Positions 1 to 64,000 of a DNA stretch of 64,000 bases are shown here, one piece after another. Source of the DNA: Flagellatimonas centrodinii (GTDB lineage: Bacteria; Pseudomonadota; Gammaproteobacteria; Nevskiales; Nevskiaceae); the NCBI RefSeq assembly GCF_016918765.2, contig NZ_CP092104.1, positions 1,116,001 to 1,180,000 of the forward strand, written 5' to 3'. The notes under the pieces are model-generated. The model did no database searches. It was not told the DNA's origin and saw nothing but the letters and a program-made list of their open reading frames with translations. The position numbers and the translations under genes are program-made. Within the stretch, counting starts at the first letter, position 1. Each line of letters starts with the position of its first letter.

Positions 1-80
1 TGTCGATGCGCAGCAACCGCCGCGGTAGACGACATCATCCACTACGGGCTTCGACATCAAGCTGAGCCCACTCTAACCGT

Positions 81-109
81 CGTCATGCCGGACTCGATCC
101 GGCATCCAG
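81..109. repeat. Dispersed palindromic repeat, copy 1
   Basis: The core is a perfect inverted repeat: ATGCCGGA (85-92), 5-nt loop, TCCGGCAT (98-105). A second copy at 8686-8714 matches at 24 of 29 positions by manual alignment. It lies in non-coding DNA at the window edge. The function is unknown; it could form a small hairpin in RNA. Confidence 0.55.
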
Positions 110-274
110 CGCGCCGTCACGCCGCCATATCCTTCAAGGCCGCCGTGATGGCTTCATCAGAAACGCCTCGACGCCGCAGAGCTTCTGCGAAGCGTTGGGT
201 GGGGCCAAAGCAATAGAGCGCTTCATCGCGGCGCAGGCCCTCGCCCACGTACGCCTTGAGCGATGCTGTTGCGG

Positions 275-316
275 TTGCAGAAGTGACGCCGATCGGATGC
301 TATATTGCACCGATCG
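275..316 (+). promoter_or_regulatory. Predicted promoter and operator of the toxin-antitoxin pair
   Basis: An extended -10 element (TGC then TATATT, -10 at 301-306) lies between the arms of an inverted repeat, CGATCGG (290-296) and CCGATCG (310-316). A possible -35, TTGCAG, is at 275-280 but its spacing is long (20 nt). The antitoxin ATG follows 36 nt after the -10. Type II antitoxins of the ribbon-helix-helix class usually repress their own promoter from such a palindrome, so autoregulation is the likely reading. Confidence 0.5.
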
Positions 317-342
317 TATGCGATTCCGTGCGGGAGCTCATC

Positions 343-600
343 ATGACAACAGTGCGTAAGACGATCACGCTGACCGACCAGCAGGGCGCATGGGTGAAGG
401 CCCGTATCGCCAACGGGGACTTCACGAATGACAGCGAATACATCCGTGATCTGATCCGCAGAGACCAGCAGAGCAAGGCCGAGGTCGAATCCATTCGTAC
501 CGCATTGATCGCCGGCGAGAACAGCGGGCTGAGCGACAAGAAGCCCGGTCAGATCCTGCAGGCAGTCATAAAGCGGAAGCGCAAACGTGGGGCGCTTTAG
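343..600 (+). CDS. ParD-type ribbon-helix-helix antitoxin
   Basis: 85-aa protein, predicted antitoxin of a type II toxin-antitoxin pair; it would bind the ParE-like toxin and repress the shared promoter. The N-terminus (TTVRKTITLTDQQGAWVKAR) has the short beta-strand followed by two helices typical of CopG/ParD DNA-binding domains, and the Lys/Arg-rich tail would form the toxin-binding part. ATG 343 was chosen over the in-frame upstream ATG at 256 because a GGGAG ribosome site precedes it and because the operator-like palindrome and -10 lie between the two starts. The toxin gene overlaps its last 14 nt, which suggests translational coupling. The family call rests on domain pattern and gene order. 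Confidence 0.8.
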   Translation: MTTVRKTITLTDQQGAWVKARIANGDFTNDSEYIRDLIRRDQQSKAEVESIRTALIAGENSGLSDKKPGQILQAVIKRKRKRGAL

Positions 601-880
601 GCTGACCAAGGCGGCGGAACAGGATCTCGAACAAATATTCGACTTCGGGATCGATCGATTCGGCCTGGATCAGACCATGAAATATCAGGTCGGATTGGAT
701 CAGCAGTTACATGCGCTTGCCGACCAGCCACTGGTGTATCAAGCCGTAGACCATATCCGGCCAGGCTACCGACGCGGCGTCTACCGCAGTCACGCGATCT
801 ACTACCGTGTCGAAGGCAACGGCATTCTCATTGTGCGCATCCTGGGGAACCAGAATCCCGACACGGCATTGAGCGGGTGA
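587..880 (+). CDS. ParE/RelE-superfamily toxin
   Basis: 97-aa basic protein of the RelE/ParE toxin fold, reading from a GTG start inside the 3' end of the antitoxin gene. The N-terminal FRLTKAAEQDLEQIFDFG and the C-terminal HAIYYRVEGNGILIVRILG segments match the layout of ParE toxins (helix pair, then beta-sheet). ParE members poison gyrase and RelE members cleave mRNA; the sequence alone does not decide which, although a ParD-type partner favours ParE. No sign of truncation is seen, so the pair may be active. Confidence 0.8.
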   Translation: MGRFRLTKAAEQDLEQIFDFGIDRFGLDQTMKYQVGLDQQLHALADQPLVYQAVDHIRPGYRRGVYRSHAIYYRVEGNGILIVRILGNQNPDTALSG

Positions 881-1049
881 TCAATCTCACCGCTCGGCCA
901 ATCGTGATGAGAACCTCTTCATCCTGTCCGACTCGTGTGAGCGCTACGGCTTAGCGTGGTAAGGCTGTTGCAGTTCTGCTGTGATCAGCCGGCGCTGATA
1001 AGGTGTGCGTCCCATTTTCCACATTTTCCGTGCGTCGAGAGAAATGAAG

Positions 1050-1082
1050 AAGGCCGGGATGATAGGTCCCGGCCTTTTTTGG
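1050..1082 (+). terminator. Intrinsic terminator after the toxin-antitoxin pair
   Basis: A perfect 10-bp stem (AAGGCCGGGA at 1050-1059, TCCCGGCCTT at 1067-1076) with a 7-nt loop is followed by a run of T to 1080 on the plus strand. It sits between the rightward toxin gene and the leftward outer-membrane protein gene, and may act in both directions. The stretch 881-1049 holds nothing else recognisable. Confidence 0.8.
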
Positions 1083-1119
1083 TCTGCGTTGCGGTTGCTC
1101 GACACTCACCGCTCTTCAC

Positions 1120-1719
1120 TCAGAACTGAAGCTTCACCCCCACACTCCGCGCCTCGAACTCGCTGCCGGATTTATCGAGGTACAGCATGTAGTCCGCTGT
1201 CAGCCGCAGCCGGCCATCCAACACACTGCTGAAGACGTCGAACTCGATGCCGCCACCATAGCTGTGGCCGGATTCCGACTCACTGAAGCTGTCGCGGTTG
1301 AGCGGTGTGCTGCCAGCGGTGAAGTTCGCATCGCCTTCGAACTCCGCCTTCACTCTGGTGTAGCCCAGCAGGCCGTAGAGGCTGACTCGCTCGTTGAGCG
1401 GAACGCTGCCACGCAGATACGCCCCAAACAGTTGCTTCAGACCAAGCTCGCCATTGACCGCAACCGGGGTCGGGTCGGTGGTCATGAGGGTGACGTTGTC
1501 GTCTCCGCCCATGCCGCCGTGCAGCTCCACACTGAGGTAGTCGCTCAGCTGCTGGCCGAGCACCAGGCGAATGCCACTGCCTTCGGCGAAGTTGCCTTCC
1601 AGTTGCCAGTTGAGGCTACTGATGCTGGCGTAGCGGGCCGGGGTTTCGTCCTGCGCCAGCGCCGGTACTGAAATCAGACCGGCCAGCAAGACCAGCGGGA
1701 TCATTTTCGTTTTCATCAT
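1120..1719 (-). CDS. Small outer-membrane beta-barrel protein
   Basis: 199-aa precursor with a clear signal peptide (MMKTKMIPLVLLAGLISVPALAQ, cleavage after the final Ala or Gln), alternating hydrophobic/polar strands and a C-terminal phenylalanine, the usual signature of an eight-stranded outer-membrane barrel (OmpX/OprF-like porin-fold family). ATG 1719 was chosen because GGAG at 1729-1732 gives a good ribosome site and the longer frame to 1800 adds a non-secretory N-terminus. It lies about 110 nt downstream of the autotransporter gene on the same strand, so it may be the last gene of that unit. A structural or adhesive role is possible; the specific function is unknown. Confidence 0.7.
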   Translation of the reverse strand: MMKTKMIPLVLLAGLISVPALAQDETPARYASISSLNWQLEGNFAEGSGIRLVLGQQLSDYLSVELHGGMGGDDNVTLMTTDPTPVAVNGELGLKQLFGAYLRGSVPLNERVSLYGLLGYTRVKAEFEGDANFTAGSTPLNRDSFSESESGHSYGGGIEFDVFSSVLDGRLRLTADYMLYLDKSGSEFEARSVGVKLQF

Positions 1720-1831
1720 TGTCTGTTTCTCCATGAATAGCCGCCGAGTGGTGAGTGATAAAGGCCGACAACCACCAACGCTTCTGCCTCTACTCAGCAC
1801 TCACCACTCATCACTCAGCACTGTCTTGCGC

Positions 1832-4800
1832 TCACCACTGGTAGCGGAAGCCGGCACTAAGGCCGAGGCTGCTGTAGTCATCGCCGCTGGTGCTACGGGC
1901 ATCGATGTAGCCACTGACGTTGCCACTGGCATCGCTGATGCCGATACGCCCGGCCAGATCGAGGAAGCTGCCGTCGAAGGTGTCGGCCAGACTGGCAGCG
2001 GGGCCGATACTTTCGATGGCGATAGCAGTTTCGCCGTCGAACTCGTTCCAGTAGCGGCCGGTGAGGCCGTAGTGAATACGCAGGCTGCTCAATGGCATCT
2101 CGAAGCCGATGCGTGCGCCGAGGGCGCCGCGCAGGCTGACGGCGTTATCAAAGCGGGCCGTATTGCTCGTAGCGAGCGGGTTGTCGGGCGAGGCGATGAC
2201 GAGGTCATCGACGTCGGCCCGCACCCACGCCAAGGTAGCTACTGGCTCAATCGTGAAGCTATCGGACATCGCCAAACGGAAGCCAGTATCAAACCGCAGA
2301 CCTTCGGTGCCGGCCTTGGTGTCGGCACCGGAACCTGTGGTGGACAGGTTGTAGGTGTCGACGTAGTGGTCCACCTGGAGGAAGGACTGGCCGTAGGCGG
2401 CATTCAGGTACCAGGACTCGGTCTGGTAGCCGCCATGCAGGCCGAGCACGACGCCTTCGAGTTCGGCGTTGTTGCCGCTGGTGTCGAAGGCGAGCTGGGA
2501 GCGGGCGTAGCCGATGGAGCCTCCGATGACCCAGGCGGCCTTGCCGGTGGTGGGGATGAGGAAGTCGCCCCCCAACACCATGGTGCTGGTGTCCTGGTCG
2601 AAGTCGTTGTTGAAGGCGAAGGTTTCGCCCACCGCCGTGATCGGCTGAACGACGTCGCGTTCGGCTTCGTCCTGCTGGAGCTCACCCCAGAAGCCGCCGC
2701 GCAACTCAGAGCCTGACCGCAGGGCGGACTGCCAGCCCTGGACGCGGCCTTCCAGGCCGACTCCCATGGTCTGCCGACCCAGGGCCTGGGCGGCGTGGGT
2801 CATGAGGGGGAGCTGGAAGGCGCTGGCGCCGGGGATGCCGACGAGCTTGTGTTGCTGGGTGGACTCGTCGTAGATCAGGGGGAAGACGAACAGGCCCTTG
2901 TCGATGACGCCGCGGCCGCCAACGGTGGTGCGGTAGCTGTCCGACTCCGGGGAGAGGGTGAAGTGCTCGGGCGCACTGGTGCCGCCGGCGACGTCGATGA
3001 TGACGATGCCGTGGGGGTTGTAGACGCCCTGGTCTCCCGAAAGTGCATCGCGCACAACAATCTGCGTGCTTCCCTCGGTACTTCCCCCTCTGAAATCAAC
3101 GCAATCGGCGCCTGGCATCCTGAAGAAGGTTTCTTCTCCACCCACACGGTCTTGGCAGTTGCGCTGGGCCAAGCCGAAGCCGAAAGCGGCGTTCAACAGA
3201 AAGGTGCTGTTGCCACTTCCAGTGAATGCCGCACCTGGAGCCGAGAGAACGTCATTGATAAGCAGATCCGTGTCATTGATCAGCGGAGACGCAAGGCACG
3301 GGAATCCGTTTGGCGGAGGGACTGCGAGTCCAACCCCTCTGAATATCTGTCGGCAAAGCGAATCGCCGGTCGCATCGGCCGCAAAGAAGCGCGGGCCGTC
3401 GTTGTTATCTCGGAACACCCATCCGCCAAGTACGATCAGGCCGCTGTTGTTGAACGTCTCGACGTCCTGCATTACCAGTTCCGATGCAACCGGCTTGCTG
3501 ACCGACTCTGGACGAACATTCCCGAAGCCATCGTAGTTGAGGCCGATGCTGCCGCCATTGCTTCTGAACCCCGCATCACCGATCACTATCGTGCCGGCGT
3601 TGACGAAGGCGTCCTGCCCTGCTCCGAAAGCAATGGTCGTCTGTCTGAATACTTCCGGATAGCCGGTCAGCAACCCGCCTGACAGGAGACTGCGCCCCGC
3701 AGTTGGCAGGAGTAATCCTTCATTATTGATTGCATCGTCGCCGGAACCGAGTTTCACGGCGTTTCCGAAAAATGCCCAGCCGCCGCTCGTGCCTCCGTCC
3801 GGATCCGACATGTTGTTGATCGTGACGCCCCCAGAGTTCTGCGAGAAATCCACTCCGCCATGCAGCCGACCGGTGGCCAGGTTGTTGACGACAATGCGTC
3901 CCGCTCCTCTACCCGCGAGAACAGCCGAACTCAAGGCGGTCTCTGTGGTTTGGCTCTCGGTTATGGTGATGCCAACTTTCCTACCGATATTGAGCGTTGT
4001 GGTCGTTTCGGCTGCTGCCGTCATATCGACGGCAAAGCCGTTACTTCCGAATCGTAAGGTCTCATCCGTTTCCCTTCCGCTAACACTATTGTTTAACGTG
4101 TTCTCGAAAAGATTAATAACCGCGTCACCGCCTGCATTGGTTCTGATCGCACTTCCGGTACCGCCATTGATCTGGCCCAATCGTCCGTCGTAAACATTGA
4201 CCATGAGCAGCCCGCTCCCGGACTTCAGATCGATTGCTGCTATGCCGCGCGCGTTGTTCGCCGTAATTGCATTCCGAACATCAAAGGTAATACCACCTGC
4301 TCCAGCAGTTTCAGCAACAACTCCATACTCATCACCCGCTATCGGGTCAGCAGGATTTGACGAATTGGCATCGATACGGATGTCGCCACCGGCACTGCGT
4401 AACTCAATGGCAATATTGCCGGTCGTCGCATTGGTCGCACGGACAGCGCCGAGCGTCTCAATATCAACATCACCAGCTCCGGTTGACTGAGCCCGAATAC
4501 CATGCGTTACCCCGGCTGCCGTTCCGGTGATTGCGCCTGTCACAATATTGATATTTCCGTCTTCGGCTAACATGTCGAGAATCGGCCCTGCTGTCCCGGT
4601 TCCGCCAGTGATGCCCCCCGCAGCCGAATTCCAGATCACTGAGGCATTACCCGTGCCGCTCAAGTTGATACCGTTATTGGTGATGGTGGTGACGCCGGCT
4701 GATGTTTTAGTTGCGCTCAAGTCCATGGCTGAGAAATACGTGATTCCATCGACGTAGGCTGCCTCATTGCATTCGACGATTGGTCCAGGTCCACACTCAT

Positions 4801-4927
4801 CGGCGGCCAGTGCCGGAAATGGCAACATGCCGGCAAGACCAACCGCACCGATCAAGGCGGCAGCCTTAGCCTTATAGGCAATCTTTGTATGCTTCGAGCA
4901 GGTGCGCCCGTTATGCTTCGCTTTCAT
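1832..4927 (-). CDS. Autotransporter (type V secretion) with beta-helix-like passenger
   Basis: 1031 aa. It begins with a long basic signal sequence ending ...LPFPALAAD, typical of autotransporters. Roughly residues 45-680 form a Gly/Asn/Thr-rich passenger with short hydrophobic repeats (AITGTAAGV, INNEGLLLP, FVNAGTIVIG) expected of a beta-helix. The last ~270 residues, from the LRSGSELRGGFWGEL segment to the terminal YQW, form the translocator barrel. It starts 15 nt after the stop of the TonB receptor gene, with GGGAG as ribosome site inside that gap, so the two are surely co-transcribed. The passenger includes paired cysteines. Ligand or surface function is unknown. The base composition of the passenger looks lower in GC than neighbouring genes, which suggests a mosaic origin, but this is by eye only. 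Confidence 0.8.
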   Translation of the reverse strand: MKAKHNGRTCSKHTKIAYKAKAAALIGAVGLAGMLPFPALAADECGPGPIVECNEAAYVDGITYFSAMDLSATKTSAGVTTITNNGINLSGTGNASVIWNSAAGGITGGTGTAGPILDMLAEDGNINIVTGAITGTAAGVTHGIRAQSTGAGDVDIETLGAVRATNATTGNIAIELRSAGGDIRIDANSSNPADPIAGDEYGVVAETAGAGGITFDVRNAITANNARGIAAIDLKSGSGLLMVNVYDGRLGQINGGTGSAIRTNAGGDAVINLFENTLNNSVSGRETDETLRFGSNGFAVDMTAAAETTTTLNIGRKVGITITESQTTETALSSAVLAGRGAGRIVVNNLATGRLHGGVDFSQNSGGVTINNMSDPDGGTSGGWAFFGNAVKLGSGDDAINNEGLLLPTAGRSLLSGGLLTGYPEVFRQTTIAFGAGQDAFVNAGTIVIGDAGFRSNGGSIGLNYDGFGNVRPESVSKPVASELVMQDVETFNNSGLIVLGGWVFRDNNDGPRFFAADATGDSLCRQIFRGVGLAVPPPNGFPCLASPLINDTDLLINDVLSAPGAAFTGSGNSTFLLNAAFGFGLAQRNCQDRVGGEETFFRMPGADCVDFRGGSTEGSTQIVVRDALSGDQGVYNPHGIVIIDVAGGTSAPEHFTLSPESDSYRTTVGGRGVIDKGLFVFPLIYDESTQQHKLVGIPGASAFQLPLMTHAAQALGRQTMGVGLEGRVQGWQSALRSGSELRGGFWGELQQDEAERDVVQPITAVGETFAFNNDFDQDTSTMVLGGDFLIPTTGKAAWVIGGSIGYARSQLAFDTSGNNAELEGVVLGLHGGYQTESWYLNAAYGQSFLQVDHYVDTYNLSTTGSGADTKAGTEGLRFDTGFRLAMSDSFTIEPVATLAWVRADVDDLVIASPDNPLATSNTARFDNAVSLRGALGARIGFEMPLSSLRIHYGLTGRYWNEFDGETAIAIESIGPAASLADTFDGSFLDLAGRIGISDASGNVSGYIDARSTSGDDYSSLGLSAGFRYQW

Positions 4928-4942
4928 TGGCGTTCTCCCGTC

Positions 4943-7900
4943 TCAGAACCGCTTGGTGATGGACACGCCCACTAGGCGCGGGTCCAGCGTAAAGATGTTG
5001 GTTGTCAATCCCGTATCGTCGGAGTTGAGGAATGCGCCGGTGATCGGTGTCTCGTCGAAGAGGTTCTTGACGTAGGCTTCGATTCTCAGATCCCAGTCCG
5101 GCTTATCAACCCAGAGCGAAACGTTCGTATTGGCCCAGGCTCGGAGACGGTCGTACTTGGTGTTGTAGACCCGAGCGTAGGACTGATCCTGCCAGTACCA
5201 GTCCATACGTCCCGTTAGGTCCCACGCTGCCGGAAGGTGGAAGGTGTACTGCGTACCCAGAGACACGGTGAAGCGCGGTGCGTTTGGCAGTTCATGGCCA
5301 CTCAGATCGGCAAAGAATCCAGCGCCGCCATTGGGCGCACCCGCTATCGGATCGTATCCAGTGAAGACGTCACCGATGATGTTCCCGCCCGCGCAGTACT
5401 TGGTCAGATCCAATGCCACCTGTAACGCATTGTTCTGACCAATTAGCCCGTCGGCCACCACGTCGGCAGGCGCAACGCAGTTGGAGCTCTGTGCGGCGTT
5501 CGGTTTCACAACGACCCAATCATTGAATGCAAGAGCGGCCTGGCCTTCCGGCGCAACTAAACCTGCCACATAGTTTTCACGCGCGATAGGAGCGGCATTG
5601 GGGTCGAACGCTGGATTGGGTAGGTTCGTGATGTAGAACTGCGATCCTCCCTGTGTTCTGTCCATCAAATCGATCGATTGCTCACCATGATCCAGCTGCG
5701 TGCGCAGATAGCCAACCGCCGCATTCGATACCCATTCCGGTGTCGGCGCCACTGTCACTTCGAGTTCGGCTCCCCAGATTGCTGCATTGAAATTCTCGTT
5801 TGCTGCCGTCCGATCGACGATTTTGGAAACCTGATAGTTCGTGTAGTCGTAGTAGAAAGCAGTGGCATTGAGGACGAGTCCCCCACCCAAAAGCGTGTTC
5901 TTGGTTCCGACCTCGAATGCATTGACATATTCCGCATCGAATGTTTTTGAAATGACAGCGCTTTGTGCCATCTCAATGAAATTTCCCGCTGGCGGCGCAA
6001 TGGACGGCGGATTGGCACCACCGCCCTTGTAGCCTCGGGAGTAGGACGCGTAGATCATCGTCTCGTCCGTGAATGGAAGGATTGGAGACCAGTTGACGAT
6101 GAATCGGCCCGTCGGCTCGCGCCACGTCTGAATGATGTCGGGATCCGTTGGATATCCGATGCCACCCGGGGCATTCCCGAGAATTCCGCAAAGGAGCGTC
6201 AGAGTAATGCACTGATCGGGTGTTGCGTTCGGCGTCGGAACGGAAGGGTTGTCGAAGAATGATGCCTCGCGGTAATCAGCCAGCAACGTCTGGCTTGGCG
6301 TCGGCGTGAACACCTTTCTGTCCCACGTAAATCGCAATCCCAATGTAATCTTGAGGCTGGGTGTCACCTGCCAGTAGCTCTCCCCGAAAAGGCCGGCCGA
6401 ATTGAGTTCGTACGGATTTCGACTCAGAAAGAAATTGTGCCCGTACGGATTTGCGGCGGTGCCATTGAGATCATCTGTCTGCACGGAGACGCACATTCGC
6501 CCTTCGAGGGTGCAGGGATGTCTGGAGCCATTGAACGGCGGTGTCTGCGCCAACGCCGTCAACACATTCGAGAAGAATAGATAGTCGACCTTCGTCTCGA
6601 AACGGGTGAAGTTCACGCCGAGGCTAAAGTTCCAAAGCCCGTCGAAGTCGGATACGACTTCGAACTGCTGATTGAACTGCGAACTCTTCGACTGTGAGAT
6701 ATCTTGCGCCCTGAAGCTGTCGGAACAACCCAGTTGGGGGTCGCAAAAAACTCCTCCGGGCGCAAAGTCAGCATACTGAGGTTGAACATCGTCGCCGCCG
6801 ATGTCGGTGAATATGCCCGGCGATGCCGCAAAGCGCGTGAAATCTTGCGTGGAAAACAGCTCGTCCTGCGCATACACGGTATAGCTGTTCAACGTAACGG
6901 CGTCGGTCCATGCCAAGCTCAACGAAAGATCGAACACATCGGCCTTCGCCTTGTATTGAGGCTTGATTGGGGAATAGACGGTTCTCAGGTCGTTTGACTG
7001 CCGCGCGTTTGCGTAAACATCAATGTTGGTCAGCAGCGCCGGTCCGCCAAAGAAGCCCAATCCGATCGTGCCCGCGGGCGCCTGCAGAAGAAACTGATTG
7101 TTGATTCGTCCTGCGGTAACAAACGGAAGCGCGTCACCGTTTGGAGTACCGTATGCTCCATTGCTATAAAGCGATCCCGGCAAACATCCTTGCTGCACGC
7201 CTCGACGGACTGCCTGGGCCACGTCGGCCGGTATTGTTGCAAGATCGAGATTTGCAATCTGCTCAGGGCCATTGTCTCGGTGGCATAGATTCTTTGCACT
7301 GCGTAGACGGTTGTCATTCTCGTCAAACCGTTCCCAAGAAAAGTTTGCGGTGAGGGCGCCGGTTGGCTGCCATCCCAGCGAAATGCGCGTTGTTGCCAGG
7401 TCGCGGCCATCGATGGGCTTGTTATCGAACTCGTTGGTCACGTAGCCATCCCGAACGGTGCTGGCATAGGCCAACCGCAGGGCCAACGTATCTTCGTTCA
7501 GAGGGATGTTGTAATGACCTCGGATGCGCTGGGCGTTGTAATTTCCGGTCTCCAGCTTTAGCTCACCGCTGTACTCGCCGAACTCCGGCTTGGCTGGGAT
7601 CACGTTAATCACCCCCGCGTTCGCGTTGCGCCCGTAGAGCGTCCCCTGCGGCCCACGCAGCACTTCCACCCGCTCAATGTCGAGATACTCCTGCTCGAAC
7701 AAGCGATTCACGATGAGCGTGGTGTTGTTGTAGCTCACCGCCACACCGGGGTCGGTCGTCGCCGAAATGGCCTGCGTCCCAATCCCGCGAATCTGGAAGT
7801 TGTAACCGCTGAAATTGGTTTTGCTGAAGGTGACGTTGGGCACGGCCTTCAACAGGTCAAACCCGCCTTCGATCTTCTGCGCATCCAGCGTTTCCATGCT

Positions 7901-8464
7901 GAAGGCGGAGATGGCAATCGGCACGTCCTGCAAACGCTCGGCCTTCTTCTGTCCGGTGACGATGATTTCTTCCACCCCGGCACGGCGTGCGGTATCAATG
8001 TCTGTGATCGGCGCTGGACTTGCTGCGGGCGCTGTCGCCTGCGTGACGGCGCTGGCATCGGAGGTCTGCATGCGTTCGCGGTAGGCTGCAATGCCGGCTT
8101 CGTCGCCGATGATCATGCTGCCGCTTTCGTGCATCTCGAATAGCAGGCCAGTGCCGTCCAGCAGTTGCTGCATGGCGGCGGGGCGGCTGAGGCGACCGTT
8201 GATGGCGGTGCTGGTTTTGCCGGCGACGGTGCTCGGTGCGTAGAGCATCTCTTGCCCGCTCTGGCGGGCGAAGTCCGCGAGGGCTTCGCCGAGGTCTTGT
8301 GCGGGGATGTCGAAGCTGGTGGTGGCGGCCGTGCTTGTGCTTGCGGCCTCCGCACTGACTTCGTTCTGTGCATGAGCCGGTGCGGCCAGTACCAGTGCCG
8401 CGGCTCCCCAAACCATCAACAAGGCGCCGACCCAGCGGGCCGGACGCGTGCGTCGTGCAGACAT
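4943..8464 (-). CDS. TonB-dependent receptor with N-terminal signalling (STN) domain
   Basis: 1173-aa outer-membrane receptor. Signal peptide at about 1-32 (...LAAPAHAQ). An STN/secretin domain spans about 49-119 (FDIPAQDLGEALADFARQSG), the part that contacts a FecR anti-sigma factor. A TonB-box-like EEIIVTGQ lies at 164-171, then the plug (QIRGIGTQAIS; VLRGPQGTLYGRNANAG) and a 22-strand barrel ending VSITKRF. FecR and an ECF sigma factor lie directly upstream on the same strand, making a classical transducer receptor that induces its own operon when ligand binds. The plug and barrel style (QDVPIAISAFS) is that of receptors from carbon-scavenging proteobacteria rather than siderophore receptors, so a hydrophobic substrate such as a steroid or terpenoid is a plausible ligand; that is inference. 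GGAG lies 7 nt before the ATG. Confidence 0.9.
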   Translation of the reverse strand: MSARRTRPARWVGALLMVWGAAALVLAAPAHAQNEVSAEAASTSTAATTSFDIPAQDLGEALADFARQSGQEMLYAPSTVAGKTSTAINGRLSRPAAMQQLLDGTGLLFEMHESGSMIIGDEAGIAAYRERMQTSDASAVTQATAPAASPAPITDIDTARRAGVEEIIVTGQKKAERLQDVPIAISAFSMETLDAQKIEGGFDLLKAVPNVTFSKTNFSGYNFQIRGIGTQAISATTDPGVAVSYNNTTLIVNRLFEQEYLDIERVEVLRGPQGTLYGRNANAGVINVIPAKPEFGEYSGELKLETGNYNAQRIRGHYNIPLNEDTLALRLAYASTVRDGYVTNEFDNKPIDGRDLATTRISLGWQPTGALTANFSWERFDENDNRLRSAKNLCHRDNGPEQIANLDLATIPADVAQAVRRGVQQGCLPGSLYSNGAYGTPNGDALPFVTAGRINNQFLLQAPAGTIGLGFFGGPALLTNIDVYANARQSNDLRTVYSPIKPQYKAKADVFDLSLSLAWTDAVTLNSYTVYAQDELFSTQDFTRFAASPGIFTDIGGDDVQPQYADFAPGGVFCDPQLGCSDSFRAQDISQSKSSQFNQQFEVVSDFDGLWNFSLGVNFTRFETKVDYLFFSNVLTALAQTPPFNGSRHPCTLEGRMCVSVQTDDLNGTAANPYGHNFFLSRNPYELNSAGLFGESYWQVTPSLKITLGLRFTWDRKVFTPTPSQTLLADYREASFFDNPSVPTPNATPDQCITLTLLCGILGNAPGGIGYPTDPDIIQTWREPTGRFIVNWSPILPFTDETMIYASYSRGYKGGGANPPSIAPPAGNFIEMAQSAVISKTFDAEYVNAFEVGTKNTLLGGGLVLNATAFYYDYTNYQVSKIVDRTAANENFNAAIWGAELEVTVAPTPEWVSNAAVGYLRTQLDHGEQSIDLMDRTQGGSQFYITNLPNPAFDPNAAPIARENYVAGLVAPEGQAALAFNDWVVVKPNAAQSSNCVAPADVVADGLIGQNNALQVALDLTKYCAGGNIIGDVFTGYDPIAGAPNGGAGFFADLSGHELPNAPRFTVSLGTQYTFHLPAAWDLTGRMDWYWQDQSYARVYNTKYDRLRAWANTNVSLWVDKPDWDLRIEAYVKNLFDETPITGAFLNSDDTGLTTNIFTLDPRLVGVSITKRF

Positions 8465-8552
8465 CGGACGTCTCCTCTTGGTTTTTCATCGGGTGGCCGT
8501 GGCAGCCACCTCGTCCCAGGGGTTAAGACGCAGGGGAATCAGGAAACCATAA

Positions 8553-8637
8553 AGCGCGCCTTGGCGCGCTGGGAATCGGGAATGGGGAGTTTGTAGCGGG
8601 CGCGCATCAGAAGCGCCAGTGACGCTTCTGAGCCCGC
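8553..8637 (-). other. Two strong hairpins between fecR-like gene and receptor gene
   Basis: The 296-nt gap 8465-8760 holds no gene. It contains a perfect 8-bp hairpin with a 2-nt loop (AGCGCGCC 8553-8560, GGCGCGCT 8563-8570) and a compound hairpin (GCGGGC 8596-8601 with GCCCGC 8632-8637 enclosing CAGAAGCG 8608-8615 with CGCTTCTG 8623-8630). Two GGGAATC-type heptamers lie at 8571-8584. Such structure could end or dampen read-through from fecR to the receptor or protect the receptor mRNA. No T-run follows on the minus strand, so plain intrinsic termination is not obvious. Confidence 0.5.
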
Positions 8638-8685
8638 GGAAAACGGGCGGCAGCCCTGGGCGAAGCAACGGCAATCCCATCCTGT

Positions 8686-8714
8686 CGTCATCCCCGACGT
8701 GATCGGGCATCCAG
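8686..8714. repeat. Dispersed palindromic repeat, copy 2
   Basis: Second copy of the element at 81-109, differing at 5 of 29 positions by manual alignment. Its inverted repeat (ATCCCCGA, TCGGGCAT) has one mismatch. It lies about 50 nt beyond the stop of the fecR-like gene, in the structured intergenic region. Confidence 0.5.
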
Positions 8715-8760
8715 TGCGGACCGTTGCGGCTGCCCCACCGGTCGAGTCGAGGGACGGGTG

Positions 8761-9876
8761 TTAGGCGTCGGGGGATCGCGGGGCCAGCACAATGCGGGTG
8801 GGCGTGGCTTCGGTGATGTGGACGTCGAAGTAGGCGGTCAGCGTGCTGACGAAGCCCTGGGTGTTGCCGGTGTTGAAGGCGCCGCTGATGCGGAGCTGGG
8901 CCAGCGCGGGGTCGGCGAGGACGATGGTGCGGCCGCCGTAGCGGTTGATTTCGGCGACGGCGAGGTCCAGCGGGTCGTCCTTGAAGATGACCTGGCCGGT
9001 GCGCCAACTGGTGACGCGCTCGGTGTCGGTGGGGCGGATCACGGGGGCGGGGGCGGCGGTGGTGACGAGAAGTTGCTGACCGGGCGTCAACACGTGAGGG
9101 GTGAGGGGTGAGGGGTGAGGCGTGGGGACGGCAGCGCCTTTGGCGGCTGCCTGTGGGGCGCTTTCGGCGACTTCCACTTTGCCTTCGACGAGGGTGACTT
9201 CGAAGCGGTCGGGTTGGTAGCGGACGTCGAAGGCGGTGCCGAGGGCGGTGACGGTGCGGTTGCCGGCGGTGACGACGAAGGGGTGTGCGGGGTCCTTCGC
9301 CACTTCAAACAGGGCCTGGCCGTGGTGCAGGGTGAGGGCGCGGGTGGTGTCGGTGTAGGCCACCACCACCCGGCTGTCGGTGTTGAGGGTGAGCTGGGTG
9401 CCGTCCTCCAGGTTCACCGCAAGCCGCTCGCCGGCGGCGGTGTGGTACAGGGTCTGGCCCTGCAGGGCATAGACGGCGCGGTCGCGCAGTAGCTGCAGTT
9501 CGGCCCATGATCCACCGGAAAGCACGACCGCGCTCACGCCCATCACCACCGTGGCGGCCAGGCCGGCGGCCACCAGGGCCACCCGGTGGTGGCGTTTGCG
9601 TTGACGGGCGGCGACGCGGGCCAGGGTCTGGCTGTGCAGGGCGGTGATGCCGGCGCTGTGGCGGGCGGCCAGCACCTGCGCGGTGCTGTGGTCGACCTGC
9701 TGGAACGCGCTGGCGTGCTCGGGCACCGCCTGCCAGGCCTGGAACTGGCGGCGCAGCACGGCATCGGTGGGGTGCTGGCGCAGGGCGTCGCTCCAGGCGG
9801 CGGCATCCTGCGCCACATCGCCGCTGAGGCGGATGCGGTCTCGCTGGGTGTCGCTGCTGGTGCCGAAGGACTTCAT
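8761..9876 (-). CDS. FecR-type anti-sigma factor
   Basis: 371-aa inner-membrane regulator. It has an N-terminal cytoplasmic DUF4880-like segment (about 20-62, AAAWSDALRQHPTDAVLRRQ), one membrane helix at about 99-121, a periplasmic FecR domain at about 141-236 (GQTLYHTAAGERLAVNLEDG; GTAFDVRYQPDRFEVTLVEG) and a C-terminal domain that docks the receptor STN domain. It is expected to hold the neighbouring ECF sigma factor inactive until the TonB receptor is occupied. It lies between the sigma and receptor genes on the same strand. Oddity: the linker after the FecR domain (residues about 250-264, PTPHPSPLTPHVLT) is encoded by four tandem GTGAGGG/GTGAGGC heptamers, a repeat normally seen between genes. 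Confidence 0.9.
   Translation of the reverse strand: MKSFGTSSDTQRDRIRLSGDVAQDAAAWSDALRQHPTDAVLRRQFQAWQAVPEHASAFQQVDHSTAQVLAARHSAGITALHSQTLARVAARQRKRHHRVALVAAGLAATVVMGVSAVVLSGGSWAELQLLRDRAVYALQGQTLYHTAAGERLAVNLEDGTQLTLNTDSRVVVAYTDTTRALTLHHGQALFEVAKDPAHPFVVTAGNRTVTALGTAFDVRYQPDRFEVTLVEGKVEVAESAPQAAAKGAAVPTPHPSPLTPHVLTPGQQLLVTTAAPAPVIRPTDTERVTSWRTGQVIFKDDPLDLAVAEINRYGGRTIVLADPALAQLRISGAFNTGNTQGFVSTLTAYFDVHITEATPTRIVLAPRSPDA
9094..9121. repeat. Four tandem GTGAGGG/C heptamers inside a coding region
   Basis: Three GTGAGGG copies (9094-9114) and one GTGAGGC (9115-9121) lie in frame within the fecR-like gene and encode a Pro/Ser/Thr/His-rich linker. The same heptamer occurs six times between genes at 33931-33972. 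Because the unit is 7 nt, gain or loss of a single copy would shift the reading frame. Confidence 0.75.
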
Positions 9877-9913
9877 GCGCGGGCGGGTTCGGGATTGGGG
9901 TTCGGGCTGGGGT

Positions 9914-10474
9914 TCAGGCTGGGGGGTTCAGGTAGTGGTTGATCTGGGCGAGTGCGCGGGCCATTTCCTTTTCCACCGTGCTTTTGGAAACGCCAAGCAT
10001 GCGGGCAATGTCGGCAAACTTGCAGCGTTCCAACGCGCGCAGAAAGAAGACATCGCGGGTGCGTTGCGGCAGGCCGGCCAGGGCCTCGGTGACCCGCGCC
10101 ACCGACTCTTCTCCCAGTAAGACGCGCTCGGGCGAGATTTCCGTTGCCAGTACGTGAACGTCTTCGTCGTAGGCATCGTGTTCGTCGGCATGGCGTACCT
10201 GGCGACGGCGGCCCTGGTCACGCAGCACATTGGCGGCCACCTGGAACAGATACTGCTCGACATGCTCGATGGGCCCGCCCTCGGCGCGGCGGATGAGCTG
10301 GACGAAGACATCCTGCACCAGGTCATCGACATCCGAGGGGTTGCGCACGCGGGTGGCAAAGAAGCCGCTGAGGGGGCCGCGGAAGCGGCTGGCGATATGC
10401 GCCCAGCGGGTGGTGTCGTCGTCGCCGAAATCACTCAGCGCAACGGGGTCGGACGGCTGCGATGTACGGGCCAT
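9914..10474 (-). CDS. ECF sigma factor, FecI type
   Basis: 186 aa. Region 2 is visible at about 30-95 (FRGPLSGFFATRVRNPSDVD; DLVQDVFVQLIRR) and region 4 at about 130-180 (LAGLPQRTRDVFFLRALERC; FADIARMLGVSKSTVEKEMA). The helix-turn-helix of region 4 is complete. The frame is open to 10792, but ATG 10474 has an AGGAGGAG ribosome site and gives the usual FecI length. With the FecR-like protein and the STN-bearing receptor it forms a complete cell-surface signalling chain that should transcribe the receptor and autotransporter genes. Its -35/-10 targets could not be identified by eye. The 3' end and the gap to fecR (9888-9934) carry three imperfect GGTTCGGG-type repeats. Confidence 0.9.
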   Translation of the reverse strand: MARTSQPSDPVALSDFGDDDTTRWAHIASRFRGPLSGFFATRVRNPSDVDDLVQDVFVQLIRRAEGGPIEHVEQYLFQVAANVLRDQGRRRQVRHADEHDAYDEDVHVLATEISPERVLLGEESVARVTEALAGLPQRTRDVFFLRALERCKFADIARMLGVSKSTVEKEMARALAQINHYLNPPA

Positions 10475-10526
10475 GCCGGTCTCCTCCTTGGGGAACGGGG
10501 CCCGACATCCGTGCGCCGGGCCTGCA

Positions 10527-10546
10527 CCCTCGCCGGCTGGCGAGGG
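10527..10546. other. Perfect 8-bp hairpin upstream of the sigma factor gene
   Basis: CCCTCGCC (10527-10534), loop GGCT, GGCGAGGG (10539-10546). It lies in the 124-nt gap between the RND gene stop and the sigma factor start. Without a T-run it is not a standard terminator; it may separate the exporter operon from the sigma operon or be part of the sigma 5' leader. Confidence 0.35.
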
Positions 10547-10598
10547 CTTGTGGGGCCGGAGCGTACGCCCGGGATTGACTGGCAGGCAAGCGGGGCCG

Positions 10599-12944
10599 TC
10601 AGGCCCCTTGCCGTCGTTCGCGGAAGAACCAGGCACCCAGCGCGGGCAGCAGGCAGATGGCGCCGAGCATGTTGACCAGGAACATGAAGGCCAGCAGCAG
10701 GCCCATGTCGGCCTGGAACTTGAGGGCCGAGAACATCCAGGTGGCGACGCCCACCGACATGGTGACGGCGGTGAAGACCGCGGCGCTGCCACGTTCCACC
10801 ATGGCGCGCTCGAAGGCCTCGCGGAACTTCACGGTGGGGTCGGCCATGTGGTGCTGGATGCGCTCGAAGAGATACAGCCCGTAGTCCACACCGACACCGA
10901 CGCCGAGCGCGATGACCGGTAGCGTCGCCACCTTGAGCCCGATGTCGAGCATGGCCATGAGGCCGTTGCAGAGCACGCAGACCATGGTCAGCGGCACCAT
11001 CACGCACACCACCGCGATCCACGAGCGGAAGGTGACCAGGCAGAACAGCACCAGAGCGCCGAAGATCGACAGCAGCATGCGTGCCTCGGCGGCGCCCACG
11101 GCTTCGTTGGTGGCGGCCATGACGCCCACATTGCCGCTGGCCAGCCGCAGCTTGACGCCCTCCACCGGGTTGTCATTGATGAAGGTTTTCAATTCCTTCA
11201 TGGCATGAGCGATGGTGGCGCCTTCGTGATCTTTCATGAAGATCAGCACCTGGATCGCCTTGCAGCCTTCGGTGTTGAGGCCGAGGTTGGGGTCGAAGGC
11301 CTTGGAGCCGGTGGACAGGCCCACCTGGGTCCGCGGCAGTGCGGCCCACCGCGGATTGCCTTCGTTGAAGGCGGAGATCACCAGCTTGCCGACGCCGGCC
11401 ACGCTGATGACCGACTGCACGCCCTCGATACCGCGCACATAGAGCTCCAGACGGTCGAGCAGACCCACCACGTCGTGATGCAGGCAGGAGTCGCCCTCGA
11501 AATCCTGGGCTTCGGCGATCACGGTGAGCACGTCGACACCGATGTCGTAGCTGGAGGCGATCTTGGCGCTGTCACGGTTGTAGCGGGAATCGGCGTGTAA
11601 CTCGGGCACGCCCTGGCCGGTGTCGCCGATCACCAGGTTGCGGCTCTCCCAGGTGGCGGCGGCCAGCAGCGCCAGGCTGGCAGCAAACACGATGAGGGCA
11701 CAGCGCGGCTCGGCACAGGCCCCGATCATGCGGATGAGCTTGCTGCGGCCGCGTTGCTCGGCGCGCTCGGCGTGGGCGCGGCTGCTGTCTTCCAGCCGCA
11801 GGTGGCTGAGCAGAATGGGCAGGATCATCTTGTTGGTGATGATCATCAGCAACACGCCGAGACAGGCGGTGATGCCCAGTTCGTGCACGATGGGAATGTC
11901 GATGAACATGATCACGCCGAAGCCGAGGGCCTCGGTGAGCAGTGCCACGGCGCCGGGGATGAACAACTTGGTGAAGGCACCGTGAGCCGCTTCTGGTGCG
12001 CTCTTGCCGGTCATCACCTCGGCCCGCCAGGCGCTGGTCATCTGCACCGCATGCGACACACCGATGGAGAAGATCAGGAACGGCACCAGGATCGACATCG
12101 GGTCGATGCCGTAGCCGATCAGCGGCAGGATGCCGATCAGCCACAACACCGGCAGTGTCGCCACCACCAGCCCCACCACGGTGATCCGCACCGAGCGGGT
12201 GTACCAGTAGAGCAACACCACGGTGATGGCGAAGGCCAGGCCAAAGAAGGCGAAGACGCCGATCAGGCCCTTGATGACATCGCCCAGCAAGCGGGCGAAG
12301 CCAATGATGTTGACTTCGATGTTCTCGTTTTCAAACTGGGCGCGAATCTCTTCCAGCTTGTTCTGCACCTCCCAGTAGTCGACCTTCACGCCGGCTTCGG
12401 GGTCGTATTCATGCAGGTCGGCGCGGATCATCGCGCCCTTCAGGTCGGTCGCCACCAGCTGGCCGATCTGACCCGACAGCTCGACGTTCTTGCGTACCCG
12501 GTCCAATTCTTCGGGCGTGCCGGAATAACGCGCCGGCACCACCGGTTCACCGTTGAAGCCGGACTCGGTGATCTCGATGTAATAGACATCCGGCGTGAAG
12601 ATCGACGACACCTTGGTGCGGTTGATGCCGGGGATGAAGAACACTTCATCGGTGGCCTGGCGCAGGGCCTCCATGAACTCGGGGTTGTAAATGTCCCCCT
12701 CGCCGGTCCATCGCAAGTTCACCAGGATGGTATTGGCCCCGGAGAAGTCGTCCATGTAGGCCATCATGGTCTGCATGTATTCATGCTTGACCGGGATCAG
12801 CTTGAGGAAGCCGGGGTCCAGCCGCACCTGGGTGGCGCTGACGCCGAAGCCCAGGGTGACCAGCGCGAACAGTACCGCCAGGCTACGACGCCAGGCGATC
12901 AGGAAGTCGGCGCAGCGGTTAACGAAACGATCGGTGCGGCTCAT
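10599..12944 (-). CDS. RND/MMPL-superfamily transporter
   Basis: 781-aa inner-membrane protein with the two-fold repeat of MMPL/HpnN-type RND transporters. It has a first helix (about 17-36), a large periplasmic loop (VRLDPGFLKLIPVKHEYMQT onward), a bundle of five helices from about 225 to 390, a second loop, and a second bundle from about 640 to the end. MMPL proteins export lipids or other hydrophobic molecules from the inner membrane. Its ATG overlaps the stop of the YCF48-like gene (ATGA), so the two are translationally coupled; RND and YCF48-like genes commonly pair in hydrocarbon- and steroid-using proteobacteria. A promoter motif shared with the steroid operons precedes the pair (14102-14143), which supports a role in steroid handling. 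The substrate is inference. Confidence 0.85.
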   Translation of the reverse strand: MSRTDRFVNRCADFLIAWRRSLAVLFALVTLGFGVSATQVRLDPGFLKLIPVKHEYMQTMMAYMDDFSGANTILVNLRWTGEGDIYNPEFMEALRQATDEVFFIPGINRTKVSSIFTPDVYYIEITESGFNGEPVVPARYSGTPEELDRVRKNVELSGQIGQLVATDLKGAMIRADLHEYDPEAGVKVDYWEVQNKLEEIRAQFENENIEVNIIGFARLLGDVIKGLIGVFAFFGLAFAITVVLLYWYTRSVRITVVGLVVATLPVLWLIGILPLIGYGIDPMSILVPFLIFSIGVSHAVQMTSAWRAEVMTGKSAPEAAHGAFTKLFIPGAVALLTEALGFGVIMFIDIPIVHELGITACLGVLLMIITNKMILPILLSHLRLEDSSRAHAERAEQRGRSKLIRMIGACAEPRCALIVFAASLALLAAATWESRNLVIGDTGQGVPELHADSRYNRDSAKIASSYDIGVDVLTVIAEAQDFEGDSCLHHDVVGLLDRLELYVRGIEGVQSVISVAGVGKLVISAFNEGNPRWAALPRTQVGLSTGSKAFDPNLGLNTEGCKAIQVLIFMKDHEGATIAHAMKELKTFINDNPVEGVKLRLASGNVGVMAATNEAVGAAEARMLLSIFGALVLFCLVTFRSWIAVVCVMVPLTMVCVLCNGLMAMLDIGLKVATLPVIALGVGVGVDYGLYLFERIQHHMADPTVKFREAFERAMVERGSAAVFTAVTMSVGVATWMFSALKFQADMGLLLAFMFLVNMLGAICLLPALGAWFFRERRQGA

Positions 12945-14065
12945 GGCGCGGCTCCCGCAAGGGCTTGCACTTTCAGGCCCTGGTCACCGGCGGTGAGCAC
13001 CTGGCGGTCACCCAGCACCAGCACATCGGCGAGGTTGGCGCGGCCATCGGGCACCGCCGGCTGGAAGCTGCGGCCATCGTCATCGGAACGCCAGACGCTG
13101 TTGCTGGCACCCACCAGCACGATGCCGCCGTCGGCCAGCGGGGCACCGCCGAACAACGACAGGGTGCCGGGCACGGTGGCGGCAGACCAGCTGTCACCCC
13201 CGTCATCACTGCGGAACACGTTGCCACGCATGCCGAACACCAACAGCGCGTTCTGCGGCGTCACCAAGGTGCCGAAGAAGGAACCGGCATAGATCTCGTC
13301 GAGCCGGGTCCAGGTGTTGCCGCCATCGGCCGAGCGGGCCAGCAGCCCGCGTTCGCCCACCAGCAGCAAGCGGCCATCGGGCAAGCGGGTGAGGGCGTTG
13401 AGATGCAGGTCACCGATGCCCACTTCTTCCACAAAACCGGCAAACGGGTCATAGGGGTCGGCTTCGGCTGCGGGGGGGGCCGCCGTGTCGTCGTCGGTGG
13501 TGGCGGCAGCAGTCACTTCGACCAGCGGCTGCAAGGTCCAGCTCCGGCCTTCGTCGGTGGAAACCATGAACAGGCCGAAGGCGCCAAAGGCGAACAGCGT
13601 GCCGTCATAGGGGCCAGCCAGGCCCAGCAGGGGGTCGGCACGGTCGGTGTTGTAGTGCACCTCGGCCCAGGTTTGGCCGCCGTCTTCGCTGCGCACGATC
13701 CAGCCGTCGTGGCCGATCGCCACGGCCACCTTCGGGGAGACGAACTGCACCTGGGTGAAGGTGGATTCGCGCTGCGGCGTGACGGTGGCCTGTTGCCAGG
13801 GCCCCTCCACCGCGTCGGCGAACAGGATGTGGCCGAGTTCGCCGGCCGCCACCAGACGATCGCCGCTGGCCGCCACGCCGGTGACCAGCAGACCGTCCGG
13901 GCGCACTTCAGTGGGCGCGAACGGCGGCGGCGGGCGAATCGAGAACGAGTAGAGCGCCGCCAGAATCACCAGCGCCGCGATCACCAACGCGGGCCCCCCG
14001 CCGAGGACCGTAGGGGTATGGGTAGGGCGTTGCGCAGCTGCGCCGCCCGGCCTGTTGACCGACAT
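12941..14065 (-). CDS. YCF48-like/BNR-repeat protein, membrane anchored
   Basis: 374 aa. One N-terminal membrane helix (about 24-43, LGGGPALVIAALVILAALYS) anchors a periplasmic beta-propeller made of BNR/sortilin-like repeats, each with an S-x-D-x-G-x-T-W type box (RSEDGGQTWAEVH; STDEGRSWTLQ; RSADGGNTWTRL; RSDDGGDSWSAA; RSDDDGRSFQPA). The family takes its name from the photosystem II assembly factor YCF48, but in heterotrophs these genes accompany RND exporters and outer-membrane DUF1302/DUF1329 proteins. Here it is the first gene of a two-gene operon with the RND transporter. A likely role is a periplasmic partner of the exporter. A GGAG ribosome site precedes the ATG. Confidence 0.8.
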   Translation of the reverse strand: MSVNRPGGAAAQRPTHTPTVLGGGPALVIAALVILAALYSFSIRPPPPFAPTEVRPDGLLVTGVAASGDRLVAAGELGHILFADAVEGPWQQATVTPQRESTFTQVQFVSPKVAVAIGHDGWIVRSEDGGQTWAEVHYNTDRADPLLGLAGPYDGTLFAFGAFGLFMVSTDEGRSWTLQPLVEVTAAATTDDDTAAPPAAEADPYDPFAGFVEEVGIGDLHLNALTRLPDGRLLLVGERGLLARSADGGNTWTRLDEIYAGSFFGTLVTPQNALLVFGMRGNVFRSDDGGDSWSAATVPGTLSLFGGAPLADGGIVLVGASNSVWRSDDDGRSFQPAVPDGRANLADVLVLGDRQVLTAGDQGLKVQALAGAAP

Positions 14066-14101
14066 GGGGACCCTCTCCTCGAGTAACGTCGTTATGCCGC
14101 T

Positions 14102-14143
14102 TTTTTAGTCGATGCCCCGGGGCGAGACTTCGTCCGTTCGGTT
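14102..14143 (-). promoter_or_regulatory. Shared catabolic promoter motif (site D), RND/YCF48 operon
   Basis: On the minus strand, AACCGAACGGACGAAG (14143 to 14128) is followed after 20 nt by a -10-like TAAAAA (14107 to 14102). The block matches the site at 19162-19177 at 13 of 16 positions. The start codon at 14065 would give a leader of about 30 nt. No TTGACA-like -35 exists, which suggests an activator at about -41. Upstream it directly abuts a MITE-like element. Confidence 0.5.
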
Positions 14144-14145
14144 TA

Positions 14146-14288
14146 AGGAACCTCTGCACAACTGCTGCGCTCGGCATCTTGAGCGCCGGCGGTGCTCGGA
14201 ATGCTCATGTATTGCCACATACACTGCGCTTCCTGCGCTCCGGCGGCGCTAAACCTGCCTTCGCTCGCGACGTTGTGCAGAGGTTCCT
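14146..14288. mobile_element. MITE-like element with 17-bp perfect terminal inverted repeats
   Basis: The 143-bp element is bounded by AGGAACCTCTGCACAAC (14146-14162) and its exact reverse complement (14272-14288). It has no coding capacity of its own, as expected of a miniature inverted-repeat element mobilised in trans. Its left 40 nt recur at 31278-31320. No clear target duplication was seen. It fills most of the gap 14066-14315 between the YCF48-like gene and the thiolase gene. Confidence 0.7.
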
Positions 14289-14315
14289 GGCGATATCGAG
14301 GCTCCCTGCCCCCGC

Positions 14316-15518
14316 CTACCCCACCTCGAACAGCGACGCAGCCCCCATGCCGCCCCCGATGCACATGGTGACCACCACGTAGCGCACGCCGCGACGACGG
14401 CCTTCGATCAGGGCGTGCATCACCATGCGGGCGCCGGACATGCCGAAGGGATGGCCGATGGCAATGGCACCGCCGTTGACGTTGAGGCGGTCGGCCGGAA
14501 TCCCCAGTCGGTCGCGGCAGTAGATGACCTGGCAGGCGAAGGCCTCGTTGAGTTCCCACAGGCCGATGTCGGCCACCTTCAGCCCCTGCTGCTGCAGCAG
14601 GCGGGGAATGGCGAACACCGGGCCGATGCCCATTTCATCCGGCGAACAGCCGGCCACGGCGGTGCCGCGATACCGCCCCAGCGGGGTCAGGCCGCGGCGC
14701 TTGGCCTGGGCCGCGCTCATCACCGTGACCACGGCGGCGCCGTCGGACAACTGCGAGGCATTGCCGGCGGTGATGTGCTGGCCTTCCTTCACGAACTGGC
14801 CGTTCTTCCACACCGGCTTGAGGCCGTTCAGGCTTTCGAGGGTGGTCGACGGGCGGTTGCCTTCGTCCTGCGCCAGGGTGACGGCTTCGGTGCCGGTGGG
14901 ATTGCCTTCCTTGTCGAACAGCTGCTTGTGGCTTTCCAGCGGCACGATCTCGTCATTGAACCGGCCGGCGGCCTGGGCCTCGGCGGTCCGCTGCTGGCTT
15001 TGCAGGGCGTATTCATCCTGCGCCTGGCGGGAGATGCCATAACGTTCGGCCACCACCTCGGCGGTCTCGATCATCTGGATGTAGGCCTTGGGCTGCGCCG
15101 CCAGCACCGCCTCGGAGACAAAGCGATAGCTGTTCTTGTGCTTGTTCTGCACCAGCGAGATGGACTCCAGCCCGCCGGCGATGACGATGTCCTGCTCGCC
15201 GGCCAGAATGTTTTTGGCGCCGATGGCGATGCTCATCAGCCCGGAGGCGCACTGACGGTCCAGGGTCATGCCCGGCACCGTGTCCGGCAGCCCGCCGGTG
15301 TAGGCGCAGAGGCGGCCGAGGTTGTAGGCCTGGGTGCCCTGCTGGGCGGCGCAGCCGAGGATGACGTCATCCACTTCGCCGGGGTCGATGCCGGCGCGGG
15401 CAACAGCGGCACGCACCACATGCCCGCCGAGCACTGGCGCCTCGGTGTCGTTGAAGGCGCCGCGATAGGCCTTGCCGATGGGGGTGCGGGCAACCGAGAC
15501 GATGACGGCTTCGTTCAT
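14316..15518 (-). CDS. Thiolase (acetyl-CoA C-acyltransferase)
   Basis: 400 aa, the usual thiolase length. The acyl-binding Cys90 (LDRQCASGL), His356 ([12 protein letters not shown]) and the proton-transfer Cys386 (TMCIGGGMG) are all present. It catalyses the CoA-dependent cleavage of a beta-ketoacyl-CoA. It is the last gene of the operon starting at 19127 (fused acyl-CoA dehydrogenase, IpdF, MaoC hydratase, thiolase), so it should finish a beta-oxidation round on a steroid side chain or an opened ring product. It is a different subfamily from the FadA6-like thiolase at 22415. The exact substrate cannot be read from sequence. Confidence 0.9.
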
Positions 15519-15544
15519 GAGGAGATCCTTTGGAACGGGAATCG

Positions 15545-15997
15545 TTAGAAGTAATACCGCGACAGGGTATCGGCAATGCAGGCGGGCTTGGCACCGCCGT
15601 CGATTTCCACGGTGACGCGGATGGTGGCCTGCACGCCGCCATCCTTGGTGCGCTCGGCGGCCAGCAGTTCGCCGACGCCGCGGATACGGCTGCCCACCGG
15701 CACCGGCGCCGGAAAGCGCACCTTGTCGCAGCCGTAGTTGACGCCCATCTTCATCTTCACCTCGATGATCTGCGGCAGAAACCGCGACACCAGCGACAGC
15801 GTGAGATAGCCGTGGGCAATGCAGGCACCAAAGGGGCCGTCCTTCGATTTCACCGGATCAACGTGGATCCACTGGTGGTCGTCGGTGGCGTCGGCAAAGG
15901 TGTTGACGCGATCCTGGGTGATGGTGACCCACTCGCTGGCGCCCAGCGGCTGGCCGACGGCGGCGAGGATGGCGTCGATGGAGTCAAACACGTTCAT
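15545..15997 (-). CDS. MaoC-family (R)-hydratase
   Basis: 150-aa single hot-dog domain. The hydratase motif is visible as DDHQWIHVD (D and H in the active loop) with [18 protein letters not shown] following, the order found in R-specific enoyl-CoA hydratases and MaoC-like dehydratases. ATG 15997 is 5 nt after the ipdF stop, so it is translated from the same mRNA. The much longer open frame upstream of this ATG lies inside ipdF and is not used. It would hydrate the enoyl-CoA formed by the fused acyl-CoA dehydrogenase of this operon. The chain length or ring substrate is unknown. Confidence 0.85.
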
Positions 15998-16002
15998 GGC
16001 AA

Positions 16003-16794
16003 TCAGGCCCGTTGGCTGGAAGCGGAAATGACCTCGCCCACCAGATAGGAGGCGTAGTCGGAGGCGAGAAACACCATGATGTTGGCGATCTCGAAGGCCT
16101 CGGCACCACGGCCGAAGGCTTCGCGGCTGGCGAGTTCGTTGAGCAGGGCTTCCGGCGCGCTCTTGCGCAGGTGGTCGTGGAAGACGATGGAGGGCGACAC
16201 CGCGTTGATGCGGATGCCGTACTCGGCCGCTTCCAGTGCGGAACAGCGGGTCAGCGCCATCACCCCGGCCTTGGCAGCGGCGTAGTGGGCCTGCTCCTTC
16301 TGTGCGCGCCAGCCCAGCACCGAGGCGTTGTTGACGATGGCACCGCGACCACGCGGCTGCATGTACTTGAGCATGGCGCGGGTCATGCGGAAGGTGCCGG
16401 TGAGCGTCACATCGAGCACTTTGTGCCATTCCTCATCGGCCATGTCGACGACGCGCTTGCTGCCGCCGAGCCCGGCGTTGTTGATCAGCACGTCGACCCC
16501 GCCCAGCGCCGCCTCGGCGCCGTCGACCAGCGCCTGCACGTCGGCTTCCACCGCCACGTTGCAGACCTGCCCGGTGACCGGCTGGTCGGGGAACTGCGCC
16601 TGCAGGGTAGCAGCGGCTTCTTCAGTACGGCGGGGGTGCACGTCCGACAGCACCAGCGCCCGGCAGCCTTCTTCGAGACAGCGCTTGGCGGCGGCGAAAC
16701 CGATGCCCCCGCCGGCGGCGGCGGTGATCAGCACCGATTTGCCTTTGAGCAGCCCGTGGGGCGGGATTTCAGCAGGGGGCGGCAGCGGGGTCAT
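16003..16794 (-). CDS. ipdF: IpdF-like short-chain dehydrogenase (HIP-CoA pathway)
   Basis: 263-aa SDR. The Gly-rich cofactor loop is an unusual TAAAGGGIG (24-32), followed by NNAG (105-108) and catalytic Ser158, Tyr171 and Lys175 (NNASVLGWRAQKEQAHYAAAK). The N-terminal extension ending in HGLL and the ASVLGWRAQ segment agree strongly with my recollection of mycobacterial IpdF, the dehydrogenase acting on the 5-hydroxy group of the HIP-CoA intermediate in steroid ring C/D breakdown. Its ATG overlaps the stop of the fused acyl-CoA dehydrogenase (ATGA). In actinobacteria ipdF also neighbours fadE30, which matches the C-terminal half of that upstream gene. The substrate is inferred from this resemblance. 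Confidence 0.82.
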   Translation of the reverse strand: MTPLPPPAEIPPHGLLKGKSVLITAAAGGGIGFAAAKRCLEEGCRALVLSDVHPRRTEEAAATLQAQFPDQPVTGQVCNVAVEADVQALVDGAEAALGGVDVLINNAGLGGSKRVVDMADEEWHKVLDVTLTGTFRMTRAMLKYMQPRGRGAIVNNASVLGWRAQKEQAHYAAAKAGVMALTRCSALEAAEYGIRINAVSPSIVFHDHLRKSAPEALLNELASREAFGRGAEAFEIANIMVFLASDYASYLVGEVISASSQRA

Positions 16795-19127
16795 GCGGTG
16801 ATCCTCGGTTCGCGCGGCATGCCCAGCCCGCGTTCGGCAATCAGGTTGAGCTGGATCTCGTTGGTGCCGGCATAGATGGTATCGGCGCGGGAGAACAGGA
16901 ACAGCTGCTGCAACGGCCGCAGCAGCGGGTCGTCGCTGACGACATCGCCGTCCGGCCCGAGGATATCCATCGCCAGCTTGCCGAGCTCGCGGTGCCAGTT
17001 CGACCAGTAGTACTTGTAGATCAGCGCCTCCCGCTGCAGGCCCAGCCCGGCGCCACCGCCGAGGGTGCGCAACGCGTTGTAGCGCATCACCCGCAAGCCA
17101 CACCAGGCGTGGGCGATGCGGGCGCGCAGCGCCGGGTCCGCGGTACGGCCGGCGTGCGCGAGGGCTGTGATCACCAACCCGAGCTCATGGGTGAAGTGCA
17201 TCTGCTGGCCCAGGGTGGAGACGCCGCGTTCGATCTCGAGCAGGCCCATGGCGATCTTCCAGCCTTCGCCGGGCGCGCCCACCACATCGTCCGGCGCCAC
17301 CCGAGCGTTGTCGAAGAACACCTCGTTGAACTCGCAGCCACCGCCGAGCTGACGGATCGGCCGGATCTCGATGCCCGGTTGGTCCAGCGGCAACAGCACG
17401 AAGATGAGCCCCTTGTTGCCCTTGCTGCCGGGCTCGCTGCGTGCCAGCACGAAGATCCAGTCGGATTCATGCGCCAGCGAGGTCCAGATCTTCTGGCCAC
17501 TGATCTGCCAGCTGCCATCCGCCAGCGGCACCGCGCGGGTTTGCACGTTGGCGAGGTCGGAGCCGGCACCGGGCTCGGAATAGCCCTGCGCCCAGAAGCA
17601 TTCGCCGCGAAGGATGGGGGGCAGGAATCGCGCCTGCTGTTCGGGAGTGCCGAACTCGATCAGCGCCGGGCCGATCAGGCCTTCGCCGATGTGGCCCATG
17701 CGGCCGGGGCCGCCGGCGCGCGCGTATTCCTCGTGGAAGATCACCTGCCGGTCGATGCTCAGGCCGCGGCCGCCCGCTGCGGTGGGCCAGCCCACGCCGA
17801 CCCAGCCCCCGGCCGCCAACGCGCGTTCCCATGCCTTGCGCAGCACGGGGTCGGCCTCTTCGTCGCCGGGCCCGCCGCGATGCCGGAGCGCGGCAAAACG
17901 AGGGTCGGCGAGATGCGCATGCATCCAGCTCGCCACCTCGGCACGGAAGTCGGCATCGGGGTCATGGGCGGCATCGACCGCCGCCGCCACCGGCACACCG
18001 TCGTCGATCAGCGCGCAGGCCAGCTCCTCGCGCAGGGCATCGGCATTGCCCAGCCAATGGCTGGCCGCCTGGGCGCGTTTGAAGTAGAGCTGCGGGTCGT
18101 ATTCCCAGGTGAAGCCGACACCGCCGTGCAACTGGATGGCCTCCTGCGCACAGAAGAAGGCGGTGTCGGCGGCCAGCGCACGGGCCATCGCGCACTCCAT
18201 CGACAACGTCGTCAGTGCCGGCTCGCCGGCGGCCACTGCGGCGGCGCCGAACACGGCAGAACGCAGGGCCTCGATCTTCACCATCATCTCGGCACAGCGA
18301 TGCTTGACCGCCTGAAAGCCCGCGACCGGGCGGCCAAACTGCTTGCGCCCGGCGGTGTAGGCGACCGTAAGGTCAAGACACTGCTGGGTGCAGCCCAGTT
18401 GTTCGGCCGCCAGATACAGCCGCGACAGCGCCAGTGCCCGCATCATCCCGTCGTCGGCGCGGGCCGGATCATCGACCCGCAAGCGCGCCGGCGTGTCGGC
18501 GAACCCGACATCGGCAAACCGCCGGGTCCGGTCCCAGGTGTCACGCGGTGTCAGGGTCAGGCCGGGGGCGTCGGCCGGGACCAGGAAGAGCCCAAGTCCA
18601 CCCCCCTCTACCGTCGCGAACACCAACAGCGCCTCGGCGCCCTCGGCACTGGCGACATGGCGCAAGGGGCCGTCGAGCCGCCAGCCTCCGGCCTCCGGTC
18701 GCGCCCGCAATGCACGGGCCGCGCCCAGCCATTCCTGCTCGGCGGTGGGCAGGGGCACGCCGATGCGCAGGCTGCCGGCCGCGATCTCCGGCAGCAGGGC
18801 GGCCATCGCCGCCTCGGTACCCATCTGCTGGATCACCGTGGCCGCCACTGCAACGGTGGGAAAGAACGGGGCGCACAGGAGGTGCCGTCCGGCCTGTTCC
18901 TGGACCAGCGCCAGCTCCACCGGCCCCAGGCCGAGCCCGCCATGGCCTTCGGCGATGGCGATGCCGCACCAGCCCAGTTCGGCACCGATGCGTTGCCACA
19001 CGGTCGGGTCATAGCCGGCCGGCAGTTCCATCGCCCGCCGCACCGCGGCACTGTCGCTGCAATCGGCGAGGAAGGTTTCGGCGGCATCACGGATCAGCCG
19101 CTGGTCTTCGGAGAGGGTGAAATTCAT
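16791..19127 (-). CDS. Fused two-domain acyl-CoA dehydrogenase (partner domain + FadE30-like)
   Basis: 778 aa, twice the normal length. Domain 1 (about 1-370) carries the C-terminal acyl-CoA dehydrogenase features RKQFG (261-265) and HGGVGFTWEYD (334-344) but no SEPGAGSD-type flavin loop. Domain 2 (about 390-778) carries SEPGAGSD (517-524) and YAGTNEIQ (752-759) and resembles FadE30. Steroid acyl-CoA dehydrogenases are typically alpha2beta2 heterotetramers that share each FAD between subunits; here both subunits are one chain, as in FadE34. It is the first gene of an operon with ipdF, a MaoC hydratase and a thiolase, so it should desaturate HIP-CoA or a related acid. The -10 of its predicted promoter ends 7 nt before the ATG, implying a leaderless mRNA. 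Confidence 0.85.
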   Translation of the reverse strand: MNFTLSEDQRLIRDAAETFLADCSDSAAVRRAMELPAGYDPTVWQRIGAELGWCGIAIAEGHGGLGLGPVELALVQEQAGRHLLCAPFFPTVAVAATVIQQMGTEAAMAALLPEIAAGSLRIGVPLPTAEQEWLGAARALRARPEAGGWRLDGPLRHVASAEGAEALLVFATVEGGGLGLFLVPADAPGLTLTPRDTWDRTRRFADVGFADTPARLRVDDPARADDGMMRALALSRLYLAAEQLGCTQQCLDLTVAYTAGRKQFGRPVAGFQAVKHRCAEMMVKIEALRSAVFGAAAVAAGEPALTTLSMECAMARALAADTAFFCAQEAIQLHGGVGFTWEYDPQLYFKRAQAASHWLGNADALREELACALIDDGVPVAAAVDAAHDPDADFRAEVASWMHAHLADPRFAALRHRGGPGDEEADPVLRKAWERALAAGGWVGVGWPTAAGGRGLSIDRQVIFHEEYARAGGPGRMGHIGEGLIGPALIEFGTPEQQARFLPPILRGECFWAQGYSEPGAGSDLANVQTRAVPLADGSWQISGQKIWTSLAHESDWIFVLARSEPGSKGNKGLIFVLLPLDQPGIEIRPIRQLGGGCEFNEVFFDNARVAPDDVVGAPGEGWKIAMGLLEIERGVSTLGQQMHFTHELGLVITALAHAGRTADPALRARIAHAWCGLRVMRYNALRTLGGGAGLGLQREALIYKYYWSNWHRELGKLAMDILGPDGDVVSDDPLLRPLQQLFLFSRADTIYAGTNEIQLNLIAERGLGMPREPRITA

Positions 19128-19134
19128 GGCCTGG

Positions 19135-19177
19135 ATTATCCCGGGTGCACCCCGGCAGGCTCTTCATCCGTTGGGGT
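19135..19177 (-). promoter_or_regulatory. Shared catabolic promoter motif (site A), fused ACAD operon
   Basis: On the minus strand, ACCCCAACGGATGAAG (19177 to 19162) is followed after 21 nt by GATAAT (19140 to 19135). The hexamer is 7 nt from the ATG at 19127, so transcription would begin at or next to the start codon. The motif centre lies near -41.5, the position of a class II activator site. It differs from site B (31261-31276) at one of 16 positions. Confidence 0.55.
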
Positions 19178-19259
19178 GATCGAAGGCTGCCGTTAAGCCG
19201 TTTTCTGACATGACCGGGACACGCCGACGTGCTACAACAATGGGCCTCAGGGACGTGCC

Positions 19260-21467
19260 ATGCCAAAAATTGTTCAGCTTTTCCCCGACAAGGACGGGAG
19301 CCCCACTGCAACGTCGGTCGCTGTCGCGCCCGGCGAGCTGGTGGCGTTGGCGCTGCGCGAGCCCCTCAAACAGATGTTGGTGGCAGCTGACGACGTGCTC
19401 TTCGACTGGGCAAAGCAGGCCTCGGGCGACGACGCGCATATCTGTTTCGCCTACATGCGGCGGCTGCGGGTTGAACGCGACAAGGTCCAGCAGGCCTTCG
19501 AGTCGCGCATGCGCGACGGTGTGGCGTCGGCGGCACCGAGCTCCGACAGCGAGCTCGAGTTCGACCTTGATGCGCTGTCGCTGCAGGACGACGACGCGCT
19601 GGAAGAAGACATCGCCATCGGCAACATGGCCAATCGCGGTCGCGACTTCTCGCGCGACGTGCTGGCCGAACTCGACCGTCGGGCGCGCTGGGCCCAGGAC
19701 AACGGCCAGCTGATTCCGGGCCTCGACACCATTCAACCGACCAGCATCTGCCAGGCCTTCGCCTCAGCACTGCAGGTATCGGAACCGGCCATCACCATGC
19801 GACTGGTGATGCTCAAGCTGTTCGAGCGCGCTGTACTGCCCCATTTCCCCAAGGCCTTCGCCACCCTCAACCGTGCGCTTGACGAGGCTGGCATCAAGGT
19901 TGCGGAGCCGCCCCGCGCAGCGATGCCGCCAACCTCGGGTGGCGCCGCAGGCGATGCCCATGCAGGTGGTGGTGGTGGTGGCAATGCCGATGGATCGACG
20001 GCCGCCGCTGGGCCCATCGCTGCCGGCGCAAGTTCCGCCAGCCCTTACCCGGCCATGGCCCCGGGCGGTCATCCGCTGTTCGGCGCAGCCGGCCCCCAGA
20101 GCTGGAGCGCCGCCGCCCCGACGGCCAGCGGCAGCTTCGGCGGCAGCGGATTCAATGGCCTCGATTGGTTGGCACCGCAGCACACCTCGCAACTGAAGGC
20201 CGAGTCGCAACTGGCACAGGAGCTGGGTGAGCTGCTGTCGCTGCATGGCATGCAGCATGCACCGACCCCGTTGGCGCAACGGCTGGATGTGGTCAACCGG
20301 CTGTTCAGCGGCGTTCGTGATGACCCGATGGTGCGGCCGGAGCTGAAGCCGGCACTGGATGCCCTGCGCTTCCCGCTGTTCAAGGCGGCACTCGGTGACC
20401 GTTCACTGCTGACCAATGCCGACCACCCGCTGCGGCGGCTGGTGGACGATGCGGGGGTGCTGGCCACCGCTCGCAACACGCCGCTGGATGAGCTCAACGA
20501 GGTGCTGTCGGAGCTGGTGCGCGTTGCGCTGCTGCGGCTGTCGCCCAGCGCTGCCCAGGCTCGCAAGGGCATGGCCGACGGTGAGGTTCTGCCGGATTCG
20601 GCGCTGTCAGCGCTCGACGGACAGCTGCAGCAGTCACGACAGTCACGGCGGCGACGGCTGATCGAACGGGCCCGCGATGGCGCGCGCCAGGTCCTGGCCG
20701 ATGCCCTGCCCGAGGGCCGCAGATTGGCGATGGAGGCGGAGGCCTTTGTCGAAAGCGACCTGCTGCCGCTGCTGGCGCTGGCCGACCTCAACTTCGGCCG
20801 CGACAGCCGCGCGTATCACGAGGCTGCCTCGGTCGGTACCGCCTGGATTCGCGGCTACTGCGACGCGCCGCTCGACAATCCGGCGGTGATCCACATCACG
20901 GCCCAGCTCGACCGGGCGCTGGCCTGGGCGCAGTACCCGGCGTCGCGCCGACAGCGCGCGCTGGAGACCGCTCGCGCGCTGCTGCAGGGGCACCCGGAAC
21001 CGGCGCACGCCGGCGAGGTGATCGACGCCCTCGATGCCGACCACCATATCGATTCCGCCGTCACCGGAGCCGATGCCGCCGACGGGCAGGCCGTGGCGCC
21101 GTCGACCGAAGTGGCCGAACCTGCGGAAGCGGTTGCGGTTGAGGTTGAGGTCGACAGCGCCGGTGCCGAATCGCAGCCCGAGCCCCCGCCTGCAGCGGCA
21201 ACCCCCACCGCACCCCCGGCACCGGCTGCAACTGCAGAGGCCGGGGTGCTGTCGCTGCGCCGCCCGCCGCACCAACGGATTCAGGTCGGCAGCTATGCCG
21301 CCGTGTTCGACCACAAGATCGGCCAGACCCGCTGGCTGCGGTTGGCACAGCGGGCTGCCGCCGCCCGCATGCTGGTATTCAGCGACTTCTGCGAGGAAGT
21401 CACCGTCCGCGTGCGCTACGACGACTTCGACTGCGACGTCACCGAAGGCCGCAGCCGACTGCTCTGA
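19260..21467 (+). CDS. DUF1631 family protein
   Basis: 735-aa cytoplasmic protein of the DUF1631 family, whose function is unknown. The family signature is in the N-terminus: a helical segment with LKQMLVAADDVLFDWAKQAS and then RRLRVERDKVQQAFESRM. Helical segments occupy about 1-220 and 300-580, separated by Gly/Ala/Pro-rich linkers (about 220-300 and 590-660), and a small basic C-terminal domain follows (QRIQVGSYAAVFDHKIGQTR). The ATG follows CAGGGACGTGCC. It is flanked by the divergent fused ACAD operon and the convergent SDR of the next operon and does not look metabolically linked to them; it is probably a chromosomal bystander. Confidence 0.75.
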   Translation: MPKIVQLFPDKDGSPTATSVAVAPGELVALALREPLKQMLVAADDVLFDWAKQASGDDAHICFAYMRRLRVERDKVQQAFESRMRDGVASAAPSSDSELEFDLDALSLQDDDALEEDIAIGNMANRGRDFSRDVLAELDRRARWAQDNGQLIPGLDTIQPTSICQAFASALQVSEPAITMRLVMLKLFERAVLPHFPKAFATLNRALDEAGIKVAEPPRAAMPPTSGGAAGDAHAGGGGGGNADGSTAAAGPIAAGASSASPYPAMAPGGHPLFGAAGPQSWSAAAPTASGSFGGSGFNGLDWLAPQHTSQLKAESQLAQELGELLSLHGMQHAPTPLAQRLDVVNRLFSGVRDDPMVRPELKPALDALRFPLFKAALGDRSLLTNADHPLRRLVDDAGVLATARNTPLDELNEVLSELVRVALLRLSPSAAQARKGMADGEVLPDSALSALDGQLQQSRQSRRRRLIERARDGARQVLADALPEGRRLAMEAEAFVESDLLPLLALADLNFGRDSRAYHEAASVGTAWIRGYCDAPLDNPAVIHITAQLDRALAWAQYPASRRQRALETARALLQGHPEPAHAGEVIDALDADHHIDSAVTGADAADGQAVAPSTEVAEPAEAVAVEVEVDSAGAESQPEPPPAAATPTAPPAPAATAEAGVLSLRRPPHQRIQVGSYAAVFDHKIGQTRWLRLAQRAAAARMLVFSDFCEEVTVRVRYDDFDCDVTEGRSRLL

Positions 21468-21513
21468 GGCGGGCGCCACCTGCCACCCGACTCTCGGATT
21501 GGGATGTGCAGCC

Positions 21514-22392
21514 TCAGGTCCCGTAGACCTTCTGCGCCGGCGGCGCTTCGGCGATCAACCCGGCAACCACATCCGTCAGTTCCGCCGGGTTCCAGCGCGC
21601 CTTCTTGTCGGTGATGGTGCCGGTCTTCCAACCGTTGGCAATCGACAACCGGCCGCCCTCGACTTCGAACACCCGTCCGCTGCAACCGGCAGACGCTTCA
21701 CTGCACAGCCACACCACCAGCGGCGCCACGTTCTCCGGGGCGTAGTGATCGAAACTGCCATCGGCGGGCGGCTTCATCATCTCGCCGAAGGGCCCTTCGG
21801 TCATGCCGGTGCGGGCGGCGGGGGCCAGCGCGTTGGCGGTAATGCCATACCGCCCCAGTTCGGCGGCCTGCACCAGCGTCAGCGCAGCGATGCCCCCCTT
21901 GGCTGCCGAGTAGTTGCTCTGGCCGATGTTGCCCTGGAGACCCGCGCCGGAACTGGTGTTGATGATGCGACCGCTCACCTTGTTGCCGGCCTTCACCTGG
22001 TCGCGCCAGCGCTTCACCAGGGTGTTGGCGATACAGAAGTGCCCCTTCAGGTGCACCTTGATCACCATGTCCCATTCGTCCTCGCTCATCGAGGCGAACA
22101 TGCGGTCACGGACGACGCCGGCGTTGTTGACGACGCCATGAACCTCACCGAAAGCCTCGACGCCAGCGGCAACGATGGCGGCTGCACCGGTCATCGAGGT
22201 GATGTCATCGCTGCTGGCAATGGCGCGGCCACCGGCGGCGGTGATCTCCGCCACCACCGCTTCGGCGGCATCGCGGCGAATGTCGTTGACCACTACGGCG
22301 GCCCCTTCGGCGACCAAGGCCAGCGCGTATGCGCGGCCCAAGCCGGCACCGGCGCCGGTGATGATGATGTTGCGGTTGTTGCAGAGGGTCAT
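21514..22392 (-). CDS. 17beta-HSD4-like (3R)-hydroxyacyl-CoA dehydrogenase (SDR)
   Basis: 292 aa. The SDR signatures are TGAGAGLGR (12-20), NNAG (about 91-94) and INTSSGAGLQGNIGQSNYSA with YSAAK. The layout, with a C-terminal ~70-residue extension (VFEVEGGRLSIANGW; ARWNPAEL), is that of the dehydrogenase domain of peroxisomal multifunctional enzyme type 2 and of Rv3548c-like proteins in mycobacterial steroid clusters. It should oxidise a hydroxyacyl-CoA made by hydration in the same pathway. It is the last gene of the ten-gene operon that begins at 31197; 22 nt separate it from fadA6. Confidence 0.82.
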   Translation of the reverse strand: MTLCNNRNIIITGAGAGLGRAYALALVAEGAAVVVNDIRRDAAEAVVAEITAAGGRAIASSDDITSMTGAAAIVAAGVEAFGEVHGVVNNAGVVRDRMFASMSEDEWDMVIKVHLKGHFCIANTLVKRWRDQVKAGNKVSGRIINTSSGAGLQGNIGQSNYSAAKGGIAALTLVQAAELGRYGITANALAPAARTGMTEGPFGEMMKPPADGSFDHYAPENVAPLVVWLCSEASAGCSGRVFEVEGGRLSIANGWKTGTITDKKARWNPAELTDVVAGLIAEAPPAQKVYGT

Positions 22393-22414
22393 GGTGTTGG
22401 TCCGGGAATGATCG

Positions 22415-23563
22415 TCAAAGCCGTTCGATGATGGTCACGTTGGCGACGCCGCCGCCCTCGCACATGGTCTGCAGCCCGTAGCGGCCGCCGGTGCGTTCGA
22501 GCTCATGCAGCAGCGTGGTCATCAGCTTGACGCCGGTGGCGCCCAGCGGATGCGACAGCGCAATGGCACCGCCATTGACGTTGGTCTTTTCGTGCGGGTA
22601 GCCGATGTCCTGCAGCCACGACAGCACCACCGGGGCGAAGGCTTCGTTGATTTCGACCAGGTCGATGTCATTCATCGACATACCGCTCTTCTTCATCGCA
22701 TGGCGGGTCGCGGGGATCGGCGCGCTGAGCATGAAGATGGGATCGTCGCTGTAAACACTCATGTGATGAATGCGTGCACGCGGGGTCAGGTTGTAGCGCT
22801 TGAGGGCCTGTTCGGACACGATCAGCATCGCCGCCGAAGCATCGCCGGTCTGGCTGGAGACGCCGGCGGTGATCGTGCCACCGGGGGCCAGCGGTTCCAG
22901 CGTCGCCATTTTCTCCAGCGAGGTATCGCGCACCGTTTCGTCGACCGTGAGGCCAGCCGTCTCCAACAGCTCGCGGTCGAAGCGACCTTCGGCCTGTGCC
23001 TTGCGGGCACGCTGGTGCGATGCCAGCGCGAAGACTTCCATCGCCTCACGTGAGATCTTCCACTTGTCGGCGATCAACTGCGCACCGTGGAATTGCGATA
23101 CAGGCTGGTCACCAAACCGGGCCTTCCAGCCGGTCGACCCGGAGAAGGGATCGTCGAAGCCGAGCGGCTTGGCGCAGAGCATGGCCGACGAGATCGGGAT
23201 CTGCGTCATCGTCTGCACCCCGCCGGCAATCACCACGTCCTGGGTGCCGCTCATCACCGCCTGCGCGGCGAAATGCACGGCCTGCTGCGACGACCCACAC
23301 TGGCGATCAATGGTGACACCGGGCACGTGCAATGGCAGGCCGGCGGCCAGCCAGGCGGTGCGGGCAATGTTGCCGGCCAGCGGGCCGATGGCATCAAGGC
23401 AGCCGAAGATGACGTCGTCGTAGTCGCCCGCCGGGATGGCGTTGCGCTCCACCAGCGCCTTGAGGGCATGGGCGCCAAGATCGGCGCCGTGCAGGTGGGC
23501 GAGGCTGCCCTTGCGCTTGCCGGTAGGGGTGCGCAGGGCGTCGACGATATAGGCTTCAGGCAT
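22415..23563 (-). CDS. fadA6: FadA6-like thiolase of steroid ring C/D degradation
   Basis: 382 aa with Cys89 (TIDRQCGSSQQAV), His338 (GGAIALSHPLGATG) and Cys368 (LQTMCEGGGVANVTIIERL). The SSQQA context of the nucleophile, the QIPISSAM segment and the C-terminus agree closely with my memory of mycobacterial FadA6, the thiolase of the HIP pathway. Its place between the acyl-CoA dehydrogenase pair and the SDR supports this. Thiolytic cleavage would release a short acyl-CoA after ring opening by IpdAB. ATG 23563 was chosen because it aligns with the MPEAYIVDALRTPTGK thiolase start; the open frame upstream overlaps the previous gene. Confidence 0.85.
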   Translation of the reverse strand: MPEAYIVDALRTPTGKRKGSLAHLHGADLGAHALKALVERNAIPAGDYDDVIFGCLDAIGPLAGNIARTAWLAAGLPLHVPGVTIDRQCGSSQQAVHFAAQAVMSGTQDVVIAGGVQTMTQIPISSAMLCAKPLGFDDPFSGSTGWKARFGDQPVSQFHGAQLIADKWKISREAMEVFALASHQRARKAQAEGRFDRELLETAGLTVDETVRDTSLEKMATLEPLAPGGTITAGVSSQTGDASAAMLIVSEQALKRYNLTPRARIHHMSVYSDDPIFMLSAPIPATRHAMKKSGMSMNDIDLVEINEAFAPVVLSWLQDIGYPHEKTNVNGGAIALSHPLGATGVKLMTTLLHELERTGGRYGLQTMCEGGGVANVTIIERL

Positions 23564-23582
23564 GGGGCTTTCCCGGTGAGGA

Positions 23583-24641
23583 TCAGATGAAGGTGTGCTG
23601 CGGACCCAGCGGTGCGGCATCCGCGAGAATGTGTTGGTCGATGCGGCGCTTGTGATACTTGCGATCGCCCCAGGTCGCATCCAGTGCCCAGGCGCGCTTC
23701 ATGAACATCTGCAGATCGGCTTCCCAGGTGTAGCCCATGGCACCGTGCACCTGGATGCTCTTGCGGGCGGCCAGCCGCGCCGCCTCACCCGCCGCCAACC
23801 GTGCGTGCGAAACATGGACAGCGCGCAGCGCATGTCCACTGTCGAGGGCATCGGCGGCGCGGTAGACCACCGGTTCGGCAAACTCCACCTTGACCGCGAC
23901 GTCCGCCATGTGGTGTTTCACCGCCTGCATCGAGCCGATCGGCTTGCCGAACTGCTTGCGCTGGGCGGCGTAGTCGACACCGAGATCGAGCATGCGATGT
24001 GCCAGCCCCAACAGCTGGGCGCTGACGGCCAGCCCGGCCTGATCGATCAGCCCCTGCCACAACGGTGCACCGATGGCGGCGGTGCCGATGCGGGTCTCGG
24101 CCGACGGCGTCCAGTCGACGTGATAGAGGCGCCGTGACAGATCAATGCTGGGATTGATGCGCAGCGTCGCCTGCGACGGCGGGACGGCGTGAATCTCGTC
24201 GTCATGCCACAACAGCAGCAGGTCGGCCGCTTCAGCGTCGGCGACCAGGGGATTGATCGGATGGCCGATGGCGACCCGGGCACGGCCCTCGGCAATGCGC
24301 GGCAACCAGGCCCGCTTGAGCTCGACACTGGCCGGCAACTGGTTGAGCAACCAAACCGCCAGAAATGCGGTATCGACAAGCGAGTCAGGGATGCCGTGAT
24401 AGCCAAGCTCCTGCTGCACCATGACCCAATCGGTGGCGCCAAGGCCGATGCCGCCAAACGCTTCGGGCACCGACAATGCGGTCAGGCCCTGGTCAGCCAA
24501 TTTGCTTCGCAGCTCCGCCGAACGGCCGGTCTTGGTGGTTTCCCAAATGCCGCGCAGCATCTCTGGCGCGGCTTCCACCACCAGGAACTTGCGAATGGCA
24601 TCGCGGAAGGCGAGCTGCTGGTCGTCGAAGGTAAAGTCCAT
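23583..24641 (-). CDS. Acyl-CoA dehydrogenase, small-partner type subunit
   Basis: 352 aa. An acyl-CoA dehydrogenase fold is clear (FDDQQLAFRDAIRKFL at the start; RKQFGKPIGSMQAVKHHMAD; IQVHGAMGYTWEADLQMFMK near the end), but the SEPGAGSD-type flavin loop is missing. This is the pattern of the partner subunit in heteromeric steroid acyl-CoA dehydrogenases (FadE/IpdE type), in which active sites are shared with an adjacent full-motif subunit. That subunit is the gene immediately upstream (24711-25877). The two genes are separated by four GGGAATC-type heptamers rather than overlapping. Predicted substrate: a CoA ester formed after ring C or D opening. Confidence 0.8.
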   Translation of the reverse strand: MDFTFDDQQLAFRDAIRKFLVVEAAPEMLRGIWETTKTGRSAELRSKLADQGLTALSVPEAFGGIGLGATDWVMVQQELGYHGIPDSLVDTAFLAVWLLNQLPASVELKRAWLPRIAEGRARVAIGHPINPLVADAEAADLLLLWHDDEIHAVPPSQATLRINPSIDLSRRLYHVDWTPSAETRIGTAAIGAPLWQGLIDQAGLAVSAQLLGLAHRMLDLGVDYAAQRKQFGKPIGSMQAVKHHMADVAVKVEFAEPVVYRAADALDSGHALRAVHVSHARLAAGEAARLAARKSIQVHGAMGYTWEADLQMFMKRAWALDATWGDRKYHKRRIDQHILADAAPLGPQHTFI

Positions 24642-24662
24642 GCTATCGCGCCCCCGGCGCGT

Positions 24663-24690
24663 GGGAATCGGGAGTCGGGAATCGGGAATC
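24663..24690. repeat. Four tandem GGGAATC-type heptamers
   Basis: GGGAATC, GGGAGTC, GGGAATC, GGGAATC occupy 24663-24690 in the 69-nt gap between the two acyl-CoA dehydrogenase subunit genes. Almost every other junction in this operon overlaps or is under 25 nt, so the repeat looks like an insertion into an originally tight junction. Two further copies occur at 8571-8584. Confidence 0.75.
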
Positions 24691-24710
24691 GGTGGGGGTC
24701 ATCGGCGTGC

Positions 24711-25877
24711 TCATGCGCGGGGCAGACCCAGCATGCGCTCGGCAATGATGTTGCGCTGAATCTCGTTGGTACCGGCGTAGATCGGCCCGGCCTGGGCGAA
24801 CAGGAATCCGTCCAGCCAGTGGCCGATGTCACCGGCATCCGGTGCGTGCGCCATCAGTTCCGCGCGGGCGCCCAGAATGCTCATCGCCGTCTCGTGCATC
24901 AGCAGGTCCAACTCCGACCAGAAGATCTTGTTGGTGGAGGCTTCCGCGCCGATCTGACCCCCCTTGGCCAATCGGCTGGCGGTGCGGTAGGTCGCCAGGG
25001 CATAGGCCTCGGCATCCATCCAGCTCTTGAGCACGGCATCGCGGATCGCCGGATCCGCATCGGCTGATTCGCGATTGGCGCGATAGAGATCCACCAACTG
25101 TCGCGCGGTCTGCTGGAACCGGGCGGGTGAGCGCAGCATCAGGCCGCGTTCGAAGCCGGCGGTGGCCATGCAGATTTTCCAGCCTTCGCCTTCGCCACCG
25201 AGGCGGTTTTCCACCGGCACCCGGACGTTGTCGAAAAAGATTTCGGCAAAGCCCGGCAACCCGTTGAGCTGCTGGATGGGGCGAATGGTGATACCCGGCA
25301 GGTTCAGCGGCAGCAGCACGAAGGTGAGGCCGTGGTGACGCTGTGACTCCGGCTCGGTGCGGAACAGGCCGAACAGCCAGTCGGCCCAGACCGCGCGCGT
25401 CGACCAGGTTTTCTGGCCATTGATGACGTAGTGGTCGCCATCACGCACCGCTTTACTGCGGATCGCCGCCATGTCGGAGCCGGCACCCGGCTCCGACCAG
25501 CCTTGCGCCCAGATGTCATCGCCGGCCGCCATGCGCGGCAGGAACCGTGCCTTCTGCTCGTCGGTGCCGTACTCCATCAAGGTGGGGGCGAGCAGGAAGA
25601 CGCCGTTCTGGTTGACCCGCAAGGGAGCCCCGGCGGCCCAGTACTCTTCCTCGAAGATCAGCCACTCGATGAGATCCAGGCCGCGACCGCCAAGGTGCTT
25701 CGGCCAGGTCACCGCGCTGAAGGCGTTGCGGTTGAGGGTGCGCTCCCATTCGCGGTGCGCGGCAAACCCCGCTTCGGTATCAAAGCTCGGCAGCGGCGCC
25801 GCCGGCACATGGTCCGCCATCCATGCCCGCACTTCGGCACGGAAGGCCTTCTGTTTTTCGGTATAGGCCAGTCTCAT
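24711..25877 (-). CDS. Acyl-CoA dehydrogenase, flavin-loop subunit
   Basis: 388 aa. It has GWSEPGAGSDMAAI (flavin/substrate loop), NGQKTWSTRA, and the C-terminal YAGTNEIQRNIIAERMLGLP, where the position of the usual catalytic Glu of short/medium-chain enzymes is Ala, as in other steroid FadE subunits. It lacks the QVHGAMGYTWE-type motif, which its neighbour (23583-24641) has, so the two complement each other and probably form an alpha2beta2 enzyme like IpdE1-IpdE2. Its ATG overlaps the echA20 stop (ATGA). The pair would introduce a double bond in an intermediate after IpdAB ring opening. Confidence 0.85.
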   Translation of the reverse strand: MRLAYTEKQKAFRAEVRAWMADHVPAAPLPSFDTEAGFAAHREWERTLNRNAFSAVTWPKHLGGRGLDLIEWLIFEEEYWAAGAPLRVNQNGVFLLAPTLMEYGTDEQKARFLPRMAAGDDIWAQGWSEPGAGSDMAAIRSKAVRDGDHYVINGQKTWSTRAVWADWLFGLFRTEPESQRHHGLTFVLLPLNLPGITIRPIQQLNGLPGFAEIFFDNVRVPVENRLGGEGEGWKICMATAGFERGLMLRSPARFQQTARQLVDLYRANRESADADPAIRDAVLKSWMDAEAYALATYRTASRLAKGGQIGAEASTNKIFWSELDLLMHETAMSILGARAELMAHAPDAGDIGHWLDGFLFAQAGPIYAGTNEIQRNIIAERMLGLPRA

Positions 25878-26641
25878 GATTTTCCCGAAAACTGGGCGTC
25901 GCGCTTTTCGACAAAGGCACGGCGGGTTTCAGCGGAGTCCTTGCTCATGTAGGCCTGCAGGGTGAAGCCTTGCTCCCAGCGGTACTTGTCTTCCAGGTTG
26001 CCGTCCTCGATGCCGTTGAGCGATTCCTTGGCGAGCCGGATCATGTCCGGGCTCTTGGCGGCAATGGTGCGGGCAAGGGCCAATGCGGCCTCGCGCAACT
26101 GCTCGCGTGGGACCACGCACTCGATGGCGCCGAGCCGATAGCCCTCGGCTGCGGTGATCGGCGCACCGGTGAAATACATGGCACGCACCTTCTGTACCGG
26201 GAACAAACGCTGCAGGTGCGCGCCACCCCCCATGGCGCCGCGGTCGACCTCGGGCACGCCGAAGGTAGCGCAGTCGCTGGCGACCACGATATCGGCCGCG
26301 CCAGCGAGGCCGATGCCGCCACCGAGCACGAACCCGTGCACGGCGACGATCACCGGCACCGGATTGCGGTGGACCGCCTCGAAGCTGCGGTAGTTTCCGG
26401 CGTTGACCGAAACGATGCGCTCGGGCTCGCGGTCGAGTTGCTTGATATCGACCCCGGCGCAGAAGCCGCGGCCTTCGCCGCGCAACACGATGACGTGCGT
26501 CGCGGCATCACGCCCGACCCGTTCAATCTCGTCGGCCAGCGCGTGCCAGCCGGCATCGTCGAGGGCATTGACCGGAGGTCGGTCGATGACGATTTCGGCG
26601 ATGCCGTCATCGTTGAGGGTGGTGTGAAAGCCGTGACTCAT
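25874..26641 (-). CDS. echA20: EchA20-like ring-opening crotonase
   Basis: 255-aa crotonase-fold enzyme. Segments RPPVNALDD, RGFCAGVDIKQLDRE (oxyanion hole), VHGFVLGGGIGLAG, FGVPEVDRGAMGGGAHLQRL and WEQGFTLQAY agree strongly with mycobacterial EchA20, the hydrolase that opens a steroid ring in HIP catabolism. Neighbours ipdA, ipdB and ipdC support the call; the same four genes cluster in actinobacteria. Both ends overlap neighbours by 4 nt (ATGA), so translation is coupled with ipdC and the dehydrogenase. Comamonas has an equivalent named ScdY. Confidence 0.85.
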   Translation of the reverse strand: MSHGFHTTLNDDGIAEIVIDRPPVNALDDAGWHALADEIERVGRDAATHVIVLRGEGRGFCAGVDIKQLDREPERIVSVNAGNYRSFEAVHRNPVPVIVAVHGFVLGGGIGLAGAADIVVASDCATFGVPEVDRGAMGGGAHLQRLFPVQKVRAMYFTGAPITAAEGYRLGAIECVVPREQLREAALALARTIAAKSPDMIRLAKESLNGIEDGNLEDKYRWEQGFTLQAYMSKDSAETRRAFVEKRDAQFSGKS

Positions 26642-27720
26642 GCGGGTTCCTTGGCGGTGACGGTGCCGGTGAGCGCGTCAAGACGCGCCTGCGCTTCGGC
26701 GACGATGCCGGCGATGACCTCGGCCACTGGCGGCAGCCGATCAATGTTGGCGGCGGCCTGCCCGCTGGGCAGCACGCCTTCGTCGGGGTGGCCCTGCACC
26801 ATGGCGCGCTGGATCAGCACCGGCGCATTGGCCGCCATCATTGTCTGGATCGCGCCGTCGCCTTCGCGTAGCGCGGCCAAAAAGGTGCGGGCCATGTGGC
26901 CGATGGTCATGCCGGTCTGACCACGCCACTGCCAGGCGCTGGCCAGCGCCACCAGTAGGCGCCGCAGCAGGCCGCCGCGTTCCAGTCGCAGCAGGGTGGG
27001 GTTGTCGATCATGCGCTGCGGCATGCCGTCGACGGCGGTGGAGGCGCGGATCTGCGCCGGGTCCCGGACTTCGACGTACTTCTTCAGGGTGGCGGCGGGC
27101 ACCGGCGACTCCGCCGTCATCAGGAAGCGGGTGCCCATGGCAATGCCAGCGGCGCCAAAGGCGAGCGCCGCAGCCAATCCGCGACCGTTGTAGAACCCGC
27201 CCGCCGCCACCACCGGCACGTCGACGGCGTCGAGCACCTGCGGCAACAGCAGGGTGGTGGGCACGCTGCCGGTGTGGCCGCCACCTTCACCGCCCTGGAT
27301 GGTGATGATATCGGCACCCAGCTGCACCGCTTTCTGCGCGTGCTTGAGCGCCCCGACGGTGGGCATGCAGAGCACGCCAGCAGCCTTGAAACGCGCAATG
27401 GTGGCGGCATCGGGCCCACGGCCGTAACTGATGGCACGAACGCGATCGGCGTTTTCGAGAATGACCTCGATCACCTCGCGGGCATTGGCCTGGAACATGT
27501 GGAAATTGACGCCGAAGCAGGCCGTCGTGCCGGCACGGATGGCGGCGATCTCCTGTCGCAAAGTGTCGGTGGACATCACGGCTGCAGCGAGAAAGCCGAA
27601 GCCACCGGCCTCGCTGGTGGCGATCACCAGCCGACTGTCGGCCACCCAGCCCATGGCGGTCTGCACCACCGGATAGCGACAGCCGAGCCGATCACACAGC
27701 ACCGTATGCAGACTGGCCAT
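26638..27720 (-). CDS. ipdC: IpdC-like flavin reductase (nitronate monooxygenase fold)
   Basis: 360 aa in the NPD/2-nitropropane dioxygenase TIM-barrel family. FMN-binding features are QTAMGWVAD near the N-terminus, QGGEGGGHTGSVPTTLLLPQ and AAGGFYNGRGLAAALAFGA followed by MGTRFLMT. The sequence tracks mycobacterial IpdC, which carries out a flavin-dependent step just before EchA20 and IpdAB in steroid ring C/D opening. Automated pipelines would call it nitronate monooxygenase, but the operon makes that function unlikely. The start shares one base with the stop of the preceding crotonase (TGATG). The long open frame upstream of 27720 lies inside that crotonase gene and is not used. Confidence 0.85.
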   Translation of the reverse strand: MASLHTVLCDRLGCRYPVVQTAMGWVADSRLVIATSEAGGFGFLAAAVMSTDTLRQEIAAIRAGTTACFGVNFHMFQANAREVIEVILENADRVRAISYGRGPDAATIARFKAAGVLCMPTVGALKHAQKAVQLGADIITIQGGEGGGHTGSVPTTLLLPQVLDAVDVPVVAAGGFYNGRGLAAALAFGAAGIAMGTRFLMTAESPVPAATLKKYVEVRDPAQIRASTAVDGMPQRMIDNPTLLRLERGGLLRRLLVALASAWQWRGQTGMTIGHMARTFLAALREGDGAIQTMMAANAPVLIQRAMVQGHPDEGVLPSGQAAANIDRLPPVAEVIAGIVAEAQARLDALTGTVTAKEPA

Positions 27721-28616
27721 CAGCTGTCGCCAGCGGACTGCTTGTTGGCGGCGGCCATCGACTTGGCGTCCTGTCCCCCCAACGGGTTGCCCTGCGTCAG
27801 GTCGCTCTGGGCGTGCGCAAAGTGATGCATGTGGAACACCGCGTCCATGGCGGTGCGCTTGCCGCGCAGTTCTTCCACATGGTTGATCGCCTGTTTGGTC
27901 AGCCACAGGCCGAGGCGGCCCTTCTGCTTGAGGTTGTCGGCCATCGCCTGCACCTCTGCCTGCAGCTGGTCGCGTGGCACCACGCGGTTGACCATGCCGA
28001 AACCATAGGCCCGCTGCGCCGGCATCCGCTCACCCAGCAGCAGAAACTCCTTGGCCACACGCGGCGGCAACTCGAAGGCGTGGGCAAAGTACTCGACCCC
28101 CGGAATGCCCATGCGCTGCACCGGGTCCTGGAAGAAGGCATCGTCGCTGGCGACGATGAGGTCGCAGACCCAGGCCAGCATCAGGCCGCCGGCAATGCAG
28201 GCGCCTTGCACCATGGCGATGGTGGGCTTGGTGATGTCACGCCAGCGGCGGCACATGCCCAGATATACCTCATGCTCGCGGGTGTAGAGCAGCTCTGCGC
28301 CGGGTTTGTTGGTGTGGTCCGGCAGCAGGTGGGTACGGTCGAAGGTCTTGTGTACGTCGCGCCCCGGCGTACCGATGTCATGCCCGGCAGAGAAATGCTT
28401 GCCGCTGCCGGCGAGCACGATGACCTTGACGCTATCGTCGCTGACGGCGCGCTGGAAGGCCGCGTCCAACGCGTAGGTCATCTGCGAGTTCTGCACGTTG
28501 TGGAACTGCGGCCGGTTCATCGTCAGCCAGGCCACGCCGTCGTCGACCCGGTACAGCACCGGCTCATCGGTTTCGTAGGTGATGTCCACCCTTTGGGGAT
28601 CGACCAAGTCGGTCAT
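27720..28616 (-). CDS. Enoyl-CoA hydratase/isomerase (crotonase) of the steroid operon
   Basis: 298 aa, longer than EchA20 because of an insertion at about 90-125 (TPGRDVHKTFDRTHLLPD). Crotonase features are RPQFHNVQNSQMTYAL, KHFSAGHDIG (oxyanion), VQGACIAGGLMLAWVCDLIV and PVQRMGIPGVEYF; the catalytic Glu pair is not in its usual place, with Asp/Gly instead near the GIPGVEYF loop. It has no counterpart I recall in the mycobacterial Ipd cluster; proteobacterial clusters carry such an extra hydratase (Scd type). The start overlaps the ipdB stop (ATGA). It could hydrate an intermediate after IpdAB. Function beyond the crotonase family is uncertain. Confidence 0.78.
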   Translation of the reverse strand: MTDLVDPQRVDITYETDEPVLYRVDDGVAWLTMNRPQFHNVQNSQMTYALDAAFQRAVSDDSVKVIVLAGSGKHFSAGHDIGTPGRDVHKTFDRTHLLPDHTNKPGAELLYTREHEVYLGMCRRWRDITKPTIAMVQGACIAGGLMLAWVCDLIVASDDAFFQDPVQRMGIPGVEYFAHAFELPPRVAKEFLLLGERMPAQRAYGFGMVNRVVPRDQLQAEVQAMADNLKQKGRLGLWLTKQAINHVEELRGKRTAMDAVFHMHHFAHAQSDLTQGNPLGGQDAKSMAAANKQSAGDS

Positions 28617-29407
28617 GCGGTGCCCCGGATGCCTGAAGGATTGTCTTTCAACTGCTTCGCCCGCACATCCCGCGGGTCCAGCTCGCGAATAATCGCCAGT
28701 TGTTCCTCGGTGGGGTGCGCGGTCTCGCTGATCTCCGGCGCCTCGATCAGCGGAAACCCGGTGGCTGCCTGCACCTCGGCAAAGCCGACACCTGGGTGCA
28801 GCTTGACCACGCGGATGGCGTGGTCCGGCCCACCGAAATCCATGACGCACAGATTGGTCACGATCTGATGGATCTTCATCAGGTCGCGCCGCACGCCGGC
28901 CGGCCAGCGCTCGTCGCGATAGCCCACCGAGCACACCACATCGACCTCGCCCTCGACGAACACCCGCGGGCCATGGTTGGGGACGAAGAAGGAGTTCGCA
29001 TGATTGATGCTGTTGCCGGGGAAGCCGCGCAGCCCCAGCAGCTGGCGCTTGGGCTTGGCGTAGTCGCCGATGCAGGCAATGTTGGCCTGTCCCCAGCGAT
29101 CGACCTGAACCGGCCCGACCAACGCATGGCGGCGCCCGCGCCACAGGTTGTCGAACACGCGCGAATACGGCATCCAGCCGCCATAGGCGCGGCCTTCATG
29201 GGATTTGGCGCCAATGCTCACCGGGGTTTCGGTGAGAAAGGCTTCGCCGTCAGTGATCATCAGTCCGGGACTGTGAGTGCGTTTGGCCAGCCCCTGGGCC
29301 AGCCGCGGAATGATGCCGATACCGGTGGCGAGCACTTCGCCTTCTTCACGCCAGACATCGGCGCAGGTGCAGATCAGCAGTTCGGCGAGGGAAAAGGTCG
29401 TCGACAT
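28613..29407 (-). CDS. ipdB: IpdB, beta subunit of ring-opening COCHEA-CoA hydrolase
   Basis: 264 aa of the CoA-transferase fold. LMITDGEAFL, KSHEGRAYGGWMPYSRVFDN, LGLRGFPGNSINHANSFFVP and MDFGGPDHAIRVVKLHPGV match the mycobacterial IpdB pattern. IpdAB looks like a class I CoA-transferase but hydrolyses a carbon-carbon bond, opening the last steroid ring in COCHEA-CoA. It lies 2 nt after ipdA and overlaps the next gene by 4 nt, so subunits would be made in equal amounts. In Comamonas the same pair is named ScdL1L2. Confidence 0.9.
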   Translation of the reverse strand: MSTTFSLAELLICTCADVWREEGEVLATGIGIIPRLAQGLAKRTHSPGLMITDGEAFLTETPVSIGAKSHEGRAYGGWMPYSRVFDNLWRGRRHALVGPVQVDRWGQANIACIGDYAKPKRQLLGLRGFPGNSINHANSFFVPNHGPRVFVEGEVDVVCSVGYRDERWPAGVRRDLMKIHQIVTNLCVMDFGGPDHAIRVVKLHPGVGFAEVQAATGFPLIEAPEISETAHPTEEQLAIIRELDPRDVRAKQLKDNPSGIRGTA

Positions 29408-29409
29408 GA

Positions 29410-30306
29410 TCAGAACACCTGCCGCGGAAGGGATCGAATGAATTCCGCGCCGCCAACGGCGTGCTGGTAGGCGGCCTCGTCGCCCCCGAGGAACTCGGCC
29501 TGGTACTGCGCCCAGCCGTCGTCACCTTCGGCCGCGGTGCAATACCGCTGGATGTGTTTGGCATCCCAGCCATAACCGGCGCCCTGCAGTGCCACGTTGG
29601 AGGTGGGATGGGCGCCACCGGGCACACAGCTGACGCCGGTCACCAGGTTGCGCTCGAAGGGGTTGTGCTGGGCATCGCGCTCGTCACTGTCGATGTGGTC
29701 CACCAGCGTTTCGCAACTGACATAGCAACGCTCGGCCGCGCGCGCGAACAGCTCGTCGAAGAACGGGTCCGGTGCATACAGGCGGGTGTTGCCCAGGCGG
29801 TCGGCGCTGTGGACGTGCAGCAGCGCCACGTCGAGCGGGATCGCTGGCATCGCCAGCAGCACCTCACCGTCGGCATACGGCGAGGTGACGGTCTTCAGAC
29901 CGGGGTTCACCTTGGTGACCAGGTCGGTGGCCATGCCAACGCGGGTCGGCAGAAACGGCAGGCGCATCGCGGCGGCGCGCAGGCCCCAGTGCAGCAGGCC
30001 TTCGTCCAGTTCCATCGCCTCGATGGTGCCGGCCTCACGGGCCTTGCGGAAGAACGGCTCCAGCGGGATGAAGTCCAGCGAGACGAAGCCGTAGATCAGC
30101 TTCTTCACCTTGCCGGCGGCGCAGAGCATGCCCATGTCCATGCCGCCGTAACCGACCAGCGTGAGGTCCTTCAACGGCGAGCGCAGGATCTCGCGAACCA
30201 GCGCCATCGGCTTGCGCCGCGGACCCCAGCCGCCGATGCCGATGGTCATGCCATCGCGCAGCTCGGCAACGATCTCGGACGGCGTCTTTTCCTTGTTGAT
30301 GATCAC
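29410..30306 (-). CDS. ipdA: IpdA, alpha subunit of ring-opening COCHEA-CoA hydrolase
   Basis: 298 aa, CoA-transferase fold. GMTIGIGGWGPRRKPMALVR near the N-terminus, VGYGGMDMGMLCAAGKVK, MELDEGLLHWGLRAAAMRLP and FLPTRVG are the family segments; in IpdA the catalytic Glu lies in the EGLL-type stretch. GTG 30306 directly follows the TAA of the dioxygenase gene, so translation likely depends on coupling; no strong ribosome site is visible. IpdB follows after 2 nt. Confidence 0.9.
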   Translation of the reverse strand: MIINKEKTPSEIVAELRDGMTIGIGGWGPRRKPMALVREILRSPLKDLTLVGYGGMDMGMLCAAGKVKKLIYGFVSLDFIPLEPFFRKAREAGTIEAMELDEGLLHWGLRAAAMRLPFLPTRVGMATDLVTKVNPGLKTVTSPYADGEVLLAMPAIPLDVALLHVHSADRLGNTRLYAPDPFFDELFARAAERCYVSCETLVDHIDSDERDAQHNPFERNLVTGVSCVPGGAHPTSNVALQGAGYGWDAKHIQRYCTAAEGDDGWAQYQAEFLGGDEAAYQHAVGGAEFIRSLPRQVF

Positions 30307-31197
30307 TTAGCGGAACCCGACCGAGAAATCGTGACCCCAGATCGATACCTGCTTAGTCTGCGTGGTCTGCCAGGTGGCGGGGTCGACTTCGATACCGCCC
30401 CAGCCGTACTCAAGGGCGAAGTTGCCGGGCGTCGCCATGTAGAACGACGTCATGCGATCGTTCTCGTGCTCGCCAAGGGTGGCCATCAGCTTCACCTCGG
30501 CCTTCTCGCGACGGTCGTAGGCCTTGCCGACGTCAGTGAGCTGATCGACCTCGAGCATGGCGTGCACACAGCCGGACGGGCTCGGCATCTCGGCCAGTGC
30601 CAGGCTGTGGTGACGGCCACTGGCGCCGTGGAGGAAGTAGATGCGCATCACCGGCGCATCCGGGCCAGGTTGGAAATTGAAGACATCCGACAGCCCCATG
30701 CCGAACACCTCGGTAAACAGCTTGAGGGTGGCATCGAAGTGCGCCGGCGCCGGCAACACGGTGTGCCCCATGCCGAACTTGCCGGTCACAAAGCCGTTGA
30801 CGCCGATGGGCGAGACGAACGGCGTGTCGTCACCGGCATACCCGGTGACCAGCTCGTGACGGTTGCCATCGGGGTCGGCGAACACGGCCAGCCGCCGGAA
30901 CCCTCGGGCCGTGGCCAGCCCACCCTCTTCGCGAGCCGCGACGCCGGCCGCAGCCAGTGCCTGCAGTGCGGTGTCGAATGCGGCGTCATCGGCCACTTCC
31001 CAGCCGGAGGCGACGTAGCGGTCGGCATCACCGGCGACCACGTGGATGCGGGCATCGCGGCGGTCGACCTTGACGCCGACGCCGCCGTCGGCCCGCGGCA
31101 TCACCATGGCGCCAAGCGTCTGCTCGCCATACTGCTGCCAGCGGGCGGCGTCGGTGGTTTCGGCCACGATGTAGGCCAGAGCCTGAATGATCGGCAT
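30307..31197 (-). CDS. HsaC/TesB-like extradiol ring-cleavage dioxygenase
   Basis: 296-aa two-domain vicinal-oxygen-chelate protein. The C-terminal domain keeps the Fe(II) triad: His145 (FGMGHTVLP), His196 or His197 (SGRHHSLALAE) and Glu263 (NFALEYGWGG). The C-terminus SIWGHDFSVGFR is shared with HsaC and TesB, which cleave 3,4-DHSA, the catechol made from steroid rings A/B. It is the first gene of the ten-gene operon, so a ring A/B step is co-expressed with ring C/D enzymes. The hydrolase (HsaD/TesD) and monooxygenase (HsaA/B) normally beside it are not in the window. ATG 31197 has a GAGGGG site; the open frame to 31266 would start inside the promoter. Confidence 0.85.
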   Translation of the reverse strand: MPIIQALAYIVAETTDAARWQQYGEQTLGAMVMPRADGGVGVKVDRRDARIHVVAGDADRYVASGWEVADDAAFDTALQALAAAGVAAREEGGLATARGFRRLAVFADPDGNRHELVTGYAGDDTPFVSPIGVNGFVTGKFGMGHTVLPAPAHFDATLKLFTEVFGMGLSDVFNFQPGPDAPVMRIYFLHGASGRHHSLALAEMPSPSGCVHAMLEVDQLTDVGKAYDRREKAEVKLMATLGEHENDRMTSFYMATPGNFALEYGWGGIEVDPATWQTTQTKQVSIWGHDFSVGFR

Positions 31198-31234
31198 GAA
31201 CAGCCCCTCTTGCGGGTTTGTTTTGGTGGCCTGA

Positions 31235-31276
31235 ATTATCAGAACGCGAGGGTGGCGAGGCTTCACCCGTTGGGGT
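31235..31276 (-). promoter_or_regulatory. Shared catabolic promoter motif (site B), ten-gene steroid operon
   Basis: On the minus strand, ACCCCAACGGGTGAAG (31276 to 31261) precedes GATAAT (31240 to 31235) by 20 nt. With the ATG at 31197 the leader would be about 30 nt and includes the GAGGGG ribosome site. Block and spacing match sites A, D and E. Its upstream edge is 1 nt from the partial MITE-like copy at 31278. Confidence 0.55.
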
Positions 31277-31277
31277 T

Positions 31278-31320
31278 AGGGAACCTCGGCACAAGGACTG
31301 CGCTCGGCATCTTGAGCGAC
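31278..31320. mobile_element. Partial copy of the MITE-like element
   Basis: This stretch repeats the left ~40 nt of the element at 14146-14288 (AGGGAACCTCGGCACAAG, then the shared TGCGCTCGGCATCTTGAGCG). The right terminal repeat is absent: the element stops near 31320, before site E. It sits between the two divergent steroid promoters. Confidence 0.6.
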
Positions 31321-31357
31321 GACGCGCGATGCGCCTGCGGTCACTGCGCGTCGGATC

Positions 31358-31398
31358 ACCTGAACGGACGAAGATTCGGCGCGGCGATGGCGAATAAT
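31358..31398 (+). promoter_or_regulatory. Shared catabolic promoter motif (site E), KstD-like gene
   Basis: ACCTGAACGGACGAAG (31358-31373) is followed after 19 nt by AATAAT (31393-31398). It differs from site A at 3 of 16 positions and shares GATCACC just upstream with it. The -10 falls after the first ATG (31387) of the flavoprotein frame, so if used, translation must begin at ATG 31435. Confidence 0.5.
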
Positions 31399-31434
31399 CC
31401 GCCGGGACCCCCGACCGGCAACACACGTACGCCC

Positions 31435-33120
31435 ATGGCCCCTTCCCCCGACGTCCGGACGCCCGATGGCGTTCTTCCCGTGGACGCGCCGCTGGCCATC
31501 CCGCAACCCGACAGCTTCGACTGGGACGATCAGTGTGACGTCCTGGTGGTGGGCTTTGGCGCCGCCGGCGGCGCCGCCGCACTGACCGCCAGGGCCAACG
31601 GTGCCGATGTCCGCATTGCCGAGCGCTTTGACGGCGGCGGCGCCACCATCAAGAGCGGTGGTGTCGTCTATCTCGGCGGCGGCACTCGCTACCAGCGGGA
31701 AGCCGGCTACGAGGACACGCCGGAGGCAATGTTCAACTATCTGCGTCAGGAGTGCGGCGACGCCGTCAGCGAGGACACCCTGCGCGCCTTCTGCGAGGGC
31801 AGCCTGGAAATGCTGGCCTGGCTCGAGAGCCTGGGCGTGCAGTTCAGCTCGCACCCGGCGCCGCCGAAGACCTCGTATCCGCCCAACGGGACCTACCTGT
31901 ATTACTCCGGCAGCGAAACCGCACCGACCTTCGCCGCCGAGGCCAAGCCGGCCCCACGCGGGCACCGGGTGAAAGCACCGGGCATCGACTCCGGCCGTGA
32001 ATTGTTTGCCGTGCTGCGTCGGCAGGTTGACCAGCAGGGCATTCCGGTGATGCGTCAGACCAGCGTGCGGCGACTGATCACCGGGGTCGGCGGCCGCATC
32101 ATCGGCGCCGAGCTCTGGCAGCTGCCGCCAGGTTCCGCCGCCCAGTTGAAACACCAGAAGCTGATGCGCAGCGCCGAGAAATGGCACAACGTGGCGCCGG
32201 CCAAGGCCGACCGCCTGCGGGCCGAAGCGCGCGCGCTGGAGCTCACCGAAGCCAAGCCGCTGCGATTGCGGGCCCGGCGCGGCGTGGTGCTGGCCACCGG
32301 CGGCTTCATCTTCAACCGGCAGATGGTGACCGAACACGCGCCCAACTACCTGCCAGCCATGCGGCTCGGCGCCACCGGCTGTGATGGCAGCGGCATTCGT
32401 CTTGGCCAATCCGTGGGCGGAGCGGTACAGCGGATGGAAAAAGGTTCGGCGTGGCGCTTCATCAACCCGCCGACGGCCTGGCCGCGCGGCGTGGTCGTCA
32501 ACCAGCAGGGCCAGCGCTTCTGCAACGAACAGGTGTACGGCGCCCGCCTCGGGGTGGCGATGGTCGATGGTCAGGGCGGCAAGGCCTGGCTGATTCTCGA
32601 CAAGGCGCTGCGCTGGAAGGCAATTCGCGAAGCCCTGTCGGGCAAGCTGTGGTTCTTCCAGAGTGTGCCCGCCTTTTTCATGATGCTGTTCGCACCCCGC
32701 GCCCGGACACTGACAGCGCTGGCGGAGAAGATCGGACTTCCGGCTGCCGCACTTGAGCAGACCGTGACGCGCTACACCGCAGATGCCCACAGCGGTGCCA
32801 CCGATGCACTGCAAAAGGCGGATGACATGCGCGCACCGCTGGATACCCCGCCGTACTACGCGCTCAACATCTCGGCCGACAGCCGCAGCTTTCCCTGCCC
32901 GACCATCACGCTTGGCGGCTTGCGCGTGCGCGAAGCTGATGGCGCGGTGCTGGATGGCCGTGGCCAGCCGTTGCCGGGGCTCTATGCCGCCGGCCGTGCC
33001 GCGGTCGGCGTCGCCTCCAACGGCTATGTCAGCGGGCTGTCGCTGGCCGACTGCCTGTTTTCCGGTCGCCGCGCCGGGCGTTGCGCAGCCGCCACCGAAC
33101 ACCAGGCACACGCGGCCTGA
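31435..33120 (+). CDS. KstD-like FAD-dependent 3-ketosteroid dehydrogenase family protein
   Basis: 561 aa from ATG 31435 (577 from ATG 31387). The N-terminal Rossmann motif DVLVVGFGAAGGAAALTARA binds FAD; IKSGGVVYLGGGTRYQ and VVLATGGFIFNRQM are typical of the FAD_binding_2/fumarate reductase family that includes 3-ketosteroid dehydrogenases. The C-terminal flavin motif LYAAGRAAVGVASNGYVSGL lacks the Tyr-x-x-x-Gly arrangement (RTYPGPG) of true KstD Delta1-enzymes, so it may be a different steroid desaturase or reductase. Start 31435 is preferred because the predicted promoter overlaps the earlier ATG; neither has a good ribosome site. It probably forms an operon with the SDR and the FadD3-like ligase. 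A very long open frame in the same phase extends upstream to 29461 but is antisense to ipdA and hsaC. Confidence 0.78.
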   Translation: MAPSPDVRTPDGVLPVDAPLAIPQPDSFDWDDQCDVLVVGFGAAGGAAALTARANGADVRIAERFDGGGATIKSGGVVYLGGGTRYQREAGYEDTPEAMFNYLRQECGDAVSEDTLRAFCEGSLEMLAWLESLGVQFSSHPAPPKTSYPPNGTYLYYSGSETAPTFAAEAKPAPRGHRVKAPGIDSGRELFAVLRRQVDQQGIPVMRQTSVRRLITGVGGRIIGAELWQLPPGSAAQLKHQKLMRSAEKWHNVAPAKADRLRAEARALELTEAKPLRLRARRGVVLATGGFIFNRQMVTEHAPNYLPAMRLGATGCDGSGIRLGQSVGGAVQRMEKGSAWRFINPPTAWPRGVVVNQQGQRFCNEQVYGARLGVAMVDGQGGKAWLILDKALRWKAIREALSGKLWFFQSVPAFFMMLFAPRARTLTALAEKIGLPAAALEQTVTRYTADAHSGATDALQKADDMRAPLDTPPYYALNISADSRSFPCPTITLGGLRVREADGAVLDGRGQPLPGLYAAGRAAVGVASNGYVSGLSLADCLFSGRRAGRCAAATEHQAHAA

Positions 33121-33155
33121 CGGCGGCGACATCACCACAACAAGGAGAGGGTTTG

Positions 33156-33926
33156 ATGGGACGGGTTCAAGACAAGGTTGCAATCATCACCGGCGGTGCC
33201 AGCGGCGTCGGTCGCGAGGATGCGCTGTTGCTGGCGCGTGAAGGCGCGCGCGTGGTGATCACCGATGTCAGCGAGGAGGCTGGCCAGGCGCTGGCCCAGG
33301 AGATCGGCGAGCAGGCGCTGTTCGTCAAACATGACATCGCCTCCGAAGACGGCTGGATCGCAGCGATCAAGGCCGCCACCGACGCCTTCGGCGGGGTCGA
33401 CATTCTGGTCAACAACGCCGCCATTCTGGCGCAGGCCACCATCGAGGACACGTCGCTGGAGCTGTGGGAGAAGATCCAGAAGGTCAACAGCACCGGCTAC
33501 TTTCTCGGCTGCAAATATGGGCTTCTGGCCATGAAGGATCGTCCGTCGGGGTCGATCGTCAACATGTCGTCGATGGCCGGCATTGGCGGGGTGTCCTCGT
33601 TTGCCGCCTACAGTGCCTCGAAGGCGGCGGTGGCCGGGCTGACCCGCACCGTAGCGGCCCACTGCCGCGCACAGCTCTACAAGATTCGCTGCAACTCCAT
33701 CCACCCGGACGGTATCGCCACGCCGATGGTGTTCAACCTGCACAAGCAGCAGGGCGGCACCAACACCTCCTACGTGCGCGAGAAGGATCCGAAACAGCTG
33801 CAGGCGCGTTTTGCCCAGCCGGCCGACATCGCCAATCTGGTGCTGTTCCTCGCCTCGGACGAGTCACGGTTCATCAATGGCGCCGAAATGCGGATCGATA
33901 ACGGCTACCTGATGTGGGCGGATTGA
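33156..33926 (+). CDS. Short-chain dehydrogenase (hydroxysteroid dehydrogenase type)
   Basis: 256-aa classical SDR: TGGASGVGR cofactor loop, NNAA, VNMSSMAGIGG (Ser) and YSASK (Tyr, Lys). It resembles 3alpha/20beta- and 7alpha-hydroxysteroid dehydrogenases, but that subfamily call is loose. AAGGAGAGG precedes ATG 33156, and 35 nt separate it from the KstD-like gene. Together with that gene and the ligase that follows it probably serves steroid catabolism by oxidising a ring hydroxyl. Six heptamer repeats lie between it and the ligase gene. Confidence 0.82.
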   Translation: MGRVQDKVAIITGGASGVGREDALLLAREGARVVITDVSEEAGQALAQEIGEQALFVKHDIASEDGWIAAIKAATDAFGGVDILVNNAAILAQATIEDTSLELWEKIQKVNSTGYFLGCKYGLLAMKDRPSGSIVNMSSMAGIGGVSSFAAYSASKAAVAGLTRTVAAHCRAQLYKIRCNSIHPDGIATPMVFNLHKQQGGTNTSYVREKDPKQLQARFAQPADIANLVLFLASDESRFINGAEMRIDNGYLMWAD

Positions 33927-33930
33927 CGGC

Positions 33931-33972
33931 GTGAGGCGTGAGGCGTGAGGCGTGAGGCGTGAGGCGTGAGGC
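33931..33972. repeat. Six tandem GTGAGGC heptamers
   Basis: Six perfect GTGAGGC copies start 4 nt after the SDR stop and end exactly at the GAAGGAG ribosome site (33973-33979) of the ligase gene. Copy-number change would alter the spacing between the two genes but not the ribosome site or reading frame. The same unit occurs within the fecR-like gene. Confidence 0.9.
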
Positions 33973-33985
33973 GAAGGAGCTTGGT

Positions 33986-35536
33986 ATGGCGGTAACGGTG
34001 GCGGCGGCGTTTGCGGAATCGGTGCAGCAGTTTGCCGGCCGTACCGCCGTGGTTGGCGAGGACGGTACGCGGCTGACCTACACCACGCTGGAGGCCCGTC
34101 GTGTCGAGGCCGCACGCGCGCTGCGGGCGCTCGGGGTCGGCCACGGCGACCGGGTGGCGATCTGGGCGCCCAACAGTGTCGAGTGGATCGTCGCCGGGCT
34201 GGCGCTGCACAGTCTGGGGGCAGTGCTGGTGCCGGTGAACACGCGCATGAAAGGCCCGGAGGCGGCCTACATTCTCGAACGCAGCGGCGCCCGCGTGCTG
34301 TTCTGTGCCGGGCAGTTTCTCGGCCAGCACTTCCCCAGCGTGCTGGGCACCCATCGGCCGTCGACACTGGAACACGTCGTGGTCATCGGCGAGACGCAGG
34401 CCGGTGATCTGGGCTGGGCGGATTTCCTCGCGGGCGGCACCGCCATCCCCGCCGCCGACATCACGACGGCCAGTGCCGCGGTGCAGGCCAGTGACCGCAT
34501 GGATGTGATGTTCACCTCCGGCACCACCGGCCACCCCAAGGGCGTGGTCACGACGCATGCGCAGAACCTGCGGGTGATCCGCGCCTGGTCGAAGGCGGTG
34601 GGGCTGCACCCCGACGACCGCTACCTGATCGCCAATCCGTTCTTCCATGCCTTCGGCTACAAGGTGGGCTGGCTGGCTGGCCTGATGGCCGGCCTGACGG
34701 TGCTGCCGCACGCGGTGTTCGATGCCGGCGCCATCCTCCGGCGCATCGAGGCTGACCGCATCTCGGTGCTGCCAGGGCCGCCGACGCTGTTCATCTCGCT
34801 GCTGAACGATCCGGCGCGGGCTGGCACCGACCTGTCGTCGCTGCGCGCCACCATCACCGGCGCCGCCGCCATCGCCCCCAGCCTGATCGAGCGCATCCGC
34901 GCAGAGCTGGGCTTCCAGGTGGTGCTCACCGGCTACGGGCTCACCGAGACCTGTGGCGTGGTGTCGCTGTGCGACGCCGAGGACGACGCCGAAACCATCG
35001 CCCTGACCTCGGGCAAGGCGATCCCCGGGATCGAGTTGCGTTGTGTGGATGAACAGAACCAGCCGCTGGGGCCGGGGGAGTCCGGCGAGATCGTGGTGCG
35101 CGGCTACAACGTGATGCAGGGCTATCTGGATGATCTCGCCGCCACCGACGAGGCCATCGACGCCGACGGCTGGCTGCACACCGGCGATGTCGGCAACCTC
35201 GATGCCCGTGGCTACGTGCGCATCACCGACCGCCTGAAGGACCTCTATATCAGCGGCGGCTTCAACTGCTACCCGGCCGAGATCGAACGGATGATGGCGG
35301 CCCATCCGGCCATCGCCCAGGTCGCCATCGTCGGCGTGCCGGACCCGCGCATGGGCGAGGTCGGCAAGGCCTACGTGGTGCCCCGCCCCGGCCAAACGGT
35401 GGACGAAAAAGCGCTGATCGGTTGGTGCCGCGAGCAGATGGCCAACTACAAGGTGCCACGCCAGATCGCGGTGGTGGAGACGCTGCCGATGAATGCCTCC
35501 GGCAAGGTCACCAAATTCGCGTTGCGGGGGGACTGA
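33986..35536 (+). CDS. fadD3: FadD3-like acyl-CoA synthetase (HIP-CoA ligase)
   Basis: 516-aa ANL-superfamily ligase. The AMP-binding P-loop is FTSGTTGHPKGVV (about 171-183); TGYGLTETCG, GWLHTGDVGNLDARGYVRIT and the C-terminal Lys motif (LPMNASGKVTKFALR) are intact. It should activate 3aalpha-H-4alpha(3'-propanoate)-7abeta-methylhexahydro-1,5-indanedione (HIP) with ATP and CoA, the entry step into ring C/D degradation; this is inferred from the flanking ipd genes and resemblance to FadD3/ScdA. Start 33986 follows GAAGGAG. The gene ends 30 nt before a convergent hypothetical gene. Confidence 0.78.
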   Translation: MAVTVAAAFAESVQQFAGRTAVVGEDGTRLTYTTLEARRVEAARALRALGVGHGDRVAIWAPNSVEWIVAGLALHSLGAVLVPVNTRMKGPEAAYILERSGARVLFCAGQFLGQHFPSVLGTHRPSTLEHVVVIGETQAGDLGWADFLAGGTAIPAADITTASAAVQASDRMDVMFTSGTTGHPKGVVTTHAQNLRVIRAWSKAVGLHPDDRYLIANPFFHAFGYKVGWLAGLMAGLTVLPHAVFDAGAILRRIEADRISVLPGPPTLFISLLNDPARAGTDLSSLRATITGAAAIAPSLIERIRAELGFQVVLTGYGLTETCGVVSLCDAEDDAETIALTSGKAIPGIELRCVDEQNQPLGPGESGEIVVRGYNVMQGYLDDLAATDEAIDADGWLHTGDVGNLDARGYVRITDRLKDLYISGGFNCYPAEIERMMAAHPAIAQVAIVGVPDPRMGEVGKAYVVPRPGQTVDEKALIGWCREQMANYKVPRQIAVVETLPMNASGKVTKFALRGD

Positions 35537-35566
35537 GGGCGGGCTTCGTCCCCCTTCGTGCCCGCT

Positions 35567-36163
35567 TCACTCCCTGGGCGTGCCCCACGGCGAAGGCCGC
35601 GGCGCTGGGGCGTTGGCGACCGGCGCTTCCGCGGCCGGTTCCGGCACCCGCGCCTGCGGCTGCGCCACCGGCGCCGTTTTCCCCATGGCCGCCAGCCGAC
35701 GTGACAGCCGGAAGGCGTAGGCCTCCACCGCCTTCCAGTCCCAGGCCGACACCGGGCCCAGCTCCGGATAGCGATCCTGCCGTGCCAGCGACCGCGCCTC
35801 GGTGTTCACCGCCAAACGGCACTGCAACGTGCCCGGCTGCGCGCAGTAGAGATGAAGGCGGATGATCCCCCACCCACTCAGCGAGTACCGAAACGTGTGG
35901 CCGTCACGCGGCGGGTCCAGCACCACCATGCGCTCGAACACCTCGCCCTTCATCGACGGGTACCACAACCCGAACGCATAGTTGTGCACCCGCGCGGCGA
36001 TGCATGCCGCCGCCTTGAGGCGGATCGCCTCGGGGCTGGCGAAGTGTTCGAGCTCGGCGCCGAGTTCGGATTCGGACGCCGCCACCGTGGGCGTCTCGGT
36101 CTGGAACGCGCCTTCAACGAGATCATGGAAGTCGGCAGCGGTAATGAGGGTGGCAAGCGTCAC
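35567..36163 (-). CDS. Hypothetical protein with Pro/Ala-rich tail
   Basis: 198 aa, not recognised. It reads as a real gene: no signal peptide, an acidic N-terminal half, a compact middle with aromatic residues (ARVHNYAFGLWYPSMKGEVF; GWGIIRLHLYC; AWDWKAVEAYAFRLSRRLA), then a ~35-residue Pro/Ala tail (APVAQPQARVPEPAAEAPV). The start is GTG 36163 with AAGGAT upstream. The gene converges on fadD3 and lies 43 nt downstream of the CorC-like gene on the same strand, so it could be co-transcribed with it. No function is proposed. Confidence 0.6.
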   Translation of the reverse strand: MTLATLITAADFHDLVEGAFQTETPTVAASESELGAELEHFASPEAIRLKAAACIAARVHNYAFGLWYPSMKGEVFERMVVLDPPRDGHTFRYSLSGWGIIRLHLYCAQPGTLQCRLAVNTEARSLARQDRYPELGPVSAWDWKAVEAYAFRLSRRLAAMGKTAPVAQPQARVPEPAAEAPVANAPAPRPSPWGTPRE

Positions 36164-36206
36164 AAAGCATCCTTTTCGAAATGATCAGCCCCACACACGG
36201 GCATCG

Positions 36207-37568
36207 TCAGCCATCAATGATGGCGGTCTCGTGGCGGCGGCGAAACAGCAACTTGTCGATGCGGCGGCCGTCCAGATCCAGCACCTCGATGATCCAGTCG
36301 TCGAGCTCGACGGTCTCGCCGACCCGGGGCAAGGTGCCCATCAACGCCAGCACCATGCCGGCGGCGGTTTCGTAGTCGCGGCCCGCGGGCAGGTTCAGCT
36401 GCAGGGTATCGGCCAGGGCGTCGATCTGAAGATCCCCATCGACCAGCCAGCCGCCATCGGCACGCATGACGGCCGCGGGTTGCTCGCCGGCATCGTCCAG
36501 CAGGCCGCCGGCGACGGCCAACAGGATGTCGCCGACGGTGACGATCCCCTGCAGCGAGCCGAACTCGTCCACCACGATGGCCGACCGCAACGGCGCCGCG
36601 CGCAGCTTGGGGATCATCACCAGCGCATCCACCGTCTCCGGCACCACCAGGGCTTCTTCGACGAACTCGCTGGGGATCAGCTGCTCGCGCCCGTCGAGCA
36701 GGGCGTCGAACAGGCGTTTGACCGATACCCAGCCGACGAACTGGTCGATCTGCCCACGAGCGGCGAGCATCTTGCTGTGCCGACAATCCTTGAGCTGCTG
36801 CAACTGTGTTTCCAACGGATCGTCCAGATCGATCCATTCCACATCCTGCCGCGGCGTCATCAAGCCGCGCACCTTGCGGTCGGCAATCCGCATCACCGCC
36901 GCAATCATCTGCCGCTCTTCGGGCTCGACCACGCCGGAGGACGCCGCCTCAGCCACCAGGGCGTGGATCTCCTCGTCGGTGATGCGGCTGCCTTCGCTGC
37001 GCGCCGGCATCAGCTTGAGAATCAGCCGGGTGGATACATCCAGCAGCCACACCATTGGCCGGGCCAGCCGCGCCAGCCACTGCATCGGCGGCGCCACCAG
37101 CGCGGCCACCCGCTCCGGGTTGCGTAGGGCGATCTGTTTCGGCACCAGCTCGCCGATGATCAGCGACAGGTAGGTCACCGATGCCACCACCACAAAGAAG
37201 GCCAGCTCGTCTGCAAAGCGTTCGGTCATGCCCTGCGCCAGCAGCGCGTCGGCCAGCGGCTGCGCCAGCGTGGTACCGCTGAAGGCGCCGGCAAACACGC
37301 CCACCAGGGTGATCCCGATCTGCACCGTGCTGAGGAAGCGCCCGGACCGGGCGCGCAGCGCCAAGGCCGCCCGGGCACCGGCCACCTTGCGTCGCGCCAT
37401 TGCCTGTAGCCGCGCATCACGCGACGACAGCACCGCCAGCTCCGACATCGCCAGCAGGCCGTTGAGCATGATCAGCAGCCCGACAATCATCAGATTGAGA
37501 ATCAAGACAGGGACTTCGGCCAGGGAGGCAGACCAGTATGCCGCATCAACGAGCGGCCGCCCCTTCAC
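36207..37568 (-). CDS. CNNM/CorC-family membrane protein with CBS pair
   Basis: About 453 aa. An N-terminal CNNM (DUF21) domain has four membrane helices (VLILNLMIVGLLIMLNGLLA; FLSTVQIGITLVGVFAGAFS; FFVVVASVTYLSLIIGELVP; PMQWLARLARPMVWLLDV), followed by two CBS motifs at about 205-330 (RGLMTPRQDVEWID; AIVVDEFGSLQGIVTVGDIL) and a C-terminal CorC_HlyC transporter-associated domain (AAGMVLALMGTLPRVGETVE). Members act in Mg2+/Co2+ efflux or regulation; some are labelled hemolysin C. The start is uncertain: GTG 37568 has no ribosome site and homologs usually begin close to the first helix (near 37490-37505). Confidence 0.85.
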   Translation of the reverse strand: MKGRPLVDAAYWSASLAEVPVLILNLMIVGLLIMLNGLLAMSELAVLSSRDARLQAMARRKVAGARAALALRARSGRFLSTVQIGITLVGVFAGAFSGTTLAQPLADALLAQGMTERFADELAFFVVVASVTYLSLIIGELVPKQIALRNPERVAALVAPPMQWLARLARPMVWLLDVSTRLILKLMPARSEGSRITDEEIHALVAEAASSGVVEPEERQMIAAVMRIADRKVRGLMTPRQDVEWIDLDDPLETQLQQLKDCRHSKMLAARGQIDQFVGWVSVKRLFDALLDGREQLIPSEFVEEALVVPETVDALVMIPKLRAAPLRSAIVVDEFGSLQGIVTVGDILLAVAGGLLDDAGEQPAAVMRADGGWLVDGDLQIDALADTLQLNLPAGRDYETAAGMVLALMGTLPRVGETVELDDWIIEVLDLDGRRIDKLLFRRRHETAIIDG

Positions 37569-37608
37569 ACAAACTGACGAGGTCCGCGCTCGTGACGGGC
37601 GCTAAGGT
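37567..37608 (+). promoter_or_regulatory. Weak match to the shared promoter motif (site G)
   Basis: ACACAAACTGACGAGG (37567-37582) matches site A at 11 of 16 positions, with a 20-nt spacer to TAAGGT (37603-37608). The SDR start at 37665 would leave a leader of about 50 nt that contains a small hairpin (CGGGCT 37625-37630, AGCCCG 37634-37639). Confidence 0.3.
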
Positions 37609-37664
37609 CCGATGCGAACAATGTCGGGCTTTGAGCCCGGCCCATTCAAGACCGAGGACCTGGA

Positions 37665-38528
37665 ATGAATCAGCCGTTGAAGGGTGTGGTGGCCGTGGTG
37701 ACGGGCGCGTCGCGTGGCGCCGGCAAGGGGATCGCCGAGGCGCTGGGGGCGGAGGGCGCCACGGTGTATGTCACCGGGCGGTCATTGAAGGAAGGCGACG
37801 CCCCGCTTCCGGGCACCATCGCCGGCACCGCAGAGGCCGTGACGAAGGCGGGCGGCCAGGGCATCGCAGTGGCCTGTGATCACGCCCGGGACGCCGACGT
37901 GAAGGCACTGTTCGAGCGCATCGCCCGCGAGCAGGGGCGGGTGGACATTCTGGTCAACAACGCCACGTTTCTGCACGACGATCTGATCATCAAGGGTGGC
38001 TTCTGGGAGAAGTCGGTGGATCTGGTCGATATTCTCGATGTCGGCCTGCGTTCAGCCTATGTGGCCAGTTGGTATGCAGCGCCCCTGATGGTGAAGCAGA
38101 AGAACGGGCTGATCGCCTTTACCTCCAGCTTCGGCGCCAGCTGCTACATGCACGGCCCGGCCTATGGCGCGCAGAAGGTCGGCGTCGACAAGTTCGCCAA
38201 GGACATGGGCGTGGACCTGAAGGCCCACAACGTGGCGACCGCATCGATCTGGATGGGCATGCTGCGCACCGAGCGCACCAAGCGGGTGATGGATAGCGAA
38301 CCCGAGAAGTACGCCGGCTTCTGGGAGATTGCGGAGACGCCGCAGTTCACCGGGCACATTCTGTCGGCGCTGTACCGGGATCCGCAGCGAATGGAGAAAT
38401 CCGGCCAGGTCCACATTGGCGCCGAATTGGCCGAGACCTACGGCCTCACCGATGAGGGGCGGCAGCCGCCGTCACATCGGCCGATGCTGGGAGCGCCGAC
38501 GCCGCCACATCCGGCGGTCGTGGAATAG
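37665..38528 (+). CDS. Short-chain dehydrogenase, DHRS1-like
   Basis: 287 aa. SDR features are VTGASRGAGKGIAEAL, VDILVNNATFLHDD, IAFTSSFG (Ser) and AYGAQKVG (Tyr, Lys). A C-terminal extension of about 60 residues (FTGHILSALYRDPQRMEKSG; GAELAETYGLTDEG) fits the DHRS1-like subgroup, some members of which act on steroids. It stands alone between a divergent CorC gene and a convergent TonB receptor gene, with a very strong terminator after it. A weak copy of the shared motif upstream raises the possibility that it belongs to the steroid regulon. Confidence 0.8.
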   Translation: MNQPLKGVVAVVTGASRGAGKGIAEALGAEGATVYVTGRSLKEGDAPLPGTIAGTAEAVTKAGGQGIAVACDHARDADVKALFERIAREQGRVDILVNNATFLHDDLIIKGGFWEKSVDLVDILDVGLRSAYVASWYAAPLMVKQKNGLIAFTSSFGASCYMHGPAYGAQKVGVDKFAKDMGVDLKAHNVATASIWMGMLRTERTKRVMDSEPEKYAGFWEIAETPQFTGHILSALYRDPQRMEKSGQVHIGAELAETYGLTDEGRQPPSHRPMLGAPTPPHPAVVE

Positions 38529-38544
38529 CGACATCCCGCAAACA

Positions 38545-38574
38545 AAATGGGCGCCTGTTGGCGCCCATTTTTTT
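38545..38574. terminator. Bidirectional intrinsic terminator
   Basis: A perfect 11-bp stem (AAATGGGCGCC 38545-38555, GGCGCCCATTT 38560-38570) with a TGTT loop and seven T to 38574. It lies between the SDR (plus) and the TonB receptor (minus). The minus strand also ends in a T-rich run (TTTTGTTTG), so it should serve both genes. Confidence 0.92.
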
Positions 38575-38587
38575 GCGCCCGCGGAGG

Positions 38588-40873
38588 CTACCAGCGGATA
38601 ACGCCGCTGATGCCGAACGTCCGAGGTTCGACGAAGTTGGCAATGGTGAGGTTGCCGAAGCCAGGGCCGAAGTCGATGAAATTGGTGGCTTCATCCTCGT
38701 CCAGCGCATTGCGGGCCCACAGTGCGAGTTCACCCACGCCGAGGCTGCCCAACGGCGCATCGACAATTGCCAGCCGCAGGTTGAGCAGACCATGACCTTT
38801 CACCTGGCTGTTGTCGGCCACCTGGGCGCCAGGATTGCTGCCGTCCAGCTGGTAGGTGTAGGTGTAGAAGTCATCGGTGTAGGCGTAGTCGACGATGGCC
38901 CGCAGCGTTCCCCAGCTGCGGCGCAGCAGCTCGCTGTCGAGGGCGACGTTGTAGCTGTAGTCCGGCGCGTGGACGAAGGCGCGGTTGTCGGCGACATCCA
39001 CCCCGCCGTCGATGTACTCGTCGTACTCGGGGTCAAGCAGCGCCATGTTGGCGCGCAGGGTCGTGCCGGGGAACAGCACAAAGGCGGTTTCCAGTTCCAG
39101 ACCTTGGATGGTGGCCTTGCCGGCATTGCGGATCACCGTGGCGGCAGCACCACTGCCGAGGAAGATGGAGGTCTGCAGATCGTCGATCTTGTTGTGGAAC
39201 ACGGCGGCGTTGATCTGCGCGCGGCCATCGGCGAGTTGGGTCTTGATGCCCAGTTCAAACGTCTGCGACTGCTCGGGCTTGAACGGCGTCTGCGTCTCGG
39301 CAATGTTGAGGGCGATCAGCGCCGGGATGTCCTCCACCGGGTCGCCACTCGGCGGCTGGCTGAACTCGCCGTTGAAGCCGCCGCTCTTGAAGCCTTCGGC
39401 GTAGCGGGCATACACGTTCACATCATCGCTGAAGCGCCAGGTGGCGGAGAACATTGGCGTGGTGGCGGAGAAGGTGTCCTCGGCCGAGGTGCCTTCGGGA
39501 ATGATGTAGAAGAACGGGTCCAGCGGGTTCTGCCTCAAGCCGAAGGCCCGCTCCAGCTGCTTTTCCTCGTGGGTGTAGCGCAGGCCCGCGGTGAGCGTCA
39601 GCGGGTCCAGCGGGCGGACGTCCACCTGGCCATACACCGACCAGGCATCGGTCTTGGTGGCGTAGCGCGAGTCGAAGTAGGCCGCGTTCATCGGGTCCAG
39701 CGCGAAGAAGCTTTGCGGGTTGTCGGTCGCGCCGTCATCGCCGAAGTAATAGAGGCCGGCGACGAAGTTCCAGGTATCGAAACTACCGAGGAACTGCAGG
39801 TCCTGCGACAACTGGTCGTAGTCGGTAAAGCGCTGGGTAACCACCACATCCAGCGGCGAGCCGTCGAGGTCGAGCGAGTCATTCCACTCCAGCTTGCGAT
39901 AGCCCGTGATCGACTTCAGTTGATAGCCGTTGTTGAAGTCCTGCGTCAGCGTCAGTGAATGGCCAAGGATGCGAGCCTGCTCGAACGACGGCGCGTTGAC
40001 GCTGGCCTGCTCCTGCCGCTCGGTCGAGGCGAAAGGCTGCAGGAAGGGAATGTCGATGCGGTAGAGCTGGGTGAAGTTGTTGGACTGGTCGACGTTGGAC
40101 TGGTCGAAACGGTACTCCGCGAGAAGGCTATCACTGAGGTCATAGTCGACGGCCAACCGCAGGCCGTCGTTCTGGCGATTGTTGAGGTCCTGCCGCGAAC
40201 TGAGACGGTCGGTGTCTACCCAGCCGTCGCGGCGCTCACTGCGGGCGGCCAACGAGATGCGGGCGTTGCCGATCTGCGGCAGGTCCACCGACACCCGCTG
40301 CACCACGGCGTTGTAGTTGCCGACCTCAAGGCTGGCACTGCCGCTGAAGCTGCCGGACGGGGCGCGGGTCACCAGATTGATGGCGCCGGCCAGGGTGTTG
40401 CGACCATACAGGGTGCCCTGCGGGCCGCGCAGCACTTCGATGCGCTCCAGGTCAACGACGTTGAAGATGGAGCCCTGCGACTTGCCGATGTAGACGCCAT
40501 CCACATACACGCCCACCGCCGGGTCCCAGTAGATGGCCGGGTTGATCTGCGTCACGCCGCGGATCGAGATTTGTGAGATGGTGGTGTTCGACGGTGTCTG
40601 GCTGATCTGCAGGCCGGGGGCGATGGCGTTGAGGTCGCTGAGGTTTTCCAGCCCGCGGGACTCGATCTGGTCACTGGAAAACGCCGACAGTGCCATCGGC
40701 ACATCCTGCAGCCGCTCTTCGCGGCGCTGGGCGGTCACCACGATCTCTTCGATCTGTCCCGCTGACGCGGCGCGGGCATCGGTCGCGTCTGGGCTGGCGG
40801 GGTCCTGGGCAAAGGCATTGGTGCTGCAGGCAGCGGCGATGAGGCCGCCCCACAGGGGAAGTCGGTTGTGCAT
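38588..40873 (-). CDS. TonB-dependent outer-membrane receptor
   Basis: 761 aa. Signal peptide about 1-23 (LIAAACSTNAFAQ), TonB-box-like EEIVVTAQRREERLQDVP at about 42-59, plug domain (SIRGVTQINP; VLRGPQGTLYGRNTLAGAIN) and a 22-strand barrel ending ISGVIRW. Unlike the receptor at 4943 it has no STN domain, so it does not signal through a FecR. Its family is common in proteobacteria that use steroids, terpenes or plant compounds. The weak shared promoter motif upstream (site F) and its location next to the steroid genes make a steroid or steroid-acid ligand plausible; this is inference. ATG 40873 has GAGGAG upstream. Confidence 0.88.
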   Translation of the reverse strand: MHNRLPLWGGLIAAACSTNAFAQDPASPDATDARAASAGQIEEIVVTAQRREERLQDVPMALSAFSSDQIESRGLENLSDLNAIAPGLQISQTPSNTTISQISIRGVTQINPAIYWDPAVGVYVDGVYIGKSQGSIFNVVDLERIEVLRGPQGTLYGRNTLAGAINLVTRAPSGSFSGSASLEVGNYNAVVQRVSVDLPQIGNARISLAARSERRDGWVDTDRLSSRQDLNNRQNDGLRLAVDYDLSDSLLAEYRFDQSNVDQSNNFTQLYRIDIPFLQPFASTERQEQASVNAPSFEQARILGHSLTLTQDFNNGYQLKSITGYRKLEWNDSLDLDGSPLDVVVTQRFTDYDQLSQDLQFLGSFDTWNFVAGLYYFGDDGATDNPQSFFALDPMNAAYFDSRYATKTDAWSVYGQVDVRPLDPLTLTAGLRYTHEEKQLERAFGLRQNPLDPFFYIIPEGTSAEDTFSATTPMFSATWRFSDDVNVYARYAEGFKSGGFNGEFSQPPSGDPVEDIPALIALNIAETQTPFKPEQSQTFELGIKTQLADGRAQINAAVFHNKIDDLQTSIFLGSGAAATVIRNAGKATIQGLELETAFVLFPGTTLRANMALLDPEYDEYIDGGVDVADNRAFVHAPDYSYNVALDSELLRRSWGTLRAIVDYAYTDDFYTYTYQLDGSNPGAQVADNSQVKGHGLLNLRLAIVDAPLGSLGVGELALWARNALDEDEATNFIDFGPGFGNLTIANFVEPRTFGISGVIRW

Positions 40874-40931
40874 GGTTCTCCTCGCGACGGTGGATGTTCG
40901 GTGGGTGCCTCTTGCGGGCACTCCGATGTTC

Positions 40932-40973
40932 TTGTTACGCCTCTGTCGGTGCTGCGGCCTCCTCCGTTTCGGT
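40932..40973 (-). promoter_or_regulatory. Probable copy of the shared promoter motif (site F), TonB receptor
   Basis: On the minus strand ACCGAAACGGAGGAGG (40973 to 40958) precedes TAACAA (40937 to 40932) by 20 nt. It matches site A at 12 of 16 positions and keeps the spacing. The gap 40874-41183 (310 nt) between the receptor and the divergent SDR holds nothing else I can name. Confidence 0.4.
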
Positions 40974-41183
40974 GAGTTTTGGTGGAGTGCCGCGCCACGA
41001 GCCGATGTCGCTGTTGGGTGGTGCCGCTAATGCACCTTGGCGCTGGCCATCGTCGCGATACGTCGCTTCGCGATTCCACTCTGGCCCGGGCATTCATGCA
41101 TCCGGACGAAGCCGTGAACCGGGGCTGGGTGCGACCGTTCGGCTCCCGGGCCCAGAGAGGTCCATCCTGGTTGGAGTGATCGC

Positions 41184-41966
41184 ATGTCCCGTCTTGCCGG
41201 CAAGGTTGCCATCATCACTGGAGGCGCCCGCGGCATGGGGGCCGCCACCGTCGAACTGTTTGTGCGCGAGGGCGCCAAAGTGGTCATCGCCGACCTGCTG
41301 GAAGCCGAAGGTCAGGCGCTCGCCGACCGCCTGGGTGACAACGCTCACTTTCTGCGTCACGACGTTACCGACCAGGCAAGCTGGCAGCAGGTACTCGCGA
41401 CGGCGCAATCCCGTTTCGGTGGTATCGACGTGCTGGTGAACAACGCCGGGGTGTTGCTGTTCCAGACGCTGCAGACCACCGACAAGGCAGCCTTCGAGCG
41501 GGTTCTGAGCATCAATGTGACCGGTGCGTTTCTCGGTATGCAGGTGGTGGGCGGAGCGCTGCTGGCGCAGGGGCGCGGATCGATCGTCAACATCTCGTCG
41601 GTGGACGGCATGAAGGCGGCCAATGGTCTCGGCGCCTACTGCGCCAGCAAATGGGCGCTGCGCGGGCTCACCAAGGTAGCGGCCATGGAGTACGGCCACC
41701 GCGGAGTGCGTGTGAATTCGGTGCACCCGGGCGGGGTGGATACCGCCATGGGAAACCCCTACGGCGAGACACGCGAAGACGTCAACAAGCGCTACCAGAT
41801 GGTGCCGATGCAGCGGGTCGGCGACCCGATGGAAGTAGCACGCACCTCGCTGTTCCTCGCCAGCGACGAGTCCAGCTATCTCTGCGGTGCCGAGATCACG
41901 GTCGACGGCGGCATGGTCTGCGGTCAGTACTACGTCGGGTTTCCCGGCGCGCCGGGGGTGGATTGA
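41184..41966 (+). CDS. Short-chain dehydrogenase (3alpha/20beta-hydroxysteroid type)
   Basis: 260-aa classical SDR with TGGARGMGAATVELF, VNNAGVLLF, VNISSVDGMKAANGL (Ser) and YCASKWALRG (Tyr, Lys). The layout follows the 3alpha(20beta)-hydroxysteroid dehydrogenase/FabG-like group, including the C-terminal GAEITVDGGMVCG. TTGGAG lies just before the ATG. It is divergent from the TonB receptor gene and is followed by a methyltransferase gene 56 nt later. A steroid hydroxyl substrate is likely from context but not proven. Confidence 0.82.
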   Translation: MSRLAGKVAIITGGARGMGAATVELFVREGAKVVIADLLEAEGQALADRLGDNAHFLRHDVTDQASWQQVLATAQSRFGGIDVLVNNAGVLLFQTLQTTDKAAFERVLSINVTGAFLGMQVVGGALLAQGRGSIVNISSVDGMKAANGLGAYCASKWALRGLTKVAAMEYGHRGVRVNSVHPGGVDTAMGNPYGETREDVNKRYQMVPMQRVGDPMEVARTSLFLASDESSYLCGAEITVDGGMVCGQYYVGFPGAPGVD

Positions 41967-42022
41967 TCAAGGTTGGCGCCGCGGCCAAGGGCCGCAGCCC
42001 GCCTTGGGCGTACGCTCGATCG

Positions 42023-42913
42023 ATGTCCCGATCTGAACGCGTCAGCCCCACCGCCTATGCCACTGGCCACTTTTGGGTGCGCCACGGCCTCTCCGATGCC
42101 CGCCTGTCGACCCCGCAAGGCAGGCTGCTCGATGGCGGCTTCAGTGCCTTCACCCAGCTCACCCAACGTCTCGGCGGCGGTTCGCTGGAAGCCCTGATGC
42201 TGGCCCGCCATGCCGGCATCGACGCCCGCCTCGACCACGCTATCGAGACAGACGGCATCTCACAGGTGGTAGAGCTGGCAGCAGGTCTGTCCGGCCGCGG
42301 CCTGCGCTATCGGCAGCGCCACGGCGAGCGGCTGACCTATATCGAAACCGACCTGCCGCACATGGCCACGCTGAAGGCCGACCTGCTGGAACAGGACGGG
42401 CCGTTGCCCGCCCATCACCAGGTGCGCCCGGTGGACGCGCTTGCCGACACTGGACCGCGTTCACTGGCGGCCATAGCCGATACCCTCGATCCCGAGCGCG
42501 GTCTGGTGATCATTACCGAGGGTTTGATGAATTACCTGCCGCCGGCCGCGGCAGACCGGGCCTGGGCCCTGATCGCGCAGACGCTGGGCCGCTTCCGTGC
42601 GGGGGTGTATCTCTCGGATGTCTATCTGCTGGGCCACAACCGCAGCCTGGCCATGGCCGCTTTCGGCTTGATGCTGAGCAGCTTCGTGCGCGGGCGTCTG
42701 CATCTGCACCTGCACTCGACCGAACATGCCAAAAACCGGCTCACGGGCCTCGGCTTCGCCGAGGTCACCGTGTGGTCACCACGAGACTTACCGGGCGCGG
42801 AAGCCCACGCGGCACGTGCCGGTGGCGACCGGGTTCGGGTGCTGGAGGCGCGCAACGCGAGGCCGCAGGCACCTCGAAAACGCGCTACTTCTCGACGAAC
42901 GCGCGCTCGATGA
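42023..42913 (+). CDS. Leucine-carboxyl-methyltransferase-family SAM methyltransferase
   Basis: 296 aa, LCM/PPM-like class I methyltransferase (often annotated as O-methyltransferase). Motif I appears as VVELAAGLSGRGLRY, with YIETDLPHMATLKADLL (acidic loop) and GLVIITEGLMNYLPP (substrate side) following. The last ~25 residues are Arg-rich (QAPRKRATSRRTRAR) and overlap the convergent fpr gene by 29 nt, so the tail could be an artefact of a lost stop. In-frame open sequence reaches up into the SDR gene, but ATG 42023 gives the family length. The methyl acceptor is unknown. Confidence 0.75.
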   Translation: MSRSERVSPTAYATGHFWVRHGLSDARLSTPQGRLLDGGFSAFTQLTQRLGGGSLEALMLARHAGIDARLDHAIETDGISQVVELAAGLSGRGLRYRQRHGERLTYIETDLPHMATLKADLLEQDGPLPAHHQVRPVDALADTGPRSLAAIADTLDPERGLVIITEGLMNYLPPAAADRAWALIAQTLGRFRAGVYLSDVYLLGHNRSLAMAAFGLMLSSFVRGRLHLHLHSTEHAKNRLTGLGFAEVTVWSPRDLPGAEAHAARAGGDRVRVLEARNARPQAPRKRATSRRTRAR

Positions 42914-43661
42914 CGTAGTCACCCGGCTGCCCGATATGTGGGGAGATCTCGAACCCTCGTGCATCCAGCAGGCCCGCCGTGTCGGCCAGCATGCTGGGGC
43001 TGCCGCAGATCATGGCGCGGTCGGTGGCCGGGTCCAGCGGCTCGATGTCGAGGTCGCGGAACAACTTGCCCTCAGTGATGAGGTCGGTCAGCCGGCCGCG
43101 GTTGCGGTAGGGCTCGCGGGTGACGGTCGGGTAGTAGCGCAACTTGCCCTGCAGCAGTGGCCCGAACAGTTCGTCCTCCGGCAGAGTGCGGCTGAGGTAT
43201 TCCTCATAGGCCAGCTCGCTGATGCGGCGAACGCCATGCACCAGAATCACCTGCTCGAAGCGCTCGTACATCTCGGGCTCCTTCACCAGGCTGAGAAACG
43301 GCGCAAGGCCGGTGCCGGTGCTGAACAGGAACAGCCGCTTGCCCGGCTTGAGGTCATGCAGCAGCAGGGTGCCGGTGGGCTTGCGACTGACCAGAATCTC
43401 CTGCCCCGGCCGCACGTTCTGCAACAGTGAGGTGAGCGGGCCGTCCGGCACCTTGATGCTGAAGAATTCCAGATGCTCCTCGTGATTGGCACTGGCGATG
43501 CTGTAGGCACGCATCAACTTCTTGCCGCCCACTTCCAGCCCGATCATGACGAACTGACCATTTTCAAACCGCAACCCGGGGTCGCGGGTCGTGCGGAAGC
43601 TGAACAGGGAGTCGTTCCAGTGATGAACACTGAGGATGCGCTCGGTACCGATGGCCGCCAT
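42885..43661 (-). CDS. fpr: Ferredoxin/flavodoxin-NADP+ reductase
   Basis: 258 aa, bacterial Fpr subclass. FAD-binding RAYSIAS (about 51-57), the NADP-binding FSTGTGLAPFLSLV (about 113-126), MICGSPSM, and a C-terminal VIERAFVEK whose last residues stack on the flavin are all present. It moves electrons between NADPH and ferredoxin or flavodoxin, for Fe-S maintenance or for oxygenases; in this window it could feed steroid hydroxylases encoded elsewhere. A Fur-box-like palindrome lies at 43728-43744, 67 nt upstream of the start. Confidence 0.9.
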   Translation of the reverse strand: MAAIGTERILSVHHWNDSLFSFRTTRDPGLRFENGQFVMIGLEVGGKKLMRAYSIASANHEEHLEFFSIKVPDGPLTSLLQNVRPGQEILVSRKPTGTLLLHDLKPGKRLFLFSTGTGLAPFLSLVKEPEMYERFEQVILVHGVRRISELAYEEYLSRTLPEDELFGPLLQGKLRYYPTVTREPYRNRGRLTDLITEGKLFRDLDIEPLDPATDRAMICGSPSMLADTAGLLDARGFEISPHIGQPGDYVIERAFVEK

Positions 43662-43727
43662 GGAGTCCTCTCAAGGAGATCGCTGCGCGGGGCCGGATTG
43701 CCCCGCGAGTCCTGGCAGTGTAGTCAG

Positions 43728-43744
43728 TTGAGAATGACTCTCAA
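43728..43744 (-). promoter_or_regulatory. Fur-box-like operator upstream of fpr
   Basis: TTGAGA, ATGAC, TCTCAA forms a perfect 6-bp inverted repeat. Read as 7-1-7 (TGAGAAT, G, ACTCTCA) it matches the Fur pattern with one mismatch between arms. It lies in the 119-nt gap between fpr and the crotonase stop, so iron-dependent control of fpr is likely. A CGGGGC/GCCCCG hairpin (43688-43705) follows in the leader. Confidence 0.55.
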
Positions 43745-43780
43745 AATGGTTTCAGGCGATATCTATATTCCGATAATCGT

Positions 43781-44662
43781 CTATTTGGCCCATTCATCAT
43801 AGAAAGCTGGCATATCGGTCGAGGCGCGGCCGGCGTAGGCCGGATCGCGCTTTTCCAGAAACGACCGCACCCCTTCCTTGCCGTCGCCGATGCTGGTGTA
43901 GAACATCGCCAGCGAATCGATCCGGTGGGCTTCGATCGGATGCGGTTGCGCGGCGTTGCGGTACATCATCTGACGTGCCAGGGCGACGGCCACCGGTGAC
44001 CGGTTGGCGACGAACTTGCGGGCCAGCGCGGTCGCCTCCGCCAGCAGCTGGTCGGGGGCCACCACGGCCTTCACCAAACCGCCCGCCTTAGCATCTTCCG
44101 CGCTGAGAATATCTGCGCCATAGACCCATTCCAACGCCTGGGAGATGCCGACGATGCGGGGCAGGAACCAGCTGGAGCACGCCTCGGGGACGATGCCGAT
44201 CTTGCCGAAGACGAACCCGATGCGGGCTTTCTCCGACGCCAGCCGCACATCCATGGCGAGCGTCATGGTGGCACCGATGCCTACCGCCGCACCATTGATG
44301 GCCGCAATCACCGGCTTCTTGCAGTTGTAGATCGCCAAGGTGACGCGACCGCCGGTGTCGCGCACCCCGGCATGGATGGCGGGATCGTCCAGCCGCGCGT
44401 GCATGTCATCCAGCGTCGGCTGCTGCGATTCATCGAGTCCGAACACGTTGCCGGGCACGGAAAGGTCCATCCCGGCGCAGAAGGCCTTGCCACTGCCGGT
44501 GACGATGATGGCCCGCACCGCGTCGTCGTCGCTGGCACGAGTGAAGGCAGCCACCAGCTCGTTGGCCATCTCCACGGTGAAAGCGTTCATCTGCTCGGGA
44601 CGGTTGAGCGTGAGGGTCAGAATGCCGTCCTGAACGGCATAGTCGAGCGTGTTGTAGGTCAT
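43781..44662 (-). CDS. Enoyl-CoA hydratase/isomerase (crotonase family)
   Basis: 293 aa. Crotonase signatures are NRPEQMNAF, GKAFCAGMDLS (oxyanion), INGAAVGIGATMTLAMDVRL and FGKIGIVPEACSSWFLPRIV, which keeps the Glu of the second catalytic position (VPEA). An insertion with Asp-rich sequence follows the first oxyanion loop (GLDESQQPTLDDMHARLDDP), as in some long-chain and steroid-cluster hydratases. AAGGAGACC precedes the ATG. It is a single gene, divergent from the hydrolase at 44785 and upstream of fpr. Confidence 0.85.
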   Translation of the reverse strand: MTYNTLDYAVQDGILTLTLNRPEQMNAFTVEMANELVAAFTRASDDDAVRAIIVTGSGKAFCAGMDLSVPGNVFGLDESQQPTLDDMHARLDDPAIHAGVRDTGGRVTLAIYNCKKPVIAAINGAAVGIGATMTLAMDVRLASEKARIGFVFGKIGIVPEACSSWFLPRIVGISQALEWVYGADILSAEDAKAGGLVKAVVAPDQLLAEATALARKFVANRSPVAVALARQMMYRNAAQPHPIEAHRIDSLAMFYTSIGDGKEGVRSFLEKRDPAYAGRASTDMPAFYDEWAK

Positions 44663-44784
44663 GCGGTCTCCTTGTGAATGAACAGCTTAGGCGGTTTTCG
44701 CGGCCTCCGCTGATGACCCGGGCTTGCCAGTCCAGACGACGACGTTTACATTGAACGCTGTCACTATTCCCGAGGCCCGCCGCC

Positions 44785-45741
44785 ATGCCCGCGAGCGCCC
44801 GCACCACCATCGAACCCACGCTGCACACGGTTGCCTCTGGCGACGTCACCCTGGCGCTGTACGCCTGGGGAAAGGTCCGCAAGGGCCAGGCGCCGATCAT
44901 CCTCGTGCACGGCTACCCGGACTCGGCACGGGTGTGGCACGCCACCGCCGAGATCCTCGCCGTCAACCATCGGGTGTATGCCTACGATGTCCGCGGCGCT
45001 GGCCATTCCAGCCGGCCGACGAAAACCGCCGACTACACGCTCGACCACCTGATGGCCGATCTGGATGCGGTGATCGACGCCGTCAGCCCCGATCAGCCGG
45101 TCCACCTGGTGGGCCACGACTGGGGCTCGATCCAGTGCTGGGAAGGCGTGACGTCACCGACCCAGCAATCCCGGATCGCCACCTACACCAGTATCTCCGG
45201 TCCATCACTGGACCATGCGGGTGACTGGCTGCGCCGACGGCTGCGGCGGCCCCGCCAATGGTCACAGCTGGCGCGGCAGTTCGGGCACTCGTGGTACGCC
45301 ATGTTGTTTCAGCTGCCCGGGCTGGCGCCGGCCGTCTGGCGATACGGCCTGGACCGACGTTGGCCCGGAATCGTGTCGCGCCTGGAGGGGATCGAGCCCG
45401 ACGCCAGTCCGACCCAGGGCGAGGACGGCCGTTGGGGCATAGAGCTGTACCGCGCCAATTTTCCGGCACGACTGGCGCGGCCCCGGCCGCGGCCGACCGA
45501 TGTCCCGGTGCAACTGATCGTGCCGACCCGAGACCCCTTCATGGTGCAAGAGATCTGGGATGACCTGCCGCACTGGGTGCCCAATCTGACTCGCCGTGAA
45601 ATCGACGCCGGCCATTGGTTGCCGCTGACCGAACCGGCGTTTCTGGCCGACTGCATCGATACCTTCATCCTCACCCAGCCGGAGCCGGTGCAGACCCCCG
45701 TCGGACGTCGAAAGTCCCGTCGCAAGGAGACCGTTGCATGA
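44785..45741 (+). CDS. Alpha/beta hydrolase, epoxide-hydrolase/dehalogenase type
   Basis: 318 aa. The oxyanion motif VHGYPDSARVW (about 41-51) and the nucleophile elbow GHDWGSIQCWEG have Asp as nucleophile instead of Ser, as in epoxide hydrolases and haloalkane dehalogenases. The late acid/His pair is probably within PTRDPFMVQEIWDDL and IDAGHWLPL. It is therefore not the Ser-type HsaD/TesD hydrolase missing from the steroid set. Its stop overlaps the next start (ATGA), tying it to the metal-dependent hydrolase gene. The C-terminal tail is basic (GRRKSRRKETVA). Confidence 0.82.
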   Translation: MPASARTTIEPTLHTVASGDVTLALYAWGKVRKGQAPIILVHGYPDSARVWHATAEILAVNHRVYAYDVRGAGHSSRPTKTADYTLDHLMADLDAVIDAVSPDQPVHLVGHDWGSIQCWEGVTSPTQQSRIATYTSISGPSLDHAGDWLRRRLRRPRQWSQLARQFGHSWYAMLFQLPGLAPAVWRYGLDRRWPGIVSRLEGIEPDASPTQGEDGRWGIELYRANFPARLARPRPRPTDVPVQLIVPTRDPFMVQEIWDDLPHWVPNLTRREIDAGHWLPLTEPAFLADCIDTFILTQPEPVQTPVGRRKSRRKETVA

Positions 45742-46640
45742 GCCGACAGACCCGTAACCTGCCGCCGCTGGTGCCGCGCAAGGTGGCCTTCGACTGGTCG
45801 AAGACGCCGCTGGAATGGATTCCCGGCCAGCCCTTCGCCAGCCATTTCGTCAACGAGATCAACCTGCTGTTGCCCGCCGGCGAGTTCTGGTTCTGCCGCG
45901 TCTACAACCAGGCGCTGCCATTGGTCACCGATCCCAAACTGCGGGACGACGTGCGCGCGTTCATGCGTCAGGAGTCCATGCATGCCCGCGCCCATGCCAG
46001 CGCCATCGAGGATTACTTGCACGCCCGCGGCATCGAAACGCGAACCAACACCGAGCAGGAGGACCGACTGTTCGAAATCCTGCTCGCCGATCAGCCATTC
46101 GGGCGCAAACTGCCGAAATGGGCGGAGCGTCGCTGGCTGGTGTTCCGGCTCGGGGTGATTGCCGCGGTCGAGCACATGACCTGCGTGCTGGGCAACTACA
46201 TCCTGCACAACGAAAGCTGGGAGGCAGCCGGCGCTGATCCCACCCTGCTCGACCTGCTGCGCTGGCACGGTGCCGAAGAAGTCGAGCACCGCTGCGTCGC
46301 CTTTGATCTGTATCGACACCTCGGTGGCGGCTATCCCTCGCGCTACTACCTCGCGGCCATCGCCATGCCGGCGGTCTTCGGCCTGTGGGTACATGGTGCC
46401 GCCCACCTGATGAAGCAGGATCCGCGCTTTGCCCGCCACAAGCCCAGCGTGTTCCGGCCCTGGATCTGGCGCGAATGGTTCCGCAACAGCCGCGAAGGTT
46501 GGCTGCCCTCTCCGCTGTGGATCGCGCTGCGTGAGCTCCCCTTCTTCAGTCCCTGGTATGACCCCGAGACCGAAGGCTCCACCGAGGAAGCGCTGGCCTA
46601 CCTGGAACGCTCGCCCGGGGCGCTCGCCGCCGCCGCCTGA
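45738..46640 (+). CDS. Metal-dependent hydrolase-like protein (PF10118 type)
   Basis: 300 aa, cytoplasmic to membrane-associated, of the family described as predicted metal-dependent hydrolases. A helical bundle carries repeated Glu/His motifs suited to a di-metal site: RQESMHARAHASAIEDY, AAVEHMTCVLGN and HGAEEVEHRCVAFDLYRHLG. These resemble ferritin-like di-iron helices, so an oxidase role is as plausible as hydrolysis. It is translationally coupled to the upstream alpha/beta hydrolase (ATGA, AAGGAGACC site). Its last 43 nt overlap the convergent membrane-protein gene. Confidence 0.72.
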   Translation: MSRQTRNLPPLVPRKVAFDWSKTPLEWIPGQPFASHFVNEINLLLPAGEFWFCRVYNQALPLVTDPKLRDDVRAFMRQESMHARAHASAIEDYLHARGIETRTNTEQEDRLFEILLADQPFGRKLPKWAERRWLVFRLGVIAAVEHMTCVLGNYILHNESWEAAGADPTLLDLLRWHGAEEVEHRCVAFDLYRHLGGGYPSRYYLAAIAMPAVFGLWVHGAAHLMKQDPRFARHKPSVFRPWIWREWFRNSREGWLPSPLWIALRELPFFSPWYDPETEGSTEEALAYLERSPGALAAAA

Positions 46641-47155
46641 TCGGCGTCCGCGGCGACGAAGGCAGCGCCATTGGGGATCGGCCCGCCGCGCGCCACACCA
46701 AGAAATTCCGGCACCTCGATGATGAGCGTGGCCAGCACGCCCAGGGCGGTCAGGGTCAGTGCCAGCCGGTCGGCGAGGAACGCCGTGTCGAGCACCATCA
46801 GGTAGGCCACCACCGTCAGCCCGCTGGCGACGAAACCACCGCTGGCCATCCAGAAAAACTGCCGACGATTGTTGCGATCGCTGTCCCAGCGGAATAGAAA
46901 GGCCTGGTTGATGCCGGGCGGCAGGATCACCGAGGCGCGGCTGATCAGGGCGCCGCACAGGTGTCCCCATTCGTGAATCAGATAGCCCGCCAGCGCCAGC
47001 AGCAGTGCCGCCAGTCCTGCGGACGGCCAGGCCCAGCCACTGTCGCTGAGTTGCTGGCTGCGGGCCCACAGCAGCGTGGCAACCGCCAGCGCGATCAGCG
47101 CCGCGTCGCGGGCCATCACATGCAGTGGAACGCGTTGTCGCAGAGCATCGAACAT
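46598..47155 (-). CDS. Membrane protein with HEXXH motif (M50-peptidase-like)
   Basis: 185 aa with about four hydrophobic segments (AALIALAVATLLWA; GLAALLLALAGYLIHEWGHL; WMASGGFVASGLTVVAYLMV; LALTLTALGVLATLIIEV). His61-Glu62-Trp-Gly-His65 lies within the second helix, the placement of the zinc motif in site-2-type intramembrane proteases. No second Asp motif (NxxPxxxLDG) is evident, so activity is uncertain. It converges on, and overlaps by 43 nt, the PF10118-type gene, and follows an SDR gene after 12 nt on the same strand. Confidence 0.6.
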   Translation of the reverse strand: MFDALRQRVPLHVMARDAALIALAVATLLWARSQQLSDSGWAWPSAGLAALLLALAGYLIHEWGHLCGALISRASVILPPGINQAFLFRWDSDRNNRRQFFWMASGGFVASGLTVVAYLMVLDTAFLADRLALTLTALGVLATLIIEVPEFLGVARGGPIPNGAAFVAADADQAAAASAPGERSR

Positions 47156-47167
47156 TCGGGCAGACCC

Positions 47168-48070
47168 TCAGAGCAGTGAACGGTGTGTGAGTTGCTCGCA
47201 GAGCTGCCACAGCCGTGCACAGCGGGCGGCATCTTCGGCGGATGGCGACAGCGGCACCCGGGTCGGCGCACCGCCCATCTCGCCGATGCCGTCGGGGCCC
47301 CAGAAATCGCCACCGCGGACATCCGCCCCCACGGCCGCCTGCAGCAGGCAGCGGGCACCGGCATCAGCGGTCTGTCCGAACACCCGCATGGCGATCCAGA
47401 AGGCGACGTCGGTGAGATGGTCGGCAAGACTGCGCCGCGGTTGTCCGACGCGGCTGTTGCCGATACCGGTCCGGGCAATGCCCGGATGCGCCGCCACCGA
47501 CACCAGCTTCGGGCAGCTTGAGCGGCTGCGGCGGTGACCTTCCATCGCCAGCATCAGGCAGGCCAGCTTGGCCTGGTTGTAGGCACGTTGCGGCGCATAA
47601 GCGCGGGTGGCCTGCAGGTCGTCGAAGTCGATGGTCGCACGCCGGTGGACCAGGCTGGAGGTCCACACCACACGGGGCGCTGCGCTGGCCGACAGCGACG
47701 GCCACAGGTCCGCCATCAGCGCGAAATGGCCGAGGACATTGACGCCGAACTTCAGCTCGAAGCCATCGGCCGTCTCCGCCCGCTGCAGCGGCGGCAACAG
47801 CCCGGCATTGGCCACCAGCAGATCGATCACCGGCCATTCGGCACGCCAGGCGGCCGCCTGTTCGGCAATGGCGGCCAGCGAACCGAGGTCGAGCGGGCGA
47901 AACGTCAGCCGGGCTTGCGGATACTCGGCGGCCAGCGCGGCGCAGGCCGCTTCACCGCCGGCGATATTGCGATCGCTCATCACGACGGTGGCCCCCAGCG
48001 CCGCAAGCCCCCGCGCGGTTTCCAGGCCGAGGCCGCTGGCGGCGCCGGTGATGAGGGCGGTGGGGGTCAT
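47168..48070 (-). CDS. Short-chain dehydrogenase, retinol-dehydrogenase/WWOX-like
   Basis: 300 aa. TGAASGLGLETARGLAALGA, DLLVANAGLLPP, VVWTSSLVHRRA (Ser) and YNQAKLACLML (Tyr, Lys) mark an SDR of the retinol dehydrogenase/protochlorophyllide reductase-like branch, where NNAG is replaced by ANAG. The ~50-residue C-terminal region (GGDFWGPDGIGEMGGAPTRV) is typical of that branch. The substrate is unknown. Its start lies at the edge of the long non-coding region 48071-48984. Confidence 0.8.
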   Translation of the reverse strand: MTPTALITGAASGLGLETARGLAALGATVVMSDRNIAGGEAACAALAAEYPQARLTFRPLDLGSLAAIAEQAAAWRAEWPVIDLLVANAGLLPPLQRAETADGFELKFGVNVLGHFALMADLWPSLSASAAPRVVWTSSLVHRRATIDFDDLQATRAYAPQRAYNQAKLACLMLAMEGHRRSRSSCPKLVSVAAHPGIARTGIGNSRVGQPRRSLADHLTDVAFWIAMRVFGQTADAGARCLLQAAVGADVRGGDFWGPDGIGEMGGAPTRVPLSPSAEDAARCARLWQLCEQLTHRSLL

Positions 48071-48187
48071 CGAGGTGCGCCCCCGTGGCGTCGGTCTAGC
48101 CGCGCTGTCTCAGATGACTGCATTGTCGCGGACCAGGGGTGAGCGCTTGTGCGCGGTCGGACACGGACTAACGGGTTTGTCATCACG

Positions 48188-48906
48188 GGTTTCGCCCTGC
48201 TGGGCGAGGCACCTTTCTTTGCTTGTGCAAAGAAGCCCCCGCACGACTCGGAGCGTGCGAAGCACGTTGGAGCGGGAGTGCGGGTGTGCGGCTGCATCTC
48301 GCTTGGGCACGGGGGGCGGCGTCTGCCCCCGCACCCATGCTTCGCAACACCGTGGGGCAGCCGCCCCCAAAGAAAGCACGCCCCGAGGCGTGGACTGCGG
48401 ATACATCGTGGTGCTGGCCATCCTGGCGAGCCGTCGGTGCACGAGCCAACCCCAGCCCGGACGTCCATGTCCGGCCGTTCACCCCGTCAGCGAGCGATGC
48501 TCGCAAAGCGACGGGGTTCACCCTGCGCTGCTCACGTGCTCGGGGTCGGTCTGAGACGACATCCTTGTCGTCGCATCCCTCAGCCGGACATCGTGTCCGG
48601 CTGACCCCTGTGCGCGCTGCGCTGCTCGGTCCACGCCAAGGGGCCCCAGAAGCAAAAAGCGTCCCGGTCCGGTCGCTGTGGCTTTTCGTCCCGTTAGAGG
48701 GCGCCGGACGGTCTGACGAGCGCAGGGGAGAGCGGGACACGATGTCCCGCTCAGGGCCAGCGCGGCAGGAGCCGCTTTGGCCCGGCCCCGAGCACGGCAG
48801 AGCGGCCGGGGACCGGCGAAGCCGGCGCCCTCTCCGGGTGCCCTTTCTTTTCGTCTCTTTTCTTTGGGCACGCAAAGAAAAGGGACCCGCCCAGCAGGGC
48901 GGAACC
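48188..48906. mobile_element. Non-coding 719-bp element with 48-nt imperfect terminal inverted repeats
   Basis: 48188-48235 and the reverse complement of 48859-48906 match at 39 of 48 positions by manual alignment, both starting GGTT(T/C)CGCCCTGCTGGGCG. Each end holds its own hairpin (TTCTTTGC 48215-48222 with GCAAAGAA 48227-48234; CTTTTCTTTG 48857-48866 with CAAAGAAAAG 48873-48882). The interior has overlapping open frames in all phases, which is typical of GC-rich non-coding DNA, and further palindromes such as CAGCCGGACA/TGTCCGGCTG and GAGCGGGACA/TGTCCCGCTC. No transposase is present. It could be a non-autonomous transposon or two opposed copies of a dispersed repeat. Confidence 0.55.
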
Positions 48907-48984
48907 GCTGCAACCGAAATACGAAAGCGTGTCGACGAAGTGGCGTCCACTGAGCGGCGCTGGTGATGAGCGTGGCGGGCGGGG

Positions 48985-50214
48985 TCACAGCGCCGCCGGC
49001 ACCTGATTCAACCCCACATCCGGCGCCGGTCCCAACACACAGTGTGTTCCGGCGGCGGTATACATGCTGGTGACGCACTGGTTGCAGGCAGTGCAGCCGG
49101 ACACGGTGGTGCGGCCATCGCGGAACTGGTTGACCAGGTCGGGCGCGTGGATCAGCGCGCGACCCATCACCACCGCATCGAAACCGTCTGCCATCACCTG
49201 TCGCACGCCCGCCAATGACTTGGCGCCACCGAGATAGGCTAGGGGCATTTGCACCGCCTCGCGGATCTGGCGCGAGTGTTCATGCAGGTAGAGCTCGCGG
49301 AACGCGACCTTCGGTTCCCACAGGCGCGATAGCCTTACCGCCACCCGCATCAGCGGATTGTCGATGCTGTCGGTGACGGCGCTGGCCGGCATGTTGCTGC
49401 CGAAAATCGCCCATGGCGCTTCGACGTTCATGCCGCCGGACAGCACCAACAGATGGGCACCTGCGGCTTCGAGCCGACGTGCGGTTTCCTGCACGTCTTC
49501 AATCGAGGCGCCACGTTTGTGACCTTCGGTAACGCTGAGCTTGCAGACGACGGCAAGATCTCGGCCGACCGCCTCCAGCACTCGCGACAGCACTTCGACA
49601 GGGAAGCGGGCACGGCGGGCGGCATCGCCACCATAGTCGTCGCGACGACGGTTATAGGCCGGCGCCAGAAACTGGCTGAGCAGGTAGCCATGTCCCATGT
49701 GCAGTTCGACCGCGTCGAAGCCGGCCGATCGGGCGCGACGGGCGGCGGCGACGAAGGCTTCGGCCACCGCGTCCATGTCGGTCCGGTTCATCTCCGTCTT
49801 GCGCCAGCGGCCCACCATCAGGCCCGGCGGGTTGAAGCCGCCGGAGGCACTCAGCGGATATTTCGTCGCCAACTGCGGCAGAAAGGTGAAGGCGCCGCCG
49901 TGGGTCAACTGGGCACTGGCGGCGCCCCCTTCACGGTGCACGGCTTCGGTGAGCACGCGCAGGTGCGGCTGGCTGGCGCCGTCCATCAACACCTGGTCTT
50001 CGAAGGTGCGGCCATCGGCGGTCACCGCACAGTAGGCGACCGTGGTCAGCGCGGCGCCGCCGGCGGCCATGCTGCGATGGTGTTCAACCAATGCCTTCGA
50101 GGGCACGCCGCCCTTGGCCATGCCCTCGTTGGTAGCCGATTTGATGAAGCGGTTGCGCAGGGCCAGCGGCCCCAGTTGCCAGGGCGCGAAGGCGTCCTGA
50201 GTCGACACCGTCAC
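48985..50214 (-). CDS. Old yellow enzyme-family NADH:flavin oxidoreductase
   Basis: 409 aa, one FMN TIM-barrel. LRNRFIKSATNEGMA (FMN/substrate), QLTHGGAF, FDAVELHMGHGYLLSQFLAP with the NRR-DDYGG signature, and AVVMGRALIHAPDL (phosphate) are present. The C-terminus has a Cys cluster (GCTACNQCV), as in the N-terminal half of 2,4-dienoyl-CoA reductase, where it binds a 4Fe-4S cluster, but the FAD/NAD half is absent. The GTG start at 50214 overlaps the stop of the crotonase gene by 4 nt. In an operon with an SDR and a crotonase it probably reduces an unsaturated CoA ester or enone. Confidence 0.85.
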   Translation of the reverse strand: MTVSTQDAFAPWQLGPLALRNRFIKSATNEGMAKGGVPSKALVEHHRSMAAGGAALTTVAYCAVTADGRTFEDQVLMDGASQPHLRVLTEAVHREGGAASAQLTHGGAFTFLPQLATKYPLSASGGFNPPGLMVGRWRKTEMNRTDMDAVAEAFVAAARRARSAGFDAVELHMGHGYLLSQFLAPAYNRRRDDYGGDAARRARFPVEVLSRVLEAVGRDLAVVCKLSVTEGHKRGASIEDVQETARRLEAAGAHLLVLSGGMNVEAPWAIFGSNMPASAVTDSIDNPLMRVAVRLSRLWEPKVAFRELYLHEHSRQIREAVQMPLAYLGGAKSLAGVRQVMADGFDAVVMGRALIHAPDLVNQFRDGRTTVSGCTACNQCVTSMYTAAGTHCVLGPAPDVGLNQVPAAL

Positions 50215-50984
50215 GCCCGGCCCCGCTGCAGGAAGGCGGCCAGCCGGCTGGCAAACAATGGCGTGCCGGCATTGCGCAGGAAGATCTCGCGTTCGCGATC
50301 GAGCTGGGCTTTCAGGGCACCGGCATCGGCGCCGTTGAGCAGGTGCTTGAAGCCCTGCAGGACCTGCACCGGATGGCGCGCCAGGCGCGCAGCGTAGGCG
50401 CGTCCGGTAGACACCAGATCGGCAGCGGCAGCGACCTCCAGCACCAAACCAAGCGACTGCGCTTCGGCGGCGCTGATGTGATCGCGGGCGAGCAGCAGGT
50501 CGAAGGCCCGCATGGCGCCGACGCGCTGCGGCAGGAAGTGACTGAGGCCACCGTCGGAGGTGGTGGCGAGGCCCGGGTAGCCTGGGACGAAGCGGCTGTT
50601 GTCGGCCGCCAGCACGATGTCGGCGCTCATCGCCAGCGAAAACCCGGCGCCGGCGGCGGCACCGTTGACCAACGCAATGACCGGCTGTGGCAGCGCCCGC
50701 AGGCCAACGACCGCCTCGTGAACGGCATCGATGATGGCGGACAACAGGCGCTCGCGGTCGGGGCCGGCGCCAGCCTCGTGCATGGCGTGAATATCACCAC
50801 CGACGCAGAACAGCTTGCCTTCGGACCCAAGCAGAATGACGCGGCTGTCGGGGTCGCGGGCAAGCTCCTGCACGGCATTGCGCAAGGCCTCGGCAGCCGC
50901 CAGATCCAGCGCCGGGGCGCCACCGGCCGGCCCCAGCCAGAGATGGGTGACGCCGTCGTCCAGCCGTTCGATACGGATACTCAT
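50211..50984 (-). CDS. Crotonase-family protein lacking the usual catalytic glutamates
   Basis: 257 aa. EGKLFCVGGDIHAMH and VNGAAAGAGFSLAMSADIVL form the oxyanion hole. Where hydratases have a Glu (GIIPE type), this protein has FVPGYPGLATTSDGG with Asp rather than Glu, a pattern seen in enoyl-CoA isomerases and other crotonase enzymes. It is the middle gene of SDR-crotonase-OYE; 5 nt separate it from the SDR stop and it overlaps the OYE start. A double-bond isomerase feeding the OYE is a reasonable guess. Confidence 0.8.
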   Translation of the reverse strand: MSIRIERLDDGVTHLWLGPAGGAPALDLAAAEALRNAVQELARDPDSRVILLGSEGKLFCVGGDIHAMHEAGAGPDRERLLSAIIDAVHEAVVGLRALPQPVIALVNGAAAGAGFSLAMSADIVLAADNSRFVPGYPGLATTSDGGLSHFLPQRVGAMRAFDLLLARDHISAAEAQSLGLVLEVAAAADLVSTGRAYAARLARHPVQVLQGFKHLLNGADAGALKAQLDREREIFLRNAGTPLFASRLAAFLQRGRA

Positions 50985-50989
50985 CGGTC

Positions 50990-51745
50990 TTATCCGAGAA
51001 ACGCCTGGCCACCATCGGCGGCGATGCTCTGGCCGTTGACGTAGCGGCAGTCATCGCCGCACAGCGCCACCACCAACCGGCCGATGTCCTGCTCGCAGTC
51101 CCCAACCCGCTGCTGCGGCACGGTGGCGATGAAGGCAGCGGATTCCTCGGGGCGCTCGCGCGTCCACCAATCCATGGCGGGGGAGTTGGCCAACGGCAGC
51201 AGACAGTTGGTGCGAATGCCGTCCTTGCCCCACTCGCAGGCGGCGGCGCGGGTGAGCTGGCGGATTGCTTCCTTCACCGCGCCGTAGGCCCCGTAGCCGC
51301 TCATGTCCCAGCGCTTGGCAGCGGGTGAACCGAGGTTGATGATGCAGCCATCGCCCTTGAGGTGGGGATAGCACTGTTTCATCAGCCGGAACGTCGCCAG
51401 CGGGCCGGATTCCCAGCCGGCTGTGAAGGCCTCGTCGCTGACCTGTTCGAGCGTGCCGAGCGGGACCTCCTGGGCATTGTTGACGAGAATCTGCAAGCCG
51501 CCGAGTTCACGCACCACGGTATCGACACAGGTGCTGATGGCGGTCGCGTCCTTCACCTCCAAGGCAACCGCCAGCGCCCGTCCGCCGCGGGCCTCGATCA
51601 GTTTCACGGTGGCGTCGAGCTTGGCGCGGGTGCGCCCGGTGACCGCCACTGCCACCCCCTCGGACGCCAGTGCCAGCGCGATCCCCTGTCCTACGCCTTG
51701 CCCGGCGCCGGTTACCAGCGCCACCTTGCCGTTCAGCCCTGCCAT
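50990..51745 (-). CDS. Short-chain dehydrogenase
   Basis: 251-aa SDR with TGAGQGVGQGIALALA, ILVNNAQEV (NNAG changed to NNAQ), INLGSPAAKRWDMSG (Ser) and YGAVKEA (Tyr, Lys); C-terminus GQSIAADGGQAF. It is the first gene of a three-gene operon with the crotonase and OYE genes. GGGGGGAG precedes the ATG. A weak, palindromic variant of the shared motif (ACCCCACCCGGGTTAG, 51816 to 51801) lies upstream with a poor -10. Substrate unknown. Confidence 0.82.
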   Translation of the reverse strand: MAGLNGKVALVTGAGQGVGQGIALALASEGVAVAVTGRTRAKLDATVKLIEARGGRALAVALEVKDATAISTCVDTVVRELGGLQILVNNAQEVPLGTLEQVSDEAFTAGWESGPLATFRLMKQCYPHLKGDGCIINLGSPAAKRWDMSGYGAYGAVKEAIRQLTRAAACEWGKDGIRTNCLLPLANSPAMDWWTRERPEESAAFIATVPQQRVGDCEQDIGRLVVALCGDDCRYVNGQSIAADGGQAFLG

Positions 51746-51879
51746 CGGGTTCTCCCCCCTTGTTCGAGCCCGCAGTGTGCGAGTGCAAAACGCCGCTTTC
51801 CTAACCCGGGTGGGGTAGATCGGACGGGCTCCGGGCGGGAAACCCACTACACTGGGGCGCCCATTGCAATGGAGGCCTC

Positions 51880-52017
51880 ATGGCCAAGCCCAATTACAAC
51901 TTCGAGAAACGACAGCGGGAACTGAAGAAGAACAAGAAGCAGGAAGAAAAGCGGCAGAAGAAGCTGGCCCGCAGCGGCGGCACCGAAGAATCGAACGAAC
52001 AGGACAAGACCCCGTGA
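51880..52017 (+). CDS. Tiny Lys-rich conserved-type protein
   Basis: 45 aa, highly basic and charged (NFEKRQRELKKNKKQEEKRQ, then KKLARSGG), expected to be one alpha-helix with a short acidic tail. ATG 51880 has GGAGG 5 nt upstream. Similar tiny proteins occur in many proteobacteria without a known role. Its TGA overlaps the GTG of the next tiny ORF, which points to a real, coupled pair. The function is unknown; RNA or ribosome association would fit the charge. Confidence 0.65.
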   Translation: MAKPNYNFEKRQRELKKNKKQEEKRQKKLARSGGTEESNEQDKTP

Positions 52018-52115
52018 GCAAAGGCATGGATCGCAAGAAGGAAACCAAGAAGAAGCCGGCGCTGAGCCTGCTGGAAAAGCGCGCTGCCAAGGCAGAAAAA
52101 GCCAAGAAGCGGTAG
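52014..52115 (+). CDS. Tiny Lys/Ala-rich protein
   Basis: 33 aa (29 if ATG 52026 is used). It reads MDRKKETKKKPALSLLEKRA and ends AKAEKAKKR. The GTG at 52014 overlaps the previous stop (GTGA) and has AGGA upstream, so it is preferred. The next gene starts 12 nt later, so all four genes (two tiny ORFs, RIO kinase, deformylase) are probably one operon linked to translation. The function is unknown. Confidence 0.55.
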   Translation: MSKGMDRKKETKKKPALSLLEKRAAKAEKAKKR

Positions 52116-52127
52116 GCGTCCAGTCGC

Positions 52128-52997
52128 ATGCGTATTCCGAACGGGCTGCAGCCGCTGGTTGACGAGGGCATCGTCGACGAGGTGCTGCGCCAGCTCAAGA
52201 GCGGCAAGGAGGCCTCGGTGTTCATCGTCACCAGTGGCGGCCACACCCGCTGCGCCAAGGTCTACAAGGCGGCGGAACAGCGCGGCTTTCATCGACTGGC
52301 GGAATACCAGGAGGGGCGCAAAGCCCGCGGCAGCCGTGATGCCCGTGCCATGGGCCGGCGCGGCCGCCACGGCCGCAAGGTGCAGGAGGCCGAGTGGAAA
52401 AATGCCGAGATCGACGCGCTCTACCGCCTCGCCGCTGCCGGCGTCCGGGTACCGCAACCGCAGGGCGTCTATGACGGCGTACTGCTGATGGAACTGGTGC
52501 TGGACGCCGACGGCCGCACCGCACCGCAGCTGCATGCGGTCGACATGACCGCCGAGCAGGCCCGCGAGGCCTTCCGCTTCATGATCGGCCAGATCGTGCG
52601 CATGCTCTGTGCCGGCCTGATTCACGGCGACCTGTCGGAATACAACGTGCTGGTCGACGCCGACGGCCCGGTCATCATCGACCTGCCGCAGGCGGTGGAT
52701 GCCGCCGGCAACAACAACGCCTTCCGCATGCTGGAACGCGACGTCAACAACATGCGCACGGTGTTCGCCCGCTTCGCCCCCGAGCTGGTCGACACCGACT
52801 ACGCGCATGAAATGTGGGCGCATTACCAGGCCAGCACGCTGACGCCGGACACGCCATTGACCGGCCAGTTCGTTCATGACGACACCGCTGCCGATGTCGA
52901 CGCGGTGCTCGATCAGATCGAGGAAGCGCGACTGGAAGCCGAAGCCCGGGAACGCGGACGGCTGGCGGCCGAAGCGGCGGCGGCCGCCCGCGACTGA
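52128..52997 (+). CDS. RIO1-type serine protein kinase
   Basis: 289 aa. The RIO kinase fold is visible as SGKEASVFIV (25-34, nucleotide loop), Lys44 (CAKVYK), LMELVLD hinge, catalytic IHGDLSEYNVLV (Asp168, Asn173) and the metal-binding IIDLPQAV (Asp185). A basic insertion with RRGRHGRKVQEAEW (about 77-90) precedes the hinge, as in archaeal and bacterial RIO1 proteins. RIO kinases act in small-subunit ribosome maturation in eukaryotes and archaea; the bacterial role is poorly known. The C-terminus is a charged Ala/Glu/Arg helix. It is followed by peptide deformylase after 3 nt. Confidence 0.9.
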   Translation: MRIPNGLQPLVDEGIVDEVLRQLKSGKEASVFIVTSGGHTRCAKVYKAAEQRGFHRLAEYQEGRKARGSRDARAMGRRGRHGRKVQEAEWKNAEIDALYRLAAAGVRVPQPQGVYDGVLLMELVLDADGRTAPQLHAVDMTAEQAREAFRFMIGQIVRMLCAGLIHGDLSEYNVLVDADGPVIIDLPQAVDAAGNNNAFRMLERDVNNMRTVFARFAPELVDTDYAHEMWAHYQASTLTPDTPLTGQFVHDDTAADVDAVLDQIEEARLEAEARERGRLAAEAAAAARD

Positions 52998-53000
52998 CCG

Positions 53001-53531
53001 ATGATCCGCGACATCCTGCGCTACGGCGACCCCCGGCTGCTGGCCATGTCGCAGCCCGTCGCAGCCTTCGACACGCCGGCGCTGCACGCGCTGATTGACG
53101 ATTTGCGCGACACCATGATCGCCGCCAACGGTGCCGGACTGGCCGCGCCCCAGATCGGCGTGCCGCTGCGGGTGGTCATCTTCGGTTTCGACCACAACCC
53201 GCGCTATCCCGATGCCGAGGCGGTGCCCTACACGGTGCTGTGCAACCCGACGCTGACGCCGCTCAGTGATGCCGAGGATCTCGACTGGGAAGGCTGCCTC
53301 AGTGTCCCCGGCATGCGCGGTCTGGTGCCGCGGCACACGCATCTGCGCTACACCGGTTTCGATGCCGGCGGCCAGGCCATCGACCGCAGCGTGAGCGGCT
53401 TTCATGCCCGCGTGGTGCAACACGAGTGCGACCATCTCGACGGACTGCTCTACCCGATGCGGATTCGCGACCTGCGCCAGTTCGGCTTCGCCGACGCGCT
53501 GTTCCCGGGCCAGACCCTGGCCGACGACTGA
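53001..53531 (+). CDS. def: Peptide deformylase
   Basis: 176 aa. All three motifs are intact: [10 protein letters not shown] (44-53), EGCLSVPG (97-104, Cys ligand) and QHECDHLDG with HECDH at 141-145. The enzyme removes the formyl group from new proteins at the ribosome. The gene starts 3 nt after the RIO kinase stop. It is a solitary copy without fmt beside it, so it may be a second deformylase in the genome. Confidence 0.95.
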
Positions 53532-53594
53532 GCGGCAGTTGAGCCCGGCGCCGCCTGCGGCTAAGGTCAGACCTGACCCCGCATCCGATGCCCC

Positions 53595-54746
53595 ATGGTT
53601 CGCCCCCGAAGCTTCGCGCTGTACTGCGCCCTGATCGTGTCGGCCTGCGGTGGCGACGAAACTGCCGCCCCCCATGGACTGGACGCGCGCGAGGCACCGG
53701 TTTCGGTGGCCTTCACTGCCAACACCGGCGCCGATGCCGACGTCGCGGTGGTCAACGCCTACCCGCAGTTGCAGTTCGACCGCCCGGTGGACTTTGCCGA
53801 AGTGCCGGGCAGCAATCACGCGGTGGTGGTGGAACACCCCGGCCGCATCCGGGTGTTCGCCCGCGACAGCACCACCATCCACACGGACCTGTTCGCCGAT
53901 CTCAGCGACCGCGTGCGTTTCGACAACAACGAGCAGGGGCTGGTGCGTATCGCCTTCGACCCGGACTACGCCAACACCGGCCGGCTCTACCTCGCCTATG
54001 CCGGTCGGCAGGCCGACGACCCGGCGCGCTGCGCACCGCTGTGTTCGGTGCTGTCGCGGTTCACGCACGTCCCCGGCAACCCGCTGCTGCTGGACCCGGC
54101 CAGCGAAACCCGGCTGATCGTGCTGCCGCAGCCGGGCGAAGGTCACAACATCGGCAACCTGCTGTTCGGCGCGGATGGTTATCTCTACGTCGGTGTCGGC
54201 GACGGCGGCTTCTCGTTCACCCCCTACGTCAACGCCCAGGATCGCACCACCCTCTACGGTAGCGTGCTGCGGCTGGACGTCGCCGGCGACGGTGCCTACG
54301 CGGTGCCGCCCGACAACCCCTTTGTCGGCGTCGGCAACGAGGTCGCCGGCGTGGTCGGCGCCGGCCAGCCAGTGCGTGAGGAGATCTGGGCGTTCGGCCT
54401 GCGCAATCCGCACCGCTTCAGTATCGACCCGGTCACCGGCACGATGTGGCTGGCCGACGTCGGCCAGTCGGCACGCGAGGAGGTGAACCGGATCACCCCC
54501 GGTGGCAACTACGGGTGGCCGGCCTACGAGGGCGAGATTTCGCAGGGGCGCAGCGACATCGGCCGCGACGACAGCGCCTACCGTGCGCCGGTGCTGACCT
54601 ATCCGCGCAGCGATGGCAGTTCAATCACTGGCGGACTGGTCTATCGCGGCAACCAGTTGCCACAATTGCGGGGGCGCTACCTGTTCACCGACTACGTCAG
54701 CGGCACGCTGTGGTCACTGGACCCGGCGACGGGTTCTACCCCGTAA
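53595..54746 (+). pseudogene. PQQ-dependent sugar dehydrogenase-like lipoprotein, 3' end lost at IS3
   Basis: 383 codons. It starts with a lipoprotein signal (ALIVSACGGDE, lipobox Cys18) and then a six-bladed propeller of the soluble glucose dehydrogenase type: PGRIRVFARD, NNEQGLVRIAFDPDYANTG, GEGHNIGNLLFGADGYLYVG, WAFGLRNPHRFSIDPVTG and GGNYGWPAYEGE. The frame enters the left end of the IS at 54730 and meets a stop (54744-54746) within it, so the final blade is missing. The sequence beyond the IS does not continue the gene, so the 3' part was deleted or moved. Possibly non-functional, although most blades remain. Confidence 0.82.
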
Positions 54747-55557
54747 CCACGGACGGTTTGGAAAGAGCTGAAAACTTCTGATCCTGCTTGGCGACTCTAC
54801 GCCGCATTCTCGGGTTGTGGAATCGCTCGATGTAGTCGAACACATCCGCCTTGGCGACATCGAGCGTCGGATACTTCACACGGTGCGTGCGCTCCCGCTT
54901 GAGCATGCCGAAGAAGCCCTCGCAGGCAGCGTTGTCTCCGCAATGGCCAACGGCACTCATTGAGCACAGCAGCGTGTTCCTGGTCAGATAGCGTTGATAG
55001 TCACTGCTGCGGAATTGGCTGCCGCGATCCGAATGTAGGATCACTGACCATCCGCCCTGACGTTGCCAGATCGCCATTTCGACGGCCCGGATCACCATCT
55101 GACGGTCCTGCCGGTGATGCATCGACCACCCGATCACGAGCTTGCTGAACAGGTCGAGGACGACGCATAGATACAGCTTGCCCTCGTCGGTTTTGATCTC
55201 GGTGATGTCGGTCACCCACTTGGTCTCGGGCTCCAAAGCATTGAAATCCCGCTCCAGCAGATTGCGCACGCCAGGTGGCGGCAGCCCCGGCTGACCGCGC
55301 GGGCCGCGCCGTTTCCTGCGCGGCCAGCCCTGCACGCCGTGCAGCGCCATCAGGCGAGCCACGCGATTGACGCTGGCAGTCTCACCTTCTTCGGCAAGAT
55401 CCTCCTGCATGCGAGGCGCACCCAGAACGCCACGGCTGTCTTCGTGAAGCTCACGGATGCGTGCAAGCAGTCGATCGTTGTCGACCTGACGTGCGCTGGG
55501 CTGGCGCGTACTCCAGCCGTAATAACCGCTCGGCGACACCCGCAGGCAGCGGCACAT
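54736..55557 (-). CDS. IS3-family transposase OrfB (integrase catalytic domain)
   Basis: 273 aa from ATG 55557, but expected to be made as an OrfAB fusion. The DDE core is intact: [20 protein letters not shown] (first Asp), [13 protein letters not shown] (second Asp) and [16 protein letters not shown] (Glu). A HTH_21-like N-terminal region ([15 protein letters not shown]) begins before the ATG, since the frame is open back to the slippery site at 55644-55650 and reads [15 protein letters not shown] there. Its stop lies inside the terminal inverted repeat, as in many IS3 members. Probably active. Confidence 0.9.
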
Positions 55558-55604
55558 CAGGCGAACAGGGAAATCATCGCGGCAACGCTCGATCGCCTGA
55601 TATC

Positions 55605-55898
55605 TCAGGACGACCCCTTGGCAAAGAACGTCGCCGCTTCGCGTAAAAAATCCCGCTCCTTCTTCACCCGGGCAAGCTCGCGTTTGAGCCGCGCCAGCTC
55701 CTCATCGCGGGCGGTGCCCGTGCCACCAAAGGCGACTTGCCCTTGGCCCTCAATCTCGCGCTTCCAGCGGGTTAGCAGGCTGTCCCGGATGCCCAACTCC
55801 CGGGCGACCTGCGCGCAACTCACACCCGGCTGGCGGCACTGCTCAACAGCCCCGCGCTTGAACTCCGGGCTGAACTTCCTTCGCTTCGACATGAACAC
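55605..55898 (-). CDS. IS3-family OrfA (transposase DNA-binding subunit)
   Basis: 97 aa. An HTH of the Tnp_1 type ([40 protein letters not shown]) is followed by a leucine-zipper-like helix ([20 protein letters not shown]). Near its end the minus strand reads T TTT TTA (55650 to 55644) in phase for -1 slippage (GAT TTT TTA), and the -1 frame stays open into OrfB. This is the expected production route of the active OrfAB transposase. Confidence 0.9.
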
Positions 55899-55986
55899 TC
55901 CTTTTGGCCATTGTCGGCCTTCTCGAAAGTGTCCGTGCTATCGGGGTAGAACCCGCTGAGTGCCAGAAGGAGAGATCGATCACATT

Positions 55987-56069
55987 GTAGGTTGGGGTGA
56001 GCGCAGCGAACCCCAACGGGGACTTCTCACAAACCGACGTTGGGGTTCGCTGCGCTCACCCCAACCTAC
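55987..56069. repeat. 83-bp palindromic dispersed-type element
   Basis: Two perfect 32-nt arms (55987-56018 and 56038-56069; core GTTGGGGTGAGCGCAGCG and its complement) flank a 19-nt loop. It would form a very stable hairpin in either transcript. Elements of the GGTTGGGGTGAGCGCAGCGA type are scattered through many proteobacterial genomes; only one copy is in this window. It lies between the IS and the gentisate operon end. The stretch 56070-56234 holds nothing I can identify. Confidence 0.8.
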
Positions 56070-56234
56070 GACACGGCGCCTCGATTCCAGTTCGACTGTC
56101 TGGTTCGGGCTGGACGGCGCCCTTCTGCTTAGATCCGTGAAGGTCAGCTTCCATCCTTCTCTACCCACGATAAGGGCAGAGAATCGGAAGTTCCCTTCAA
56201 CACGCTCTTGTTCGGGGCAGGCTGCCGGCTCGCA

Positions 56235-56879
56235 TCACTCTGCGTCCGCTTGATTCGCCGGATGCGCATCTTGGAAAGCCCTCAGAGAATTGCAGGCCTG
56301 CGCGATGCACCGCAGCGTCGGATAGGCTTCCAGTGACATCCCGAAGCGCTCTGCATTGAACAGTTGTGGCACCAGGCAACAATCCGCCAGGGTTGGTCGG
56401 TCGCCGAAGCAGAACGCACCGCGGCGCGGCGAAGTGGCCAGCCCGATCTCTAGCGCTTCCAAGCCGAGATCGATCCAGTGGCGTATCCAAGTCTGCTTCT
56501 GCTCCTCCGACAGACCCATCGGTCCGGTCAAGTACTTCAGGACGCGCAGATTGTTCAGCGGGTGAATGTCGCAGGCAACGGCCAGCGCGATCTGTCGGAC
56601 CCAGGCGCGGTCGGCGGCAGCGGCTGGCAGCAATGACGGTTCTGGATGGCGCTCATCGAGGTACTCGATGATTGCCAACGACTGGGCAATGCGTTCGCCA
56701 CCGTCCTCGAGCACCGGCAGCAGCGCCGCGGGGTTAGTGGCACGAAACTGCACCCGGAACTGCTCGCCCCCATCTCGCGTCAGATGCACTGGCAGGTGTT
56801 TGGCCTGCAGGCCTTTGAGGTTCAGCGCGATGCGGACACGGTAGGAGGCGGAACTGCGGTAGTAGGTGTGGAGTTTCAT
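56235..56879 (-). CDS. nagL: Maleylpyruvate isomerase, zeta-class GST (NagL/MaiA type)
   Basis: 214 aa. The glutathione-binding motif SSASYRVRIAL (9-19) and the zeta-class layout (TNPAALLPVLEDGG; QSLAIIEYLDE; FGDRPTLADCCLVPQLFNAE) are present. In this operon it should convert maleylpyruvate, the ring-fission product of gentisate, to fumarylpyruvate with glutathione. The alternative, maleylacetoacetate isomerase, has the same fold, but the neighbouring gentisate dioxygenase decides for maleylpyruvate. Its start overlaps the transporter stop (ATGA). It is the last gene of the operon. Confidence 0.88.
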   Translation of the reverse strand: MKLHTYYRSSASYRVRIALNLKGLQAKHLPVHLTRDGGEQFRVQFRATNPAALLPVLEDGGERIAQSLAIIEYLDERHPEPSLLPAAAADRAWVRQIALAVACDIHPLNNLRVLKYLTGPMGLSEEQKQTWIRHWIDLGLEALEIGLATSPRRGAFCFGDRPTLADCCLVPQLFNAERFGMSLEAYPTLRCIAQACNSLRAFQDAHPANQADAE

Positions 56880-58219
56880 AGAGGCAGGGTTCGGGGAACG
56901 TAGTCAGGATCCCGGGCACGCAGCCGCGCCAGGCCGATGATCGCCGCGGCCGTGATCAGCGCGGGGATCGCGCAAGCCAGCACCAGTTGGTCCGCGGACC
57001 ATCCCCAGCCCAGCAGCACGCCACCAAGCAGCGGACCGGTGACGGAGCCTGTGCGGCCAATGCCCAGCGCCCAGCCGACACCGGTCGCGCGGATCGCGGT
57101 CGGATAGGCTTCGGCAGCCAAGGCGTTGAGGCAGAATTGCGCGCCGACCACGCCCGCGCCGGCCAGGAAGATCGCCGGCAGTGTCAACCGTGGTAGCGCG
57201 GTCACGTTGGCCAGCGCAGCCACGATGCCGGCGACCAGCACGAAGGTCGTTCCCAGCGTCCGGTATGGCCCATAGCGCCGCACCATGCCGGCCAACAGAA
57301 TGCCACCGCCGATCCCGCCCAAGTTGAGCAACGACGACGCCAAAATCGCCAAGCTAAGCGAGTAGCCGGCCAGCGTCAGCAGCGTCGGTAGCCAGTTGAC
57401 CATGAAGTACATGACCAGCAGGTTCATGAAGAACGCGATCCACAACAGCACCGTGACCTTCGTGCGCGGTCCGCGGAACAATTCCCGCACCGGAAATCCC
57501 GGCTCTGGCGGTTCGCCGGCGGTGACGCCCTGCAGGTCATGATGTCTGCCTGGGTCCAGCCGTTCCAGCACGCGCTGGAGTTCGTGGCTACGCGCGCGCC
57601 GCAAAAGCAGGAACCCGGGTGACTCCGGCAAGCGCCAGGCCAGCACCAGCGCCAGCAGCAGGGGTACAGCACCACCCAGCACGAAAAGCGCCGGCCAGCC
57701 CTGGCTTGGAATCCACAGCGCGCTAAGCACGCCACCGAGGATTGAGCCCAGCGGGAAGCCGCAGAACATCAGCGTCACCAGCATGGTGCGCAGTCGCGCC
57801 GGAGCATACTCGGAAGTCAGCGCGATCAGGTTGGGCATCGCGCTGCCCAGGCCCAGCCCGGTCAACAGGCGCAAGGCCAGCAATTGGCCGGGTGTCTGCG
57901 CCCAGGCCGTCGTCAGTGCGAACGCGCCGAACAGCAAGGTCGAAACCACGATCGTCCACTTGCGCCCCCAACGGTCGGCCAGCGGCCCGCCGATCAGAGC
58001 GCCGGCCATCAGGCCCAACAGCCCGGCGCCGAACACCGGCCCCAACGCCGACGGCGCCATACCCCATTGCTCGGCAATCGCGGGCGCGACGTAGGCGATG
58101 ACCTGGGTATCGAAGCCGTCGAGCAGGGCCACCAGAGCGCACAGCGTCGCAACCTCGAACTGCAGGCGTCCCAGCGGGCGTGAGTCGATCAGCTCGGTGA
58201 TCCGGAGCGCACCGGTCAT
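56876..58219 (-). CDS. Aromatic acid:H+ symporter, MFS (AAHS family)
   Basis: 447 aa with 12 predicted membrane helices. DGFDTQ (34-39) in helix 1 is the AAHS signature needed for aromatic acid uptake, and GPLADRWGRKWTIV between helices 2 and 3 is the MFS loop motif, partly repeated later (ILLAGMVRRYGPYR). Relatives carry 4-hydroxybenzoate, 3-hydroxyphenylpropionate or gentisate. Given the operon, salicylate or gentisate is the likely cargo. It lies 7 nt after the ring-hydroxylase beta gene and overlaps the isomerase gene by 4 nt. Confidence 0.88.
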   Translation of the reverse strand: MTGALRITELIDSRPLGRLQFEVATLCALVALLDGFDTQVIAYVAPAIAEQWGMAPSALGPVFGAGLLGLMAGALIGGPLADRWGRKWTIVVSTLLFGAFALTTAWAQTPGQLLALRLLTGLGLGSAMPNLIALTSEYAPARLRTMLVTLMFCGFPLGSILGGVLSALWIPSQGWPALFVLGGAVPLLLALVLAWRLPESPGFLLLRRARSHELQRVLERLDPGRHHDLQGVTAGEPPEPGFPVRELFRGPRTKVTVLLWIAFFMNLLVMYFMVNWLPTLLTLAGYSLSLAILASSLLNLGGIGGGILLAGMVRRYGPYRTLGTTFVLVAGIVAALANVTALPRLTLPAIFLAGAGVVGAQFCLNALAAEAYPTAIRATGVGWALGIGRTGSVTGPLLGGVLLGWGWSADQLVLACAIPALITAAAIIGLARLRARDPDYVPRTLPL

Positions 58220-58226
58220 GAATTTC

Positions 58227-58709
58227 CTAGATTGGGTAGATGATCGCGTTGGGGATCATTTCGCTGTCGTAGATGCAGGACCGCGACGCGAACTTCAGCG
58301 CACCCTCCACCCTGACCACCTCGTCCAGGTAGCGGCCGACATTGAACACCGTGCTGAGTTCCCCAAGCTTGGTGCGGAACACCGCGTAGTTCGCCTCCAA
58401 GAACCAGCGCCCGCCGTCCACCGAAAGGACGCGCGGGAGGCTTACGACATGCCGCTGGTAGTAAGGATCATGGAACAGGGTCTCGCGGATTCCGTAGACG
58501 CGATCCTGCAGCATGCCCTTGCTATGGAAATGCAGCGTCGCCAGCGGCAGCCCACGCTCATGGTTTTCGCGCGGCTGCAGCTTGTAAATGCAATCCTCGG
58601 TGAAGAACTCCGGCCAGCGGTCCCAGTCGCCCGCATCGATGGCGGCCGTGTACTCTGCGTAGAGCTGCAGCAGTTCGGTGTAGGCCTGCGCTTCGAGTGC
58701 CTGATTCAT
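58227..58709 (-). CDS. nagH: Ring-hydroxylating oxygenase beta subunit (NagH-like)
   Basis: 160 aa, SnoaL/NTF2-like fold of aromatic-ring-hydroxylating oxygenase small subunits. EYTAAIDAGDWDRWPEFFTE (family start), RETLFHDPYYQRHVVSLPRV and ANYAVFRTKLGELSTVFNVG are characteristic. It forms the alpha3beta3 oxygenase with the alpha subunit, whose stop it overlaps (ATGA). With NagG of strain U2 this makes salicylate 5-hydroxylase; benzoate- and anthranilate-type oxygenases are relatives, but the gentisate genes favour salicylate. Confidence 0.86.
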   Translation of the reverse strand: MNQALEAQAYTELLQLYAEYTAAIDAGDWDRWPEFFTEDCIYKLQPRENHERGLPLATLHFHSKGMLQDRVYGIRETLFHDPYYQRHVVSLPRVLSVDGGRWFLEANYAVFRTKLGELSTVFNVGRYLDEVVRVEGALKFASRSCIYDSEMIPNAIIYPI

Positions 58710-59968
58710 ACGCCCATCACCCGGCGCCAGTATTGGTACATGCCCCGGATCAGCGTCTCCGAGGCAATGTTGGTTGCCTCCTCACTGCCGTGCCCACCCA
58801 TTTCCAGCAGGCATTGCTGGTCGGGCTTTTCCTGGAATCCCATCTGCGAGAACTCGATGACCTCGCCGTCGTCCGCTGAGACATAGCCGGACGGGCCGAA
58901 CAGGTTGGCCTGCAGCAGGCGGCGCTGGATCATCTCGTCGTTGTCGTCTTCGAAAGCGAAGTGCGTCCACACGAAATCGAAGACACCGGGCCCGCGCGGC
59001 TGGATGTGCCGCATCGATAGACTGTTGACCTGCTGCTGGATGATCAGGCTCGGGAACAACGTCAACATCACCGCAGTCGGTCCCTTCCACCATTCCTCTG
59101 GCACGATGTCGAGCTGGCGCGGGTCACGCAGGCTCATGTCGGCCTTGTAGCTGGTCACGCCGGAGACGACGTCTCCGGCCGGCTTGCCGACGCTGCGTAC
59201 GCCGATCATCGCAGCGTGGCGCTTGTGCGCATCCATCTTCAGCGAGGTCTTGCTGTCGGCGCGCCACAGGCCGAAGGTTACGAACCAGCTGTGCAGCAGA
59301 CCCGGGTGATACGGATCCTTGATGTTTTCCTGCATCAGCTTCCAGTTTCCCGGGATACGCTGTCGGTTGTAGCCGAGAACCTTCAGCTTGCGACCGTCGA
59401 AAACGCGGTCGAAGTAGGACAGGATCGTCGGACCGAGGTAGTCCTCAAAGGACTCCAGCGAGTGGTCGAAGCTGGCAAACACCACGCCGCCGCGCACCGC
59501 GACCTTGAGCGAGGTCAGGCCGCGGCCCTCCATCTGGAAGTTCGCCGGCATACCGCCGTTGAGCTGGCCGTCCTGGCGGATGCCGCGGCGGTAGGGAATG
59601 CCGCGCAGCTTGCCCTCCAGGTCATAGGCCCACTGGTGGTAGGGGCAGACGAACTCCTTGCGGTTGCCCTGGCGCTCGCGGCAGAACTGCGCGCCGCGAT
59701 GGGCGCAGACGTTCTCCAGCACGCGCACGCTGCCGTCCTGCGCGCGCACCATGATGACCGAACGCTCGCCCACGGCCGAGCGGCGAAAGTCACCCGGGTT
59801 CGGGATCTCGGCTTCGAGGCCGATGTAGCACCAGTGTCCGGCGTAGTAGAAATGCTCGAGTTCGCGGCGATAGGTGTCCGGATCGGTGTAGACCCAGTAG
59901 GGCACGCGGTGTACCCCCTCGCCTGGCCAGCCCGGCGACGAAGGGAGAGTGATGGGGGCGTCGTTCAT
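58706..59968 (-). CDS. nagG: Ring-hydroxylating oxygenase alpha subunit (salicylate 5-hydroxylase, NagG-like)
   Basis: 420 aa. Rieske ligands Cys88, His90, Cys108 and His111 (CAHRGAQFC; CPYHQWAYDLEG) and the mononuclear iron site Asp219, His222, His227 (NIKDPYHPGLLHSWF) are intact. It would insert one oxygen at C5 of salicylate, giving gentisate (2,5-dihydroxybenzoate); the family can also dihydroxylate. Neighbours encode the reductase, gentisate dioxygenase, fumarylpyruvate hydrolase and isomerase, a full salicylate-to-central-metabolism route. The separate ferredoxin (NagAb) used by the naphthalene pathway enzyme is not in the operon. It follows nagK after 18 nt. Confidence 0.86.
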   Translation of the reverse strand: MNDAPITLPSSPGWPGEGVHRVPYWVYTDPDTYRRELEHFYYAGHWCYIGLEAEIPNPGDFRRSAVGERSVIMVRAQDGSVRVLENVCAHRGAQFCRERQGNRKEFVCPYHQWAYDLEGKLRGIPYRRGIRQDGQLNGGMPANFQMEGRGLTSLKVAVRGGVVFASFDHSLESFEDYLGPTILSYFDRVFDGRKLKVLGYNRQRIPGNWKLMQENIKDPYHPGLLHSWFVTFGLWRADSKTSLKMDAHKRHAAMIGVRSVGKPAGDVVSGVTSYKADMSLRDPRQLDIVPEEWWKGPTAVMLTLFPSLIIQQQVNSLSMRHIQPRGPGVFDFVWTHFAFEDDNDEMIQRRLLQANLFGPSGYVSADDGEVIEFSQMGFQEKPDQQCLLEMGGHGSEEATNIASETLIRGMYQYWRRVMGV

Positions 59969-59986
59969 GGCGGTTCTCCTGTGCGG

Positions 59987-60682
59987 TCAGCCCGCCACAC
60001 GTACCTGGATTTCGCCTAGACCATCGATCCGTCCCAGCATCAGGTCGCCGGCGACCACCGCGCCGACACCTTCCGGCGTGCCGGTCATGATCAGATCGCC
60101 CGGCTGCAGGGTCTCGAACTGCGACAAGAAGGCGATGCACTCCGGCACGCTCCAGATGAGCTTGGCGATGTCCGAAGCCTGGCGCGGCTGGCCATTGACA
60201 GCGACCGATATGGAAGCGGATTTCGGATGGCCAACGTCGGCGACGCGCCGGATCGCGCCGATCGGTGCGGACTGCGAGAAGGATTTGCCGAACTCCCAGG
60301 GGCGACCCTTGTCGCGGGCTTCCAGTTGCAGGTCGCGGCGCGTCATGTCCAGGCCCACGGCGTAGCCATAGACCAGCGATTCGGCCTCCGCCTGCGACAC
60401 CGCCGTGCCCTGGCGGCCGATCGCCACCACCAGTTCGATCTCATGGTGGAAATTGCCGGTCATCGGCGGATACGGAATCTCCGCGATCTGGCCGTTGACG
60501 GCCACAGTCGCGGAGGCGGGCTTCATGAAAAAGAACGGCGGCTCACGCTCGTCCTGACCCATTTCGCGGGCGTGGGCCGCGTAGTTTCGGCCGACACAGA
60601 AAATGCGATTGACCGGAAACTGCTCGTCGCTGCCGGCCACCGGCAGCACATAGCCCGGCGCGGGCGAAAATGTGTACTTCAC
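59987..60682 (-). CDS. nagK: Fumarylpyruvate hydrolase (FAH family, NagK-like)
   Basis: 231 aa, short FAH-family form. VNRIFCVGRNYAAHAREMG, FHHEIELVVAIG (metal-binding Glu pair), YGYAVGLDMTRRDLQLEARD and MTGTPEGVGAV are the family blocks. It hydrolyses fumarylpyruvate to fumarate and pyruvate, the last step of the gentisate path. GTG 60682 was chosen since GAGGAG lies 7-8 nt upstream and it gives the family length; the open frame continues upstream without a better start. It lies between the gentisate dioxygenase and the ring-hydroxylase. Confidence 0.88.
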   Translation of the reverse strand: MKYTFSPAPGYVLPVAGSDEQFPVNRIFCVGRNYAAHAREMGQDEREPPFFFMKPASATVAVNGQIAEIPYPPMTGNFHHEIELVVAIGRQGTAVSQAEAESLVYGYAVGLDMTRRDLQLEARDKGRPWEFGKSFSQSAPIGAIRRVADVGHPKSASISVAVNGQPRQASDIAKLIWSVPECIAFLSQFETLQPGDLIMTGTPEGVGAVVAGDLMLGRIDGLGEIQVRVAG

Positions 60683-60732
60683 CAAACTCTCCTCGAGTAC
60701 TGTGAATCGGGTTGTGAACCTGGATGTGTTAA

Positions 60733-61782
60733 TCAGGCCTTCTGCTCGCGCCACAGTCCCAGCAGTCGCTGGACCGGGCGGTCGGAATAGCTGAACAGGA
60801 TGGTTTCGCAAGTCACCTGGAGACGCAGTTCATTCCAGGAGGGGACGACGAACACGTCGTTCTCGCCAAAATCCAGCTCGATCTCGCCGATGCGCGCCAC
60901 GCCGCCGCCCTGCAGGCAGACAAAGATGCTGCTGTCGGTGCTGCGGCACCCGCGGGTCTCGAAGCCGGCGGGTAGTAATTGCGCCGCCGCGCCAATCGTC
61001 GGCATCGGGGAACCTCCGGTGGCCGGGTTGACGTAGCGAAGCTTGTAGCCGTGATGCGGGTCGATGTCGCCTGCGGCGATGCCGCGCAGGGCCTCTTGCG
61101 TCCGGGCGTAGGGATAGACGAAGACCCTGGTCGGATCCTGGCGCTGAGGCTCGAAATCCACCGGCAGCATGTTGTACCCGTAGCGCGCGAGTGCATCGCC
61201 CTCGCGCCGTGTCACCGCTTGCTCGTCCTGCTCATTCTTCTCGGCGAAGCCGGCGTCGAGCAGTTGCACGATCGGGATATCGAGGCCATCGAGCCAGATC
61301 ACCGGCTGCGTGCCGGAGTTTCCGTGATCGTGGAAGGTCCAGGCCGGGGTGATGATGAAATCACCCCGGCGCATCGTCGTGCGCTCGCCGTCAACCGCGG
61401 TGTAGGCGCCCTCTCCCTCCAGCACTAGGCGCAGCGCCGACTGCGTGTGACGATGCGCCGGCGCGACTTCACCCGGCAGGATCAGCTGCAGGCCGGCATA
61501 GAGGCTCTGAGTGATGCGCGACTGCCCTCGCAGGCCGGGATTCTCCAGCACCAGTACGCGGCGCTCGGCCTCGTGCGCGCTGATCAACCCGCCGGCTTCA
61601 AGCAGGTAGTCGCGGGCTTGCTGGTAGCGCCACAGTACCGCTTGTGCCGGGCTTCTCGGCGTCGGCGGCACCAGCGTACCCAGCACTTCCCAGAGCGGCG
61701 TGAGGTGGTGGCGGTCGATGCGTTCGTAGTACTGGCGGCGGGCATCGAGGCCAGCGGGGTCGATCATGGCAGCGGAGGTCAT
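60733..61782 (-). CDS. nagI: Gentisate 1,2-dioxygenase (NagI-like bicupin)
   Basis: 349 aa, two cupin domains. Iron ligands in the N-terminal cupin are His110, His112 (APAHRHTQSALRLVLEG) and His151 (TFHDHGN). The C-terminal cupin is degenerate (GGGVARIGEIELDFGENDVF), as in the family. It opens gentisate between C1 and C2 to maleylpyruvate using Fe(II) and O2. ATG 61782 is 10 nt past the reductase stop; ATG 61767 is an alternative, and both ribosome sites are weak. Confidence 0.9.
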   Translation of the reverse strand: MTSAAMIDPAGLDARRQYYERIDRHHLTPLWEVLGTLVPPTPRSPAQAVLWRYQQARDYLLEAGGLISAHEAERRVLVLENPGLRGQSRITQSLYAGLQLILPGEVAPAHRHTQSALRLVLEGEGAYTAVDGERTTMRRGDFIITPAWTFHDHGNSGTQPVIWLDGLDIPIVQLLDAGFAEKNEQDEQAVTRREGDALARYGYNMLPVDFEPQRQDPTRVFVYPYARTQEALRGIAAGDIDPHHGYKLRYVNPATGGSPMPTIGAAAQLLPAGFETRGCRSTDSSIFVCLQGGGVARIGEIELDFGENDVFVVPSWNELRLQVTCETILFSYSDRPVQRLLGLWREQKA

Positions 61783-61792
61783 GGGAGCCTGG

Positions 61793-62776
61793 CTAGTTTC
61801 CGGTGATGTAAAAGGGTTCGGCGTAGATGCTCTGTTCCGCCATCTGCTTTTCCCGCAGCGTACGCACCGTCGCATCCACCGCGTGCGGCGATCCAAAAAC
61901 GTAGCCACGCCAGCCCGCGAGGCTGGGGAAATCCGCCGCGATCACGCTTGTCAGCAGGCCACGCCTCATGCCACGGTCAATAGATCCGGCGGCGACCACG
62001 ATGTGCGCACGCGCCGCCGGCAACTGTTCCAGCGCCGCCGCCAGTTCGTCCTGCCCATAGACATCCTCTCGGCAGGTGAATCCCAGGTAGACCTGCAGCG
62101 GATTCGTCATGCCTGCGGCGGCAATGCCGCGCAATATCGACAGCGTCGGCGCAAGGCCGGTACCGGCACCCACACAGATGATTGGATCTTCGTTGCGCGA
62201 TCGCAGGAACGTGACCCCCAGAGGCCCACGCAGCTTGAGCATGTCCCCGGGCTTGAGCTCTTCGGACAGGCGGGCGGAAGCACGGCCACCTGGATGAAGG
62301 CGCACGTGAAACTCCAGTTCGTTGCCCGGCAGTCCGCACATCGAGTACGGACGAGCAAGGCCGCGCTCAAATTCCAGCTCGACGTACTGTCCTGGGGAAA
62401 ATGACAGCGGCGACTGTGGCCGGACCCTCAACCGCAGGGTGTCGCGGCACAGCGGCGCCACCGCCACCACCTCGGCCTTCATCGTGCGCGCCGGATGAAC
62501 TACCACATCTTCCGGCGCAGGAATCTCGATCACACAGTCTTCGGTCAGCACGCTCTGGCAGGCCAGCACGCAAGATGACCCCAGTACCGGCGACGGACGC
62601 ATCTGCCGCGCCGGCCCCACGACCTTGCCGCGCAGAAGCCGGCAGCGACAAACGCCGCAGCGTCCGTCCTTGCAGCTGTGCGAGATAGGGACCTGGTTGC
62701 CCAATAGCGCGTCCAGCAGGGTCTCCCCCGCCTGTACTTCCAGGACACGCCCGCTGGGTCGCACCACCAGTTCCAC
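61793..62776 (-). CDS. nagAa: Oxygenase electron-transfer reductase (NagAa/BenC-like)
   Basis: 327 aa. An N-terminal plant-type [2Fe-2S] ferredoxin domain carries Cys35, Cys40, Cys43 and Cys73 (HSCKDGRCGVC; SSCVLACQS), followed by FAD-binding (LARPYSMCGLP; RASARLSEELKPGD) and NAD-binding (CVGAGTGLAPTLSILRG) domains. It passes electrons from NADH to the oxygenase. GTG 62776 was chosen for its AGAGGAG site and because it starts exactly at the ferredoxin domain. As the first gene of the seven-gene operon it faces a divergent CoA-transferase. With no separate ferredoxin nearby it may reduce the oxygenase directly. Confidence 0.88.
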   Translation of the reverse strand: MELVVRPSGRVLEVQAGETLLDALLGNQVPISHSCKDGRCGVCRCRLLRGKVVGPARQMRPSPVLGSSCVLACQSVLTEDCVIEIPAPEDVVVHPARTMKAEVVAVAPLCRDTLRLRVRPQSPLSFSPGQYVELEFERGLARPYSMCGLPGNELEFHVRLHPGGRASARLSEELKPGDMLKLRGPLGVTFLRSRNEDPIICVGAGTGLAPTLSILRGIAAAGMTNPLQVYLGFTCREDVYGQDELAAALEQLPAARAHIVVAAGSIDRGMRRGLLTSVIAADFPSLAGWRGYVFGSPHAVDATVRTLREKQMAEQSIYAEPFYITGN

Positions 62777-62819
62777 CCTCGCTCTCCTCTGATCCGCTTC
62801 GATTGCAGAATCGGAGATG

Positions 62820-62862
62820 CCCCACCATAAGTAAATCGTATGGGGTGAATGATGCAGTTCAC
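62820..62862. promoter_or_regulatory. Operator-like palindromes between divergent aromatic genes
   Basis: The 154-nt gap between the reductase (minus) and the CoA-transferase (plus) contains CCCCA (62820-62824)/TGGGG (62841-62845) and, overlapping it, GTGAA (62845-62849)/TTCAC (62858-62862). Such paired palindromes between divergent catabolic units fit a MarR, IclR or LysR-type regulator. No regulator gene is in the window. Confidence 0.4.
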
Positions 62863-62930
62863 TCTCGTGAATGTTGCGCCCGGAGGATCGCGGGCTAGTC
62901 TGCGCACTCCGACATCGACAGGGATCAACG

Positions 62931-64000
62931 ATGAGCAGCGACGCACGTACCGACCCGCCGCCTCTGACAGGGCTCAAGGTTCTCGAACTGGGACAGCTGA
63001 TAGGCGGTCCCTTCGCCGGCAAGGTCCTCGGTGACTTTGGCGCCGAGGTGATCAAGATCGAACCACCGGGACAGGGCGACCCGCTGCGCAACTGGCGCTT
63101 ACTGCGCAACGGCACTTCGGTCTGGTGGCAGATTCAGTCGCGCAACAAGCGCTCGGTGACGCTGGATTTACGCCAGCCGGAGGCGCAGGACATCGCTCGC
63201 CGGCTCGCGGCAGAGGCCGACGTGTTGATCGAGAATTTCCGCCCCGGCGTGCTGGAGAACTGGGGACTGGGCTGGGAGCAGCTGTCGGCGCTCAACCCCG
63301 GCCTGGTGATGCTGCGCATCTCCGGTTACGGCCAGAACGGCCCTTACCGGGACCGTCCCGGCTTTGGCGTCATCGGCGAAGCCATGGGCGGCCTGCGCCA
63401 CCTCAGCGGTGAGCCCGGACGCCTGCCGGTGCGGGTCGGTGTCAGCATCGGCGATACCCTGGCCGCACTGCACGGCGCAATCGGCGTACTGCTGGCGCTG
63501 TACCACCGCAAGGTCAACGGCGGAGCCGGCCAAGTGATCGACGTGGCGCTGTACGAGGCCGTGTTCAACTGCATGGAGAGCCTGCTATCGGAGTACAGCG
63601 CCGCCGGCGTCATACGTGAACCAGCGGGCAGCGCGCTGCCGGGTATCGCACCCAGCAACGCCTATCCCTGCAGCGACGGCCACGTCCTGATCGCCGGCAA
63701 CGGCGACAGCATCTTCAGGCGGCTGATGGAGACGATCGGCCGCCACGACCTGGAACAGGACACGGCACTAGCCGACAACGAAGGCCGTGTTGCCCGCGCC
63801 GCGCAGCTCGATGAAGCGATCGGCGCCTGGACCCGGCTACGCCGCGTCGAGGAGGTACTGGGGGCACTGCAGGCCGTACGCGTGCCCTGCGGCCGGGTCT
63901 ACTCCGCCCGAGACATCGCCGAGGACCCGCAATACCGTGCACGCGGCATGATACAAACCGTGACCACGCGGGACGGCGACATGCTGGAGGTTCCGGGCAT
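62931..64000 (+). CDS. Family III CoA-transferase (CaiB/BaiF), cut by the window end
   Basis: At least 356 codons, open to the last base of the window. The family blocks are LKVLELGQLIGGPFAGKVLG, GAEVIKIEPPGQGD, ENFRPGVLENWGL and SGYGQNGPYRDRPGFGVIGE, and the catalytic Asp175 lies in VSIGDTLAALHGAIG. It moves CoA between carboxylic acids. It diverges from the gentisate operon across an operator-like region, so it may activate the aromatic acid or its precursor as a CoA thioester; no other gene of such a path is visible yet. ATG 62931 lies 11 nt after GGGATC, a weak ribosome site. Confidence 0.85.
   Translation, partial: MSSDARTDPPPLTGLKVLELGQLIGGPFAGKVLGDFGAEVIKIEPPGQGDPLRNWRLLRNGTSVWWQIQSRNKRSVTLDLRQPEAQDIARRLAAEADVLIENFRPGVLENWGLGWEQLSALNPGLVMLRISGYGQNGPYRDRPGFGVIGEAMGGLRHLSGEPGRLPVRVGVSIGDTLAALHGAIGVLLALYHRKVNGGAGQVIDVALYEAVFNCMESLLSEYSAAGVIREPAGSALPGIAPSNAYPCSDGHVLIAGNGDSIFRRLMETIGRHDLEQDTALADNEGRVARAAQLDEAIGAWTRLRRVEEVLGALQAVRVPCGRVYSARDIAEDPQYRARGMIQTVTTRDGDMLEVPG

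Follow-up and report, generated by a model that had tools for sequence, protein, structure and literature searches.

A putative IS5-type mini-transposon abuts two predicted operators in a gene cluster of Flagellatimonas centrodinii

Introduction

Small palindromic repeats found in intergenic regions near promoters are known in prokaryotes as Correia and other MITEs, and the element described here resembles them in both respects, judging from the accessible part of one report (PMC10969869). In Correia-type MITEs, according to the same part of that report, the regulatory site lies inside the element, whereas here the predicted operator lies outside the element and is also present without it. Another close example is IS5 at glpFK of Escherichia coli. 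As far as the accessible text of two reports tells (PMC4117983, PMC5493358), insertion there takes place at a single YTAR near regulator sites, and the IS5-type insertions described below have the same setting. However, the glpFK case concerns a full IS5, and the elements here are MITEs known from their sequence. YTAR is the reported target of IS5 in the accessible text of PMC10359306. The MITE is like IS5-group insertion sequences in its 4-bp YTAR-like target duplication and differs from them in having no transposase gene. Among the literature matches listed, the titles, abstract openings and open papers contain no description of this element or this operator.

The window analyzed here is a whole stretch of 64,000 nucleotides (contig NZ_CP092104.1, positions 1,116,001 to 1,180,000) of the F. 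centrodinii genome, and all coordinates without a contig name refer to it. A preliminary description of the window placed a MITE-like element against a shared promoter motif at two loci and offered two explanations: either the element targets the motif, or the motif moves along with the element and thereby extends membership of the regulon.

Predicted operators and their genes

In a whole-genome pattern search, the motif CTTCRYCCGTTSRG has four exact matches in the 3.6-Mb genome, all within the window, at 14128, 19162 and 31261 on the plus strand and at 31360 on the minus strand; the reversed-pattern control has none. With one mismatch allowed, 33 matches appear in the genome against 24 in the control, so that near-matches outside the window barely exceed chance. 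The motif sits within a 19-bp near-palindromic site with a consensus near CTTCAYCCGTTGGGGTGAG. At sites A, B and C, a -10 box whose gene-strand sequence is close to GATAATCC lies 19-21 nt away in the direction of the gene. No such box matches at the usual distance from site D, which has only a weak -10-like stretch, CTAAAAAAGC. The conserved site and its near-fixed spacing to the -10 box are those of a predicted operator common to one regulon. The sites and their surroundings are as follows.

12941..14065, minus strand: YCF48/BNR-like gene (Pfam), downstream of operator D
14128..14146, plus strand: predicted operator D, CTTCGTCCGTTCGGTTTAA; the minus-strand gene that it precedes starts at 14065
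14146..14288, plus strand: full copy of the putative IS5-type MITE, with 17-bp perfect terminal inverted repeats
14316..15518, minus strand: thiolase gene (Pfam), upstream of the element and in the same direction
19162..19180, plus strand: predicted operator A, upstream of a minus-strand acyl-CoA dehydrogenase gene; without the element
30307..31197, minus strand: BphC-like extradiol dioxygenase gene (Pfam; probable start at 31197), under operator B
31261..31279, plus strand: predicted operator B, CTTCACCCGTTGGGGTTAG, which precedes the BphC-like gene (minus strand)
31280..31324, plus strand: left-end fragment of the putative MITE, 45 bp, immediately past operator B (BLAST and alignment)
31355..31373, minus strand: predicted operator C, upstream of a plus-strand FAD dehydrogenase gene; without the element
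31435..33120, plus strand: FAD-binding 3-ketosteroid-dehydrogenase-like gene under operator C (probable start, from the onset of similarity in relatives)

The BphC-like and FAD dehydrogenase genes diverge around the B/C gap. The Pfam results suggest that the gene cluster resembles a steroid-degradation cluster, a name given on family resemblance. No DNA-binding regulator was found among the 50 window ORFs scanned with Pfam. Operator D is most similar to C (13/14), followed by A (12/14) and B (11/14). The final four bases of operator B, TTAG (31276-31279), are the sole YTAR of the B/C intergenic region, and those of operator D, TTAA (14143-14146), are the YTAR at the left junction of the element.

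The element at operators D and B

As the preliminary description had it, 17-bp perfect inverted ends (14146-14162 and 14272-14288) bound a 143-bp element beside site D. The left-half copy that it placed beside site B, at 31278-31320, was also recovered, with a slightly different extent: positions 31280-31324 are 87% identical to the left 45 bp of the D element (E = 1e-8). Around both, 14121-14191 aligns without gaps to 31254-31324, with 59 of 71 positions identical. The homology is therefore unbroken, as had been noted, and its length of 71 bp makes the earlier figure of about 58 nt somewhat short. The element starts at an equal offset from the motif and has the same orientation at both loci; the gaps of 2 nt at D and 1 nt at B given earlier reflect how the motif was defined, and the adjacency itself stands. 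The homology extends beyond both element and operator, where GGCGAG is identical, and outside the alignment the two loci seem unrelated over the adjoining 31 nt to the left and 40 nt to the right. The promoter-side 8 nt of the operators match at 6 of 8 positions between B and D, a level that 0.7-1.1% of the 8-mers in the window reach.

The D element is flanked by TTAA on the left and TGGC on the right, which agree at one of four positions, and thus has no target duplication. A 5-bp direct repeat, GGCGA, brackets operator and element together at D, one copy lying past the right end of the element. The B fragment matches the D element at 39 of 45 positions and another genomic copy, L002, equally well (39/45).

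At D the element sits between the thiolase and YCF48 genes, inside a run of genes on the same strand. Folded as RNA, its minus strand forms a single long hairpin (-82 kcal/mol, z = -8.07), the stability of which was equalled in 0 of 200 shuffles. This hairpin could alter read-through between thiolase and YCF48, and operator D could supply the downstream genes with a transcription start of their own. The right half of the D element (14207-14283) resembles the Rfam family RF02228, sX9, over the full length of the model; at E <= 1, Rfam has no other match in 13900-14500. Matches to sX9 were also obtained at two of three loci, L004 and L001, and at 5 of 12 further loci, but all score 29.5-39.5 bits, below the gathering score of 44. 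sX9 is an sRNA family of Xanthomonas. The single Rfam match of the window at gathering scores is TwoAYGGAY (48542-48607, minus strand; 47.7 bits against a gathering score of 43), far from the element. A transposase gene with rve and HTH_21 domains, which we take to be IS3-like, lies on the minus strand at 54736-55557.

Element family and relationship to IS5

BLAST searches place the element at 11 places in its own genome (E <= 0.01); these come from 14 matches, one of which is the other strand of the palindrome and two of which are second halves of split copies. The element was matched in at least 36 of 61 genomes, its own included, a lower bound since up to 14 candidates were scored per genome. 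Two-ended copies span 62-248 bp. In two of the own-genome copies, 207-bp versions (L002, G000:C1:1269773-1269979; L003, 1626305-1626512), a hairpin is inserted around TCAGGCACACGGATGTGCCTGA, and this hairpin also occurs near L007. Two other copies are cores lacking the ends (L005, G000:C1:1654077-1654187; L004, 2311260-2311370) and are located just before 23S rRNA. Their flanks are identical and include the 23S rRNA start; Rfam finds 16S, two tRNAs and 23S around L004, and L005 is placed by the identical flanks alone.

Flanks were compared for 25 two-ended copies, that is, 50 ends. The base at -4 is Y in 42, at -3 T in 30, at -2 A in 37 and at -1 R in 48 of them, and exact YTAR at all four positions is present at 16 of 50 ends. 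The two flanks share at least three of four bases in 14 of the 25 copies, against a mean of 5.9 after shuffling (0 of 2000 shuffles reach 14); the other 11 copies share fewer. The ends of the MITE, GGAACCTCTGCACAA, are of the same type as IS5-group ends, namely GGAAACACTGATCAA of an insertion sequence in its own genome, GGATCATCTGCAAAACC in the congener G001 and GGAACATCTGAACAAG in G011. At three of the 30 PF05598 (transposase) loci examined, two in G001 (L295 and L301) and one in G011 (L290), related ends with YTAR-like flanks are paired at a distance of 1.19-1.21 kb. The remaining loci have single related ends in some cases and elsewhere no pair or chance pairs. The own genome has 11 PF05598 copies over the cutoff, and the right end GGAAACACTGATCAA is present in 7 of them, followed by YTAR in 7 of 7.

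An autonomous parent with identical ends was sought as pairs of 15-bp ends about 1 kb apart with at most two mismatches, and none was found in the own genome. Exact pairs of element ends at this distance are also absent from the 61 genomes, where the sole pair (G047) is 273 bp across. The related inverted ends, the YTAR-like duplication at the level of the family and the dispersed, short, transposase-less copies are those of IS5-group MITEs. Because of its YTAR-like flanks, target duplication and related IS5-type ends, the element is best called an IS5-type MITE, and it is presumably mobilized in trans by an IS5-group transposase.

Landing sites in the window

YTAR occurs at 51 places in the window, once in the B/C gap (31276) and twice in the D gap outside the element (14105 and 14143). 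Between 12.9 and 31.3 kb there are nine such places, of which four lie in ORFs or stop codons, one inside the element and four in other non-coding DNA (14105, 14143, 19193 and 31276). Two of these last four are the element junctions. Counting both strands, the window contains 1597 occurrences of the looser TNAR, and several lie within the B/C and D gaps. Since other sites are used and TNAR is commoner, a shortage of exact YTAR accounts for only part of the constraint; scarcity is strong for exact YTAR alone.

Elements without operators and operators without elements

The motif is present at 2 of the 11 element places in the own genome, B and D. At the other nine, no operator-like site scoring above 9 was found within about 150 bp. 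Conversely, two of the four motif sites, A and C, have no element. Across 85 genomes of the order, the exact junction of operator and element, searched as the TTAR form of B and D, occurs at B and D only. The 84 other genomes have 0 exact matches and, with one mismatch, which admits one other base, 7 matches against 29 in the reversed-pattern control. Operators were also scored at 78 element loci, which partly overlap and therefore represent fewer than 78 distinct places, and a weak operator-like match (12.2, L217) appears about 200 bp from an element. The nine operator-free places, the junction counts and the clusters of relatives described next rule out that the element generally carries the motif. 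The check proposed in the preliminary description, that the motif should stand beside every genomic copy, thus came out against transport of the motif.

Scanned with a matrix of site and -10 box, the 20 cluster stretches from 11 relatives yielded 34 matches, against 2 when the sequence was reversed; the count is partly circular because the matrix was partly seeded with sites of this kind. Sites A and B/C have counterparts by position in these clusters. In the thiolase-YCF48 gap that corresponds to site D, 19 of 20 relatives sharing this gene order have no site scoring above 9. The corresponding gap of G009 (L185) has an operator-like site scoring 16.1 in the opposite orientation, against 17.0 for D itself; 0 of 652,602 reversed-sequence positions score above 16. 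Operator D seems to be new here. The alignments give no support for a decayed copy of it in G001: the operator region alone aligns no better than shuffles (1039 of 2000 reach its score), although the whole empty-site D gap aligns to the G001 gap better than most shuffles do (31 of 2000 reach that score).

Since genome-wide counts are lower bounds, the clusters of relatives were rechecked by BLAST with nine element copies as queries. The element is absent from the 20 stretches, the best matches being 16-25 bp long with E >= 0.01. Operators with a TTAR arm and no element are found in G019 (L171) and G037 (L180). In G001 (L167:3155-3216) and G015 (L173, about 14130-14185), another palindromic repeat, distinct from the element, extends up to the outer edge of operator C; it has five matches in each of these genomes and none in the own genome.

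Origin of the two junctions

The reading that we favor, with a probability of about 0.5, is that the adjacency at B and D arose by two separate landings at YTAR-containing arms of operators that lie outside the element. A non-autonomous IS5-type MITE would insert at a YTAR-like tetranucleotide and duplicate it, and the promoter-distal operator arms, TTAG at B and TTAA at D, would serve as targets. Non-coding YTAR being rare in the GC-rich cluster, the element would have few places to land, the operator arms among them. Since insertion duplicates its target, the 19-bp operator, and at B also the -10 box, would stay intact, and insertion would be tolerated, presumably through selection, because the operator is left whole. 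The landing at B would be the older one, later trimmed to 45 bp, and that at D would still be complete.

These two landings agree with the YTAR-like flank consensus and target duplications across the 25 copies, with elements at two of the four non-coding YTAR places, and with IS5-type elements bearing related ends in the own genome, G001 and G011. The lack of an operator at the other nine places and the TTAR-armed operators of relatives without an element also speak for them. However, copy D has no matching target duplication (although 11 of the 25 copies likewise share fewer than three of four bases), exact YTAR is found at just 16 of 50 ends while TNAR is common, both elements have the same orientation, and the promoter-side 8 nt match at 6 of 8 positions. 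Because operator D is absent in 19 of 20 relatives, the two-landing reading also requires that it predates the landing. Two landings on operator arms are a priori unlikely (1e-5 to 1e-4 by a rough, non-computed estimate, for a pattern chosen after the fact). The adjacency is most likely mostly ordinary, an operator edge being among very few usable landing sites there. The targeting of the motif proposed in the preliminary description survives only in a weak sense, as YTAR-like sites are targeted and the operator arm is a YTAR.

A second reading, possible but less probable, is one landing at an operator edge, after which a patch of operator and element end was copied over 17 kb to a second promoter, through template switching, gene conversion between element copies or transposition with 26 bp of flank. 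Copying from B to D would explain the new operator D, and copying from D to B the 45-bp fragment. The 71-bp gapless homology reaching beyond element and operator, with its identical GGCGAG, fits such copying, as do the common orientation, the missing target duplication and the GGCGA repeat at D, and the absence of operator D in 19 of 20 relatives when A and B/C have positional counterparts. On the other hand, operator D resembles C and A more closely than B, the B fragment is equally similar to L002 and to D, and a patch copied at random would have had to end up, correctly placed and oriented, ahead of a gene belonging to the same cluster. We regard as tentative, and as somewhat more doubtful than copying in general, the version in which a MITE inserted at the edge of an operator later took a copy of this operator, or templated one, into a second promoter of the same cluster. 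If true, the YCF48-MMPL genes gained an operator of their own that is missing in relatives, and a mini-transposon with its flank would have been captured at one step in rewiring a regulon.

It is improbable that a protein steers the element, with a regulator or melted promoter at the operator making its YTAR a hot spot. According to the accessible text of PMC4117983, GlpR/CRP binding controls the hopping of E. coli IS5 into a single CTAA that lies upstream of glpFK, and that of PMC5493358 proposes that IS5 prefers Py-T-A-Pu in easily melted DNA. By the former account, however, a bound regulator lowers IS5 hopping rather than attracting it, and the 34 operator matches in the clusters of relatives have no element. 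That operator and element form a mobile cassette by which further genes are routinely brought into the regulon, a form of the transport envisaged in the preliminary description, is very improbable and largely refuted, for the two identically laid-out junctions in one genome stand against an operator at none of the nine other places, no exact junction in 84 other genomes and fewer one-mismatch junctions than in the control.

Implications

The two junctions indicate that target preference and base composition can mimic recognition of a regulatory motif by a transposon. In GC-rich DNA, where YTAR is scarce, AT-containing operator arms would belong to the small set of landing sites, and duplicating the target would preserve the operator. 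From the comparison there also emerges a 19-bp predicted operator, conserved together with a -10 box in steroid-degradation-like clusters across a bacterial order; operator D itself is seemingly new in this genome.
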